Shown piece by piece: positions 1 to 64,000 of a DNA stretch of 64,000 nucleotides. The notes beneath the pieces were generated by a model. The model searched no databases, was not told the DNA's origin, and was given only the letters and a program-made list of their open reading frames with translations. Source of the DNA: Sabellastarte sp. h YS-2021 (taxonomy: Eukaryota; Annelida; Polychaeta; Sabellida; Sabellidae); contig OZ024927.1 in the NCBI GenBank assembly GCA_964017235.1, positions 22,773,160 to 22,837,159 of the forward strand, given 5' to 3'. Within the stretch, counting starts at the first letter, position 1; every line of letters begins with the position of its first letter. A program made the position numbers and the translations under genes.

Positions 1-880
1 TTCGGTTATCAAAGTTTGGTACTTCAGAATGCATCTAAATGTTGTTCTTGGCATTGTAGCTGAGACAATGTATCTTTTATCTGAGACAATGTATCTTTCA
101 AATTATTATGGGTCATGGTTGCTTCTTTACAACCACCCAATGACAAAAGGTCCGATCATAACAGATTTATGTACTGTCAGTTGGTTTCCACTGTTATCTT
201 TTTATTTTCATGATGAGTTTCATAGCTCTCTTTGTTTTCATTTAGCATCCTTGTTAGTTTCTAATGCAATGAGATCTATCTGTGATGTAATAAGCAAAGG
301 AAATCTTTGCTATCCCTGGTGGTGTCTATATCATGCCCTTGTCATAATGGTGATATGCGGGAGGATTTTTCCCCAGTTTACAGTCTGGCCTGTGTCAGGT
401 CTGTGTTGGTCATGCTGATCATTTCTTTTTTCATGTAAATACATTATTGCAAACCTTGGCTTGATTTTTAGAGGGGCTCCTTGAGCTCATCCCGTGCCTG
501 CCAACTTGTTACAAGCATGGTTGTCCAGGAGTTCTAGCACCACTATGGGCCTGTGTCTGGCCTATTTGGTCTTTTCTTCTAGGCATACCTTGCCCTGCTT
601 GTATGTATGGTATGTACATCATGCTTGCATTTTATATAGGTTGATTTGACATGTCAGAGATATGATCGTCACTGTCTGGTGCTGACCATCAATGGACAGG
701 TGCTAGTTTTATCCTCATTTTGGGCATTCAGAATCTGTCTCAATGCTTGTCCAGCTGTAAATCTTTCTATTCTAGCTTTGTTGGTCATGCTTTTACCCAT
801 AATAGTTGATTGTAATGCTCAGAGTTGACAAATTACAATACTATCTTAAGTAATGTTGTCACAAATCTCATTGATCTTCC
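1..880. other. gene-free stretch
   Basis: No convincing gene. Open frames here (for example 29-418 on +) have no recognisable domain, no splice context and a composition like the surrounding non-coding DNA. A short direct repeat of about 22 bp (ctgagacaatgtatctttt) occurs at about 60-80 and 81-101. Confidence 0.6.
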
Positions 881-881
881 T

Positions 882-1065
882 GGGGTCATAAGTGACCCCG
901 CAGAAGTTTTGCTTACCCTTGCCACACAGATTGGCCGATCCTTGCAAAACTCTATGAACAAATTTAAGAGAGATAGATTGACAAATTCACGGTAGAAGAC
1001 ATTATGGATATTAAAACGTAAAAAATGGTGCACAAATATATATGCCCGGGGTTATAAATGACCCC
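882..1065. repeat. pair of near-identical GGGGTCA palindromes
   Basis: Two 18-bp hairpin sequences, 882-899 (GGGGTCA-TAAG-TGACCCC, perfect 7-bp arms) and 1048-1065 (GGGGTTATAAATGACCCC, one arm mismatch), lie 166 bp apart. They could be the two ends of a small fold-back element next to the tyrosine recombinase relic. No coding capacity lies between them. Confidence 0.5.
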
Positions 1066-1149
1066 AATTGGTCGCTTGAGGGTTAATATGAAAATGTAGT
1101 TGTATTATATATGGTTTCACCATGAAAAATGTAAAATATGCCAAATAAG

Positions 1150-2136
1150 GCGCCAAATGCCAAACTAAATGCGAAAAGATGGTGTTGGAAAGTACGGGAA
1201 ACCTGAGAAGAAGAAGGGACAGATTTGATGTATCTCCAGACTGCCTATGATGACCAGGTGCCATGCTTCATAATTTCTTGCAATGACACCCCGTCCTGAA
1301 AAGCTCAAGTTGTGGCAGATCTTCTGAAGCTGTGAAAGGTTAAATGAGGGGATATATTAAGCATAGTAGATATAGACTTCAGATGCTTTCTGGCAGCAGA
1401 ATCAGCCAATGGAACTAGCAAGCCTTGCCTACAAACTAAAACTAATGGCATATTTTTTGAAGCGGGGATGGTTTGAAACATAGCTTTTAAAGTGGACACA
1501 GGACATAAATCTGAAGAACCCAAGACTGGCAGGGAAATAGTGGTGGTCTTTTTACGATCCTGCACTGTCTTGGACCACTTGACAAGGACCGTACATACCT
1601 GAGGGCCAAAAATTACATCACCTCTAGACAAATGCCTAGTTACATCAAATTTAACAGCCGAATGTGGCAAAACATTGGAAAGTCTCATAAAAGAGAAAAA
1701 AACAAAAGAGATACAAAGCTTTAAACACTACTGGAAACTGTTTGTTATCACACAATAATACAATCTGATGCAGCCTGTCAATGGAGACAATTTTTGACGT
1801 GTTTGGTTGGAAAACTGCATTAATTTTCAGAGATTTAATATATAAAGGCAATCTATGATCTTTGAAAGAGTCTGTATTTAGCCCATGAACTATAAACATG
1901 GCTCTAATTGTAGATAAATGGTTAGAAATGTTAGCTTGCGAGAGACCACTCTGATAACAGAACTCCATAAAAGAAAGCAAAGCAATAGTGTTCACCTGTA
2001 AAAGGGGAATTTTCTCGAGTTCTAGGAAAGCTATGAACTGTGCAAACATTCTATTGTATTGAAGCCATGTGGCTGGTCTAAACCCTGTCTTGAGCCTCTC
2101 CAGGGCCGAGGCTGCAAACTGTGAAGAATGTGGCAA
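1150..2136 (-). pseudogene. tyrosine recombinase relic of a DIRS/Ngaro-type retroelement
   Basis: Decayed copy of the recombinase that integrates the circular DNA of DIRS-group retroelements. The N-terminal part (2136-1651) and C-terminal part (1688 downward) are in different frames. The C-terminal part aligns by eye with the intact recombinase at 60552-59584: shared TRHL, LIKW/LVKW, SLLCP/SDLCP, then FHSFRRSAT carrying the H-x-x-R catalytic pair. Reading on past an in-frame TGA at about 1303 gives the HGTWSS block and WRYI with the expected Tyr, interrupted by a further TAG. At least one frameshift and two stops make it non-functional. It lies downstream of the RT relic, in the standard gag-RT-YR order. 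Confidence 0.85.
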
Positions 2137-2160
2137 TACATCTACAATACAAAGAACATG

Positions 2161-4741
2161 CTATAGATATTCATTCAAGTTTATGTGGTCCAGATGTACT
2201 GGCATCCATTGACAATTGGGAATAAGAGAAGACAATGTGTTAACTTGAGAATCTGTTCCCTTCCATCTAGATAATAAATCTGCTACTTCATTCTGTACCC
2301 CAGGTATGTGAGTAACAGTTAACTGTATATTGAATATTGCAGTTAGCAACCAAATATTTCATGCAGAATGGGATCTCGAGCTCTATCAGATGTAAGAACC
2401 TCAACCACAGCCATGTTATCACACTTAATGTCAATGGCCTTATTCTTCCAAATGTTACCCCAAATTTTTATCGCTATAACTATATTTAAAATTTCCAAAT
2501 GCACTATTGTGTAATTTTTAAGGTCAAGAGGAATGGTAAGTGCATAAACTTTATTTGTAAAGGCTGCTCCAAAGCCAGTTAAACATGCATCAAGATACAC
2601 AGTATGATCTGGTTCTTTATAGTCAAAGAATGTAACGCCATTAAACTGAAGCAAGAAGATGTTGAACCAGTTAAGATCCCTATGGAAGGCATGATTTAGA
2701 AAAATAGTGGACTTGGATGTATGTTCTCTCAATAACTGGAGCATTCTGTTGAGAAAGAACCTGGCGGGTTTAATGCATTTAGTGATGTAAAGCAGGGAGC
2801 CTAATAAGGATTGTAACTGATTTTTTGTAACCTTAACTTTGGAAGCAAATTTTTTACAAATGTTTAAAATTTCCAGTAATTTATCATCAAGTATCTTTAA
2901 TGTACGACTACTGTTATCAATCTCAATCCCCAAACATACAATAGTAGTTGTTGGAGATACCAACTTTGACTGGCTAATTTCTAGGCTAATTCTTGTAAGA
3001 GAGCAATAAGAGTGCTGTATGAGCTGTATATATCATGTGGAAGGCCTGTATAGATGAGATCATCAATATTATTGTAGAGATAAGGAAAATGGAACTTATT
3101 TTCCATGATAAACCATATTGCGTCTGTACATCTCTGAAAGAATATGGAACCATGACGAAATCCGAACGGCAGCATACAATCGATAAACAGCTGTTCATGC
3201 TGAAGTCCTAAGAGATCAAGGTCCCCAGGATCAATCCTAATATGTCTGAAAGCCTGACTAATATCAATTTTATACAAAAGAGCCTCAGTACCTAACAATT
3301 TGAGACGGTTAACAACGGCATCTACAGAAGGATAGTTCAATTCGAAGTATGTGTTCAAGTAGATGTCCTTCTGGACTCCATCATTGACTGATTTACCTTG
3401 AGAAAAACTTAAGTCAAGTATAACCCTTCTATTGTTAGAATAAGGTTTATGTCTAGTTAGAAAGGGGGAAACATGACATTGGAAAGGAAACTCATCAAAG
3501 GGGCCTAAAATAACTCCATATTTCTTCTCAGTTTCAATATATTTCTGTACATGGTCTGGAAACTTTAAAGCAGAAGAATGATTGAGATAAGCACTTTGCA
3601 ATAATCCCGACCTATCAAAATCCAGGGGAAAGCCATATTGCAAGAGAGCTACAATCTGGTTATCCCAGTATTGGGCCAGATAAAATTTCCAAGCGTTGAT
3701 ATTTAACTGACTAGCCAGAGGGATCCTAGCCCCCATAAAATTGGGCTTACCCGAATTTCTAACAATAGTATGTGCTTCAACGATAGAAGGAATATTTGTC
3801 AATGTAATCTCATCACCTGTGTACACCATGAGATCACTCAAAGGTAAGAAACGAAAATCCTTACCATTTTGTTGGACACAGTTAACATAATCCTGACATA
3901 AAAATTTATTACAGTAAATGTACTCAGGTATGTTACATTTACGCCTAACAGGGGAACAAGAGACATCATAAAGGTAAACATAATTGTCATTATATTTTTC
4001 TTCCACGCATGCTAAATCATGACATGTGGAGATATCTGATATATTTGGGGCTTGTACCAAGACATTATGTGTCAAAGCCCTTTGTGATCGATTCTCAGTA
4101 CAAGACTGATCGGAATTAGCACTTTGATACCGCACCTCACCCAATTTGGCCCTAGGTCTGTTTTTATTGCCCCTAGAATGAGTAATATGGTGCGTGGAGT
4201 GATCTTTAGTATCTAAATGTGATAACTCCTATGTAGCTTGGCCCAATTTTTTCCCAGTTTTGTTTTTATTGCCCCTGGAAGTTGTAGAATGAGCAACATC
4301 AGGAGTATGGTTATCACATGGACTTTTTCCCTATTTGTTCCCATTTTTGTTTTTATTGCCTTCCAAAGTTTTGTCTAAATGAATACCATGTTGATCAGGC
4401 AAGTGCTGTAGTTCGTTATGTACAACAGTTTGTAATACTTCATATCTATTTTGCAATGGCAAAGAAAAATCTTGCAAATAGGCCTTCCCCTGTGAAACAG
4501 CATTGCGTTCGCAAGTAGGGACCTTGCAGTATATCATGACTTTGTTAGAATTGCGTTCAGCAGGAACGCATTTGGTGGGAACGCAATCCACGTTGCTATG
4601 TAGAGTATGCGAGACTATAGACGAATGGACCTTATTTGGTATACGTTTATAGAATTTCTTTTGACTTACAGCTGAATCGTTTTTGCAATAACTTTTGTTA
4701 ACCATAAACCATTTGAGCCAGGTGTCACATGTCGCCAACAA
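2161..4741 (-). pseudogene. RT-RNase H relic of the same DIRS/Ngaro-type element
   Basis: Remains of the pol frame. The upstream region 4741-4331 continues, with stops near 4329 and 4225, into 4144-2981. That part holds the RT core: RRVILDLSF, KIDISQAFRH (first catalytic Asp), the intact LPFGFRHGS motif and NIDDLIYTG in place of the usual YIDDY box. After a frame break at about 2970 comes the thumb/RNase H part (2963-2343: YLDACLTGFG, IVHLEILN, IKCDNMAVV), and then, in another frame, HIPGVQNEVADLLSRW (2349-2161). The spacer around 4150-4370 codes three degenerate copies of an Asn/Lys-rich repeat (RGNKNK-type, period about 90-100 bp). It is homologous over its length to the long ORF at 63263-60645. 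Confidence 0.88.
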
Positions 4742-4800
4742 CTGATTGTTGATTGATCGACATTTTTATTCTTATTTACAAAAATTTTATCCTTGTGGGT

Positions 4801-4839
4801 GAACACCCGATTGTGATCACCCAAGCTTAATCATTTTTT
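4801..4839 (-). promoter_or_regulatory. relic of a gag-RT frameshift signal
   Basis: On the minus strand a heptamer AAAAAAT (4839-4833) is in phase with the main gag frame, which ends a codon later at TAA. About 10 nt further on a stem starts: GGGTGATCAC, loop AATCGG, GTGTTCACCC, with one mismatch in ten pairs. The layout matches the intact signal at 63191-63146. In this copy the -1 frame meets TGA at once, so the signal is dead as it stands. Confidence 0.5.
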
Positions 4840-5825
4840 GCCTGACCTTTGTGTTTATTTTTACATTCAATTTCAGCATGTGGAAAGGTTTTTCATGGGA
4901 CTTTTTCTGCAAACATGTGCCCTGATTAAAGTATGTACAAGGCATGGATTTTATGGTCTTAGCAAACTGGGTTTTGGGGGGAAGTAGCCGCTGAATCAGC
5001 AACATGTTTTTGTGCATTAGCTCTCCTAATCCGATCAATAGCCAGAACATCGGAATATGATTTGATTTCACCCTGTTCCATGCGACATAGTAGCACTGCG
5101 TGGCTGGCTTTGGCCGAAATCCACGAAAAATCATTAGCATCATCCATGAGGGAGATCATGTAATCAAGCATGTATTGTCTAATTTCCGGATCTTACTCCT
5201 CCCTCATGGTACGGCCAAAACCAGCCACCCACTGGGTAACCGAAAGCTGATCGTATGAAACTCTTTCTTTATTAAGACCGGATAAAACATATTCATGGGG
5301 CCATTTGACCCTATTTTTGACTAAAACCTCGACCTGGCCACCTCTTTGGGATTTCAGTTTTTGAGTGTTACCTGTCTTGGCCAATTCAGAGAGCTCCTGC
5401 AACCGTTGCTTCACCTTAAACTGAATTATGGCATCTTCTCTAAGAGAATCAAACGTAGGAAATTTGGTAACATGTTTTTCATTTTTTGAATCCGATTTGG
5501 AATCCGACTTTGTTGAAACCAGTTTCTTTGATTTTGAAACACCTTTAACCCCTTTTATTTTGCTCTTATCCGATGTCTTTTTACAATCCACATTTTCAAT
5601 GTTATCAAGTCTTTTCCTAATTTTTTGCAATTATTCTAAAATTTGTGAATTAATCACCGATTGAGCCTTGAACTGTGAACTGATATCCATACCATCCAAA
5701 GATACAATGTGAGAACTAGTCTTGCTAGTTTTGCCTGAAGTCGATTGGTTTTCGTAATATGAATCCTGAATCAAATCATCATAATCCACCTCACTGTCCA
5801 AGCTTTCATGCACAGAATCTGACAT
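4826..5825 (-). pseudogene. gag relic of the same DIRS/Ngaro-type element
   Basis: Structural-protein gene with the same blocks as the intact gag at 63982-63161: KSQRGGQVEV, KWPHEYVLSG, SYDQLSVTQWVAGF, DDANDFSWISAKASHAVLLC and IDRIRRANAQKHV, then a Cys-rich zinc-binding segment (PCTYFNQGTC...H). Most of it stays in one frame but is broken by in-frame stops near 5631, 5192 and 4959, with a frame change around 4960-4870. The 3' end carries A AAA AAT at 4839-4833, in phase with the main gag frame, followed by a hairpin (see regulatory entry). Confidence 0.85.
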
Positions 5826-5829
5826 ATTT

Positions 5830-7075
5830 GCAAACTTAGTACTTAGTACTGTTAAGCAAAGATGAGTTTTGATTTAATAAATCAGTTAAAAATTGCTCAT
5901 CATCCGTCACTTGAATCTGCACAGGAAATTGAATTGTATCTTTTTTATTCGACCTCAAATTGTACATAACGAATCATGCAAATAAAATCCTAATATGAAT
6001 CAATATGTATAAAATAATAGTGATTAAAACACATAAAATCTTTGTGTTAAACAGTAGCATCCGTCATTGGACAACGATCACAGTTTATCACGACAAGGAC
6101 TAAATGAAGTTATAAATACATATAATATAAAATACTAAAATAAAATAAAACATAAAAAGAAAACCATACAGTCGATGAATCACCATGTGTAGTATTGCAC
6201 AGCATATAACTCTGGTATAGAAAATTGTAGTGTGTCCTTGTTGCTTTCCAATGACAGAATGGAGGATTGAGAGCTGCAAAACAGAGAGGTCTCACGCTGG
6301 TCAGTCTTGACCAATAGCAATTAGGTATGCAAATTAGCAGCCACACTAAAGGCAAGGACAGGTGGAGCCGAAATGAGCCCAATGCCACCCAAATAGCATT
6401 TAACACATATCTGTCTGGGCACTGCTCAGGTTTAAAAGTTAAAGTATATAAAATGCTTAGCAAATTAGTTTTAGTTGTCTAGTCAGTACTTATTTTTAGC
6501 AATATTTACGTACTAACAAAGTAATAATTTTAAGGAAAAAAAAAACATTTTTCGGCAATTGCCTGTTTACTGAGTTCACACACAATCACAACTTGTCACC
6601 TTTCTTTATCTTTTGGTCGCCTTTTGGACTGCGACTCTCCCGTTAAGGAAATAGGTTGCCCCAATCTAATCCAACCTATATACTCTCTCCTACACGTGTG
6701 TGCCCTTGTTTACAAGTTATTGCACCATTAGGTGCAAGAAAGATATGAAAGTCCACATTTGGATAGCGCTGATATAAATTCACAGTATTCTTCGTTGCAT
6801 GATACTATCGATTTTATCTTTGGATCAGTACTGGTGCAGGTCGGTTTTTATGTTTTAAAGTTGTCAAATTCAACGTCATTTAACAGTCATAGTACTGTTT
6901 TGATTCTACAAACATGGAGATATTTACATAGCAAAAGCATAAATCTTTTTATTGTAAATATTGTTGATACAAAAGGGCTTCTTATTTCAACATTTATCTC
7001 ACAAATCGTGGTTGATCCAGCGAAATTTTACACTTAGTAATCCTGTTGTACTACATGTAAAACAATAATTATACC
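5830..7075. other. gene-free stretch upstream of the decayed gag
   Basis: Expected to hold the 5' terminal repeat of the decayed DIRS-type element, but I could not recognise a copy of its terminal sequences here. AT-rich, with no ORF of merit. Confidence 0.5.
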
Positions 7076-7079
7076 AGAA

Positions 7080-7371
7080 AATATAGATCAATAAATGAAG
7101 GGTAGCATGCAGCCCGAGTTAAATTTTTATATGAGAATAGTATCTCACAAGAGAAAGTACTTAAAACTTTTTGTGTACAGTGTGTGACCATACAACATCA
7201 CAATTAGCCTTGCTAAAACCTCAGAAAATATAGATCAATGAATGAAGGGTAGCATGCAGCCCGAGTTAAATTTTCATCTGAGAACAGTATCTCACAAGAG
7301 AATGTACTTAAAACTTTTTGTGTACAGTGTGTGACCATACAACATCACAATTAGCCTTGCTAAAACCTCAA
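7080..7371. repeat. 147-bp tandem duplication
   Basis: The block starting atatagatcaataaatgaag (7081) is repeated with period 147 bp (second copy from 7228). Only a few substitutions separate the copies. It contains the stretch tcacaagaga-agtacttaaa in both copies. No coding sense. Confidence 0.85.
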
Positions 7372-7424
7372 GTTTGTCTGCAGTTAGGGAAAAATTTCAG
7401 TTCAGATTTAATTAGTTTTAGTTT

Positions 7425-7765
7425 ATATATGGTGTGCTCTTACAGATGTTCCAGGTTGTGGATCCAGGATTGATTTTGTGATTTTTCGGAAATATCTGCG
7501 TGCAAAACTCAAAGATATAGATCAGATTGTGGCTTGTTAGCCTGTCCCTCCACAAAGCTGGTCCAATCATGGATCCATATTTTTGTTTTTGATTTTCAAC
7601 AATATCTGCATGCATAACTCAAAACTATTCATTGGATCAAGACATGTTTACAGTCATCCTCAAGGATGATCCGGATCTGACTCGCAAATCCAGAGTAATT
7701 TTTGAATTTTTTCAGAAAAATTTGTATGCACAACTCATAATTATTCATCCGATTTTTTTAAATTA
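7425..7765. repeat. degenerate tandem repeat, about 112-116 bp period
   Basis: Three diverged units, each with a core like aatatctgcatgcataactc, at about 7489, 7601 and 7717. Each is followed in turn by a variant of attcattggatc. Strongly diverged, so only the core words are clear. Confidence 0.5.
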
Positions 7766-8440
7766 TTATTTTTATTCTTGCAGCACTACCCAGGGACGAG
7801 GATTTGTGTGCCCTACTGGTTTCACTTTTATTAATAGTCACTTTCCTAAGCAATGTAAATCAGTATTTAGCTAAAGAATGCGGGCAGCTACGGTGGCATA
7901 ATGGGTCCATTTATGTATGGATTTTAATGTAAACAAAACAACCAGAGGCTCTGCAAAATACCTTTCCAGTGGATTCCCATTGTATAAATCATTGACACAG
8001 TGAAAATTTTAACTGAACTTTTGATTTTGGCAACTGAAATTTTCTGGTAAAATTGTATTAATCTGGATGAATCTCTTGAAGGGGAACATTTTCATTCCAC
8101 TATTCTAGGCCAGATAATTAATGTACTAGGCTAACTGCTGTAATACTTTGAGCTACCCCATTTTACATCCTGAATGATACAGATTGAGCCAGGATAGATA
8201 AGATATATTTTTGGGACATGGAAGTATGGTCTGAGGTAGGCCTTTTCATATCTCCGGTATAGTTAGGATCACCCATTTTATGCCAGGATTAACTTAGCCT
8301 GCCCTACTTTAACCCTTAAATTAACTTTGGCTGGGGTTTGCTCTTTCCTGTTACACTTTGACACATAATCTGTTCAATTCCAATTTAATATATTCAGAGG
8401 TATAATCAGCAAGAGTCAACAAATCACAAACTGCCTTTCT
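7766..8440. other. gene-free stretch before the first lengsin-like gene
   Basis: No gene or repeat recognised. A 5'-UTR intron for the following gene is possible, because an AG acceptor-like site (tatgttttag, ending 8492) lies just before its ATG. Confidence 0.4.
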
Positions 8441-8501
8441 ATTTACATTGAAAATCCTATGTGTTTATGTCTGCTTATGTGTGTATGTTTTAGCTGTCAA
8501 T

Positions 8502-11500
8502 ATGTCTAAAGTGAAGGTAGATCATAAAGAATTGATGAAACAAGCAAAACACTTCCAATACATCCGGTTTGTGATTGCTGACGTCAATGGAATTTCTAAA
8601 GGCAAATCTGCAGCCAAGTCTGCCTTTGGTCAACTTAAAAGTGGCATGGGCCTTTACAATGGTAAACATTTTTTTCATAAAATATGTTTTGTTAAGGGCT
8701 GTCGGGGTATTGTTTTCACCCACGGTGTCCGGATGGGCAGGCGGGCAGGTGGCCTTAAAAAGTTTGTCTGGCCTGTATCTCAGAAACCGTAAGGTGTAGG
8801 AAGTTGATACTTCATAGGGACATTGGTTAGGGGGTGTAGGTGTGCAACATCATGGTGTGACCTTAATTTGACCTTTGACCTTGCCGTAGTGACCTTGAGT
8901 TTGAAAATTTTCTAAGGGCCATATCTCAGAAACCGTAAGGTGTAGGAAGCTGATACTTGGTAGGGGAATTGGTTGGGGGTGTAGGTGTGCAATGTCATGG
9001 CGTGACCTTGATTTGACCTTTGACCTTGCCATAGGGGCCTTGACCTTTAAAATCTTGCCTGGGCTATATCTCAGAAACCGTAAGTGTAGGAAGTTAATAC
9101 TTGGTAGGGACATTGGTTAGGGGGTGTAGGTGTGCAATGTCATGGCGTGACCTTGATTTAACCTTTGACCTTGCCATAGTGGCCTTGACCTATAAAATCT
9201 TGTCCGGACTATATATAGGCAACCATAAGGTGTAGGAAATTGATATTTGGTAGGGACATTGGTCGGGGGTTATAGGTGTGCAAACGGCATGGTGTGAACT
9301 GGATTTGACCTTTGATCTGGCATATTTGATACTATTTTATCTCTCTTATATCTCTCATATCTTTTCACTTGAATCTTGGTTGTTGCACCTTTGGGTGTCT
9401 TTTGATATATATTAAGCACTGTTAAAGTTATATAAGAATTCATTTTGTTTTACTTTTCAACTTCCCATTATAACAGATGGTATTGCATCAAGTGAGTCAC
9501 AGGTTTTGCCCCAACTCCATATATAAGCATGTGTTGCCACATCTGTATGTATGGTTAATATTCAAAACATTCAAATCATAATTCGACCATACATAATTGT
9601 GATATTTTCATTGACAGCTATTCTCCAGTTAAGAAATTTTACAGCTTTATAACTGTTTCTTTACTGAATTGTCTTGTTTTAATACTTATTCTTCACATGC
9701 AGTGCTCTGATAGTACCCCAATCTGTGTACTCTTTCACTACTCCTATATCTCCTGGTGTTGAAAACTATTTCCCTAGGCTGTGGGGTACAGGCATCTCTG
9801 ATGCTATTTTGTCTTATTACATTACAAATTAGCACAAACATGTAGTTAACTGGTAAAGTTTCCAATGATTTTTACAAGATATTGTATAGGTCACTTTAAC
9901 AACAGGTACGTCAGGAGAAATAAAAATGAGGTGCATACTCGTTGGTCTTGATTCTGTACTCAAAGCCACCAGCAAGCAACTATCAACTTGTCCACTTCAG
10001 ATCTGGATTGATTAAGACCCATCTTGTAACTAGAGTGTCAAGTGTCGTGTGAAAATAACGGTTCACAACAAAATTAAGAGTTGTACACTCTTCAGTAAAA
10101 TTAGATATTTTGACATCAGATTCCCAGATCCACAATCTAGTCTGCAACTTCATGTGTGCTTAATGTTATGTCACAAGGGTACTATGTATAAGTGAAATTT
10201 TATTGATACAATTTTTTGGATGGAATGTAACTGGTGTACTGATGATCAAATGATCTGGTGAGCACAACAAAAATCAGTTGTGATTACTTATTTTGGCCCT
10301 GCTGCTGGTTTCAACAGCATCTAGTTAGCACCAGATGATGTGGTTATCATCAGATCAACAAGTGATCACAGTTAAATAGGTCATGAACAGAAGTATGATC
10401 TGATGATCACAAGAAAACATGGGGCGATGACAGGGTCATCTGCTAATCACACACTGCCCTGAAATATAAACATTTATGTATTAATGTCTTGATAAGGGCT
10501 ATATACATATTGACTCTATTCACAATTCAGTTTATGAACTGGTACATTCGGTGCCCACTTTGCAATATTTTAAAATCTACTTTTAATATTATTCTTACAC
10601 AAAGTTTTACCAGTATATTATATATTCTATAATATTCATATCAAGTTAGTTAACTATAAATCTTCTTACATTTAATGTTTTGGATGATTATATTTTTATT
10701 ATTAACATTTATAACCTGTTAATTACAGACTGGTAGAACATACTATAATTTATGTTATTTGGCTACTTTTTGTATTCATCTGAATGTTAAAGACACCACA
10801 TACATATGAGTGACTATTCTTTAAAGCTTATTCCCAGATTAACTTTAAAACTAATTTTCAGTATTATGAACTAGCTTATTAATAATTTTATAAAACAACT
10901 ATGTAACTGAATAGCACAATGCTGCATATAGATAGATCAACATATGTATCTAACACTTTTTGTCAAAGGATTTAATGAAGAATTATTGGATTAAAAGCTG
11001 TTGTTTTATACATTAAACCACACATCCACACAGAGAAAGTTTTAATAAGTATATATTTAACATCTTGTGATACAACTTACTAACTACTTATTAAGCATTT
11101 AATAATATAAAAAACCGTGCCTTTGATATTTTGTAAAAAGAACCCTTGTCATCAATACTGATCACGACTCCTAGATGATTAACACTACTCAATGATTTGA
11201 TAAAATGATCATTGAAAGACATATCCTCAATATCACTCAATTTTCTGTGCTTCAAAAATGTTTTAGGTACAATAATGATGGGCCCTGCAAGTGAGATACC
11301 AATATTTTTGGAGAAAATAGATGAAACAGTGATAAAAAATGGATTGCTTCTTCCCGCAACTGATACTATATTCCCTGTACCCTGGGCTACTAATGGCAAG
11401 TACAAAGTTGGAGAAGTTATTTGTGAATTAACCAATGCTGAGACAGGTGAGCTGTTAGAAATGAATTCCCGTACTGTAGCAAGAAAACAACTTGAACGGC

Positions 11501-12456
11501 TACAAAGTCATGGGCTAAAGCTCATGTCTTCTTTTGAATTGGAGTGCGTCATACTTCTAAAGGATACCCTAAAATTAAACCATCAACCAATAATATGCAT
11601 GGGCATACTACCGTTAAGTGAGTATGAGACCTTGCTCTATGATATCGAGCAGAAATGCTTTGCTTCGGGAATACAAGTAGAGAACTTCCATTGTGAATTT
11701 GATCAACAACAGTTTGAATTTAGCTTTGCCCCATCATATGGTATTACTTGTGCAGATAACATGTTCCGGTTTAAAGAAGGCTTTAAAGAAATGTGTGCCC
11801 AGAATGGCTACACCGGTACCTTTATGACCAAACCAGTAGCTATTGACTCCAACAATGGAGCTCACTTCAACTTTAGCCTTTGGACAGAAGACAAGAAAAA
11901 TGCATTCTATGATCCTCAAGGGCCAGATAAATTATCTGAGACCTGTCTCTATTTCATCGGTGGCATACTGCATCATCATAATGCCATTAGTGCCCTATGT
12001 GCCCCAACAATCAACTGCTACCGTCGTATGGGTCAGCCTTGTGTTCCCTGCAGAGCCGACTGGGAAATTGACCACCGTCATGTTGCACTTAGAGTGAAAA
12101 ATGATGGGGAAGATGGTACATACATGGAATGTAGATTACCCAGTGGATCATCTAACCCATACTTAGTAATGGCAGCTCTTATGGCAGCTGGATTAAATGG
12201 AGTGGAAAACAAGATACCTGCCCCAGAAAAAGGTCTAGGCAAAAGCTCAAAATTAGTGCCGAGTTCTTTGGCAGAAGCTGTCACAGCACTGAAAAATGAT
12301 GATACATTGAAAGCAGCTCTTGGGGCCAAATTTGTAGATTGGTTTGTAAGTTGCAAGGAAAATTATGAGATATCACGATTTGGTAGTCATAATATGCAGG
12401 TTATCAAGGAAAAGGAGCTGGAAATGGAACGAGAAGAATATTTTTACTACTTCTAA
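8502..12456 (+). CDS. lengsin-like glutamine-synthetase-fold protein, copy 1
   Basis: Two exons, 8502-8661 and 11267-12456, give 449 aa. The donor is CAATG|GTAAAC and the acceptor TTTTAG|GTACAA, phase 1. Exon 1 encodes the N-terminal beta-grasp part (HFQYIRFVIADVNGISKGK). Exon 2 encodes the catalytic-domain fold: SSFELECVIL, HCEFDQQQFEF, NNGAHFNFSLW, INCYRR, DHRHVALRV and ECRLPSGSSNPYL, which correspond to the metal- and nucleotide-binding motifs of type-I-like glutamine synthetases. The Glu of the substrate flap (Y-E-A-P in true synthetases) aligns with Cys in QPCVPC, so glutamine synthesis is doubtful. Lengsins are known as non-enzymatic relatives of the synthetases. ATG 8502 is chosen by match to copy 2; the frame is open upstream to 8448. 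The 2.6 kb intron holds a tandem repeat. It lies tail to tail with the paralogue at 16561-19619. Confidence 0.88.
8750..9315 (+). repeat. about 145-bp minisatellite, four units, in intron 1 of lengsin-like copy 1
   Basis: Units begin around 8777, 8924, 9068 and 9211, each with a form of atctcagaaaccgtaaggtg followed by a block ending in TGACCTTTGACCTTG. The fourth unit is the most decayed. Two units (8869-8881 and 9014-9026) keep a perfect TGACCT-T-TGACCT direct repeat, that is AGGTCA-A-AGGTCA on the other strand. Confidence 0.85.
9320..11266. other. rest of intron 1, lengsin-like copy 1
   Basis: No gene. An imperfect inverted repeat lies at 10239-10260 (ctgatgatcaaatgatctgg) and 10329-10353 (caccagatgatgtgg...atcatcag), about 115 bp overall. 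It could be a small fold-back element. The intron ends in an ordinary acceptor at 11265-11266. Confidence 0.5.
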
Positions 12457-12879
12457 TTGACTTAATGATTATGAAGACTGTCAATGTTAAATATTTCAGT
12501 TGGATATCTTTTGAGTTGTTAACAACCAGGGATGAAGCTAGGAATTTTGATTTTGTGCACCTGATTTTCCAGAAAGTTGTGGTGATATACAATATTTGTT
12601 AGGGGATGGGGTATTGTAGATCTCATGAATGATTCTACAAACAAAATGGTATGGCCTGGACGTACTGCCCAATGCACAAGCTACAATCCTGTCAACATTA
12701 ATTGATATATTAAGTAATGTTAAAGGAAATCCTGTGCTATGTTACAATTGAAGATACAGTAAAATTTCGTAGTAAACAACAATTGCATGAGTTGATTAGC
12801 CTAGAACGTTGTTATGTATCAAATCACTGTATTATGATAAAACCAATAGAAGAATATATTTTACTTTATATTTTAGTTG
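12457..12879. other. 3' flank of lengsin-like copy 1
   Basis: No clear AATAAA close to the stop codon, and no ORF of merit. Presumably 3' UTR followed by intergenic DNA. Confidence 0.4.
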
Positions 12880-13113
12880 CAGGGGCGGATCCAGCTTTTA
12901 AGTAAGGTGGGGTTCACATCAGAATACCATAACTAGGGGGGTCGGGGGACATGGCCCCTGGGAAAAAATTAATTTTTGGTAAAAATATAGTGCATTTCCT
13001 GTAAATTTAACAGCACTCTCAAGAAGTAATTTTGTACTTTGGGATGAACCCCTTTACATGATATATCAAGGGGGGGTTCGAACCCCCTGAACCCCCCGCT
13101 GGATCCGCTAGTG
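12880..13113. mobile_element. 234-bp MITE with GCGGATCCAG terminal inverted repeats
   Basis: Left end caggGGCGGATCCAG, right end CTGGATCCGCtagtg, so the 10-bp core GCGGATCCAG is inverted. The same 5-bp word AGTTG flanks it on both sides (12875-12879 and 13114-13118). The interior has G- and C-rich runs and no coding capacity. The terminal sequence is of the hAT-like kind seen in many invertebrate MITEs, but the superfamily call is tentative. Confidence 0.75.
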
Positions 13114-13149
13114 AGTTGATATAAATCGTATAATTCTGTTCAAATAAGA

Positions 13150-13345
13150 ACTTTGAACTTTGGTAACAAATATGGATTCAGCTCTCAGCTTGGAGGTTTG
13201 ATCCCTAGCCCAAACTAAAATTAGAAAGTTGATAGCTGTTTGCTTGATGATTTACAGTGCAGAATTATTACCAGTTTGTATGTACTGGTTTCCTCCACCC
13301 ACAAAGCCATCTGTTGTTATATGATATATGCAACATATTGAAAGT
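13150..13345 (+). mobile_element. degenerate tRNA-derived SINE, family A
   Basis: Diverged copy of the family best seen at 21834-22072. Recognisable are a B-box-like stretch (ggaggtttgatccctagccc), tgatttacagtgcagaatta, tgtatgtactggtttcctcc and gttgttatatgatat. The 5' end and tail are blurred. Confidence 0.6.
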
Positions 13346-14890
13346 GATGTTGATCCCAATTCAATCAGTGAAACAGTTCATTCCGATGAGTGAGTCAGTT
13401 AGTCTCACTGTATAGTGCTAGCTCACCGACAACATCCAAAATGTCACTTATGTACCAAATCGTACTGCATTGTATATTTATACTCAGTGCGATATTTGTG
13501 TGTAGTACAGGACTAAAAGTGCCGTTGATCCATTCTGTATTCACAAGTATAGCCCAAACCCTGTAGTGACTGACATTCCCCTAACGGAAAGACAGAGGCT
13601 CAGGGATTACCATTAATTTTATCAATGGCCCTGGGGTTGTTTAGCTTGCCAATGGTGTAGGAACCCATAGGGGTCTGCGATTTTAAGGATCCATCCGAGT
13701 CTCAATACATCTGCCCATAATTGGGTTTTAATATAAAAAGAGCACTTGCCTCTCTCCATATGGGGGATCTAACTTTAAAATATTGTGATGTTGTTATTTG
13801 TTGATCTAAGACTGCACTTATTATACACACAAACAAATCTTAAACTGCATGTATAAACCCCATTTTTTTTCAGTGGGTACATTTCTCAACCCGACCAGAA
13901 GTCAGACAATTAGAAACTGGTCAGTGTAGAATTAACTAGTATGTCCTGCTGATTTCAATCACCCTCATAAACACGTTGTGATATGACCTTTATGGTCATT
14001 TCTGAAAGGCAGGAGGCAAATGTGTTTTCCAAGACAATATTGTTCCTCAATAAAAGTAGGGAAACACCAAAATTAGTTTCAAACAAGGGTGAAGATATCA
14101 TCGAAGTTAGGAGGGAAGTCTGAAAGTTACAGTCTTCAGTTTGTTTCTCAAATAACCATGGTTGTTAGTTACCTGATGACAGATGATGCCATATGTGCAA
14201 ACTGTGATGATGCCTTATGTGCAAACTTTGGCTATGAAGTTCGCTCTTTATATGGACACTACAAAAGGACAGTATCTTGCACAACTGAGATTGTTGGAAA
14301 TTATTAAAGCAGACAACTAAAAGGGAATTCCATAAAACAAATGATATTTCCATTGCCAAAAAGAATAATGTTTTTGTCTTGTCATGGTTACCTAAAGCCT
14401 TGCCGGTCCACACTGTATCAAGGCAACCAGTAAGGTATGAAAGAACATTTTTTTTAATGTGTTTATTGGATATATATACCACATTACAGTACAAGAAGTC
14501 AGATTACAATACATAATACATTAATACATTACTTGAAGTGCCAAGACAAAAACACACAATCAGACGGCTACAAGAACTAACACATTTAATATTAGACAAA
14601 AAGTACACATTATAAGTACTCCAGTAAACTCAATAAACTTTTGACTTTAATACATTATAACTACCAAAGATGCAACATTAAGGTGATATTAATAACATTA
14701 TAATGTTCTTGTTGTACAAAAAAGAGATTTCAGCTTAAATGAAAATGAAAATTATGGGGACCAGTTTATGTTTTCTATCCTAGCTAATAACTCTTTATTA
14801 TTATCAGCAACATACTTTTGTAAAATTATTTTGTAATACTTAATTCTTGACTTTGAATGAAAGAACATCATCTACAAACGTATAATCCAA
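13346..14890. other. gene-free stretch between the lengsin-like genes
   Basis: No gene or recognised repeat. The small frames around 14089-14494 on both strands have no domain and overlap each other. Confidence 0.5.
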
Positions 14891-14895
14891 AAAAA

Positions 14896-15018
14896 TCAAA
14901 GTTGGTGTTTATGTCCTGTTCAACACCCAGGGTCTTATTGGGACAGGCTCTCCATTTTACCACTTGTGGGAGTCAAACCAACACATAACTGATAGCCTAT
15001 GATCAGATGCACTAAAGT
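14896..15018 (-). mobile_element. tRNA-derived SINE, family B, partial
   Basis: Minus-strand copy. It keeps the words cctgttcaacacccagggtc, ttgggacaggctctc and ccacttgtgggagtcaaacc (B box on the minus strand), then a shortened tRNA-like head. The better copy is at 19015-19147. Confidence 0.65.
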
Positions 15019-15114
15019 AGAATTAGGGACAAGATTGATTTGTGTATGATATAGAATGGTGACATGAAAATGAGCAATGATATCTCTGAAGTGATACAGT
15101 AAAAACTAACACAC

Positions 15115-15711
15115 ACCCCCAGTTTGCACATTTGTCAGTCCGATTTTGGCAGCCAACATTGGCCTAACAGCGTTTTGGCCGGGGGAGATGACATTGGCCC
15201 AATGTCGGCAAGTCGCCTGTGAACATTTTACTCAATGTGTAGCATCAGCCAATCAGATTACAGCATGGTGTTATGTGGCCATTGTTTAACAGAAAGGCAA
15301 GTGATTCACAGATTGTGGGAGGAGATCTTAGTTAAGGGAATCCCTTAAAAGTCACATGATCCAACATTAACAATGGTGGAACAGTGTCATAAAGTGATAA
15401 TCCATAATCCATTGATAAAATTACAATGTTAAAAAACAACTTTTCTAGTGTGAATTTATAATGAGAATATTATTTTTATATCTAAAATTGTTAATTAGTT
15501 ATAATTTGTGGGCTCACTGAAAAATGATTTTAGACATACCATAATAAAAAATTTTTACTGAGATTCCCAAAATACCCTTTTATTGCTCGCCGCCATCTTG
15601 AATAAAAATCTAACGTTGGCCCAACTTTGGCAAAATATAGAGATATCTGTTCTGAGTAGTGGTTGGCGACCACCAGCCAATGTCGGTCTGATGGCAAAAT
15701 GCTATCTGGGT
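15115..15711. mobile_element. candidate MITE with long imperfect inverted ends
   Basis: The left end (acccccagtttgcacatttg...cgattttggcagccaacattgg) and the reverse complement of the right end (acccagatagcattttgcca...gaccgacattggct) align over about 50 bp with mismatches. Both ends carry runs of the ttggcc/gccaa words. No ORF of merit inside. Confidence 0.5.
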
Positions 15712-16172
15712 AGTACGGTATTTTATGACATCACAAATGGATTCAGGAATGAATTTCACACAGTATCAACTATATCACAAATTGGATTTTCTCAAAGTTT
15801 TATTGCACTTAATAAAGCAGAAAACTCGAAGTTAAATAAAATTTTAATCATTCTTAAAACACCGAGAGGGATTTTGGTCATGTAGGTGTCAGATGGACAC
15901 AGAGGTTTAGCTGGAAAACTGATTTTGATAGGTTTGTGACCTTTGCCCGATACAAGACAGTGGCATTTGGACTTTCCTTCAAAATTTATAGTCATACTGA
16001 CTGAGGTTTTTGCATTCCATGAAGGGATTTCAAACCATTTAAACCTAGCACACGAGGGACATAGATCAAGAAGTAAACTAAAGTAAGGTGTTTGATATAG
16101 GAAATTAGTAAACCTTAAGAGAACAGTGGGCCTATATTATAAAAGAGAAGGTCCATTTCCATCACAGCCAGG

Positions 16173-16325
16173 TCAAAATCAAAGTTGGAGTTTTATGTCC
16201 CATTCAGCAGCCAGGATCATATTGGGACAGGTTCTCAGTATTGCCATTTGTGGGAGTGGAACCCACGGAGAGGGGACGGCTTGAGATTAGATGCCAGACT
16301 TGCTAACCACTAGGCCTCTGAAGAC
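16173..16325 (-). mobile_element. tRNA-derived SINE, family B
   Basis: Minus-strand copy. In that sense it reads a tRNA-like head (gtggttagcaagtctgg), a B box (gggttccactcccac), then tgagaacctgtcccaatatg and the end block. It shares a tcaaagttgg extension with the copy at 14896, so these two may be one subfamily. Confidence 0.75.
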
Positions 16326-16560
16326 CTCCCATTCAGCACAGCTAGGGTGCACATTCTTGTATGAATGGAAATTCAAGGCACAACGGTACAAAAACATCGT
16401 AACAAAGGATGCAGGATATTAGAAGGGCAAATCATACTTAACATATTTTAATTTAAGCAATCTTAAGATAGTGCAAAAAGTAATACTTAAACATTGTTTA
16501 AAATAAAGATCAAAATATTATAAATGTAATAACTTTCAAACTGAGTTACATTACACAGCA

Positions 16561-19500
16561 TCAGAGATGATACAAATATTCATCCCTCTCCATTTGTAAT
16601 TCACTTCCCTTAATATGTTTCATGTCATGGCTGCCAAATCTAGAGATGTCATTTTTTTCCTTAAAAGCCAAGTACCACTTCACAAATACTGATCCTAAGC
16701 TATCCTTTAGAACATCATCATTCCTCAAATTATCAAGAGCCTCCTTTAAACTGTGCGGCAAAGAACCTGGATTTTGTCCTTTTCCCTTGGGTGGTGGCTC
16801 TATCTGTCTCTCTATACCATCTAACCCTGCTGCCATAACACCTGCAGTAACCAGGTAAGGGTTGGCTGAGCCACTAGGTAATCTACATTCTATGTACGTC
16901 CTTCCTTCATCATAATTTTTCAGGCGTAATGCAGTATCACAATTATCAATGTCCCAGTCGGGTTGTGTTGGAACACCTATTTCATGGAATCTTCTGTAGC
17001 AGTTTATTGTGGGGGCACAGAGAGCACAGAGTGCTTTTAAATGATAGAGTACACCACCTATAAAGTACAGGCAAGTTTTGGATAGCTTACTTGGGCCTTC
17101 AGGATCAAAGAAAGCATTTTTGTTGTCTTTAGTCCAGAGGCTGAAGTTAAAGTGAGCACCATTGCAAGATTCAATGTCAATTGGTTTTGTCATAAATGTA
17201 GCAAAATATCCTTTCTGAAGGCAGAATTCTTTAAAGCCTTCTTTATACCTAAAGATGCTGTCCGCACAATCAATATCATACACTGGTATCAAGCTGAACT
17301 CTATCTGCGCAGGATCATATTCACAGTGGATGTTCTCAGTTAGTATTCCTGATTCTTGAGCTTGTTGTTCAAACTCATACAAGAGATCTTCTAGGATGCT
17401 TAGTGGAAATATACACGTGTTTTGTAACTGGCTACTTACAGGCTGTAGATTTTCTTTAGATAAGATCAAACCTTCTAATTCAAAAGATGACCATAGTCTT
17501 AAACCATGACTTTGAAGTCTTTCTAATTGTCGTCTTGCCAGAGTGCGTGGATTAATTTCTAAAGGCTCTCCTGTGCTGCTATTTGATAACTCGCAGATAA
17601 TGTCTCCAACTTTGTACTTTCCTTTTGTTGCCCATGGTACAGGACTGACTTTAGAGGTTAAAGGTAAAAGTAGTCCACTTTTTCCACAAGTAGTGTCTAG
17701 CTTCTGTAGTGCAAGAGGAGTTTCATTTCTTAGACCCATAGCGAAAGAACCTGTAAAAAACAGTATTAAGGACATAAACATATAAACATGAGGAGTGAAC
17801 ACAAGTTATCTGTTGTTATTGCAAGGGAAATGGGAGGTAAAGTAACATAATGGTTAACACACTCGCCTCCCACCTATCAGGTGCCAGTTTCGATCCCTAA
17901 CCCTACCTGAAGTGGGAAACATGGTAGTGCCTTGTTAGTGTCTGGTGGTTTTCAGTGCTAACTCTCAACCAACTATTACATACTCCTTTGGTATGACCTT
18001 CACAAATTACCTGCCTCTTAACATAATTACACAAGAACTATTAAATTGATTGTGATGAAATTTTCAGATGGATGAATGGTACATTGGCCCTATTAGGACA
18101 CGTTACAGATGAATACAGCACACTACTATGATAACCATGAAAGTTACCAAACTTTGTAGGTGATATTGGATTCCATAAAAGTGACATACCAAACCTTGTA
18201 GGTGCTGAGTCATACAAGTTGGTGACATAGACAGACAAAAGATGAAACTATGGGTTTCACATCCCTTTCAATGGCCAAGGTCAGGTGTGTCCACCATATT
18301 GCCAGGAACTAAACTCTAACTTACGACATCAAATATACCATTCAACAGCCAGGGTTATATTGCGACAGGATTGTCACTTGTCGCAGCTGAACCCACACAA
18401 AGGCAAGAGAGCCTGTGAATAGATGCCTTGCTAACTCCAAGCCCAGTAAGAACATGTCAAACACAACAACACCATAGATGAGAGCCAGCTGATTATATAC
18501 AAAGCTTGTTAACATTAATAGGCAGGGTCCATTGTCGATATTTACATTTGTCCTATCAACTGTGGTGATTTTGAGGAAACCTTCAATAGTCCTTAATTGT
18601 TGCCAGGAGCTGACAACACGATTACAAATATCGGAGCCAAGTGATCATTACCTAGGTCCACTTTGTGTCTTGGTTGGACCTCTTTCTCTACGCCCTCAAG
18701 GGATGAATAGGGGTGTCTTTTTAACAACACAAGTACAAGGGCGTGAAAATAAATAAATACAAAAAATGACCACACGCACGATAAGAATACCACCTATCCC
18801 ACAACCAGAGAGTGCTTGTATCGAGGTGTATGATTCTGCACCCACTATTGTTATATTATATGTAAGGCAATGTGAAATTATTGCTCTTTCTATTTACATA
18901 CACTGGCTTTTGAACTAAACGCAAAATCTTGACCTTGGATATTTGTTTATGTAAATAAAAACAGGTTTTCAGGGCTTTAGAATGAATTAAATCAGGTTCT
19001 TTTGCCTGCTATAGTTATGTCCTGTTCAAAAGCCAGGGTCATGTTGTGACAGGTCCTCAGAATTGTCACCTGTGGGAGTTAAACCCACACAGAGGTGACA
19101 GCCTGTGATTAGATACCAACATGCTAACCATAAGGCCAGTGGGGGGCCCTTTGTAAACTTGTCATTGATATATTAAAACATTACATATAGGTAAAAGGTC
19201 AAGTGTCAAATATTAGAAAATAATGGATTGTTTACGAGGTCTCGAAGGTTATTGGATACTTTTGACAAAAGATTATCTCTCAGGTGTAATTTAATATAAG
19301 TTATTGCCATCGATATATTGACGCTGAATTTTTGGTGGTATGGTTAAAAGATAATTAACTCCACATATACTCCATCTAAAGTCAATATGGGAGATATTCA
19401 ACAACATTTGAAAGCGGGAAACTGATTTATCACTTTTATCACTATGTGAAATGTCTTACCATAATCAACTTTCATTCCAGTTTGGAGCTGGTTAAAGCCC

Positions 19501-19619
19501 TGTCTTGTGGTTGCCTTCCCCTTAGCTATCCCATTGAGGTCAGAACAAATAAAACGGATGTACTGAAATTGTTTTGCCTGTTTCATCAATTCCTCATGCT
19601 GTGCTAATACTTTAGCCAT
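16561..19619 (-). CDS. lengsin-like glutamine-synthetase-fold protein, copy 2
   Basis: Two exons on the minus strand, 19619-19460 and 17750-16561, give 449 aa. The donor is TATG|GTAAGA and the acceptor TTTACAG|GTTC, phase 1, exactly as in copy 1. Exon 1: QFQYIRFICSDLNGIAKGK. Exon 2: SSFELEGLIL, HCEYDPAQIEF, CNGAHFNFSLW, INCYRR, DNCDTALRL and ECRLPSGSANPYL. The first Arg of the N-R-x-A-x-R motif is Cys here (DNC), and the flap Glu is Gly (IGVP), so catalysis is even less likely than in copy 1. By eye the two proteins are roughly 60% identical in exon 2. The intron (19459-17751) carries one family A and two family B SINEs. ATG 19619 is preceded by an AG acceptor-like site at 19623-19624, so a 5'-UTR intron is possible. 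Confidence 0.88.
17835..18035 (+). mobile_element. tRNA-derived SINE, family A, in intron of lengsin-like copy 2
   Basis: Recognisable are the A-box region (aatggttaacacactcgcct), the B-box region (ccagtttcgatccctaaccc), agtgggaaacatggtagtgc and a worn 3' part. Antisense to the host gene. Confidence 0.75.
18335..18452 (-). mobile_element. tRNA-derived SINE, family B, in intron of lengsin-like copy 2
   Basis: Contains cattcaacagccagggttat, tgcgacagga and cagctgaacccacacaaagg, followed by the tRNA-like head gatgccttgctaactccaag, read on the minus strand. A similar but weaker stretch lies just before it (18250-18334). Confidence 0.7.
19015..19147 (-). mobile_element. tRNA-derived SINE, family B, best copy
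   Basis: Minus-strand reading: tRNA-like head with the A-box area (ggccttatggttagcatgtt), B box (GGGTTTAACTCCCAC), a tgacaattctgaggacctgt block and an end like ccctggcttttgaacaggac. Related copies lie at 14896, 16173, 18335, 29041 (head only) and 39737. Confidence 0.8.
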
Positions 19620-19624
19620 ACTCT

Positions 19625-21820
19625 AGATTGCATGAAATAGTATTGCTAGTATTATAAGAAAGTATTTTACTGTAGAACAATGTGTGTTTGTATGTGCCTC
19701 CAAACACACATAATGGGCATGTCAATACACAAATTGTCCCATATAGGTACTTGGAACTCAGACTTGCTACTATACTATCGCGTACTTCAACAGTTGACAT
19801 CTGAAGGGCCGTTAGTTTGATAAGATAGGGTCATTATAGATGTTGATAAATGATCTAAATTGAAGTTATTGTTTCAGATGAAGTTACTTAATGATTTACT
19901 TAAATATTAGTACAGCATGTTGTTAATTACTTTATCTTTAACATATTTCTCGGTTTGAATCTGTTGTGGAAAATTATATGGTCCGGAAAGTCAGTTCATC
20001 GAATTTGAAGCTTAAATCGATTACTAAAGTCAATAAATTGACTTTTTAGGTCAATAAAGTCGAGTGATTTTAATTGGTAAGTTGAGTAATGTTGAATTAT
20101 TGAGTTAAAAATTATTTTCATTAACCGATCCTTCCAAAATATATTCAAATCCTGAAGAACAACTCTGGAGTAAGTTGTGTATATGTTTTGACCCAGTTGT
20201 GAAATTGTGGGAAAAATGGGACTTAAATTTGTCTCTTTTGTGCACTAATCTTGTTTAAATCTTTCCTTTAATGATTAGATCTGAGGAATTGTAGCCTACC
20301 CTTTGATTAGATCTAAGGGTTATTAAAAGTAACTGTCAATTTAAAGAGGTTGAAGCCATCCAAAAGGTCACTAAAAGAAATAGGCTAATTACAATTAAAT
20401 CCAACTTACCAGTGGTGAGGCTTTCTTTTAATGAGATTTGAAGATTGTAGCCAACCTTTTGAAGATTAGATCTCAGGGTTAATTCAGTGATAAATCACAG
20501 TCATAAATCTCATGATAATGTAGCGGGTAAATAACAACAGTGATATCAACATTTGCAATTAGTAATGTAAATAAACTATCAATGTGATTTAGTGTTAAAG
20601 CTCTTCATATTAGAAAATATATGTTGTAGTTTAGTCTCATATGGATGCTATCTCAAATTCTGAATTTTTCAATAAATGTACATACACATATAGACCTATT
20701 CAACAAGCAGGTCATGTGACCTACAGTTGTCAAACAAATCCAGTCAAGCAGCAACTGAGCAAGTCCTTCCTTATCCAAGTAGTTAATATTCAGATTGATA
20801 TGTGAGTTAATAGTGTAAGTGCTTCATCATTTTGAAATAACTCAATTAGATTACTTCACTTTTTTGAGATTTTTTTTTGTTTTAACAGTCAATTAAAGTA
20901 CGTTATGTTATTAATATCGCCTTTTCCAAGTGTTATAACCTGGGGAAGAACACTCCAATTTTCAAGTGATATAACCTGGGGAAGAACACTCCAATTAGAA
21001 TTTTCTCTGGTTAGCATCAGAAAATTACCAGGAAAAGAGTTGGAGAAAGATAAATAAAAATGCCTATCAGTACTTTCTTGAGCAGTATGTTCTTCATATC
21101 TGGATATCTGACAAGAGAGGGGGGAAACACTTTATAAAAGACAAATACTTTGCTTCACAAAAAGATGTACATTCATTTATTCAAATTCATTGTGCAATAA
21201 AATGGAAAGATCGTACTGATATGAGTGGGAAGTGCAATTGTAAAGCAGGGTTAAGTTTAAATAACATTTTCCATGTAATTATTTAAACTTTATGTAGTTT
21301 CTCTACTTTAATATGAGACATAGTGATATAAACAGTGACACCCTGAACTGTTTTGTGTCTACATGTACAAGTACACAGATCTTCTTGTCACTTGTATATC
21401 TCAAAAATAGATTAAAAAATTTCAAGTGATGATAACAATGTAACATTGTATATGTGACCATTGCCTACGCAAAATAAGGAAGCCGAAGTTTTTAAGAACT
21501 TGATTTTTGTTACCTTCTACGAGAAGCTGATCATTGTAGCCATGGGATAGCTCTTCTTCATATGATCTGTCAGTTCAAAATGAGTATCATGAAAGAAATA
21601 CCATGGGACAAAACCAGTACAGATTTACTACTACGGTGGCATGAACCTAGGGGCCCTTCCATTTAGTCTGAACCAGCGCTATGATCACCAGCTAAATTTT
21701 GCAAAAGTGTAAACTGATGTGAAAAAAGAAGTAAAAATTTAAAGCACAACTGCGATTCTGTCATAGAAATCAAGGAATATCTTGCTGCAAGAAAGTCCCA
21801 TTTTCATATCTGCTTTCCTC
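19625..21820. other. gene-free stretch upstream of lengsin-like copy 2
   Basis: No gene recognised. The 62-codon frame at 19800-19612 (-), starting MSTVEVRDSI just upstream of exon 1, could be transcribed leader but has no domain. A pair of diverged blocks around 20268-20340 and 20420-20480 both contain gattagatct and agggtt. Confidence 0.45.
20924..20996. repeat. 36-37-bp tandem duplication
   Basis: Two adjacent copies share the word ataacctggggaagaacact, at 20924-20960 and 20961-20996, differing at two or three positions. Non-coding. Confidence 0.85.
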
Positions 21821-21833
21821 AAAAGTATACCAG

Positions 21834-22072
21834 GGGCCATGGTGGCACAGTGCTAACACTCTCGCCTCCCACCTCTGAGGCCGGGGTTAGGTTCCCTGCA
21901 CTGCCTCAAGTGGGAAAGCTGGTAGTTGCTTGCCATTGGTTGGCAGTTTACAGTACAGAACCCTGACGAACTGTATGTACTGGTTTCCTCTGCCCTTCCA
22001 ACTACCTGTTGTGATATGACCTGTACAGTGTTGGAAGCGGCGTAAAACCCCAAATAAATAAATAAATAAACT
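21834..22072 (+). mobile_element. complete tRNA-derived SINE, family A, with 12-bp target duplication
   Basis: Reference copy of this family. The head has A box ggtggcacagtgctaacac and a B-box region (ccggggttaggttccct), followed by a body with gtatgtactggtttcctctg and tgatatgacctgtacagtgt and an (AAAT)n tail. The direct repeat AAAGTATACCAG flanks it at 21822-21833 and 22073-22084, so both ends are defined. Confidence 0.92.
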
Positions 22073-22084
22073 AAAGTATACCAG

Positions 22085-23455
22085 TCCACACAAAATATGG
22101 TGTTGTCCCAGTTGGCTCAGTCTTGAGCTATCACTTGAAAGATTTTAAGCCAAAGTTTAAAGTTACATGTACTAACATACCTCTTCCATAAATAATTATT
22201 CAAGAAAGTGAAATTTAATCTTTGTCAGCCAAAGTAACAGAATTTTATTTGAATTATGGTTTAAAGCTCTTAACTGACGGAAGCCTATGTAATAGACAGG
22301 CACACGTGCAGACACAGGCTCCAAAAGCAAAGTACTGTAGCCGTGCTCTGTAACGCCCATGGGCAATGTGACCAAATATTTGCAAAAGTTGGGGATGGGT
22401 GTTTACAACAACGAAAACTAGCTGGGCGTTTTGAAAAAATAACCTGAATTTGGGGAAACCATGTTTTAGCACATACCGACTGGAAGTAAAATATGCAGTT
22501 GGTAAACAAATCTCGGCACAATAAAAGGCGACATAAATTACTAAAATAAGGAAAATGTTGTTGAAAATGGATGTAAATTAATCATATTTGACCAATTATT
22601 GGGTTTTTATGAAGAAAGTTTACATCGAAACTACATTTTAGCAATTTATGGGTGATAAGGTAAGATTGTGGATGGGTACTTTCAAAAGCATGAGCGATAC
22701 AGAGCGCGGCACCGGTAATAAAAACAGAAATAAAGTAATTTTACAGATGTGTTTATTCTTCACAATAATTTAATAGTAAATGTTAATCTAAATATTAGAT
22801 CAAGACAATGTAAGTTTATAAACATTAGGGGATGTTGTTCATGTTCATATTAGTAGCAAGGAAGAGTATTCTTATGGATTGTTAGAATATCAGCAAGAGT
22901 ATTGTGCTCTCATTAATAAAATATAAGATATAAAATTAAATATATGTGCTATAAATGACTGAACCAAGAAAAAGTGACATTAAAGCTGTAACCTAAAGCA
23001 GTAATTACATAAAAATATTTTGGATACCACCCCTTTGTGAAGCTTTTTTTCTCCCACAAAATATCTCACCATGTGTACTAGTTTGACTCTTTATATTAAT
23101 TTAAGTTACTTTAATAGTAACAGTATTAAAACAGTTAAAAGCAGTAAACTGAAAAACTCTATTGAAAGGCAGCACACAGCATATCTTTTGTTGACCAACT
23201 ATAGGCCACGTGACTGAAAGTGCATTTGTTTGTTGAATAGGTCTATTGACAAATATTTAACTAATATTGTTGCTTAATCATAGAACGATCATGTTACATT
23301 ATATAAGAAAATGTTAAAGGAATTAAAATAACCTGCACATCACCAGTGGACTTGAGGTTAAAGTACAACCATTAATGCATTCTGATATTATGTTTCAATA
23401 AATATGCAACAAAAGTTTTTTTTCACTATGAATATGAGTAAAAGTTTTGTACATT
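22085..23455. other. gene-free stretch
   Basis: AT-rich DNA with no recognisable gene. The overlapping minus frames around 22254-22521 have no domain. Confidence 0.5.
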
Positions 23456-23458
23456 TGG

Positions 23459-23511
23459 TTGTCCATTTCATGAAATGGACAATTTCCTTGTCCATTTCAC
23501 GAAATGGACAA
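23459..23511. repeat. two 24-bp palindromes in tandem
   Basis: TTGTCCATTTCATGAAATGGACAA (24 bp) at 23459-23482, and the same palindrome with CG for TG in the centre at 23488-23511, separated by 5 bp. Arms of 11-12 bp are perfect. Each centre has the form TTC-nn-GAA. Confidence 0.9.
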
Positions 23512-24173
23512 TTTCACATCTGGGTAATAATATATATTTCATATTGTACTGGTTTATATAAAATATTATGAGGTGTTTTTTTGCTTATTGGGATACAGAA
23601 TAACACATTTTATTTTGATACTTAAGATACTTATTACTGATCATAAGAGAGCCCACAGTGATATTTATCTTGACGGTTTCATGCAAGAGCACATAATGAT
23701 TTTTATTTGGACTGTTTTAGACTTTGCTAGATTTGTGTGGAACGTCACTCGTTGAGGTCTTGTACTGAGGGCAAGTTGACAGGGTGGGTGGAAATGGTTC
23801 ATTCTAGTTTATGAAGATGCTACACTGAAAAACCATAGGACATTTCAACATAACTACCAACTTTCCAACCTCAAGTATGTTGCTGGGATTGTCTCTTGAT
23901 AAGATAAGATAATTAAAATTTTAGTGCAAAAGCACTAATGTATCATACTGCACTATTAATATATTAACTACTATAAATACATTCACTAGTATTCACAAAA
24001 ATAGTATTCAGGAAATACCTAGAATAAACAAAGTAAAACAATACATAAACAACAAACAAAATGAAATGTAAAAATACAAGCAGATACAATGTATAGATCA
24101 ATATCACAATATTAAGCTAGACTAGATTTAACAGATTAAATTAACACAAAGGACAAAACACAAAATAAATTAT

Positions 24174-27100
24174 TTAAAACTTTTTAAACAGGCCACATTC
24201 TTTTAAATAATTTATAATATTAGAAACATTTTCATTAAATAACTTTTTCATTGTATTTATATCTCTATAATATTTTATTCTAGTATGACGCAGGTCGATA
24301 CAGTCTAATAATATATGTTTGACTGTATCAGGACAATTACATGGAATGCACCAGGGCATATCTTCACCTCTCAACAGATAATTGTGTGTGAATTATTGTC
24401 CTATACGGGTCTGAGTTATAACTATTTCCTCCCTAAAAGACAAACCCGTCCAGACATAAAAATCTCCTACAGTAGGAGTTATTTGGAATAGTTTATTATT
24501 AGGACATGCATTCCATTGAGCCTGCCACTTTTGTTTAAAAACACTCTGTACATTCAGTTTCAAGTCTGTATAGGGGACTATCAAGTCTGAAACATTAAAA
24601 TTTAATGCCTGTTTGGCAAGTTTGTCTGACTTTTCATTGCCTTTTATGCCTACATGACTTGGACCCCAAGCTAAAACAACTTTTTTATTTATTCAATAAA
24701 CAAGAATCATTAAAAAGTTTTAAAATATCTTGAACAAAAGGATGATCACAGTTGTTGCTATCAAGAGCTTGAAGACTACATAAGAATCAGAAAATATAAT
24801 AAAATGATCCCCATCACAATTTTTAACTATATTAAAAGCCATTTTCAGAGCCTGTAATTCAGCTGTGAATATACTAGCATTGCCAGGAAGTCTGACTTGA
24901 GCAATGAGGCCATCAGATATAGCAGCTGCAGCAACCCTATTTTTTTATTTTGATCCATCAGTATAAATAGCTCTATGGTCAGAATAACAGATTTTTAACT
25001 CAGTAAATAGACTCTGAAACATACAATCATCACCAAGATGTTTCTTTTGATGGGTGAGATATAAGTCTTTTTGAAGCTTCTGTATAGTCCAGGTTGGGTC
25101 ATCTGGCAATGGCACAGTCTGAATTGAATCTAGCTGAGGACAGACAGCAGACAAATCTTCTTCTACACGATGCCCAAAAGATCTTATTGCAGATGGTTTC
25201 TTATCATAGAGATCATAATACTGGGGGTTAAAAACAACATCATAAGCTGGATTGTCAGGATTGCTTCTTAATTTCAAAGCATATTGAACACACAACTTAT
25301 CAAACCTTAGATATAAAGGTGGTTCATTTTCCTCTACATACATGCTTTGCATTGGACAAGTCCTGAAGGATCCCAGGCATATTCTTAAGCCCTGGTTTTG
25401 GATGGGCTCCAATTTCTTAAGATAAGACTTACAAGCAGCACTAAAACAGCACAACCATATTCCAATCTAGAATGAACAAATGAATGATAAAATCTCATTA
25501 AAACACTTCTATCTACTAGCCAATCCATTTTGGCAACTATGTTCAGTAGGTTAATGGCTTTTTTACATCTCTGATGAATATAATCAATGTTTGCCTTAAA
25601 ATTCAGTTTATTGTCAAAGATAACACCAAGAAACTTAGTTTGTGAAACAACAGGAATTTGTAAATTGTATATTTTGTTAATGTTGGGTCTGGATGAAGTT
25701 TTCTTTTATTACAGAAATGCATACAAACAGTTTTGGTTTTAGAAAATTTAAAACCATTTTCATCAGCCCATTTTTCAACCTTATTGAGACACAACTGAAG
25801 TTGCCTTTCTATTGAAGCCATATTTATAGAAGAACAACTAATTGAGAAATCATCAAAAAGAGACTTTTCAAAGCTAGATGAAATTACATCAGCAGTACTA
25901 TTAATCTTTAAAAGAAATAAAGTAACAGAGAGGATGCTGCTCCGAGGGATCCCCATCTCTTGCATATGTTTGTCAGAAAAGACAGATCCTAAATAAAATC
26001 TAAAAACTCTGTTTGATAAAAAATTCTGAATAAACATGGGCATTCATTTCCTGAAACCTGCTTTATGTAGATCTCTAATAACACCATGCTTCCAAACAGT
26101 ATCATAGGTTTTTTTAAATAAAAATACAGAGACTACATGGTTGTTTTTTAAAAAGGAATCTCGAATAAAAGATTCAAGTCTTATTAATTGGTCTGTTGTA
26201 TTTCGAGCTGTTCTAAAACCACATTGATATTTTGTTAAAATATTATTTTTCTCAAGGAACCATAGTAATCTAGTATTAATCATTCTTTCCATGGTTTTGC
26301 ATAAAATGCTCATCAAAGATATGGGATGATAATTGGATTGGTTTCTTGAGTCTTTGCCTGGTTTAGGCATAGGTATAACTGTGGCCTCTTTCCAGCATTC
26401 AGGGATTGCACCTGAAGCCCATATATCATTAAATATATCAAGTAACACCACAAGTGAGTCTCTTGGTAGATGTTTAATTATTTGATAATGAATTTCATCT
26501 GGACCAATGGCTGTGTCATGAGACTTTTTCAGAGCATCACTTAGTTCTCCAATGATAAACTGCACATTGCAGTTTTCAGAGTTGTCAGTGTCAAAATCCA
26601 GGTGTCCTTTTTCAGCTTTCTCTTGATACTTTTGAAACTTTGTAGAGTAATTGTTGCTGCTGGAATTCTTACTAATTTCCTGAGCCAACCTATTTGCTAT
26701 GTCTGTTATTTTTGTCCCATCATTATTTTCCAGATGGTGTATTGTGGTGTTACTTTGTTTGCCACTTATTTTCCTGATAATTTACCATACTTTCTTTGCT
26801 GGTGATTTTATATTTAGTTTTGATACATATTCATGCTATGAATTCCTTTTATTTTCTTTAATTACTTTACAAGCATTGGCTTGACGTTTTTATATTCATT
26901 TATGTTATCTGATGTAGGATTTGTACGGCATTTATCCATTGTATTTTGACAAGTTTTAACAGCTTTTTTGCATTTACTGTTGAACCATGGTTTGTAACTA
27001 CCAGTGGACTGTCCTGTTGATTTTGGCACACATTTGTTGGTATAGCATTTAATTTAGTTAAAAATGCAGGAAACGTTTCTGTTATGTCAAACTATTCCTA

Positions 27101-27828
27101 TTGATATCTAGAGAACACTGAAGTGTGAATTTTGGCCAATTGGCCTTTTTAAGATTCCAATGAGGAACATTGTCTTTAGGCATACTCTTAACTATATCAA
27201 TAAAAATAGGAAAATGGTCACTACCACACTGATTTGAATGCCATTCAAAATCAAGAAAAACAGATGCAGAGCATAAAGACAAATCTATTGAGGTGAATGA
27301 ACCAGATGCAGCATGAAAGTAGATAGGTGACTTATTGTTAAGTAAATAAATATTGGAGAATTCAAGAAGGTGTTCAACCTTATTACCTAAACTATTTGGT
27401 GAGGAGCAACCCCATATATCACTATGTGCATTAAAATCACCAATAAATATAAAAAGGTTGACTAGATTATCAAGATCACTTTGTGCTACAATAAAACATG
27501 GTGGAATATATATATTACATAAAGTTATAGTTTTATGCAGAGATACTTTCACAGCAACTGCCTGCAGTTCTTTATCTAATTTAAGAACCTCATGGGGTAT
27601 ACCTTTCTTAGCAAAAGTAGAGCAGCCACCAGTGGCTCTCCCATCTGCTTCACACTCACAAGATTTAAAGTAATGATCAAAGCCTCTAATATGTACATTA
27701 TCTGAATCTTTAAAATGAGTTTCCTGCAATGCTAAAATGTAGAGTCTAAAATTGCAAATTAAATTTTAATTTCTTCAAAGTTTGATCTAAAGCCATGACA
27801 GTTCCACTATAGTATACTTTTATTTTTG
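24174..27828 (-). pseudogene. ORF2 relic of the LINE: endonuclease, RT, RNase H
   Basis: The endonuclease opens with WNCHGFRSNFEE at about 27815 and then, across a stop, LQETHFKDSD, IFIGDFNAHSDIWG (catalytic D and N) and GSDHFPI (27729-27082). RT (26688-25603) has AIGPDEIHYQI, ATVIPMPKPGKDS, YHPISLMS, CGFRTARNTTDQL, GIPRSSILSVTLF and a catalytic box reading LFDDF, which has lost the usual Y-x-D-D form. The thumb and connection (25454-24945) end in YTDGSK, the first RNase H Asp, with TAELQAL and FSDS following to about 24760. The C-terminus (24374-24174) has CIPCNCPDTVKHILLDC. At least five frame breaks or stops. Confidence 0.9.
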
Positions 27829-28299
27829 TTGGGTTCGATTATTTACACTTTTATTTAGTTTAGTTGATTTTGTTTGGTCAAATATACCTTGCTTTGACTT
27901 ATTTTCAATTTAATAGGGTCATTTTGAGATGCACTTGTCTGACTTGATGAACTGGTTTTAGTCATTTTAGTTGTCTGTTTTCCATCTGCGCACTTTTTTG
28001 GTCGTTTTGTTCCTTCTGGCAAGTCATTTCTGTTTTTGTTTCTAAGTTTACAGTTTCACCACAGGTTTGGTTGCTGCAGCTGCTTGGGCATACGTTGTCT
28101 TCACTGAATTAAATAGAGTTCCGAGTTCCAAGTTACCGAGTTCGTAGAATTCATGCAAAGTTCTTATCCTTTTTCTATCAGTCATTTGGATATTTTGTGA
28201 AGCAATAATGTTGTAGTGGTTATTCATTGCAAATGCTCGCCACCCACCCTTCAAGCCCAACAAAGGTATATCATAATAGTATGGAGCTGAGCCCTGCAC
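27790..28299 (-). pseudogene. ORF1 relic of the LINE
   Basis: An 83-codon frame (28299-28048) ends KTTYAQAAAATKPVVK. After a frame change it continues with a Lys/Ser/Thr-rich tail. The position, between the LINE 5' end and the endonuclease, fits a gag-like RNA-binding ORF1. The CCHC region is not visible, so the call rests mainly on position. Confidence 0.5.
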
Positions 28300-29040
28300 A
28301 CTGATATCAGAGATACATTAGCGATATACTCAAAGAACACATAAAAAGTGAACCTTGATTGACCTGTTGATTGAGCCGCCTTCTAGATACTCCAAACAAA
28401 AGCACAAACCAAAGACCAGCAGAATACAACAATCAAGAACTATAGTATAAACCATTAGAATTTAACAAGCCATCACTAATTTGGAGCACTAGGGCTTGGC
28501 ACTACCAGCCGATTGATTAAGCCAGGCCATCTTAACCTTCCGAGTGAAATTGAGGCCAAAGCTGTGTATTGCCTCCTCAATGCCGCAACAAAGCATTGGC
28601 TCAACAGCCAGGACCCTCTCTTCCACTGACACGGATCACAACACATGGCAAACAGGCTGCCTCTAATTAGTTGCCTCTTAGGACACACAGGAGGATATCT
28701 TGGGCCTATTCTACTTCCCCGGACCAACATGGGGGAGGATTGTCTCTTGAGAGCTAGGCTTTATTTGAACAATATATTGATCACCAGACTTCTTTTTGAA
28801 TAGCATTTGTAGTAGTTAATCTCTGGTTTTGTTTGCTTAAATCGTATTTTAAATTTCATAACATTGAAGAACCTCATTCATATTTTACAACAAGTCTACT
28901 GCTATTTACATTTGCTAACAAAAATATTATTATATTAGCACACATACACTTTTATTATAACTTTTTTTGCCACTTACCTTCACTGCGGTTTCGCTACCAT
29001 TATTTGATATTGTTCCCTTTCTGTTGGTCATTTATTTGTT

Positions 29041-29092
29041 CCTGAGTGGTCCAGCGGTTAGCATTTTTAATATCTAATCACAAGCTGCCACC
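29041..29092 (+). mobile_element. tRNA-like head of a family B SINE
   Basis: gtggtccagcggttagcatt followed by taatatctaatcacaagctg matches the head of the family B SINEs. The rest was lost, or was displaced by the adjoining family A insertion. Confidence 0.6.
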
Positions 29093-29107
29093 TTAGTGTT
29101 GCTTCAG

Positions 29108-29336
29108 GGGCCACAATGGTGCAGTGGTAATACACTTGCCTCCCACCTGTGAGGTTGCCGGTTCCAACCCCGAACCCTATGTGGGAAATATGGTAGTTCC
29201 TTACCAGTGGTTGGCACTTTACAGTAGAGAACTTTGACCAACTTTATGTACTGGATTCCTCTGCCAATAAAAAGTACCCATCGTGATATTACCTATACAG
29301 TCTTGAAAGTGACGTTAAAACCCACATATATAAACC
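29108..29336 (+). mobile_element. tRNA-derived SINE, family A, with 13-bp target duplication
   Basis: Complete copy: ggtgcagtggtaatacactt (A box region), ccggttccaaccccgaaccc (B box region), tatgtactggattcctctgc, then a short A/T tail. Flanked by AGTGTTGCTTCAG (29095-29107) and AGTGTTGGTTCAG (29337-29349), one mismatch. Confidence 0.9.
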
Positions 29337-29479
29337 AGTGTTGGTTCAGTTCTAAAAGGTCACTATGTGGAAGGTTTGTCCATTTTTGTCCCTGGCTGCT
29401 GAAATGGAGGTAAATTTGAACTTTAACTTCAGTAATTTATTCATACTGCTTACATTAAAGAGGTCTCTCAGCTCTGGAT

Positions 29480-30050
29480 CTGAGCAAACTTCAATGTGTT
29501 CAAAACAGTCTTGCCAGAATTGTTGCCAACACCACCAAGTATTCACACATCACTCCAGTTAGAAAAGCACTACACTGGTTGCTGAATAAGTACTGTTCTA
29601 TCTTTAAGACTGCCGTGCTTGTGTAGTGGTAACCCCAAATACTTTGAACCCTTTCTCATACCCAGACATAGTGCATATAACACTCGTCGAAGTCAATCTG
29701 ATGGCATGTTTCTTGAGGTTCCCCACTTTGCTTCAGTTTTCAAGTCTCGAAAGGATTTTGGACTCAGTTTTGCATATGACGCACCTATGATTTGGAATGA
29801 CCTTCCTGACGAGGTCCGTTCTGCAAACTCACTTGCCTCCTTCAGGTCAAAGCTCAAGTCATACCTCTTTGGAAAAGTATATCCACCCTAAATTTCCAAT
29901 CTGCTCCTGCTTTCTCCGTGGTGCTGACCCCTGCAATGTCTCTAGTTTATGAATATTGAACAATATTTTTTGTGTGATGTGCCTTAGAGTCTGTCTTTAT
30001 GACAGAGATTAAGCGCTATAAAAGTCCAATTAGAATTAGAATTAAATATT
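29480..30050 (+). pseudogene. 3' end of an L2/CR1-like LINE
   Basis: C-terminal RT-protein relic. LQCVQNSLARIVANTTKYSH and KALHWL run up to a stop at about 29625; 29619-29891 then gives YNTRRSQSDG, FAYDAPMIWNDLPDEVRSA and SFRSKLKSYLF. The 3' UTR ends with a short AATTAG microsatellite. It matches the C-termini encoded at 53845-54736 and 32340-31440. Confidence 0.85.
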
Positions 30051-30545
30051 TATAACATGCTTACAGATATTTTATATGATTATCCAACATATAATCCTGA
30101 ATAAAAATAGTCGTTACAATTACAACCATACACAAAATAAAATCACAAATCTTAATTGATTTGTATCTATCTTTGACTAATGGTATTGTTTGGTATATCT
30201 GTGAAATCTTCTCTTGTCCTGTTTGACCTGTCGGGCGTCATCTACCATGACAGCATTTTGTCTTTTAACAGTAGTTTTGAGTTACTTGATTGCTTGGTTA
30301 AGATTAATATGGGTAATAAGATAAAAGTGCATATTATTTTTAAAATTTACTCAAATGGCATTCTCACAGATTTATGGACTAGAGAAGTATATTTTTGCTG
30401 GGGCATTCACTCCAGTTTGCCATTCATATCTTCCGTCCTTTTAATCTTAATGTATGGTACATCTTGGGATATATTGCATTGAACTTTTGTGAAGAGTACA
30501 CTTTAATAAAAATGTTATGTTACCATAGAAACCAGGCGAAAAGAT
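30051..30545. other. gene-free stretch
   Basis: The 100-codon frame at 30180-30482 has no recognisable domain and no gene context. Nothing else recognised. Confidence 0.45.
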
Positions 30546-30729
30546 GTTTTGGTCCCCTAGCTTGAGCACAAAGTCATCAGAGACACAAGTAGTGGACTAG
30601 AATTTACGAAAGTCTCGTGACATTCCAACTTAGATACATCCCACAGCTGGTCCCATCCAAGTACTAACATAGCCCATTGCCACTTAACTTCAGTGACAGA
30701 CAAATAGTCATCAATCTGTGCCACAATTC
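30546..30729 (-). mobile_element. 5S rRNA-derived SINE, copy 1
   Basis: On the minus strand it reads aattgtggc...cactgaagttaagtggcaat, then TTAGTACTTGGATGGG, the 5S rRNA internal-promoter C-box sequence, then an unrelated body ending tgtctctgatgactttgtgc...gaccaaaac. The same order of blocks occurs at 37730-37876. This is a SINE3-type structure, not a working 5S gene. Confidence 0.8.
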
Positions 30730-31439
30730 CTGAAAGTCTGATGCCTGAAGGACATATGTATTGGAAAAAGCCAAAAGGACATGTGTCCTTTTAGCTATTG
30801 GAGGGCAAGAGAGGGAAATTCAGAATGCGCAAAAGACAAAAAAAAGTGATCTGTAAAAGAGCAAGCTCTAGCAAGGCTCGCGTTTAAACTGATCTTATAG
30901 ACTGCCTATATATAGCCGGAACAGCAAGACAAGCTTGATGCAATTGTGAGATACACATGGGGTATAATGGAATGTTTAGCAAGGCAAGTTGAGAAGTTTC
31001 AGTATATCAGTTTGGTTTGATATAGAAAACAGAGGTGTTGTATTGAGGGTAAAACAATTTGAAGAGTAGAGGAAAGTCTATTCATTTTTCATAGCTCCAT
31101 TCTGTTGTCATGACTTGTTATGAGACTGAGCCGATATTAAAATCTGGAGGATACTGGGACTGATTCCATATAGAAATGATCAGAAAAGTAGAAAAATACA
31201 TGGCTATGCAAAGGTGAAGCACAAATCATATAAAGGAAACAGTTTCTCCTAATGCCCAGGGTCCAACCTTGATGAACTGTAGTGATAAGTGTTGACAGAT
31301 CTCCATGTCAGACCACTTGACCCCACTTTCATAACAAAATTTCGCATCTGAAAGACACTTGCTATTGGTGTACATTCTTGAGCATGGGACATGTACGCCT
31401 CTTCCTACTGGCTATGACTCATAAAAATCAGTTCAAGTA
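30730..31439. other. gene-free stretch
   Basis: No gene or repeat family recognised. Confidence 0.45.
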
Positions 31440-32345
31440 GCAGGTATGCATGTGCTTAATCTCCTAACTCGTGGATTCTAAAGCACACCATCCAAATCAT
31501 AATACAAAAATCAGAAGTTGTAACACATGATAGGGTCATCACCAAGTGGACGATCAGTGTTCGGTAGTAAGAAAACCTATGGAGGGTGAGACTTCTGAAA
31601 CAGATAAGTTTTAAATCACCTTTTGAAACATGAAAATGTAGGAGCAGTTCGAATTTCCAGTGGCAAACATTCCAGAGTTTTGGACCATCATATGACAAAC
31701 ACTTGTTGAAATGAACCTTAGATTTATGAATTGAAGAGCTATAGAAGGGAACTTTGATAAACATTTTATTCTGGATTACTACATCTTGTTTTAACAGCAG
31801 ATGTATAGAAAAACAAATATGGGCTTGCCAGTGGCAAGGTAATTATGTATGAGTGCATACATTTTGAAATTAATTCCTTGTTTAACAGGAACCCAGTGGA
31901 AAGACTTTAAGGTTGAAATATCTCGAAGCACCAGAGGCAAAGTGTGCAAAACAATTTTGGATATTTTGAAGCCTTGTGATATTCTTGGAGGACAAACTGA
32001 GAAACAGAAAATTGCAGTAATCCAGATGACTACTGACCAATGCCTTTGCTACCATGACTGAGATGTCATATGAGAGAAAGCATTGGATACAGTTAGCAAA
32101 ACAGGATTTAATGACAGACTTTACATAATTGGTGAAACTAAATTTAGAGTTAAACAACACACCCAGATTACGAACAACATTTGTTGGGGAGAGGCAGTTT
32201 CCAAAAATGTTCACAGGGAAGGAATCTTTGAACCATTTATACTTATCCATAGAACCAAAGACTATAAACTCTTTTTTTCTGGATTTATTTTAAGCTTATT
32301 TTCAAACATCCAGGTCTGGATGTCATTTAAAAAGGGGGGCATTTG
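31440..32345 (-). pseudogene. 5'-truncated L2/CR1-like LINE
   Basis: Minus-strand relic: NIFGNCLSPTNVVRNLGVLF, NYVKSVIKSCF and SHLDYCNFLF (32250-31882), then SSIHKSKVHFNKCLSYDGP (31764 downward) in another frame. The 3' end matches the sense 3' end of the L2 copy at 53845-54893 (cctttagaatccatgag-type block). Multiple frame breaks; no complete RT. Confidence 0.87.
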
Positions 32346-34600
32346 ACAACGAAAAGCGTATCTCATTTTGAATACACAACAGGGCAGTTTCAGTTGCAGC
32401 ACCAAGTCCAAATAATTTTTGTGCAGCTATCTGGGACTCCTCTCCTACAACTAATTAGATTAGTAACAATATCGCAAAGAAAAGTCTAAGTATGATAAGG
32501 GGAAGCAATAGCACCAGAAAGATAAGTAGTAAAGGTTACTAATGGTTAAACCGACATTAAACAAAATTAGATTAGAGGTGTCTGCTTAAGTCAGAAATAC
32601 GCACTTGCAAAGATTTTACAGCATGTTAATATTTGGGACAAATGCTTACAATTTCAACTGATAACACTCCTTACTTTCCAGTATGAACAAATCAATTATG
32701 CAACCAATGATACTGGAAACAACTTTATCGAAGTGGTCAAGAGGCAAACTTGTGACAGTGGAGCAGGTGTATTAAAGTTTGAATATTTTGCCACATAAAA
32801 TTACTAGAGTATTTTGAGGACAGGGTTTTAACTAGTTTAAAGGTTATGAATGCAGCAATAAACCTCATGATGAAAAAGATCATTCTCCCATTTTTCATAC
32901 TATGTTACATGTCAAATTGCCAAATGATGAATCTTGTTGTATGTCCACACTGTCATTTTATTGTTTAGAAGTTCATTTCAGAGGTACTCCTTATCTAATC
33001 TGTTAATATTTTATCTAAATTTGACTAAAAAGGACTTGTCTCATTTTTGTTACATTATGGCTTTTTCAATATTTTCCCCAGTTGCCAGCAAAACTTGTTT
33101 CACACAGTCTACAACTTCAAGGAGTTTGATTTTAGATTTTAACTGGATGGACAGAACTCCAACAGAGACGTGTTGAAATATGTGAAATACAAACAGTCAT
33201 TATGTGCCAACAATCAAACGTAAATGCCCAATTTAGAGTCCATTTTGCAGCCATTTTCTGATTGGAGCATTGCATTTACACACTGTAGTGTGATTATTTT
33301 AACAGTGCCATATCCGTTATCATTGTACCACCATGGCCTTACCAATTATTAATCATCACTCAAAAAATCTACTCCACAGCTTAAGACTAGATTTCACTTG
33401 TTAACTGAAACGCATGTAATTTTAATTGAGTATGATCCAAATAATGTGACTTTTCTTTATTTAGTTCACTAAACGTTGGGTGATATTGTTCTTTCTCCAT
33501 TCCTATGTCAATGGCATAACATGTTTTAGCTATGTAGGCCTTAGAGGCAATCTTATTTTAGTATAAAAATGCACAAACATAGCAAAGTATATACTTAATA
33601 AAAAAACTACACTGAAACTAAACTGTTTGTTTGTTTAAAAATATTTCATATTATCAAACTGGAATTATTCTTTCAATGGCCTTTCAAAGACTCTTTATTA
33701 TCATATCTTTCCTATTCTCTTTTAGACATTTGAAGTTCAAATGTATGTTAATGAATATAACATATTTACCGTGGCTTAACAATGATGTCTCATTGTTTTG
33801 TTCCTGCACTATGATAACCCCTAGAAATTTGGAAATGTAAAACTAACGCTGAACACACTCCAAGGTATGGTTGAACAATATACAAAAATATAAACAAACT
33901 TCTGGGGCCTGGAAACAAATGAATTCCAGTGTCACTAATGTATTAAAACCTGATTAAAAACATACATGAGCCATAACCGGAAATACCATTCAGAAGTGGT
34001 GGCTTCAGCGTTCCCTTCATCTGCAAATGTGGTTGATTTTGACTTTGTAAAAAAGCCGCAATAGCTTCAAAATGAGCAAAACAAACAAGGGCCAATCCAG
34101 GAATGACAATGCATTTTGCTCTAGCAAGGGTCATATATCATTACTCTTCTGATCTATCATGGCCCCATTTCACGAAAGTCTCAAACTTAGTCCAATATCA
34201 GGCTGAGCCACTGTTTCAGGTCTGAGCCTGTTTGCTCAGCTTAGTTTTTGTCTCAAATTGTTTCACAGAAGGTGCCTCAGTTCAAAGCTTGTCAAATAGG
34301 CACAGTGTGTTTCCATGCCATGTGAGCCTTTATTTCCATTTAAAATTATCAAATAATGACATAAATCCCTTGTTTGACACATTTTATCCCTGTTTAAAAA
34401 TTCTATTTCCCAATGAGACTGAGACCATTCGTGAAATCCATAAAGCCCATTGCTCAGCTAAAATGTCCTAAAATTTTTAAGACCAAAGTCTTAGCTGTGA
34501 CCCTGATATCGGGTTAAGAACTATACTTGACGAAGCTGTTCATTTAACTATAGTAAAACTCTTACTGATTATAAGTCAGTGTTGTATTTTGAGTCTTGTA
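32346..34600. other. gene-free stretch upstream of the VWC gene
   Basis: No gene recognised. A weak inverted repeat (ccatttcacgaaagtctc at about 34164 against gagaccattcgtgaaatcc at about 34421) suggests a small fold-back element of about 280 bp. Confidence 0.4.
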
Positions 34601-34627
34601 AAGACCACTGTGTGTTGTCAGGCAAGA

Positions 34628-34637
34628 TATATAAATA
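34628..34637 (+). promoter_or_regulatory. TATA box of the VWC gene
   Basis: TATATAAATA stands about 70 bp before the ATG at 34704, a spacing that leaves about 40 nt of 5' UTR. Inferred from sequence and position. Confidence 0.6.
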
Positions 34638-34703
34638 AAAACTTTTGTAATAGCAGATGTTCATTTAGCTTTAGGTGGGTGAAACTTTCAGTCCACTAGA
34701 ATT

Positions 34704-37700
34704 ATGGCATACCTCAGCATACTCATTCTTGTTTGCTGTTTTGTCGGGGATGTATCTTCATCCCCTATCAGCAAAAAGAACAATGAACTGGATTGGTCAG
34801 ATAAATGCAAAACACCCATGTGTGTCAACCCTGTTATGAATGAAGGGGATTGCTGCCCAACTTGTCCAACTGGTAAGTATATATGACTAAATGTGCACTG
34901 GTATATGTGTAGGTATCCATAGATACTGGTGAGGTACGGGGTTTTCGGGTGCTGCTTACAGCAAAACACTCAAGCAGTATAGTTATAATTGGAGTGTTTT
35001 CATGTGCGCCAGCTTGCGGGTGGAGCTTGCAGCCCGCATTAATTTTTGGTCAGGGATCAATTTTCATATATATTCTGTAGGCTATATAAGGTTATTTGAT
35101 ATCAAAACTTGAATCACATTCAACTGAACACAATGTTGATTATTTTGTTTTAAATCAAAATAAGAAAGTTTATTCATTTAAAGAAGTACTCATTAGCTAT
35201 GTTCATTCATTTACTGATAAAGTATACATATAATAACTGCAAGCCATATCTACAAGTTGAATCCCACAGTGCAAGTGCAGTGGAGCTCCATGTGTACTAT
35301 ATTGTGTAAATCATACCAAGCACAGTGGTTAAGTAAATGCAGACCTTATGTCTACTATTGTATGTGGTATAAGGTACAAAGTTTAAGTGCATGTGGAACA
35401 TATGGATTCTATGTGTATGATTGTATATGATATAGCTGCAATTTATGAGTTCATATGGAGTCCATGTAGGTAGTTTTTATAGCTATTTAAAGTTTTCATT
35501 GAATGGTCTCAGGTGTGAGTACAATGTGCTTGGCATAAAATTTAAATCAAGCCTATTCAGAAGTATGCCATGTGAGAGCCCCGCGCTCCATCTCACATAA
35601 CATCACCGCATGTCGAGCTTTCGCACTTTGCCACGTAAAGTCATTAGCGTCCTCCATGAGGTCAGCATTTTCTCTTGGGTGTTAAGTATCTTTCTTATCT
35701 AGTACTGTCTGCACAAAACCTTGAATGAACTGCATTAAATTCATCTGATCGTAAGAGATTCTCTGTTTGAACTGCCTAAAATATGTTCGTGTGGCCAGGT
35801 AAAATGTTTTGCAATGAGGGGGTCAACCTGCCCTCCTCTTTTTGATTTAATGACATTCTGATCATTACCTTTACATGATTGCCACCTATCAAGCTCTGCC
35901 AAGGTCTACCTTCTTCTGCTCAACATTTTGAAGACCTTAATGTTTGCAATACTGGTACATCTGACGAATCACTATTTTCAATTACATTCTGACTTTTTGA
36001 TTTACAACTATCCGTCTTTCTATGATATTTTACAGGTGTAGTTAACTTGGTGTCCCTTTCTCTGCTGTCACGCCTCTCCTTCTGTCCAGCCACCTGATCC
36101 TCAACATGGTTAAGTCTTGCTTTCACCTTCTGGAGCTCTCTCAAAATCTTGATCCGCATACTGCTTTCACTGCCTCCATCAGATGATGTGACTCCCCTTA
36201 CGTGTCACTATGGCCCTCAAAGCCTGGGACCAAAGTTTGAGTCTAGCTCATGTGTGACAGGAGAGTGGCCACATAGAGATGTGTGCCCTTTATTTAAATT
36301 TAATGACTTCTTATTCATCTGAGTTTCCCGACCTCCAACTGTACTACCTTCTTTCTTCTTGACCACCACACTTTCTTGATCAGTGTCTTTACCATTTTTA
36401 CAATGGGTGGGTATTGCTTTGTGTCACATATTCTACAATAGTTCTTATTTTTACCCATCATCAATGTTAAAATTAGAAATTACGCCAGAAAACAACTGAG
36501 AATTTGGCTGCAAGACAAATCAGAATTCGGTTGGCCAAACTGCTACGAGGGTAATTAAATAGGTTAGGCCATCCCTTAGCATCAGCCAAACAAAGCCTCT
36601 AGTTGTCAAGTAGCCGAGAAATGTGTGTCACTTCAACAATACAGTCTACAGTTCTAGTGACACCACACAACGACTTAATCACACACAGTTCAATCCAATG
36701 TTAAATAAGACCCTAAATGACTGTCCATCAGATTAAAAGCATTTTAAAAACACATAAAATTGTACAGAGAGCAAATTTTAAAAGCAGTCTTGATCTCATG
36801 GTTTATGATTTCAAACTGACAGATCCTACTCTTTATTAGGCATAACCTTTGACCCAAACCAATGACATGTTAGGTAACATCTATTGCTAAGTCCCCAGAA
36901 TTCACTGAGCTAAAGCTAGCATAGTTGCTATTATGGACCTAATGACAGAATACATGCTACTGAATAAAGAATGTCTCAACTAACTTAGGGAGGAGGACTG
37001 ACAGCCGTGATGCCTGTGCATGATGCCCGATTAATATCACACCATTTCAAAAATATTAAATAGAATAAATATTATACGGCAAATTTCAATAAATAGTTGA
37101 CGGGGACTGGGGAGAAGTTCTTTGGATGTAACCATATTGTGACGGGACTTGCCAATGTCAGTGGTGTTGATCACAGACATGTTACTTTTCACATTTACAC
37201 GACTTTTCTCACCTGTTTAATACACATTTACATGGCTTTTCTTACCTGTTTTAATACAATTATATTTAAATATCTTAACTATATTCAAAATGTCTTTATT
37301 ACATTCATAAAATAATTGATAATCACTTTTGTTTGGACTCCATACTGTCATATTTCAACATTCCTCCTTATCTGGTCCGAGCTTTAAAAGGAGAGTCAAC
37401 AGAGTGTGTAATAATTATTTAGTTAATCAACTGATATGATCTGCTGCAGCAGATGTGGATAATCATTTTAGGTGTACATTTATTGCCATAAAACATATTC
37501 TCGTATCTTGCTTCCACCAAACAAGTATTTGATCTCTTCTGAGGTATGGGAAAATATAAATAAAAGGATTACTGTACTATATATGCTGGTATATATTTTA
37601 ATTCTACCTATGGTTATCATTAATATCTTAAAGTACCTTTGGAGTTACAACAACAGGGTAAATTTGGATGAAATTTGCTTGCACTTCTAGAGATTACTTT

Positions 37701-38480
37701 TTATTTTTTTTTTGTTTCTGGTCTTTCATGAATTGTGGCGTAGCTTTATGAGTATCTGTCTCTTCACTGAAGTTTAGCAGCAATGGCCTACGTTAGTACT
37801 TGGATGGGTGACAGCCTCAGTGCACTTCTAGTGTCTCTGATGGCTTTATGGCTTGCGCTAGTAGACCAAAACCCCCTTCAGCCTTGTTTTCATAAAGTGT
37901 ATTAGAATAACACATATCTATGTAGATAGATCCTTTAGAACTGTTCATTTACTGAGACTTTGCACATAGATCCTCCACCATATATGGAAAGAAGTGAATA
38001 TTGTATAGATCTTTGTAGCCCTTAAAAGAGCTATGAAAAATCTAGCCCAATAGTATACATAAGTCATCTTGACCAAAAATATCACATAGACCTTTGTAGA
38101 ACCAATGTATCGATGTAAACCTTAGCCTATGGTCAATCCATTTCGGTTTAAGGTAATTTAACTGTAACTTTTGAAACAACTAAAATGCTTTGGTTTCATA
38201 AAATACACTGAAACGATATTTGTTGTTCACAGGTAAAAATTGCTATCTAGATGGCAGTATCATCCCTGCTGGACAGACTGTCATTGAATCTGGATCTAGT
38301 CAATGTCCGATAATGTGCAGATGTCCACATCAAAGCATTTATGATCAAGATGGGAAGAATACTGAAGCTGACTGCGAGTTTCATTGTGTCTACAAGAAGA
38401 AAGAAATTACAAAAAAGTCTGACACAGCCAGAAAACTAGCCACAAGGCAAAAATTGTTAGAAATGTTGAAGCAAAAGTGA
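34704..38480 (+). CDS. small secreted cysteine-rich VWC-type protein
   Basis: Two exons, 34704-34872 (donor CAACTG|GTAAGT) and 38233-38480 (acceptor TTCACAG|GTAAAA), phase 1, give 138 aa. Residues 1-20 form a signal peptide (hydrophobic LSILILVCCFVG, then SSSP). The mature part has the VWC ending DKCKTPMCVNP...GDCCPTCP across the exon boundary. It is followed by a fresh module start (NCYLDGSIIPAG) and further Cys pairs (CPIMCRCP, DCEFHC), then a Lys-rich tail without cysteines. The length is short for VWC proteins: in effect one partial and one diverged module. Role not identifiable; VWC proteins commonly bind growth factors or matrix. Exons inside the intron cannot be excluded. Confidence 0.8.
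35200..35515. repeat. degenerate tandem repeat, about 62-bp period
   Basis: Diverged units in the VWC intron with cores like ctccatgtgtactatattgt, cttatgtctactattgtatg and attctatgtgtatgattgta. Boundaries are vague. Confidence 0.45.
35575..36180 (-). pseudogene. third DIRS/Ngaro-type gag relic, in the VWC intron
   Basis: Minus strand. Blocks correspond to the intact gag at 63982-63161 in the right order but in shifting frames: SDSSDVPVLQTLRSS, a KSQRGG-like start, RISYDQMNLMQFIQGFVQT, then codons matching MEDANDF, AKARHAV and MEREG around 35650-35580. Heavily decayed. It lies antisense to the host gene. Confidence 0.75.
36985..37012 (-). repeat. possible 5' terminus of the third DIRS/Ngaro-type relic
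   Basis: agggaggaggactgacag (36988-37005) resembles gggggaggactgacac (59008-59023) at the outer edge of the terminal segment of the young Ngaro-like element. In the minus orientation this is where the 5' end of the gag relic at 36180-35575 would fall. The match is short. Confidence 0.3.
37730..37876 (+). mobile_element. 5S rRNA-derived SINE, copy 2, in the VWC intron
   Basis: gaagtttagcagcaatggcc and TTAGTACTTGGATGGG match the 5S rRNA internal control region (A-box side and C box). Preceded by aattgtggcg and followed by the family body gtgtctctgatggctttatg...gaccaaaac, as in the copy at 30546-30729. Too divergent for a 5S gene. Confidence 0.82.
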
Positions 38481-38807
38481 AAGTAACATACACAAAAGCA
38501 TTGGTTGTGCCAACGATACAATAGAGGATGCTTCTACTAAGTCATATGATGAGTGGTTTTGTTTTTATGATGTTTTCTGTAGCTCAGTATTCTTATATCC
38601 ATACAAGTTATACACAGGAGTATAGTATGCATTTGTCATGCACTAAAAGGGTGTTCTATTTTATATGCTTTAAAGATTTTTGTAAATATTTGTTTCTATA
38701 GTTAAGTAATGAAAAGCTATAACAGTGTGTGACAGGTATAAGATAAACGATGTTCATCATTTTACCAAAAAAAATATTGTAATCTTATTTTTTCTTAGTT
38801 GGCCAAA

Positions 38808-38813
38808 AATAAA
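38808..38813 (+). terminator. candidate poly(A) signal of the VWC gene
   Basis: AATAAA about 330 bp after the stop codon, followed by a T-rich stretch (acattttttatg). First clear hexamer downstream of the stop. Confidence 0.45.
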
Positions 38814-39089
38814 AGTTACATTTTTTATGTTCCTTTCAACCACTAAGGTCATAGCAGGGAAGGTTTTTAGTTCATGTCACATTCCTATCTGGATTCGAAC
38901 CCATGACCACAAAGATGAGAGACAAGTAATTAATCACTGGTTTCAAGGTGACTGGAAAGGTCTTTCTTCTTATGTTGATCTTTCTGGTTTTAAATAGGTC
39001 TAAGAGGTAAATGTAAATGTAATGGTCTATAGTCTAATATCAGTACATATACTATCACTCGACTTTACATTGACACCCTGTCCTGGGTT

Positions 39090-39341
39090 TCAGAACTTTT
39101 TCACACATGTTATCTGTCTCAATTCCCTCTGTGAACATACTAGGAGGGGGAATACAGAGCACACACTAAGAACCTACTAGAAGACTAGTACCCGTTACTC
39201 CTGGGTGGAGAGAGGCACAGTCTAGGTTAACATCTTGCCGAAGGATGTTATGGCACATGAAACAGACAGCATTACCAGGGATCGAACCCACGACCCTTGG
39301 ATTATTAGTCCAACACCCTACCAAATGAGCCAGATGAGACC
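39090..39341 (-). mobile_element. tRNA-Ile-like SINE, family C
   Basis: On the minus strand the head reads like a tRNA: ctggctcatttggtagggtg (A box), an anticodon stem-loop TTGGA-CTAATAA-TCCAA with AAT in the anticodon position, and GGGTTCGATCCC (B box). The acceptor stem is not formed, and a non-tRNA body (ccttcggcaagatgttaacc...) follows. A B-box-like remnant at 38892-38903 may be another member. Confidence 0.75.
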
Positions 39342-39545
39342 CCAGTGAACTTGGTAACACACTCTCCTCCCACCTCCAAGGTTGGCAGTTCAAACCCTGA
39401 CCTGATTCTATGCGGGAAAGTATTTGTACTGAAGTACGGCAGTTTACCATCTAGTATGTACTGAATTCCTCTGCTCTTAAAAATCTACCTGTGGTTATAT
39501 AACCTGTACAATATGTGTTGAAAGAAACATTAAACTAAAATAGGT
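39342..39545 (+). mobile_element. tRNA-derived SINE, family A
   Basis: Diverged copy next to the family C SINE: acttggtaacacactctcct, gcagttcaaaccctgacctg (B box), tatgtactgaattcctctgc and a tail with taaactaaaat. Confidence 0.75.
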
Positions 39546-39736
39546 TAAATTGAAATTATGTTTTAAAATCCTGTATTTTATTCAATAGACTGATAGTTGT
39601 GATAATTTGCAACAAAATATATAATGTCATTACACTATGTGTCTATATGTACTACATATTGTGTAGTATAACAAGTGATGCAGAAAACAGATTACAATAT
39701 GTTTTTGACTGAGTATTGATTATTTTTATAGTTTTA

Positions 39737-39886
39737 CAATGGTCTAGTAGTGAGCAAATTTTATATCTAATCACAGCCTGTCCCCTGCGTGTAGGACTTA
39801 ACTGCTACAAGCGTGAAATCCCAAGAGTCTTTCCCTATATGACCCTACTGTTGAATGGGATGTAAAGCCTAAACATGGCCAAGCAA
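39737..39886 (+). mobile_element. tRNA-derived SINE, family B, sense orientation
   Basis: acaatggtctagtagtgagc (head), tatctaatcacagcctgtcc, taggacttaactgctacaag (B box region), then tatgaccctactgttgaatg. Sense equivalent of the minus-strand copies near the lengsin-like genes. Confidence 0.75.
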
Positions 39887-40794
39887 CTTTTGTTTCTTTG
39901 AGCAAGAACTCAATTTTTACAGCAATTTGTTATTTTGGAAATATATGGTAGGCACAAAATCTCTTCTTTAGTCCACATTTACTGACATTTCCTATGCTTT
40001 TAATATATCTTATTTTCAGAACTTTCAGAGATTAGCATCTCGTTGTTATGCCCTAGTCACACTACAGGCGGAAGGTCCTGCAGTTAGAGGTTTTACTTGG
40101 CGACAGAACTGCCTCCAAAGACGCCTCATACCTTCTGAGATTTGGTGTATTCATCACACTGCAGGCAATATAACCTGGGGTTATAGGCATTGGGAGAAAT
40201 GTCCGTGTCCTTCGACTACCATCTGAAGTACTTATGAGAACTTGTGACACAGTGGCAAAACATCCATTTATCTCTACATCACCTTATCTGGCCTTGTTAC
40301 ACCAAAACACAGCCGAGACACAACCTTATATACACTGTGGACCACACCTTCACTTACTGTAGCAAAGAGGCAGTAGTTTTAAACATTTTAAAATTTCTGT
40401 AGGAAATACAAATTATTGTATTTTTCGCAACTGTGTGACAAGTTTGCATATGAACCTCGGACAGTCTTTAGGAACGCGGGCATTTTGCCTAACGCCTATT
40501 ACCATGGGTTATACCACCTTTAAAGTGACTTTATTGTAATAAATATTGATGACCGAATTCACGTACCCTAAATTTTATATTATCGCCCATTAAACTCTTA
40601 TTTAACACTAAATACTTGTAATACTTTTGTAATAAATTTTGGGGTTGAAGTGATTTGGTGTTATATATCCATATTTTGGCAGTATTTTTTGTCATTACAC
40701 TATGCTATATTATCATAAACAGTCATCATTTTATTTTGACAGAAGTTAAAATGTGGTGGGAACTCATCACTGCTGTTTTTGTATTATCCTATAA
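39887..40794. other. gene-free stretch
   Basis: No gene recognised. Two cacactRcaggc words (40068 and 40157) and a ggttata pair hint at a worn small repeat. Confidence 0.4.
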
Positions 40795-40854
40795 TGCAGG
40801 TGTTCCACTGGAGGCTGGTAACTATGCATTTTTAGAGAGTCACGACCAATATTT

Positions 40855-41350
40855 ACATGGTCGGTTAGGGTCGGTTGTAAGTTCCCGGGCTGTTGGCGAG
40901 AGTCAGTGAAATATCAAGCATGTTTGATACTTCTACGACCGTTACTGACTCTTGTATCCAACCCTAATTTCAGCCCCCTAGCAACAGGCCTGTCGGTTTA
41001 CTTAATGGCCTGTCGGTTGCACTTCCCTGCATGTCAGTTAATAAAACAGGCCTGTCTGTAACAAGTATCCGGCTTGTCCCAAATATGGACTTCCAGACTG
41101 TATGTGATGACTCACTGACCATGCGGGAAGTGTTACAGTACAGTCGGTAACTTTAGCCGGCCTGTCTGTAAGTATTCCCAACAAGCCTGTAAAGTTTCAA
41201 GGCGGTTCGGTAAATTTAACCAACTGGGTCCTATAGTCGGGAAAATTTGTAACCGACAGGCCTTAAACTGAAACAGACAAGCTGTAAACAAGAACTGACT
41301 GGCCTGTAACACTAACACAGGAACTGTCGGCTTTAAAATCTGTGGGTATA
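40855..41350. repeat. subterminal motif array of the half PIF/Harbinger element
   Basis: About ten occurrences of gcctgtcggt, gcctgtctgt, gtcggtt and their reverse complements are scattered over 500 bp, plus atatcaagcatgtttgatac (40912). The counterpart at 53580-53600 in the complete element reads atatcaaacatgtttgat. These are likely binding sites for the transposase or its MADF partner. Confidence 0.6.
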
Positions 41351-41355
41351 AAAAG
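41347..41355 (+). promoter_or_regulatory. TATA box, MADF gene of the half PIF/Harbinger element
   Basis: TATAAAAAG flanked by GC-rich DNA, about 300 bp before the coding remnant. The complete element has TATA boxes in the equivalent places for both its genes. Confidence 0.6.
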
Positions 41356-41629
41356 GCGAGTCGGTAGACAATCTGCGTATATTTGGGCTTTGACTTGTCG
41401 AGAGACAACTGGTGTGCAGCTTTTCTTTTAGGTTTTTATTTGTTGTGAAATTAGCTTAAGTTTTGAGATAGGTTGGACTGGTTGGGAGTGAAGTCTGTTC
41501 TGTGAGGTTTCACTTTTATTTTTAAGTTTTTGTTTTTTTAAAACAAGCTGTACAATTGATTGATTGATCAGCATGTGAAGGGGCAGAAGGAGAAACATTG
41601 GAGTACCAACTGACACTCAACCACAGTTT

Positions 41630-42804
41630 GAGTTAGGAGATACAACTAAGGATATAGAGAGGAGGAGGGAGAGACGGGAGAGAGAGCAGAGAGAGAGGAG
41701 AGAACAGGAAGAGAGGGACAGAGAGAGGATGGAGGGAGAGAGAGAGAGAGGAGGGAAGAGAGCCAGGAAAGAGGAGATAAGAGAGCACGAACTGACACGG
41801 ATGCTGATGTAGAATCAACTCAATCCAGACAGAAGAAAGGCCAGATGAAGTCCATTTTCCTGAGTGATTCAGTCGAAGAAGCCATCGTGGAGTTCATTAA
41901 ACAGCACAAAGAACTTTATGACAAGACCAACGACAGTTTCAAAGACAAGCAGAAGAAAGAAAGACTTTGGGAGCAGCTAGCACCTACCAGAAACTTGCCT
42001 GTCAAGACAGTGAAGAAGTGGTTCAACACTCAACATACCATATATGGCAAGCTCACTCAGACAAAGTCAGGATAAGCAGCTGAGAAAAGCACAAAACAAC
42101 AGACCTGGATGAAGGACAGTTTCAGTTTTCTATGAGGTCACATCAGAAGGCAGGGAGTTTCCAAGTCTTCTGCATTCAAGTCACCCCAGAGACATTCTGC
42201 AGCCAGAGCCTCAGCTTCAGTTCCAGATGCATCCAGGGACACAGAATCTGAGATGGAAATCAGCATTGCCTCAGATGTTACTCATCAGCCTTCGAGCACT
42301 AGTCCCAAGTGACGACAGCCTCCAGTCGCGACTACCACCACTTCTGCAGATCCAGTCTTAGATCAGTTTCAGCAGATGAGGTTGATAATTTCCACATTTC
42401 TGGGTGCATGGCAGGACCCCACTCCAAGTCCAAGACAGTCGTTCTGCAACTATCTCCACTCTGAGATTGAACACCTGGACCCTGTTACAGTGATTGCCAA
42501 AGTACAGCAACCACCAAGGCCTTCATCAGTGTCGACACAGCCAACTTCTTACGTAGTTGTGGATGACCAACAGCCTGGGACTTCCAGACAGATGATTTTC
42601 AACCCACCTTCAGTTGCAGCTTCACAACAGGGGGAAAGTCAGCACAACACTTCTGGATTATCCAGTCTCTTTGCAGTTATACCTGGTGTGCTTCAGTATC
42701 AGCAGATGGACACACCACAACCATTTTTACCCTCTCAACTTCAACCAGCACCCTCACCAGTGCCATCTTCCACTCATCATGAACATTTACGACCTTCCAG
42801 CTAG
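41630..42804 (+). pseudogene. MADF-type DNA-binding protein relic of the half PIF/Harbinger element
   Basis: The coding remnant begins with a purine-rich stretch (41640-41790) giving an Arg/Glu-rich region. The MADF domain follows: SDSVEEAIVEFIKQHKELYD, KKERLWEQLA and KTVKKWFNTQHTIYGKL (41857-42065). A stop at 42073 and shifts follow before the C-terminal part (42376-42804: TFLGAWQDP, SFCNYLHSEIE, GLSSLFAVIPG). It matches the intact protein at 52942-51734 domain for domain (SIVEFVKQHPELYD, RRWFESQRTRYGKL). Confidence 0.82.
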
Positions 42805-42862
42805 TCCAGCCAGAAGAGTCAGCCCAAATCAGCAGATTAGCCCGCACAAGTCACACCAACCA

Positions 42863-42900
42863 GGCCCTTTTCAGGGCCACCCGAATCTTCCAAAAACAAT
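42863..42900 (+). terminator. canonical histone-type 3' stem-loop after the MADF relic
   Basis: GGCCCTTTTCAGGGCC (42863-42878) is a perfect 6-bp stem with loop TTTC, preceded by ACCAACCA and followed by ACCC. It is the exact consensus of the replication-dependent histone mRNA 3' end. A purine-rich block TTCCAAAAACAAT (42888-42900) follows at the distance of a histone downstream element. It stands 58 nt after the stop codon. Confidence 0.8.
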
Positions 42901-43716
42901 GAATAACCTGAATGTTTATGAGCAAAAACAAAAAAGCATGCCGCCCAACACTTACACATCTAAACAGTACACAAAATATTGTGTGAATGAGTGAATGTTA
43001 AACAAATATTAATAAACCTCTACCACAAAACAGAAAAAAAAACTTAACAAAAAAAATCCCCTTAATACAAAATAATACCCTAAGAATTCAAAGTAAAAGC
43101 AACCCACCCCCAAAAAACTCAATTTTAAAAATACACTTCCCCCACCATGCAAATCTAAGATCCAGACTCAAGCACGTCCCTCCCACCCAAAAACCCAACC
43201 TGAAATAAAACGCCCATCCACAAAAGTAAATTTTTTTCAATGTTTGCTGGGACTTACAGACAAACAAACGTGAGGGCCAACAAAATATTGAAAAATAAGA
43301 GTGCCAGTTGAGTGACTAACAGACTGACAGACTGTATAAACAAAAATTATTAAATCGGGACTGCAAACCTGTATAATTTTGTCTTGCAAATTTCATTGCA
43401 TTTTTTTTAATTCTTGGGATAAAATATTTCCTCAAAGTTGCTTCTCTTTTAGGTATTTGTTTGAAAAATCTTTTTTTCTACTATTTTTAGAATAAATCTA
43501 GGTCATCTTGGGGTGGGATGTCAATTTGTAAATTGTGGACCTGGGTTTTAAGCTGTAAGTGAGGAAATTTATTTTTTGTGAACTGAGTTTTGGAGGGATT
43601 TGGGTTTGTGATGGGAAATATTTGGGTTGAAATTGAATTTACATGAAATAGTTAGAAAATTGGGGTTACTTTTGAGGCAACACTTTGCTAAATAAAAGTT
43701 CTTGGATTATTTGGGT

Positions 43717-43732
43717 AGTCCTGAAAAGGACT
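43717..43732 (-). terminator. histone-type stem-loop on the lost transposase side
   Basis: Minus-strand AGTCCTTTTCAGGACT followed by ACCCAAATAATCC. It matches AGTCCTTTTCAGGACT-ACCAAATATTCC after the transposase gene of the complete element, so it marks where the missing convergent transposase gene ended. Confidence 0.7.
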
Positions 43733-43737
43733 GATAG

Positions 43738-44216
43738 ATGACAGCATGTTCTCCCCTCAGTCTGTCAGTTTTATATCCAGTAGTATAATCTTATTTATGG
43801 GTGTAGCTTCTTTGCAAGTATGTACCATATTTAATACATGAACAGTTGTAATGGAAATCTAAGCATGGTTACTTAATAGGAAATTAATATATTCAAATCC
43901 CCTTGCTCCCCCGTCTTTTTGTCCCCTTTGTTTTTTGGCTCTCTCCTCTCTCTCCCCTTATTTGTTCCCCCTGGTACCTGTTCTCTATATCCCCTTCAGT
44001 ACAGGGAAGTTTGAGATTTATCTGCTTAATTTAACATTAGATGAGAAAGTGCTTATCCAGGAATATATTAAATTGGAATAAGGTATTTTCTTTAATATTT
44101 CAGAATAGTTATTATTATATATTTTAATTGCGTTTGTTTTGACATGCGACTTTGTTGATAAACATTTGAGGTCAGGAAAGTCAAGGATAAATTAAATTTA
44201 TACAACAGTATAGCAG
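43738..44216. repeat. spacer with a 31-bp repeat of the Gypsy LTR start
   Basis: 43763-43793 is identical to 44217-44247 (both begin TGTCAGTTTTATATCCAGTA). The 423 bp between them have no gene. Either the LTR starts at 43763 and carries an internal duplication, or this is a fragment of a second LTR. Confidence 0.5.
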
Positions 44217-44931
44217 TGTCAGTTTTATATCCAGTAGTATAATCTTAATTCTTGTTATTTCTTGTTACAAATTACACAAACCTTTCCTTTTTATTTTGGC
44301 TGCATGCTGCCTGCCCTGCTGTATTTATGTTTCTAACCTATAGGATATATCAACTCATAAGAAATCTTCTAGGCTTATATAGTGCTGTTGAGGCGTGTAG
44401 TAAGGTCACCACCAGAAATTTGGTGCTCCCTGTTTTAACACTATTATGCTAACATACTTATTAGAATATTTTGATTTAGCTTGCTTGAAGCGCATATTAT
44501 TGAGGCATAGTAATGTCTGCGCTGTGAAAGCAGCCCAGGTGTATATATCACTGATACACATGCTGAGGTATATAATTCATATGTTCTCAGTATATGGCGC
44601 TAATTAAGGTACAGTAAGGTTTGCACTAATTACTGGTACATTGTGCACACTGTTTTAACACTGATATATGCCGAGCTGCCTGAAAGAGAATATTAGAATT
44701 TAAGAAAGAATACTTAGATAAGATGAATACTTATTTTTGCTACTATAAGATTTTATATGACAAGGGATTTTGAGTGATTTTGGGCTGTCTTCCATTGGTC
44801 ATTCGGCACCTTTGTTGCACTTGTTGGATTTAAGTTGATGAGCCAGGGCTTAGTTATCTCAAGCAAATCAGTTCTGTCCTAACTCTTTATTATTTGATCT
44901 AGGGTCTTCGTCTGAGGTCTGGCCCATTACA
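44217..44931 (+). mobile_element. 5' LTR of the Gypsy element (start uncertain)
   Basis: Begins TGTCAG and ends TTACA, directly before a primer-binding site. Its start could instead be 43763 (see the preceding entry). No 3' LTR was found, because the element is cut by a LINE at about 55.35 kb. Confidence 0.55.
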
Positions 44932-44936
44932 ACATT

Positions 44937-44954
44937 TGGTGTCAGAAGTGGGAT
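44937..44954 (+). other. primer-binding site of the Gypsy element
   Basis: TGGTGTCAGAAGTGGGAT, 5 nt after the LTR end, is the tRNA-complementary sequence typical of Gypsy/Metaviridae elements. Confidence 0.8.
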
Positions 44955-45039
44955 CTACAAGGCTAGGATGGATGGACGGGATGGAGACAAGATCAGTGAC
45001 TAGTGATAGGAAAGCTAGGGCAGAAGGAGCAGGCCACGG

Positions 45040-45998
45040 AGATCTTTAAGGCCAGGGGGTGACTTGGGAGCTGCTGATGCACTCTTTGGAATGCGGCATG
45101 AGGGTGATTGGTGGTATCAATATAATGCAGCAATGCATGGGCAAAGTTTATTTGCTGGGGATGAGCTTAGAGGACATAACAGGAAAGTGGGCAAAAGGTC
45201 AAGGTTATGCATGATTTGTATGATTGCACTGGAAATTGGGAGGACTATTTGACACATTTTAATGTAGGGGCTGAGCTCAATGGATGGAACCCAGGGGAAA
45301 AACAACAGTTCTTAGCTGTCACTCTCGGAGGAGAAGCATGCAAAATGCTTCCGTCACTGCCTGAAGGAGCGTGATGGGATTTTGATGCTTTTGTAGAAGT
45401 ATTAGGTAGGAGATTTAATCCTGGAGACAAAACGGAACTCCGTAGGATCCAGTTAAGAAACTATACTAGGAAGGACAAGGAATCCATACATCAGTTAGCC
45501 CAGACAGTGCCAAATCCAGCCATTAAGGCTTACCCAGAGGCAAGAGGGAACCTATTAGAGATGCATGGCAGGGACCACTTTATTGATGCTTTAAATGAGC
45601 CAGATATAAGGGTCAGAATATTTCAGTCAAAGGTAGCCACTTTGGATGAAGCAGTTAGAGTTGCTGTAGAGTTGGAAGCATTCCAGATGGCTGAAAATCA
45701 ATGAGGTAATGCGTACAGCTGGAAGATGGTCCAGGAAGTAGCCAGTTCTTCTGGCAAACAACACAGTCAGGAGTTTGAAACCAAAATTATTGAGACCATG
45801 CAATTACTGTCAAAGATGATTAATTCTTTGAAGGAGGAAGTACAGGAACTCAAGTATAAAGAGAATAGGAATTCTGAGAATTTCAGATGCTGGAACTGTG
45901 GTAACCAAGGACACAGTCGCAAGGACTGCACAAAGAAAAGACAAGGAGATGGCTTTGGGTTCACACCCAGGGGAGATAGGTCTAAACTGTCAAACTAG
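45040..45998 (+). pseudogene. Gypsy gag relic
   Basis: Fragments in several frames. VLGRRFNPGDKTELRRIQLR and QLAQTVPNPAIKAYPEARG are capsid-like. A stop at about 45702 and a coiled Lys/Glu-rich stretch follow, then the CCHC zinc knuckle CWNCGNQGHSRKDC near 45890. Stops at 45250 and 45375 and frame changes break it. Confidence 0.8.
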
Positions 45999-46029
45999 AA
46001 GGGGCTGATTCTGGGGGCCAGAAATCAGT

Positions 46030-48932
46030 CCAAGGAGATAATTGGCCTCATAAGGTTCCAGCAGTGTATGGGGAGAATGGGATTAGTATCAATGGGAAAA
46101 TTAGTGAAACTCATGTTAAATTTCTTATTGATACAAGCTCAGCAGTAACTTTGTTGTCAAAAGACATATTTAATGTTGTCGATAAGGATTCTAGAATTAA
46201 GTTAGATGTACCCTTCAAATAGGGCTTGCAGAAGGACAGGAGCTTGAGGTCTTAGGACAGTTCTCTTGTAAGTTAGATTTTGATAAAAATCGGTTGACAC
46301 ATACTATGATTGTAGCTGATGTAAAACCTGAAGGAATTCTTGGCATGGACTTTCTGATGAACATTGACTGTAAAGTAGATATAAACAGATCAGAAATGAT
46401 ACTGGATGGACAGAAAATTTTGACAAATGTGGATGGAGACATTGAAGTACAATGTTGCCGAGTGGCAACTACCAGTGATGTATGGCTTAGACCCTATGAA
46501 CAGACTATATTGCAGGCCAAGTCATGTAGGAGAGGCAAATTGGCACAAAATATGATTATAGAGGGATCCTCTTTGCTGGTTGAAAGGGACAGTATTTTTG
46601 TGGCTAGATCTTTAGTAGATGTCACAAAAATATACCATTCCGATGAAGGTAGTTAACATGTCTGATGAGGAAGTTTTGCTTAGAAGGGGAACCACTTTGG
46701 CAATTGGGTATCCTGTGACTGATATCATAGATGTGGGCTTAGAACAACAGCTTATTAATCAAGTCACAAGACAATCAAATCAAATCAAAAGGACAGAAAT
46801 GGAAGACCACTTGCAATACCTCTTAGTTTGAAGTTGTAAGGACTTAAGTGAACAACTCAAGGAGTTACTATTAGAGTGCCATGAAATATTTGTGGATGGT
46901 AAAGGAATAATAGGCAGGGCCAGTTTAGTTAAGCACAAAATCGACACTCGAAATGCAATACCAATTTGCCAGAGACCCATTCCAATTCACTTGTGGAAAG
47001 AAGTGGACTTAGCTATGGAGGACATGATAGCAAAAGACCTGATTGAACCATCTGATAGTCCTTGGTGCTCACCTATTTTCCTGGTTAGGAAGAAAGACAA
47101 AGGCTTAAGAACTTGCATTGATTTTTGAAAAGTCAATGATGTTTCTAGAAAAGACTCAAATAATGTGCCCTCTATACAAAAAGTTTGGACCATTTGTCAG
47201 GAGCAAAGTACTTTTCAACTTTAGATTTGACTAGTGGGTATAACCAAATTGAAATGGATCCAACAGACAAGGAAAAGACGGCCTTTTCAAATGGTAGGTA
47301 TGGCCTGTACCAGTATAAAGTGCTACCTTTTGGCCTAGCCAATGGGACAGCTACTTTTTAGAGGCTAATGGATACCATCTTCACTGGCTTACAGTGGAAG
47401 GAGTTGATACTGTATGTCGATGATATAATCTCTTACAGTGTGAGTTTTGATGAAGGAATCAAAAGTCTGAGAATGGTATTTCAGCTGAAGGAAGCTGGTC
47501 TGGTCATTAAAATCTAAGAAGTGTATTCTATTTCAAAAGAAGGTGCAGTTCTTGGGACATATGGATTCTGAGGAGGGAATTTCAACTGACGCTGAGAAAA
47601 TAAGTGATATTGAGGAATGGCCAGTCCCTACTTCAGTGACACAGCTGAGAAGTTTTACTGGAATTTGTGCATACTACAGGAGATTCATTGGGTCATTTTC
47701 TGAAAAGAGAAAATAGCCAAGTTTAAATGGGATCAAAAATGTCAGGCAGCATTTATAGAAGACAAAGAGAGGATGACCAGTACTCCAGCCTTAGCCTACC
47801 CTAATACAGGGAATTGTTTCATTCTAGACACAGATGCCTCAGAGGTGCCATGGGTGCAGTGCTAAGTCAGGTACAGGACAGTCAGGAAAGAGTAATTGCC
47901 TATGACAGCAAGACATTTTCAAAAAGTGAGAGAAACTATTGCGTAACCCAGAAGGAACTTTGCTCAGTAGTGTACTTGGTGAATCTTTTTAGGCATTATT
48001 TGCTTGGAAAGAAATTTCTGATAATGATGGACCACGGCTCACTGCACTGGTTGATGAACTTTAAAAATCCTGATGGTCAGATGGCAAGGTGGTTAGAAAT
48101 CTTAGCACCAGTTGATTGTCAGATCCAACATCATCCAGGCAAAAAGCATGAAAATGCGGATCCAGAATTCCATGTAAACAATGTGGCAGACATGCACAGG
48201 AAGTGCTTGTCTAATCTTTAACAAGATGTACTGAATATAGAAAATGGTTAGAAGCTTAGAACATAAATGACATCAAGAAATGTCAGTCAGAGGTTCCAGT
48301 GCTGAGGGAAGTAATTAAATGGAAAAATGAATCAGAATAGAGGCCAGCTTGGGAGAAAATATTCAGGGAGAGAGAGAGAGAGATCAAATTTTACTGGAGT
48401 AGATGGGATCACCTTGCCCTGGAAACAGGATGTTTGTATTTCTGGGAGGCAGAAAAGGAAACAAAACAAAGAAGCTAGTTGTGCCTCAACTGCTGAAAGA
48501 TGAAATTTTCTGCATGACTCTTTAACTGCAGGACACCTAAGAGAAAAGAAAACCTTTGACAGAGTGAAGGAGCGATTCTCCTGGTACAAGTATAGGGAGT
48601 TTGTGGAGAGATGGCTTAAGCAGTGTGACTCGTGTGCTGCAAGGAAAATATCAACAAAGAAAAGAGTAGCTCCAATGCAGCAATTTTTAAGCGGTTGTCC
48701 CTTTGAGCGAATCAGTTTTGACATTTTACGACCACTACCAAGGAGTAGGAGAGGAAATCAGTACATACTGGTATTGGCTGACCACTTCACCAAGTGGACT
48801 GAGGCTGTACTAATGCCCAGCCAGGAGGCTAGTACTGTGGCTAGAAAATTTGTAGATCACTTCATATGTATATTTGGAATGCCATATGAAATAATGTTTG
48901 ACCAAGGGACATAGTTTGAATCAGAGCTGTTT
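46030..48932 (+). pseudogene. Gypsy pol relic: protease, RT, RNase H, N-terminal integrase
   Basis: Protease with KFLIDTSSAVTLLS (46110). A linker with VKPEGILGMDFL. RT with PIPIHLWKEV, SPWCSPIFLVRKKDKGLRTC, YGLYQYKVLPFGLAN-like codons and the catalytic box YVDDI at 47412-47426. RNase H region with GAMGAVLSQVQDSQERVIAY, KELCSVVY and MARWLEILAPVDCQI. The integrase has a degraded H-H-C-C finger (QCDSCAARK) and core start ISFDILRPLPRSRRGNQYIL...DHFTKW and FDQGT. At least eight stops or frameshifts. It ends where the PIF/Harbinger element has inserted; integrase resumes at 53711. Confidence 0.88.
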
Positions 48933-48954
48933 AATGCCCCTGTTCCACCAAAGG

Positions 48955-49300
48955 ATTAAGCCCCGATCCTGTTGGCAACCCTTAATCGTGGACAGTCGGT
49001 GGGAAAAAAGCAAAAATGGGCGGGAATACTAGTTGAGTTGGTATTGAAGTCTGGGATTAAGTACAGATCGGCCTCAGGAAGCCTTAGGACGCCTCAGGCG
49101 GCCCCAGACAGTCCTCGACTGGTCTGGGACTAAGAACCGACTAAGCCAGTTTTCTGGTCGGTTTCAACCATGATCCTGTCGTACACATACCGACTGGGTC
49201 TTAGGACGCCTCAGGCCTCCAGGGACTAAGAGCCGACTAACCCTTGATTAACTCCCGGCGTCCTCAGACATCCTCAGGCATCCTCAGGCCTCCCCAGTTG
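48955..49300. repeat. left subterminal motif array of the complete PIF/Harbinger element
   Basis: Many copies of cctcagg, tcctcag, ggactaag and accgacta, some as tandem runs (gacatcctcaggcatcctc). The right counterpart, 53130-53690, carries the same words in the reverse sense. Confidence 0.65.
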
Positions 49301-49314
49301 CTGGATTTTCTGGG

Positions 49315-49331
49315 TATATATATATATAAAA
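49315..49331 (+). promoter_or_regulatory. TATA box of the PIF/Harbinger transposase gene
   Basis: TATATATATATATAAAA, 43 bp before the ATG at 49374. The layout mirrors the MADF side. Confidence 0.65.
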
Positions 49332-49373
49332 TCCGCTATCTAATCACCATTGCTTTTCTAGGAACACAGCAGG

Positions 49374-50625
49374 ATGCCACCTTTTAATGGAAGACAGATT
49401 CAACAACAACTTAGGGCTTTTTTGGTTTTTATTCAGTTACACATAATCATGTATTTCCAATTTTTACATCTACCACAGCAACCACCACCAGCACCACCAC
49501 CACCCATACAGAGACCTAGAAGAAGGCACACCATGTGGGTCAGGCCATGGCTACTGCAGAGAGAAGAGAGAGGGAGCCTACCACAATATTATGGCTGATC
49601 TGTATGCCACAGACATTCCAGGATTCACCAATTACAAGAGGATGACCCCTGAATTTTTTGAAATGATAAAGACCAAACTGGAACCACATCTAGCCAGGCA
49701 GGCCACCAACTACAGAGCACCAATCAGTGTTGGGGAGGAGTTAGCCCTCACCATCATTATCATTATCCTGTCAGTTCAGGGTTGGAAGATCCACCATTGC
49801 CAAGTTTCTACCAGAAATCTGCAGGGCTATCCAGGATGAGTTCACCAGAGAGTATCTCAGATGTCCTACTACTCCAGATGAGTGGAAAAAACTGGAAAGG
49901 GAATTCAGGATCAGGTGGAATGTTCCACATGCCCTGGGAGCCCTTGATGGAAAGCATGTGGCCCTGAAGAAACCCAAGAACACTGGAGCCCTTTACCACA
50001 ACTGCAAGGGGTTCTTTTCCATTGTGATGTTGGCCCTGGTAGATGGACAGTACAAGTTTAGATGGGTGGATGCTGGGACAGCTGGATCTTGTTCAGATGC
50101 CCAGATATTTAATGCCTCTCAGCTGAAGAGGAGGATTGAAGATGCAGGATAGGCTTCCCTGACCCAGCTCCTATAACCCAGGTTGGTAGAGATGTCCCCT
50201 ACTTCATTCTGGCAGATGATGCCTTTGCCCTGAAGACCTGGTTCATGAAACCCTATGGCAGAAGGATGTTAACAAGAGAGGAAAGGATTGCCAACTATAG
50301 AATATCATGCTTTTGGCATCCTGGTTTCAAGATTCAGAGTGATGAGGACCAACATTGAACTACCCCAGAAACAGTCAGAGAAGTGGTCTTCACCTGTGTG
50401 GTTCTGCATAACATACTGAGAAGCCAGCATCAAGGTCAACATGATGGTCAGCAGCCTGGGGAGGACGATGATGATGATGTGCCTGGTGATTGTGGATTGA
50501 TTGGTGGTGCTGCTGGTGGTGGCCAAGACAGAAACCCTGCTAGAGAAGCCAAAAGACAGAGGGATTACTTCAAGGACTACTTCAATAATGAGAGAGCAGT
50601 GGCCTGGCAAGATGGCAGAATATAA
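49374..50625 (+). pseudogene. PIF/Harbinger (HARBI1-like) transposase relic
   Basis: DDE transposase of the DDE_Tnp_4 family. The N-terminal part ends at a stop at about 49595. MADLYATDIPGFTNY...FFEMIKTKLEPHL follows in another frame. A deletion and shift near 49770 removes part of the helix-turn-helix before STIAKFLPEI. Catalytic signs: GALDGKHVALKK (first Asp, 49936 region), GSCSDAQIFN (second Asp, about 50090) and REERIANYR (Glu, about 50276). A TAG at about 50150 and a shift at about 50310 break it again. The C-terminal part (FTCVVLHNILR) ends at 50625. No longer functional. Confidence 0.88.
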
Positions 50626-50642
50626 GTCCTGCTGCAGTAAAC

Positions 50643-50699
50643 AGTCCTTTTCAGGACTAACAAACAGTCCTTTTCAGGACTACCAAATATTCCAAAAAC
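50643..50699 (+). terminator. tandem histone-type stem-loops after the transposase
   Basis: Two copies of AGTCCTTTTCAGGACT (50643-50658 and 50666-50681), each a 6-bp stem with loop TTTC, period 23 bp, starting 17 nt after the stop. Preceded by AAAC; the second is followed by ACCAAATATTCCAAAAACAA, the same downstream block as in the half element. The outer pair is A-T instead of the consensus G-C. Confidence 0.72.
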
Positions 50700-50719
50700 A
50701 ATTAATCAGCTATGCTTGC

Positions 50720-50965
50720 TACAGACAAACCCCATGCCACACATAACTTGTTCAGACAGACAAACAGACAAACCCCATACCAAACATAACTTGTACAGAT
50801 GGACACACAGACAAACCCCATGCCAAACATAACTTGTTCAGGTGGACAAACAGACAAACCCCATGCCAAACATAACTTGTACAGACGGACACACAGACAA
50901 ACCCCATGCAAAACATAAGTTACACAGACTGACAAACAGACAAACACAAGTTACCCACCCAACAA
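50720..50965. repeat. about 43-bp minisatellite between the convergent PIF/Harbinger genes
   Basis: About five units of acagacaaaccccatgccaa followed by acataacttgt and a variable spacer, lying downstream of the transposase stem-loops. Confidence 0.85.
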
Positions 50966-51711
50966 ACAGATAAACCCTTTGCCAAACAAAAGCCAGACAC
51001 AAAGCCACACATAATATCCTAAATGGAATTATTTTTGTATATATTTTGAAATCCACATCCTAACATCACCAAATGTTTTTTGGGGGTTGGAAAATTATTT
51101 GTAACAAATGTTTTCATGGACATCTTAAATTTAAAATCTTCACTTCTATTCACAAATATATAGAAAATATAACCATGGAGCTAGTTTTCTTTTCAATAAT
51201 GGGGATTGTGTTTGCAAAATAGTTTGTCAGTTCTTTGGCATGGGTTCTGTTTACTTTTGGGTTTGTGTGTTTCTTGGTTGGTGGTTATTGGTATTGGGTT
51301 TGTTTTTGGTAGTTGGGTGTTAGGTTTGGTAGTGGGTTTGTTAGTTGGGGGTTATGTTTGGTATTGAGTTTGTCTGTTTGTGGGTTGGTAAGTATGTGAT
51401 AATGCCTTTTAACTCTAGGGAAGGTGTAAGTGTTGGACTTTTCAATTACAGATTTTAAACTATCCCATGGATTTTAATCTAAAAATGGGCTGATTAATGG
51501 CCATATTGGGAGTTTTTTTAATTTTTTTTTTATGTGGCCTTTTTTGTTATGTGTGGTACCATGGGTTATTTATTTCATGATGGGGTGGTGTGGGTGTTGG
51601 ACTTTAATTTTTTTTCTTGTGATAAGTATTTGTACTGAACTTTTTTGTTTTGGGGGGGGGGGGGGAATTGGAATAACTTGCAGCTGAATAATTGTTTTTG
51701 GAAGAATTGGT
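50966..51711. other. AT/GT-rich spacer between the convergent PIF/Harbinger genes
   Basis: No ORF. Contains a GT-rich low-complexity stretch (51240-51390) and a 14-G homopolymer (about 51651-51664). Confidence 0.6.
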
Positions 51712-51727
51712 GGTCCTGAAAAGGCCT
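51696..51727 (-). terminator. worn histone-type stem-loop after the MADF gene
   Basis: Minus strand AGGCCTTTTCAGGACC (51727-51712), two positions off a perfect stem, followed by ACCAATTCTTCCAAAAACAAT. The ACC and the TTCCAAAAACAAT block are shared with the other three gene ends. It lies 6 nt after the TGA. Confidence 0.6.
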
Positions 51728-51733
51728 GGCAGG

Positions 51734-52942
51734 TCAAAGACCCGCCCCGACTGGATGGCTACTGAGGAGGCTGCTGCTGCTGTTAAGGTGGTGCTGAAGT
51801 GGTGATAGTAAAGAACTGCTGCTGCGGTTGCGTTGTGTTGATGTCAGATCAGGTAGCTGGCTTAATATTCCACTCAGGTTGTGTCTGCTCCCTTCGTCCT
51901 GTACAGTTAGGACAGATGTAGGGTTGCTAAAGCCAATGGGGCTTGGTGTATAGTACACAAAACTGCTGCCAGCTGCTGCTTGAGTGGAACTAGACGCCTG
52001 TGGAGTGGTTGTTGGCAGTAGGCCGATCCTCTGGGACTCCGTGGTAACAGTGGCTAATCTTCTGGGCAATGGCTGACGTCTATGGTTGCTCTTAATAGTT
52101 ACAATGTCTCTAAATATCTTGCCATTTAATTCTTCAAATTCTTCTTGAGTCATCTTTTTTGCCTCTGATGCCACATAGTCGAAGAAGGGCTGCCTGTCTG
52201 ACTTCTGATGCAGAAAAACTGAGATTAGTGTCCTCATCTGCTCAAAGTGTTCGAGAATCTTGGAGTCTGTTGTTGAAACGGGTCTAGATGTAATGACGGA
52301 CTGACTCCTCTCCCTCAGGACACTGGACTCAAGGTTTTCTGTGTCAGTAGTTGAGCCACGTGATTTATCCTGCCTGCTGGTATTTGGGCTGGCCTCAAAA
52401 CCTGAACTTCTGTTGGCCCCCTTTTGTCTGATGTTGGTTTTAAGGAAACCCATCTGTTGGTAGACCCAGGACTGTCTCTTGGTCATCTCCCTCGGGGCTT
52501 GGCCAGATTGGACCTTAGACAGCTTGCCATAACGCGTTCGCTGGGACTCGAACCAACGTCTCGCATCAAAGGGCTGGAGCTTGAGTTCTGCAGATATTTC
52601 TGCCCAGAGAGCCTTCCTTCTGGTCCTGTCGTGGAAACGTGGATGTTCCTTGTCATACAGTTCTGGGTGCTGCTTTACAAATTCCACAATGGAAATTTCC
52701 TGACTGTCAGTAAAAGTTGCACACACCCTGGCTCTCTTGGCTGAAGAATGGCACTCTAGATCTTCTTCACACCTCTCTTCTTCTTCCACAGCTTCCTCAA
52801 TAGCTGGACGTTCCTCAATCTCCTCCTCCTCTCTCCTCTCAATCACCTCCTCTGTAACTTCAACTCTTTCCTCTACTTCACTTTCCTTCTCCCTGTCATC
52901 CATCTTTTTCCTTCCTCTCTTCACTCCTTTCTCTTTCCTCAT
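51734..52942 (-). CDS. MADF-domain DNA-binding partner protein of the PIF/Harbinger element
   Basis: Open frame of 402 aa from ATG 52942 (the frame is open further upstream but without another ATG). Order: basic start (KGVKRGRKK), Glu-rich segment about residues 15-65, MADF (Myb/SANT-like) domain about residues 80-165 with ISIVEFVKQHPELYD, RRKALWAEIS, ARRWFESQRTRYGKL and SWVYQQMGFL, then a Ser/Thr-rich region. A helical BESS-like part follows (LEHFEQMRTLISVFLHQKSD) and a Ser/Gln-rich tail. PIF/Harbinger transposons encode such a Myb-like partner, which in known cases binds element DNA and brings the transposase to the nucleus. It is open while its transposase is broken. Antisense and convergent to the transposase. 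Confidence 0.85.
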   Translation of the reverse strand: MRKEKGVKRGRKKMDDREKESEVEERVEVTEEVIERREEEEIEERPAIEEAVEEEERCEEDLECHSSAKRARVCATFTDSQEISIVEFVKQHPELYDKEHPRFHDRTRRKALWAEISAELKLQPFDARRWFESQRTRYGKLSKVQSGQAPREMTKRQSWVYQQMGFLKTNIRQKGANRSSGFEASPNTSRQDKSRGSTTDTENLESSVLRERSQSVITSRPVSTTDSKILEHFEQMRTLISVFLHQKSDRQPFFDYVASEAKKMTQEEFEELNGKIFRDIVTIKSNHRRQPLPRRLATVTTESQRIGLLPTTTPQASSSTQAAAGSSFVYYTPSPIGFSNPTSVLTVQDEGSRHNLSGILSQLPDLTSTQRNRSSSSLLSPLQHHLNSSSSLLSSHPVGAGL

Positions 52943-53110
52943 AATCCAGTCGACAAAATAATAAAAAAATAGTAAAATGTGTCTCCTGACTGAAATTTGC
53001 CTTAAGCTCAAGTATAAAATATTTTAAAAAACTGAAAACCCCTACAAATCAGTGACACACGTCTCTCAGTAGCCAAACAGTCAGTAACAATGACAAAGTG
53101 TGTGCGGTCG

Positions 53111-53120
53111 CTTATATAGT
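53111..53120 (-). promoter_or_regulatory. TATA box of the MADF gene
   Basis: Minus-strand ACTATATAAG, about 170 nt before the ATG at 52942, in a GC-richer setting. Confidence 0.6.
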
Positions 53121-53129
53121 CCCAGACCT

Positions 53130-53690
53130 CCTCATTGCCTCGTTTTAATTTTAGATGCGCGGAAAAGAGTCGGTTCTTAATCGGTTGTTAGTCCCAGGCC
53201 TCCTGGGGCATCCTCAGACCATCGCAGACTAAATTAGTGTTGTCCCAGGTGTCCTGGGGAGGCCAGTTTGGATCGGTTAGGGTCGGTTACCCTTAGGCTT
53301 AGTCCCAGACCTAGATTTTTGGGTTCCAGGACACTGCAGACGGTCTGAGGCTTCCTGCGACTAATGCAACCAACTCACTTTCAGATGCATGAAATTCATA
53401 CGCATCATATTTGAGTCTGGGATTAACAACCGGTCTCCTGGGACTAAGCAACGAAGGTCTGGGACTAAGGGTCACAGGCGGCCTGGGACAACACACGACT
53501 GTGTAAAATTGGGTCTGAGGAGGCCTGAAAAAGCCTGGGACTGGACATTTTGTTGAGGGCGGGAAATATGAATCGGTTGTAGTCGTAAGAAATATCAAAC
53601 ATGTTTGATTTTTTACACGGCCTCAACCGACAACAACCGACCCTTACAGAAGGTCTGGGACTAAGCAAATTAATTGGAAGCCTTAGTCAT
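53130..53690. repeat. right subterminal motif array of the complete PIF/Harbinger element
   Basis: Dense gtcggtt, ggtctggg, gggactaa and aggcctcctg words plus the palindromic core aaacatgtttga (53589-53600), shared with the half element. Confidence 0.65.
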
Positions 53691-53710
53691 GTGGTGGAAC
53701 ACCCACATTA

Positions 53711-53843
53711 GGAACTGTGTCAATTGTTGGGAATTGATAAAACCAGGACCACAGGGTACCATCCTAGCTCAAATGCCTTAGTGGAGAGGTTTAATCATAC
53801 TTTAGGGAGCATGATAAGCCATTATGTGTCAGAGGACCAAACA
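53711..53843 (+). pseudogene. Gypsy integrase, middle part
   Basis: Continues the integrase cut at 48932: LCQLLGIDKTRTTGYHPSSN and ALVERFNHTLGSMISHYV (core end with the catalytic Glu), then TDWDV. Ends where an L2-like LINE is inserted. Confidence 0.88.
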
Positions 53844-53844
53844 G

Positions 53845-54893
53845 ATTGGGATGTTACCACTTCTATGCGGACGACACTCAGTTGTTCATTCACTTATCCC
53901 CTGATGATAGTCTCAAGTCTTTTGACCGTCTTAAATCATGTTTGAATGATATTCAGGTCTGGATGTCTGAAAACAAACTCAAGCTAAATCCCGATAAAAC
54001 AGAATTCATAGTCTTCGGTGCCAAAGACAGATACAAATGGCTCAGTGACTCACTACCTGTCAATATCCTGGGAAATTGTCTCTCTCCCGCAGATGTTGTA
54101 CGCAATCTGGGCGTTCTGTTTGATGCAAAGTTTTGTTTCACCAATCACGTAAATTCTGTTATCAAATCCTGCTTTATCAGCCTCAGGGACCTTCATCGTA
54201 TCAGGAGGTTTCTTTCTGTGGATACATCAGTGGTGATTGCAAATGCTCTGGTCAGTAGTCGTTTGGATTATTGCAACTCTCTTTTTCGCAGTTTGTCATC
54301 CCGAAATGCTACAAGGCTCCAATATGTTCAAAATGCGCTTGCACGGTTTGTCACTGGTGCTTCAAAGTACACTCACATTACATCCACCCTTAGGACACTC
54401 CATTGGCTACCCGTTAGACAACGTATTATCTTCAAAACCCTAGTTTTGGTCTATAAGTACCTCACCACTGGCCAGCCTAAGTATTTTGCACCATATCTCC
54501 CCTTGTACAAATCTGCCGTGAATACAAGACGTTCCAATCCCAAAAATTTGTTCCTTCTGGTTCCCTCTTACTGTCCTTCCATCCATAAATCAAAGGTCCA
54601 TTTTAACAATAGTTTCTCATATGATGCCCCTAAGTTATGGAATGATCTTCCATATGATATACGCAGTGCTCCAAATCTCTCCAGTTTCAAAAGTCGACTC
54701 AAAACCTACATATTTCAGAAATCATTCCCACCATAGCTTCTTACTACCGAACACCGGACCGCCTCCCTGGCAACGACTCGGAACATGTCTAATGTCTCAT
54801 GATTTATGCCTTACGGATTGGATGGTGTGCCTTAGAATCCGTTGATACGGAGATTAAGCACCTGGACAACTGATTGATTGATTGATATCCCAT
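53845..54893 (+). mobile_element. 5'-truncated L2/CR1-like LINE inserted in Gypsy integrase
   Basis: Begins inside RT at HFYADDTQLF (catalytic box). An open frame of about 296 codons runs to 54736: KLKLNPDKTEFIVFG, NLGVLFDAKFCFTNHV, LVSSRLDYCNSLF, LQYVQNALARFVTGASK, HWLPVRQRIIFKTLVLVYK and YDAPKLWNDLPYDIRSAPNL. The 3' end is a (TGAT)n tail at 54872-54890. It is the least damaged of the three L2-like copies in the window. Coding starts within RT, so it cannot act on its own. Confidence 0.92.
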
Positions 54894-55345
54894 TGCTGAT
54901 GCTGGCATATAGGACAACCCCTCAGAGGAAAGCACCCAGATTTCACCAAACAAGATGATGTTTGGAAGAGAGCCTGTCTTCCCAATTGATCTTTTGCTGG
55001 AAAGACCACAGACTCAGGAGAGTTTACAGGTTGATCCATGTGAATATATTCATGAATTAAGGACTAAAATCGAAGATAGCTTTCACGTAGCTAGGGAACA
55101 TTTAAAATCAAGTGCAGAAAGGCAAAAGTGTCTGTATGGTAGGAAAGTGTCAGGGAAGGCATTTAACACTGGGGATCAGGTATGGCTGTTGGTAAAGACT
55201 AGGAAAAGGGCCTTTCACCCAAGTTACAGGAGAAATGGCAAGGACCTTACAAGGTAGTCAGGAAATACAGTGAGGTGGTGTATGAGGTAATTAAACCAAA
55301 GTCAGAACAGAACCTAATTTTATTGCACTTAAAGTCCTCAGGCCC
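54888..55345 (+). pseudogene. Gypsy integrase C-terminal part
   Basis: Resumes with IPLLMLAYRTTP-like codons, then MMFGREPVFPIDLLLERP, YIHELRTKIEDSFHVAREHL and GDQVWLLVKTRK. A shift at about 55230 leads to a chromo-like end (KYSEVVYEVIKP...) with codons reading LHLKVLRPNV. Cut by the LINE at about 55.35-55.4 kb; no 3' LTR. Confidence 0.85.
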
Positions 55346-55399
55346 AATGTACATTAAAATATCAAGTTACAAAACAAAAAACATTATTTACAACGAGGG

Positions 55400-58199
55400 A
55401 ACAGGCTAACATTTCATTTTTGAAGTACACTATCCTTCTTGCAAGCTTGAATCTCTCATTTTAAAACAAAGATAAACATAACATTCTAAACTTTGTATCA
55501 AATTTTCACTTTCTGATGACATTATTTGTAAGAAAACTGAATAGCTACAATTTGATGCAAAAGGTACATATTTGTTACGAATATCAGTATACAGACTGCA
55601 TACTGATATCAGATAATATTCATTTTCAACCCATTTTAACTTTTGTTTCAGGCAGTATGCACAAAACGTTAACTGTCTGGGAGTATTACATTGCCTACCA
55701 ACCTCAACATTTAACTTGTGGTTTACACAGCAAAATTTACTCAAGGCTACCCTAGACTTCCTTATATCAAGAATCAGGAGATATTTTTTATTTCAAATAT
55801 ACTTTTATATTTATGACAGTGGTACAGTTTGGGTAGGCTTTGAAAATCTTTGTGCTATTCTATTATTCGCCCATGAATTTATTAACATCTCCAACTCCTT
55901 GATTAACATAAGCCACACCAAGTCTGTATCTAGATAAGATGTCTTTAACCATTGACATCCAATTTTTCTTTCCATATTTACATAAATTAAATAGCATATT
56001 ATAAGTACTTTTTGGAAGACTACCATTTTCCATCATCAATAATTTAAGCCAATATTTAACACATTTGCTATAACTGACAACAAATAATGGATATCTACCA
56101 CATTCACCTAATACTACAACATTTGGTGTTCTTGGTCCCATACCTAACAGATATCGACAAAATTTAATTTGTACATTTTTAATGTCAAGATTTTATTTCC
56201 CCAAATTTCTGATGCATAAGTAAGTATCAGAGTAAAGGTTTTATCAAAAATCTCAAAAACTATATCTGGTGGTAGCCTGTGACATCTGTTTAATACAACT
56301 TTAATCATTGAAAGTGCTTTTTGAGCTTGGACACTTAGACTCCTAGATTTTTGTTTATTTGGGGTTTTACGTCGCTTTCAACACTGTACAGGTCATATCA
56401 CGACGGGTAGTTGGAAGGGCAGAGGAAACCAGTACATATAGTTCGCTAGGGTTTTGTACTGTAAACTGCTGACCAACGGCAAGCAACTACCAGCTGTAGG
56501 TTTTGACTGAAAGAACCATTTTTCATTGCTTTTTAGTATACCCCCATTTCTAAACACTATAACTTTTGTCTTGTCAACATTGACTTGCATTCCTGATATT
56601 TGGCAGAACTTTTCTAATATATTTATCTGATATGTTAGTCTCCAAACTAGGGCAGAAAACTGTGCTATATCGTCTGCATAAAACAGCATGAAAAAGTTAC
56701 AAAAATATTCATCCAGATACACACCCTAACTTCCATTTTCATAATTCATTTCTATATCCATATATAAATATATGATAAATAATAATGGGCTTAGCATGCA
56801 GCCCTAACGAGTGCCTATAATACACCTGAAGAATTCAGTTAAACCTTTACTGGTATTTATACATGCTGACAACTTTTTATACATTGACATTAATGTAGAC
56901 ATGAATTTACCAGGAACTTCTGAATGTATTAATTAATGAAACAAAATAAGATGTGGGACTCTGTCAAATGCTTTTGAAAAATGATGAAAATACAATGAAA
57001 TTTCCCTTTTTGCTTTAAATAAATATTTACTAATAATAGCTTGAAGGATAAAAATATTATCTCTTGTGCTTCTGCCTTGTCTAAAACCAATTTGTTCTTC
57101 AAACAGTATGTTATTTTCTTCAACCCATTTTTAACCTATCATTCAATATGCCAGTAAACACTTTACTTAGAACAGACAGCAATGGTATTCCTCTATAACT
57201 GTTTACTGTAATAATAGCTTTCCACCATTCCTCTGGAAAGTTTCTTGCATCAAATATACCATTGAAGATAAAAACCAAGTAAGTAATTTGTAACACTATC
57301 ATTTCCTGCCACTTTACCTGTTGGCAACTTTTTAATAAATAATTCTACTTCTGAAACTGTAAATTTACAATTCAAGTCTACTGGAGCATTTTCTTCACAA
57401 AGTTGACAATTTACTTCATGACTATCAATCTCATGTTTACATCATTTAATTTATCAACATCTAAATGCAAATCTGAATTTAGCAAGCTTTTAAAATGGTT
57501 ATACCACTCATTTCCACTTATTTGATTACTACTTTTGGATTTACTTCCAACAATAGATTTGATAAAGCTCCAAAATTCTTTTTTTTTATTTTTTTACAGT
57601 TATAATGTGCATACGTAAATTTTTCTTGTACTGTTTTTCCTTACTTATTTATGTTCGTTTGAACAATAACTTTTTAATATCCAGATTCTCTGTAAAAAGT
57701 TCTTTTTTTGATTTCAGTTCATTCATCTCCTTGTCCCAGCATTTTGGTCTACCAGGGTCTTTATGGTGCTGATCTCTGATTCTTGGTCTGTGTCGCATAT
57801 GATCTGCAGCAGATTGTAATACTCTTATAAGGATGTTAACTGCACCAGCACTGTTATTTTTCAGTACGTCATCATTAATACACTCTAGCTCAGCCATGAC
57901 AGATTGTTTTGTTAAATTTTCAAAAACAATTTTAAGCCAGCTCTAGTCCAAAGAAATTTGACTCGATCACTGTAGTTGTAAGAACGATCACTATTGTGCT
58001 CCACAACACAATTACCTAATTTAAATGAACATCTTATAGGTAAATGCACACTGGATGAAAATTGTTCAGCAATAACTTCAAGTCTGGCAACCTTCTTAAA
58101 CAACTGGGTTGATATAATACAGTAGTCAACAACACTTGCTCCTCTTGGTGTAATACCTGTTAGATGTCCTTCTTCATCTCCTGCCACATGCCCATTTGT
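55400..58199 (-). pseudogene. second LINE relic (clade unassigned), split by a SINE and the Ngaro-like element
   Basis: Minus-strand order. The endonuclease part begins at the insertion edge 58199 (HVAGDEEGHLTGITPRGASV, VVDYCIIST) and runs to 57912. A linker follows (57897-57649). RT has EEWWKAIIT, NSYRGIPLLSVLSKVFTGI, EQIGFRQGRSTRDN, GCMLSPLLF and the catalytic YADDIAQFS (56680 region). The C-terminus has SKCVKYWLKLL, YRLGVAYVNQGVGD and EVGRQCNTPRQLTFCAYC (55744-55430). Multiple stops. The 5' part (rest of the endonuclease and anything upstream) must lie beyond the right edge of the window. Confidence 0.85.
56353..56493 (-). mobile_element. 5'-truncated family A SINE inside the LINE RT region
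   Basis: Minus-strand reading gives gtagttgcttgccgttggtc, agtttacagtacaaaaccct, tatgtactggtttcctctgc, tgatatgacctgtacagtgt and aaaccccaaataaa, the 3' two-thirds of the family A SINE. It interrupts the LINE frame after EKWFFQSKPT. Confidence 0.88.
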
Positions 58200-58708
58200 A
58201 CAGTCCCCAACCCCCCAAGACAGTGATACAACTACTGCGGGTACCATTTATTAATACATAATTAATAATTATAAAAATTAAAAAATAATACAATACTAAT
58301 ACTAAAGTATGTACAGATCAGATAAAATAGATACATAAAAGTTCTTGATGTAAAGTTCAGTTCATATATAGATGTAACATAATTAATACTAAAGAGAGGC
58401 TGCATGAAATTACTTGAAGCAGCCAAATTATATGCACATTCACTACAAATGTATTGACAGTGAGTTTGACCTTAATTTGACCTTGGGGGTGAACTTCGAC
58501 CCCAGCAGAAGGGGGGGAATGCCAAAAAACAAAACATGGGACAGACAGGGTTGACCATGAAATATGCAGAATTTTTTACTAAGGTCAGAGCAAAGGCCCC
58601 CCTAGGCTGCAGAAGAGGAAGTGACCCCCCAAGTTTACATGAAAATTTAGCTAAAAAAGTTGTGAATGAATAAACTGAGATATGATATGCAAATGATTAA
58701 TCCCACCC
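58200..58708 (-). repeat. B2 terminal direct repeat
   Basis: 509 bp from acagtccccaacccccca to cccaccc. Same sense as B1 at 59049-59557, with five substitutions between them. Outer boundary of the element. Confidence 0.93.
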
Positions 58709-59048
58709 TACTGATGTAACAATTTTTTAAAGAAAAATTAACCATGAGGGAGGGAGGGAGGGAAAATATTTCATAATGTTCATCCTTCAAATATCAAGTT
58801 CAAAGTGAAGGCTTAGATTTAAGAACATAAAGGGTTACATGGGGAACCAATGAAATTAAAGTGTTATGACTGGGCGCCTAGAAACTGAGCTATGGTTTCT
58901 AGGAACCCAGAAATGTGTCACAAGGGTCAAGCCCCAAGCACTTTCAGACTGGTACCCATATTACCAAGAAACTTTCCTAGAACTTTTAAGCAGCAAGTGG
59001 GCCTTGGGGGGGAGGACTGACACCCGGGTCGCCCAAACAACCCAAGCG
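58709..59048 (-). repeat. A2 terminal segment with hairpin and G4 motif
   Basis: 340 bp between the B repeats. It contains GGGAGGGAGGGAGGG (58748-58762, + strand; C-rich in element sense) and a hairpin CCTAGAAAC-(9 nt)-GTTTCTAGG at 58877-58903. By analogy with PAT/Ngaro elements an A1 copy should lie upstream of gag, outside the window. Confidence 0.75.
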
Positions 59049-59557
59049 ACAGTCCCCAACCCCCCAAGACAGTGATACAACTACTGCGGGTACCATTTAT
59101 TAATACATAATTAATAATTATAAAAATTTAAAAATAATACAATACTAATACTAAAGTATGTACAGATCAGATAAAATAGATACATAAAAGTTATTGATGT
59201 AAAGTTCAGTTCATATATAGATGTAACATAATTAATACTAAAGAGAGGCTGCATGAAATTACTTGAGGCAGCTAAATTATATGCACATTCACTACAAATG
59301 TATTGACAGTGAGTTTGACCTTAATTTGACCTTGGGGGTGAACTTCGACCCCAGCAGAAGGGGGGGAATGCCAAAAAACAAAACATGGGACAGACAGGGT
59401 TGACCATGAAATATGCAGAATTTTTTACTAAGGTCAGAGCAAAGGCCCCCCTAGGCTGCAGAAGAGGAAGTGACCCCCCAAGTTTACATGAAAATTTAGC
59501 TAAAAAAGTTGTGAATGAATAAACTGAGATATGATATGCAAATGAATAATCCCACCC
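59049..59557 (-). repeat. B1 direct repeat
   Basis: 509 bp, 99% identical to 58200-58708. It begins 26 bp after the end of the tyrosine recombinase gene. Confidence 0.93.
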
Positions 59558-59583
59558 AACCCAACCATAGTGGTAGGAGACAT

Positions 59584-60552
59584 TTATAAGGCATTTATGG
59601 TATCAGCAAGAGTAGAGGCAAGATTTTCACCAGAAGAGTGATCAGAATAAATGTATTTCCAGACACAGTCCGAGGACCATGTCCCATGTCGCTTTATATC
59701 CTGAATAGGAACATGAGATGCATGTGCAAATGTAGCCCCAGACCTTCTAAAATCATGGAAGGTATGATATGAGGAACTGAAACCCAAGGCCAAATTAATG
59801 GATTTGAGGGTCTTTCTAACCCTGGAGTCCGTAAGTGGGATCCAACCTTGAGAGGTTCTTATCTGGAACAATGAAGTGGAAGAAGACATGGGATATAATT
59901 TGTAAAGTGATTTGAGAGCCTTATGAGGACAGAGGAGTGAATTTTTTAACCTGGGAAGGGTTATGCATTGAACTTTATCTCTGGTTTGATTGGTTTTGGT
60001 CCATTTAATAAGTACTTTAACGAATTTTTTGGTGAAGAAGATGTCTTCCCCTGTCAAATGCCTAGTGAAATCAAAACTTGCGATAGCATGAGGGGCTAAG
60101 TTTGACAGCCTTAAAAAGGCAAAAAAGCCCATGAGAAAAATGGATCTATAAACTGTGCCAAAGGGGATGTTATTGCATGTAGCTGAAATATCAGCTAATT
60201 TTTGTATAGTGATGATGTTGTGAGACCTCAGGGACATTGGTCGAGTTATCTTCAGAGCTTTGATAAAATATTTGATCTTAGGATGTTGCACAACAGTATA
60301 AGGCAAATCATACAGTATAAAATTGGCCTTTATGGCTGAAACATAATTTTCAATCATACATACAGAACAATGATTAAGTACCAAGCATTCTAGAAACGAC
60401 AAGATAACTTTAGTGTCCACATTTGACAATTGACACTGACAAAATATGCAGAAAGCCACAAAGATCTTGAACATTGAGGAATATGCACTCCTTGTCTTGG
60501 GTCGAAATGCTTGGTGAAGTCTTGAAGATGCACTAGCAGACAATGACGTCAT
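59584..60552 (-). CDS. tyrosine recombinase of the Ngaro-like element
   Basis: Open frame of 322 aa that would integrate the circular DNA copy of the element. N-terminal core-binding part (residues 10-110: SRLHQAFRPKTRSAY, ENYVSAIKANF). The catalytic part has R148 (GFFAFLRLSN), H266-x-x-R269 (FHDFRRSGAT), H289 (RHGTW) and Tyr at 300 (VWKYIYSD; Y302 is an alternative), so the full R-H-R-H-Y set is present. ATG 60552 lies 92 nt after the RT stop, in another frame, so a separate mRNA or re-initiation is needed. The best preserved recombinase in the window. Confidence 0.9.
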   Translation of the reverse strand: MTSLSASASSRLHQAFRPKTRSAYSSMFKIFVAFCIFCQCQLSNVDTKVILSFLECLVLNHCSVCMIENYVSAIKANFILYDLPYTVVQHPKIKYFIKALKITRPMSLRSHNIITIQKLADISATCNNIPFGTVYRSIFLMGFFAFLRLSNLAPHAIASFDFTRHLTGEDIFFTKKFVKVLIKWTKTNQTRDKVQCITLPRLKNSLLCPHKALKSLYKLYPMSSSTSLFQIRTSQGWIPLTDSRVRKTLKSINLALGFSSSYHTFHDFRRSGATFAHASHVPIQDIKRHGTWSSDCVWKYIYSDHSSGENLASTLADTINAL

Positions 60553-60644
60553 AGCCTCAGTTTCTGGAAAACAAAGTGTAGCATCTTAGGTATCTCAAAA
60601 CAATTGCCTTAGGACCCTGCCTACTATACCATGAACTGTTAACA

Positions 60645-63263
60645 CTAAAAATGACCACTACTGCACATAGTATGATAACAATATGATATGATTACAATGT
60701 CCAGTAGTTCATGTGATACATTCAGCCATATTGGTTTTGCAAAGTACCTATGTAACACCTGCCACTGCTGTGGACTGCCCTGCCATCTGGATAGGATGTC
60801 TGCTACTACATTATTTACCCCTTGTATGTGTACATAATGCAAATCTGTATCATTTCCGGCTGCAAGGTACCAGATGTTCCTTGCACAGGCCCCCAGATAT
60901 GGATCACGAGTTTTGCCTGTCTTCAGTACCGACACTACTGCCTCATTATCACACTGAATGAGTACCTTTCGCGACGACCACTGACGATGAAACAATCTGA
61001 GTGCAAGTAAAATATTCACCATCTCGAGGTGAACTATGGTCCAGTTCCGGTAACCCCTGACAATTGGGAGGTGATACACCAGATCACCTGACCGACCCCC
61101 AAAACCCGTCAAACAGGCGTCAATTTCAACTGTGACGTCCACTGGCCTGTGGTCATAAAGTGACGTACCATTGTATTGTGGCAAAAATTTAGCAAACCAT
61201 CTTAGGTCCCTCTTGAAGTCAGGAGTCAGGGAGACTTGTTGACGCATATGAGCAGATCTTAACAGATCCAACATTCTGTTCAAGAAAACGCGCGCAGGTC
61301 TGACGCATTTGTGGACGTATAAGAGGAGACCTAAGATGGATTGCAGCTGACGTTTTGACGCAACGTCTTTGCTGAGCCAAGTATGAACCGTTTGCGTAAC
61401 GTCACGCAGCTTTTCAGGGGGTATAGAAATTGTACCACGCACTGTATCAATAAGCACGCCCAGGCACGTCACTTGCGTCGAGGGGGGAACGAGTTTGTTC
61501 TGGCTGATACTGAGGCCCAACCGGGCCATAAGGTCAGTGAGGGTAGCGTAAGATGCAGACGCAACGCTGGGAACGCCCATGCCCACGTAATCGTCTATGT
61601 AGTCAATGATGGTGAAACCTTTTTGACGCATGATATATCTGACGCCGTCGCTCAGACGCTGGAAGATCTGGCTCCCGTGAGTGTCTACGTAATGGCCCTC
61701 CCATTCAAGACCTAAAAGATCAAAATCACCAGGATCCACCTTGACGTGACGGAACGCACGCGAGACGTCAACCTTGTAGATGTGAGCGCCACGTCCTAGC
61801 TTGACCAGTTCATTGGTTATATCATCGACTGTGGGAAAGGTTAAGACAAATTCACTATCTAGATAAGAGTTCTTATCTATGCCAGCATTGACAGATGCAC
61901 CTAGTGGCCAACTTAAGTCAACTATGACCCTACGCCGACTGGAGTTAGGTTTTGGCCTGGTCATAAAGGGGGAGCTGTGACCCAAGGGAATTGGTTTCTC
62001 TTTGAATGGACCCAGAATGGCGTCAAACTTGGTTTCCTCTTGTATATATGCATTAATGTCAGCTGGGAACTGTGTAGCCGATTTATAATTGCCCTTTTCT
62101 GATCTGAGGGGACAGTTCCTGTTGAAATCCAAAGGGAACCCAAATTCAATTAGGTGTAATACCTGTTGGTCCCAATATTGGGCTAATTCCTGCTTCCAGA
62201 CATTTACATTCAATTGTGATTTGACGGGTATTCTGACGCCCATATAATTAGGGACCCCCGACTGTCTAACCAAATGATGAAGTTGCAACAAAGGTATGTC
62301 ACTGGCCATATTCGCCCTACATTTATCTGGCATTACTTGTTCATCAAGAGGGACAAAGCCGAAATTAAATTGGGACTGGTCCCGCCATTTTTTGTGAATG
62401 GCTGTATTGACATCTGAAATTGAACTCTTGTTGAATTGGTGAACATGTAGAATTGAATTGGCAAATTTGTCCTCAATACCCGTGTAATTGATGTCAAAAA
62501 TAGGTGTGAATTCCAAATCTGGCCCTTTGGCGTCGTTCACACTACCCCGAGCGTCATTGTGTCTCTGTGGCATGTCTTGGGAATTCAAACCCTTGCCCAG
62601 AACGGATATGACATTAGCTGGGAGAGCGTCACCAATACGACGGTCCGATTCATTTGCAGTTTTTGATTCAACTGTGGGAGATTTTTTAACCTCAACCATG
62701 ACTTTGACACCTGTATCTGTATTCATTACATCCATGCTGTTCACGGATGTGACTTCATTAACTTTGTCACTGGTGGGACTGAACCCACCCCTGACATTTT
62801 TACAACTTAGCATTTTTTTATGCAGGTCAACTACCTTGACCTCACACGCCTGCTCATTATCACACACAGTTGGGACTTTTGGGTTTTTTCCCCAAATTAC
62901 CCTACCTTGTACTGACTGACTAACGTGTTTACAATTTTTTACATTTTTTGACTTCTTAGCCATCAAGGCATCAACTTGCCTGGGGTTAACTTTTGAACTG
63001 TAGATAAATCTAGTAAAGTAAACATTGTTACTGTTGTTACCAGGCAAACAAGCATCAGTAGTACAAGTTTTTTCTTTACAAGTTACTTCCTGGGCTTTGA
63101 CGTCAGCCCCCTTCAAGTTACAAGCTTGTACATTTTTTACATCAGTACAGCTGCCCCATCCTAGTGATGGACAGCTGTATGTTCGTTTTTTGTTTGATTT
63201 TTGTTGGTACAGTTCTTTTCCGAATGATTGAGGTGTTTTCCATTGGTCAAGCAGAAAGCACAA
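60645..63263 (-). CDS. RT-RNase H of the Ngaro-like element, expressed by -1 frameshift, LPFG lost
   Basis: Open frame of 872 codons entered from gag; its first codon is not an ATG. Residues 1-330 are a Lys/Asn-rich linker with several Cys. RT follows about 380-640: RRRVIVDLSW, YKVDVSRAFRHVKVDPGDFD (first Asp), YIDDY at 555-559 and QNKLVPP. RNase H is about 705-830: EIDACLTGFG, IVHLEMVN, IQCDNEAVV and NNVVADILSRW. Between HYVDT and HGSQIFQR (about residue 528) the block that reads CMLPFGFR in the copy at 3.2 kb is missing, an in-frame loss of about 7 codons. That removes the nearly invariant LPFG motif, so the polymerase is probably dead although the frame is open. The only in-frame Met candidate is at about residue 101 (MAKKSKN), downstream of the overlap. 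Confidence 0.9.
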   Translation of the reverse strand: MCFLLDQWKTPQSFGKELYQQKSNKKRTYSCPSLGWGSCTDVKNVQACNLKGADVKAQEVTCKEKTCTTDACLPGNNSNNVYFTRFIYSSKVNPRQVDALMAKKSKNVKNCKHVSQSVQGRVIWGKNPKVPTVCDNEQACEVKVVDLHKKMLSCKNVRGGFSPTSDKVNEVTSVNSMDVMNTDTGVKVMVEVKKSPTVESKTANESDRRIGDALPANVISVLGKGLNSQDMPQRHNDARGSVNDAKGPDLEFTPIFDINYTGIEDKFANSILHVHQFNKSSISDVNTAIHKKWRDQSQFNFGFVPLDEQVMPDKCRANMASDIPLLQLHHLVRQSGVPNYMGVRIPVKSQLNVNVWKQELAQYWDQQVLHLIEFGFPLDFNRNCPLRSEKGNYKSATQFPADINAYIQEETKFDAILGPFKEKPIPLGHSSPFMTRPKPNSSRRRVIVDLSWPLGASVNAGIDKNSYLDSEFVLTFPTVDDITNELVKLGRGAHIYKVDVSRAFRHVKVDPGDFDLLGLEWEGHYVDTHGSQIFQRLSDGVRYIMRQKGFTIIDYIDDYVGMGVPSVASASYATLTDLMARLGLSISQNKLVPPSTQVTCLGVLIDTVRGTISIPPEKLRDVTQTVHTWLSKDVASKRQLQSILGLLLYVHKCVRPARVFLNRMLDLLRSAHMRQQVSLTPDFKRDLRWFAKFLPQYNGTSLYDHRPVDVTVEIDACLTGFGGRSGDLVYHLPIVRGYRNWTIVHLEMVNILLALRLFHRQWSSRKVLIQCDNEAVVSVLKTGKTRDPYLGACARNIWYLAAGNDTDLHYVHIQGVNNVVADILSRWQGSPQQWQVLHRYFAKPIWLNVSHELLDIVIISYCYHTMCSSGHF
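63146..63191 (-). promoter_or_regulatory. -1 ribosomal frameshift signal between gag and RT-RNase H
   Basis: Minus strand: slippery heptamer A AAA AAC (63191-63185), split exactly as X-XXY-YYZ in the gag frame (ACA AAA AAC). After a 5-nt spacer (GAACA) comes a stem: TACAGCTG, T, CCATC, loop ACTAG, GATGG, GG, CAGCTGTA (63179-63146). The gag stop TAG sits in and beside the loop (63163-63161). The -1 frame leads straight into the RT-RNase H frame. Confidence 0.85.
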
Positions 63264-63982
63264 ATGTGTCTGTGTAACTTCCCATTGGTCTCATGATCTC
63301 TTGGAAACGTACAATTATTGGTCTGAAAGTTCTTACAGAACCAAGGTTTTTTGGTCTCATTTTTCCCCCAATTTTGCTTACTTTGGACGTGTTTTTGGGC
63401 ATGAGCTCTACGTATACGATCAATATGATCACTATCTTCCCAGTGGAGTGAGCCCCTCTCCATCTCACATAATAATACGGCATGTGCCGCCTTCGCCCCT
63501 TGCCAGGAAAAATCCGTGGCATCTTCCATCAAATCTGATAAGTATGAAATCATGATATCCCTACGCCCCCTATCATTTTCCTCTAAGACATTCCTACAAA
63601 AACCCTGCACCCACTGTGTCAATGATAGTTGGTCGTAATTCATACGTTGTCTAGTGGCTCCCCCTAGGATAGCTTCATGTGGCCAGTTTACTTTGTGCTT
63701 GACCTGTATGTCAAAATTTCCACCTCTCTGAGATTTGAACTTAGGGGTATCTTTACCTGTAGCTTGTGAACTCTGTTCTAGATCTTTTAATATTTTATCT
63801 ACACTCATCTGTAATGAACTAGATCTAAGCATTTGCAAACTGGGACTATCACTTTCATCCGAAGATGAGGAGTCAGTAAAAACCCTAGCCTTTTTGTGTT
63901 TTTTACTGGACTTGATACTTTGAAGGAAACTGTCACTACTTAACTTGGATGTTGGAGTAGATCTGTCCGTTGTCGTCTCCAT
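63161..63982 (-). CDS. gag of the Ngaro-like element
   Basis: 273 aa from ATG 63982. Ser-rich N-terminus (DSSSSDESDSP), then the conserved core FKSQRGGNFDI, KVNWPHEAILGG, MNYDQLSLTQWVQGFCRNV, LMEDATDFSWQGAKAAHAVL and DHIDRIRRAHAQKHV. A zinc-binding C-terminal region follows (WFCKNFQTNNCTFPRDH...HRHICAFC...HSEKNC). It would form the RNA-packaging particle. The last 34 codons overlap the RT frame and contain the slippery site. Relatives at 5825-4826 and 36180-35575 are decayed. Confidence 0.9.
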   Translation of the reverse strand: METTTDRSTPTSKLSSDSFLQSIKSSKKHKKARVFTDSSSSDESDSPSLQMLRSSSLQMSVDKILKDLEQSSQATGKDTPKFKSQRGGNFDIQVKHKVNWPHEAILGGATRQRMNYDQLSLTQWVQGFCRNVLEENDRGRRDIMISYLSDLMEDATDFSWQGAKAAHAVLLCEMERGSLHWEDSDHIDRIRRAHAQKHVQSKQNWGKNETKKPWFCKNFQTNNCTFPRDHETNGKLHRHICAFCLTNGKHLNHSEKNCTNKNQTKNEHTAVHH

Positions 63983-64000
63983 CCGGTGCTCTACCTTGTC

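Follow-up and report, generated by a model that had tools for sequence, protein, structure and literature searches.

Histone-type mRNA 3´ end signals in PIF/Harbinger transposons of the annelid Sabellastarte sp.

PIF/Harbinger DNA transposons in the genome of the sabellid annelid Sabellastarte sp. h YS-2021 carry a predicted histone-type mRNA 3´ end. As read from their sequence, both of the convergent genes of these elements, one for the transposase and one for a MADF (Myb-like) protein, appear to end in a stem-loop of six pairs and a 4-nt loop that matches the host's own, followed by ACC(C/A) and a histone downstream element. The signal was recognised in a stretch of 64,000 nt (contig OZ024927.1, positions 22,773,160 to 22,837,159; referred to here as the window), which contains two PIF/Harbinger elements whose gene ends, four of four, have a histone-type stem-loop. 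These ends score 34.8, 29.6, 33.1 and 21.1 bits against the Rfam model RF00032 (Histone3), and the cut-off of 34 bits is exceeded by the first (42858-42904) only. The best explanation, and in our judgement a probable one, is that the transposons make SLBP/U7-dependent, non-polyadenylated and replication-coupled mRNAs.

The highest-scoring end lies 3´ of the MADF gene of element 1 (family B). A first-pass annotation, made from the sequence of the window, had described a stem-loop, ACCC and downstream sequence at 42863-42900 behind a MADF-protein gene, and all of these parts are there: the stem-loop GGCCCT-TTTC-AGGGCC (GGCCCTTTTCAGGGCC; 42863-42878, plus strand), ACCC directly 3´ of it (42879-42882, plus strand) and, at 42888-42910 on the same strand, a sequence like a type I histone downstream element, which starts with TTCCAAAAACAAT (42888-42900), aligns with the host H3 element and is kept across families. 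In a cmscan search of the whole window, RF00032 matched 42858-42904 (plus strand) with an E value of 2.5e-6, the alignment spanning all 46 model positions (stem, loop, ACC and downstream part). This was the sole match above the gathering score of any Rfam family, and matches far under the cut-offs were taken as chance. The gene upstream is a decayed MADF-protein gene (41650-42840, plus strand), delimited by comparison with a sister copy (L024) and consisting of one frame with in-frame stops, in which the MADF domain (PF10545) was found at 41650-42075 (E 2.6e-8). The distance of 58 nt between stop codon and stem-loop given in the first-pass annotation has to be revised. The stop on which it was based (42802-42804) looks premature, the codon being CAG in L024, and the stop common to both copies, in the same frame at 42838-42840, lies 22 nt upstream of the stem-loop.

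Three more histone-type ends are present in the window, at 43692-43737 (minus strand), 50661-50706 (plus strand) and 51687-51731 (minus strand, decayed). The first of these, on the transposase side of element 1, contains the stem-loop AGTCCT-TTTC-AGGACT (43717-43732, minus strand; 29.6 bits, below the cut-off), after which come ACCC and a type II downstream element that reaches ~43687. No transposase coding sequence of element 1 was found upstream of this stem-loop; the stem-loop and its tail match those behind family-B transposase genes. Element 2 (family A; 48935-53707) has two convergent genes and TIR arms at both ends (48932-48960 and 53682-53710) that are 76% complementary, flanked in the window copy by the non-identical triplets TAA and TTA. 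The frames of its transposase gene (49447-50625, plus strand; stop TAA at 50623-50625) are broken, and DDE_Tnp_4 (PF13359) was found at 49745-50152 (E 2.8e-12). Behind this gene, two stem-loops with the sequence AGTCCTTTTCAGGACT form a tandem repeat with a period of 23. The inner one (50643-50658, plus strand), 17 nt past the stop, is followed by AAC without a downstream element, and the outer one (50666-50681, plus strand; 33.1 bits, below the cut-off) has behind it both ACC and, at 50685-50711 (plus strand), a type I downstream element. The MADF-protein gene of element 2 (51734-53023, minus strand) is a 429-aa open frame with PF10545 (E 8.2e-13), the end of which is frame-shifted relative to the stop TAG (51759-51761) common to other copies. 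The stem-loop 3´ of it is decayed; ACC and a type I downstream element accompany it (51687-51731, minus strand), and a search of 5 kb scored this end at 21.1 bits (E 0.025). Within each of the two elements, the signals point towards one another, and each is in sense orientation 3´ of its own gene side.

We also noted other repeated sequences in the window. Between the convergent genes of element 2 there are 5.2 copies of a 43-bp tandem repeat (50721-50945), which can also be aligned, in shifted register, with other family-A loci. The remains of an LTR-type retroelement, mostly judged by eye from frames, lie between the two PIF/Harbinger elements (45375-48914), with a zinc knuckle (PF00098) confirmed at 45705-45998, and a reverse transcriptase fragment (PF00078, E 2.6e-7) is found at 53795-54736.

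A lenient stem-loop pattern with one mismatch allowed is expected 0.31 times per shuffled window, so that the bare pattern is unremarkable and could come from a chance palindrome; the full model with its flanks is striking. The E value of the whole-model match, the four gene ends in the window and the genomic copies reduce the probability of a chance palindrome to practically nothing, and this reading was rejected. The exact 16-mer occurs 2,277 times (1,164 + 1,113) in the 1.79-Gb genome compared to 0 times for a reversed-pattern control, as the 16-mer belongs to transposon families. Two further readings were rejected, namely that the stem-loop is part of the TIRs, which are located elsewhere, and that it is a histone gene leftover beside a transposon, given that MADF and transposase genes of several families share the signal. 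No relatives were found in viral contigs by protein search; one DNA pattern match in a viral contig had no stem and was taken as chance.

The elements had been called PIF/Harbinger-like, and this assignment is borne out by their domains and termini. In addition to the window, DDE_Tnp_4 was found in a family-A copy (L013, E 4.4e-33) and in the family-B copy L024, and the MADF domain was found in both window elements, L013 and L024; no histone family is among the Pfam domains of the transposon genes examined. Of five family-A copies in which TIRs were sought, four have them at both ends together with target duplications (TAA/TAA, TTA/TTA, TAA/TAA and TAA/TAA), while one end only was found for the fifth; this check of both ends covered family A. 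A DDE_Tnp_4 transposase, a MADF/Myb-like second gene, TIRs and 3-bp TWA target duplications are features shared with the PIF/Harbinger (PHIS) superfamily as defined in the pertinent part of PMC4482050. A search with the family-A transposase protein gave at least 126 copies; all 126 scored matches (of 20,089 candidates) are at least 98% identical, and 120 of them have no internal stop. This suggests that family A has been active recently and that intact copies exist. Family B is older, with the 150 matches scored of 12,041 candidates being 80 to 88% identical, the query itself aside.

Sixty of the 2,277 exact 16-mer sites were examined, all on contig 1 (20 at L009-L028, 39 at L053-L091 and the window), and all 60 are ends of MADF-type genes. 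They fall into five gene-end classes (40 in A, 14 in A´ and two each in B, C and D), five of the sites being the references themselves. As these sites were picked by the stem-loop, they cannot show how often the signal is retained, which loci picked by the transposase protein can. Among 20 family-A loci picked in this way, one of which is the query's own element, a stem-loop, ACC and a downstream element are present 3´ of both genes in all 20, with 39 of the 40 stems perfect and one carrying a single mismatch. For family B, a histone-type end is found 3´ of the transposase in 18 of 20 copies, with six Watson-Crick pairs in 10 and ACC in 15 of the 18; no such end was found 3´ of the transposase in the other two copies (L126 and L129). 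The first-pass annotation had named other genomic copies lacking the stem-loop as an outcome that would speak against its reading, and these counts went the other way. Among the first 20 loci picked by the stem-loop, the signal is present on the transposase side in 17 and absent in L014, L022 and L028.

Individual copies vary in the parts of the signal. ACC is replaced by GCCC or AAC in some (L055, L070, L086 and L024). Unlike replication-dependent histone genes, the family-A transposase gene has one to three tandem stem-loops, and since only the last one has ACC and a downstream element, the inner stem-loops may be extra binding sites or products of slippage. RF00032 matched L013, L024, L114 and L115, with L013 (35.2 bits) and L115 (34.6 bits) above the cut-off and other transposon ends scoring just under it (for example 33.8 and 33.1 bits). 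The distance from stop to stem-loop in representative transposon copies is 17 to 48 nt (32 nt for the family-A MADF gene). One locus (L028; G000 C1:64935297-64942612) is a head-to-tail array of a 1,460-bp unit that includes the family-A MADF-side stem-loop, with six listed exact stem-loop sites at this spacing.

The host's own histone genes provide the comparison for these ends. The H3, H2B and H2A genes have GGCTCTTTTCAGAGCC at 33, 34 and 31 nt past the stop, respectively, a longer H2A gene has GGTCCTTTTCAGGACC 31 nt past the stop, and the H4 stem-loop (L052) is 41 nt past the stop by coordinates. Two host downstream elements can be distinguished, CTTCCAAAAACAATTAATAAGCTG (H3, with a close form at H4) and CTTTCAAGAACTTTTATTTAAGCTAG (H2B, with a close form at H2A). 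The CTTCCAAAAACAATTAATAAGCTG type is found in family A at both genes and in family B at the MADF gene, and the CTTTCAAGAACTTTTATTTAAGCTAG type at the family-B transposase gene. The transposon downstream elements align with those of H3, H2A, H2B and the longer H2A gene, in agreement with the earlier suggestion that 42888-42900 corresponds to the downstream element of histone genes. Neither an H2A.Z-type gene (L033) nor the final exon of an H3.3-type gene (L034), both named from their translated sequences, has a perfect histone-type stem-loop in the stretch of DNA analysed. Near the histone cluster, there are also decayed histone gene copies (L037 and L040; G000 C2:27659066 and C2:27662151), one a stretch with two stops and one weakened stem pair, and one a truncated H2B. 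The SLBP RNA-binding domain (SLBP_RNA_bind, PF15247) has two matches, both on contig 6 (56.8 and 35.9 bits, cut-off 27), the weaker of which contains TAG. For U7 snRNA (RF00066), there were 0 matches among 65 scored of 574,071 candidates, in a search that detected no control either.

The histone-type end is not universal in these transposons. In family D (L114 and L115), a more divergent element, it is found 3´ of the MADF-like gene only, and no stem-loop was found at the transposase gene in L115. The family D transposase piece matches no Pfam family and is 58% identical to family A over 57 residues, and the MADF-like gene matches PF10545 at 17.1 bits in L115 (cut-off 22) and not in L114. The stem behind the MADF-like gene is followed by CCC, not ACC, and of the two family-D downstream elements one is close to the CTTTCAAGAACTTTTATTTAAGCTAG type and one is a mixed form. 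The presence of the signal at the MADF-like gene only suggests that it belongs to the genes and can be gained or lost; from its predicted signals, the mRNAs of a single family D element would end in two different ways.

Six representative ends, which differ in family and gene, were compared. The stem-loop has an identity of 0.87, the ten bases after it 0.74 and the core of the downstream element 0.86, the stem-loop value being biased, and the downstream value less so, because the representatives were picked for their stem-loops. Identity falls to 0.51 in two bins past the downstream-element core and is 0.36-0.48 elsewhere. Between transposon and host histone ends, the corresponding bins are 0.81, 0.67 and 0.82, and blastn of the window element against family A aligned ~41 nt at 95%. 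Judged by these alignments, the signal is an isolated conserved island between families. In 20 ends, host included and picked as intact stems, all stem cells pair, compared to 89.1% in shuffles, and the covariation score of the stem (0.478, shuffled mean 0.248) was reached by none of 500 shuffles. Three stem pairs with changes on both sides were reached by 144 of the 500 shuffles and four further pair types by all 500; independent stem changes are few, as the variation is mostly between gene classes.

These data bear on whether the signal is a relic, in which case a histone 3´ end captured by an ancestor would have been inherited without present use and the mRNAs would be polyadenylated further downstream. 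Three of the four representative transposon ends do have AATAAA, 148-200 nt past the start of the stem, the near-identity of family-A copies means that their 20 of 20 follows from descent, and the family D transposase gene manages without the signal. We nevertheless consider a relic unlikely, as the signal alone is alike between families, with both flanks at background, it is shared by two genes that are unrelated and lie on opposite strands, its stem differs in paired fashion among gene classes and the downstream elements still match those of the host. AATAAA is also found behind the host H3 and H2A genes, and C. elegans histone genes keep AATAAA yet end after the hairpin, as reported in the relevant section of PMC1924863. 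The same motifs would fit a stem-loop that binds SLBP for a step other than 3´ end formation, for instance when a polyadenylated mRNA is translated or stored in eggs, and SLBP is described as acting in translation too (PMC1924863, in its part on SLBP). Such a role would not account for a downstream element, the part lost from the RNA on cleavage, that is as conserved as the stem-loop (0.86 compared to 0.87), and we give it little credence.

The facing signals between convergent genes in both window elements could instead point to an element acting at the DNA level, either a site for the transposase or the MADF protein or a terminator that prevents double-stranded RNA from the convergent genes. 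We think this very improbable: the TIRs are located elsewhere, the arrangement is that of histone genes with ACC and a host-type downstream element in sense orientation behind each gene, and family D has the signal on one side only. Separation of the convergent transcripts could be a by-product of histone-type ends.

Collectively, the signals, their positions and sense orientation, the island of conservation, the match to host H3, H4, H2A and H2B ends and the SLBP-type matches, all of them features of DNA sequence, are consistent with SLBP/U7-dependent 3´ ends on the transposon mRNAs. As far as sequence can tell, they favour the proposal of the first-pass annotation that the element may use histone-type ends without poly(A), with its expression tied to S phase. 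For such signals, a pathway of SLBP binding, U7 pairing and cleavage past the stem-loop is described in the corresponding part of PMC1924863. By analogy, host SLBP would bind the transposon stem-loop, the U7 snRNP would pair with the downstream element and the pre-mRNA would be cut just past the stem-loop. The resulting mRNAs would lack poly(A) tails and be produced mostly in S phase, and the proteins for transposition would be made during DNA replication, which would favour copy gain. On balance we lean slightly towards a broader proposal, that a PIF/Harbinger lineage has taken over the host histone mRNA pathway to express both genes. The transposase and its DNA-binding partner would then be made from non-polyadenylated mRNAs during replication, and the mRNA 3´ end would set the timing of transposition and help to account for the recent burst, which comprises at least 126 copies that are 98% or more identical.

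Compared to replication-dependent histone genes of metazoans, the transposon genes are alike in the stem-loop, ACC, downstream element and short distance from the stop (the pathway being taken from part of PMC1924863), but they encode a transposase and a MADF protein, as judged by the DDE_Tnp_4 and MADF domains, and their stems are GGCCCT or AGTCCT rather than the GGCTCT or GGTCCT of histone genes. Compared to other PIF/Harbinger elements, the difference lies in the histone-type 3´ end signal that each of the two genes carries. The sea krait element Harbinger-Snek, which has relatives in marine animals, is alike in having a transposase, a Myb-like protein and a recent burst, according to PMC8437027, the comparison covering its genes and burst. 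The words "histone" and "stem-loop" are absent from the main texts of PMC4482050, PMC10294476, PMC8437027 and PMC8905726. Among the open-access titles and abstracts listed, we found no earlier description of histone-type ends on a transposon; a known transposon superfamily and a known host signal are thus found in a combination without earlier description in this literature.

Histone-type ends that lack poly(A) are regarded as almost exclusive to replication-dependent histone genes. If our reading is true, these elements would be a natural high-copy hijack of the histone 3´ end pathway by a DNA transposon. They could look silent in ordinary RNA-seq, as surveys based on poly(A) would miss their transcripts. 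Since such ends number in the thousands and 13 histone matches were found in the genome, the transposons might compete with histone mRNAs for SLBP, and the natural variation of stem and downstream element among their many copies could reveal the requirements of SLBP and U7. Transposase synthesis would be tied to S phase, giving a testable route to replication-coupled transposition.
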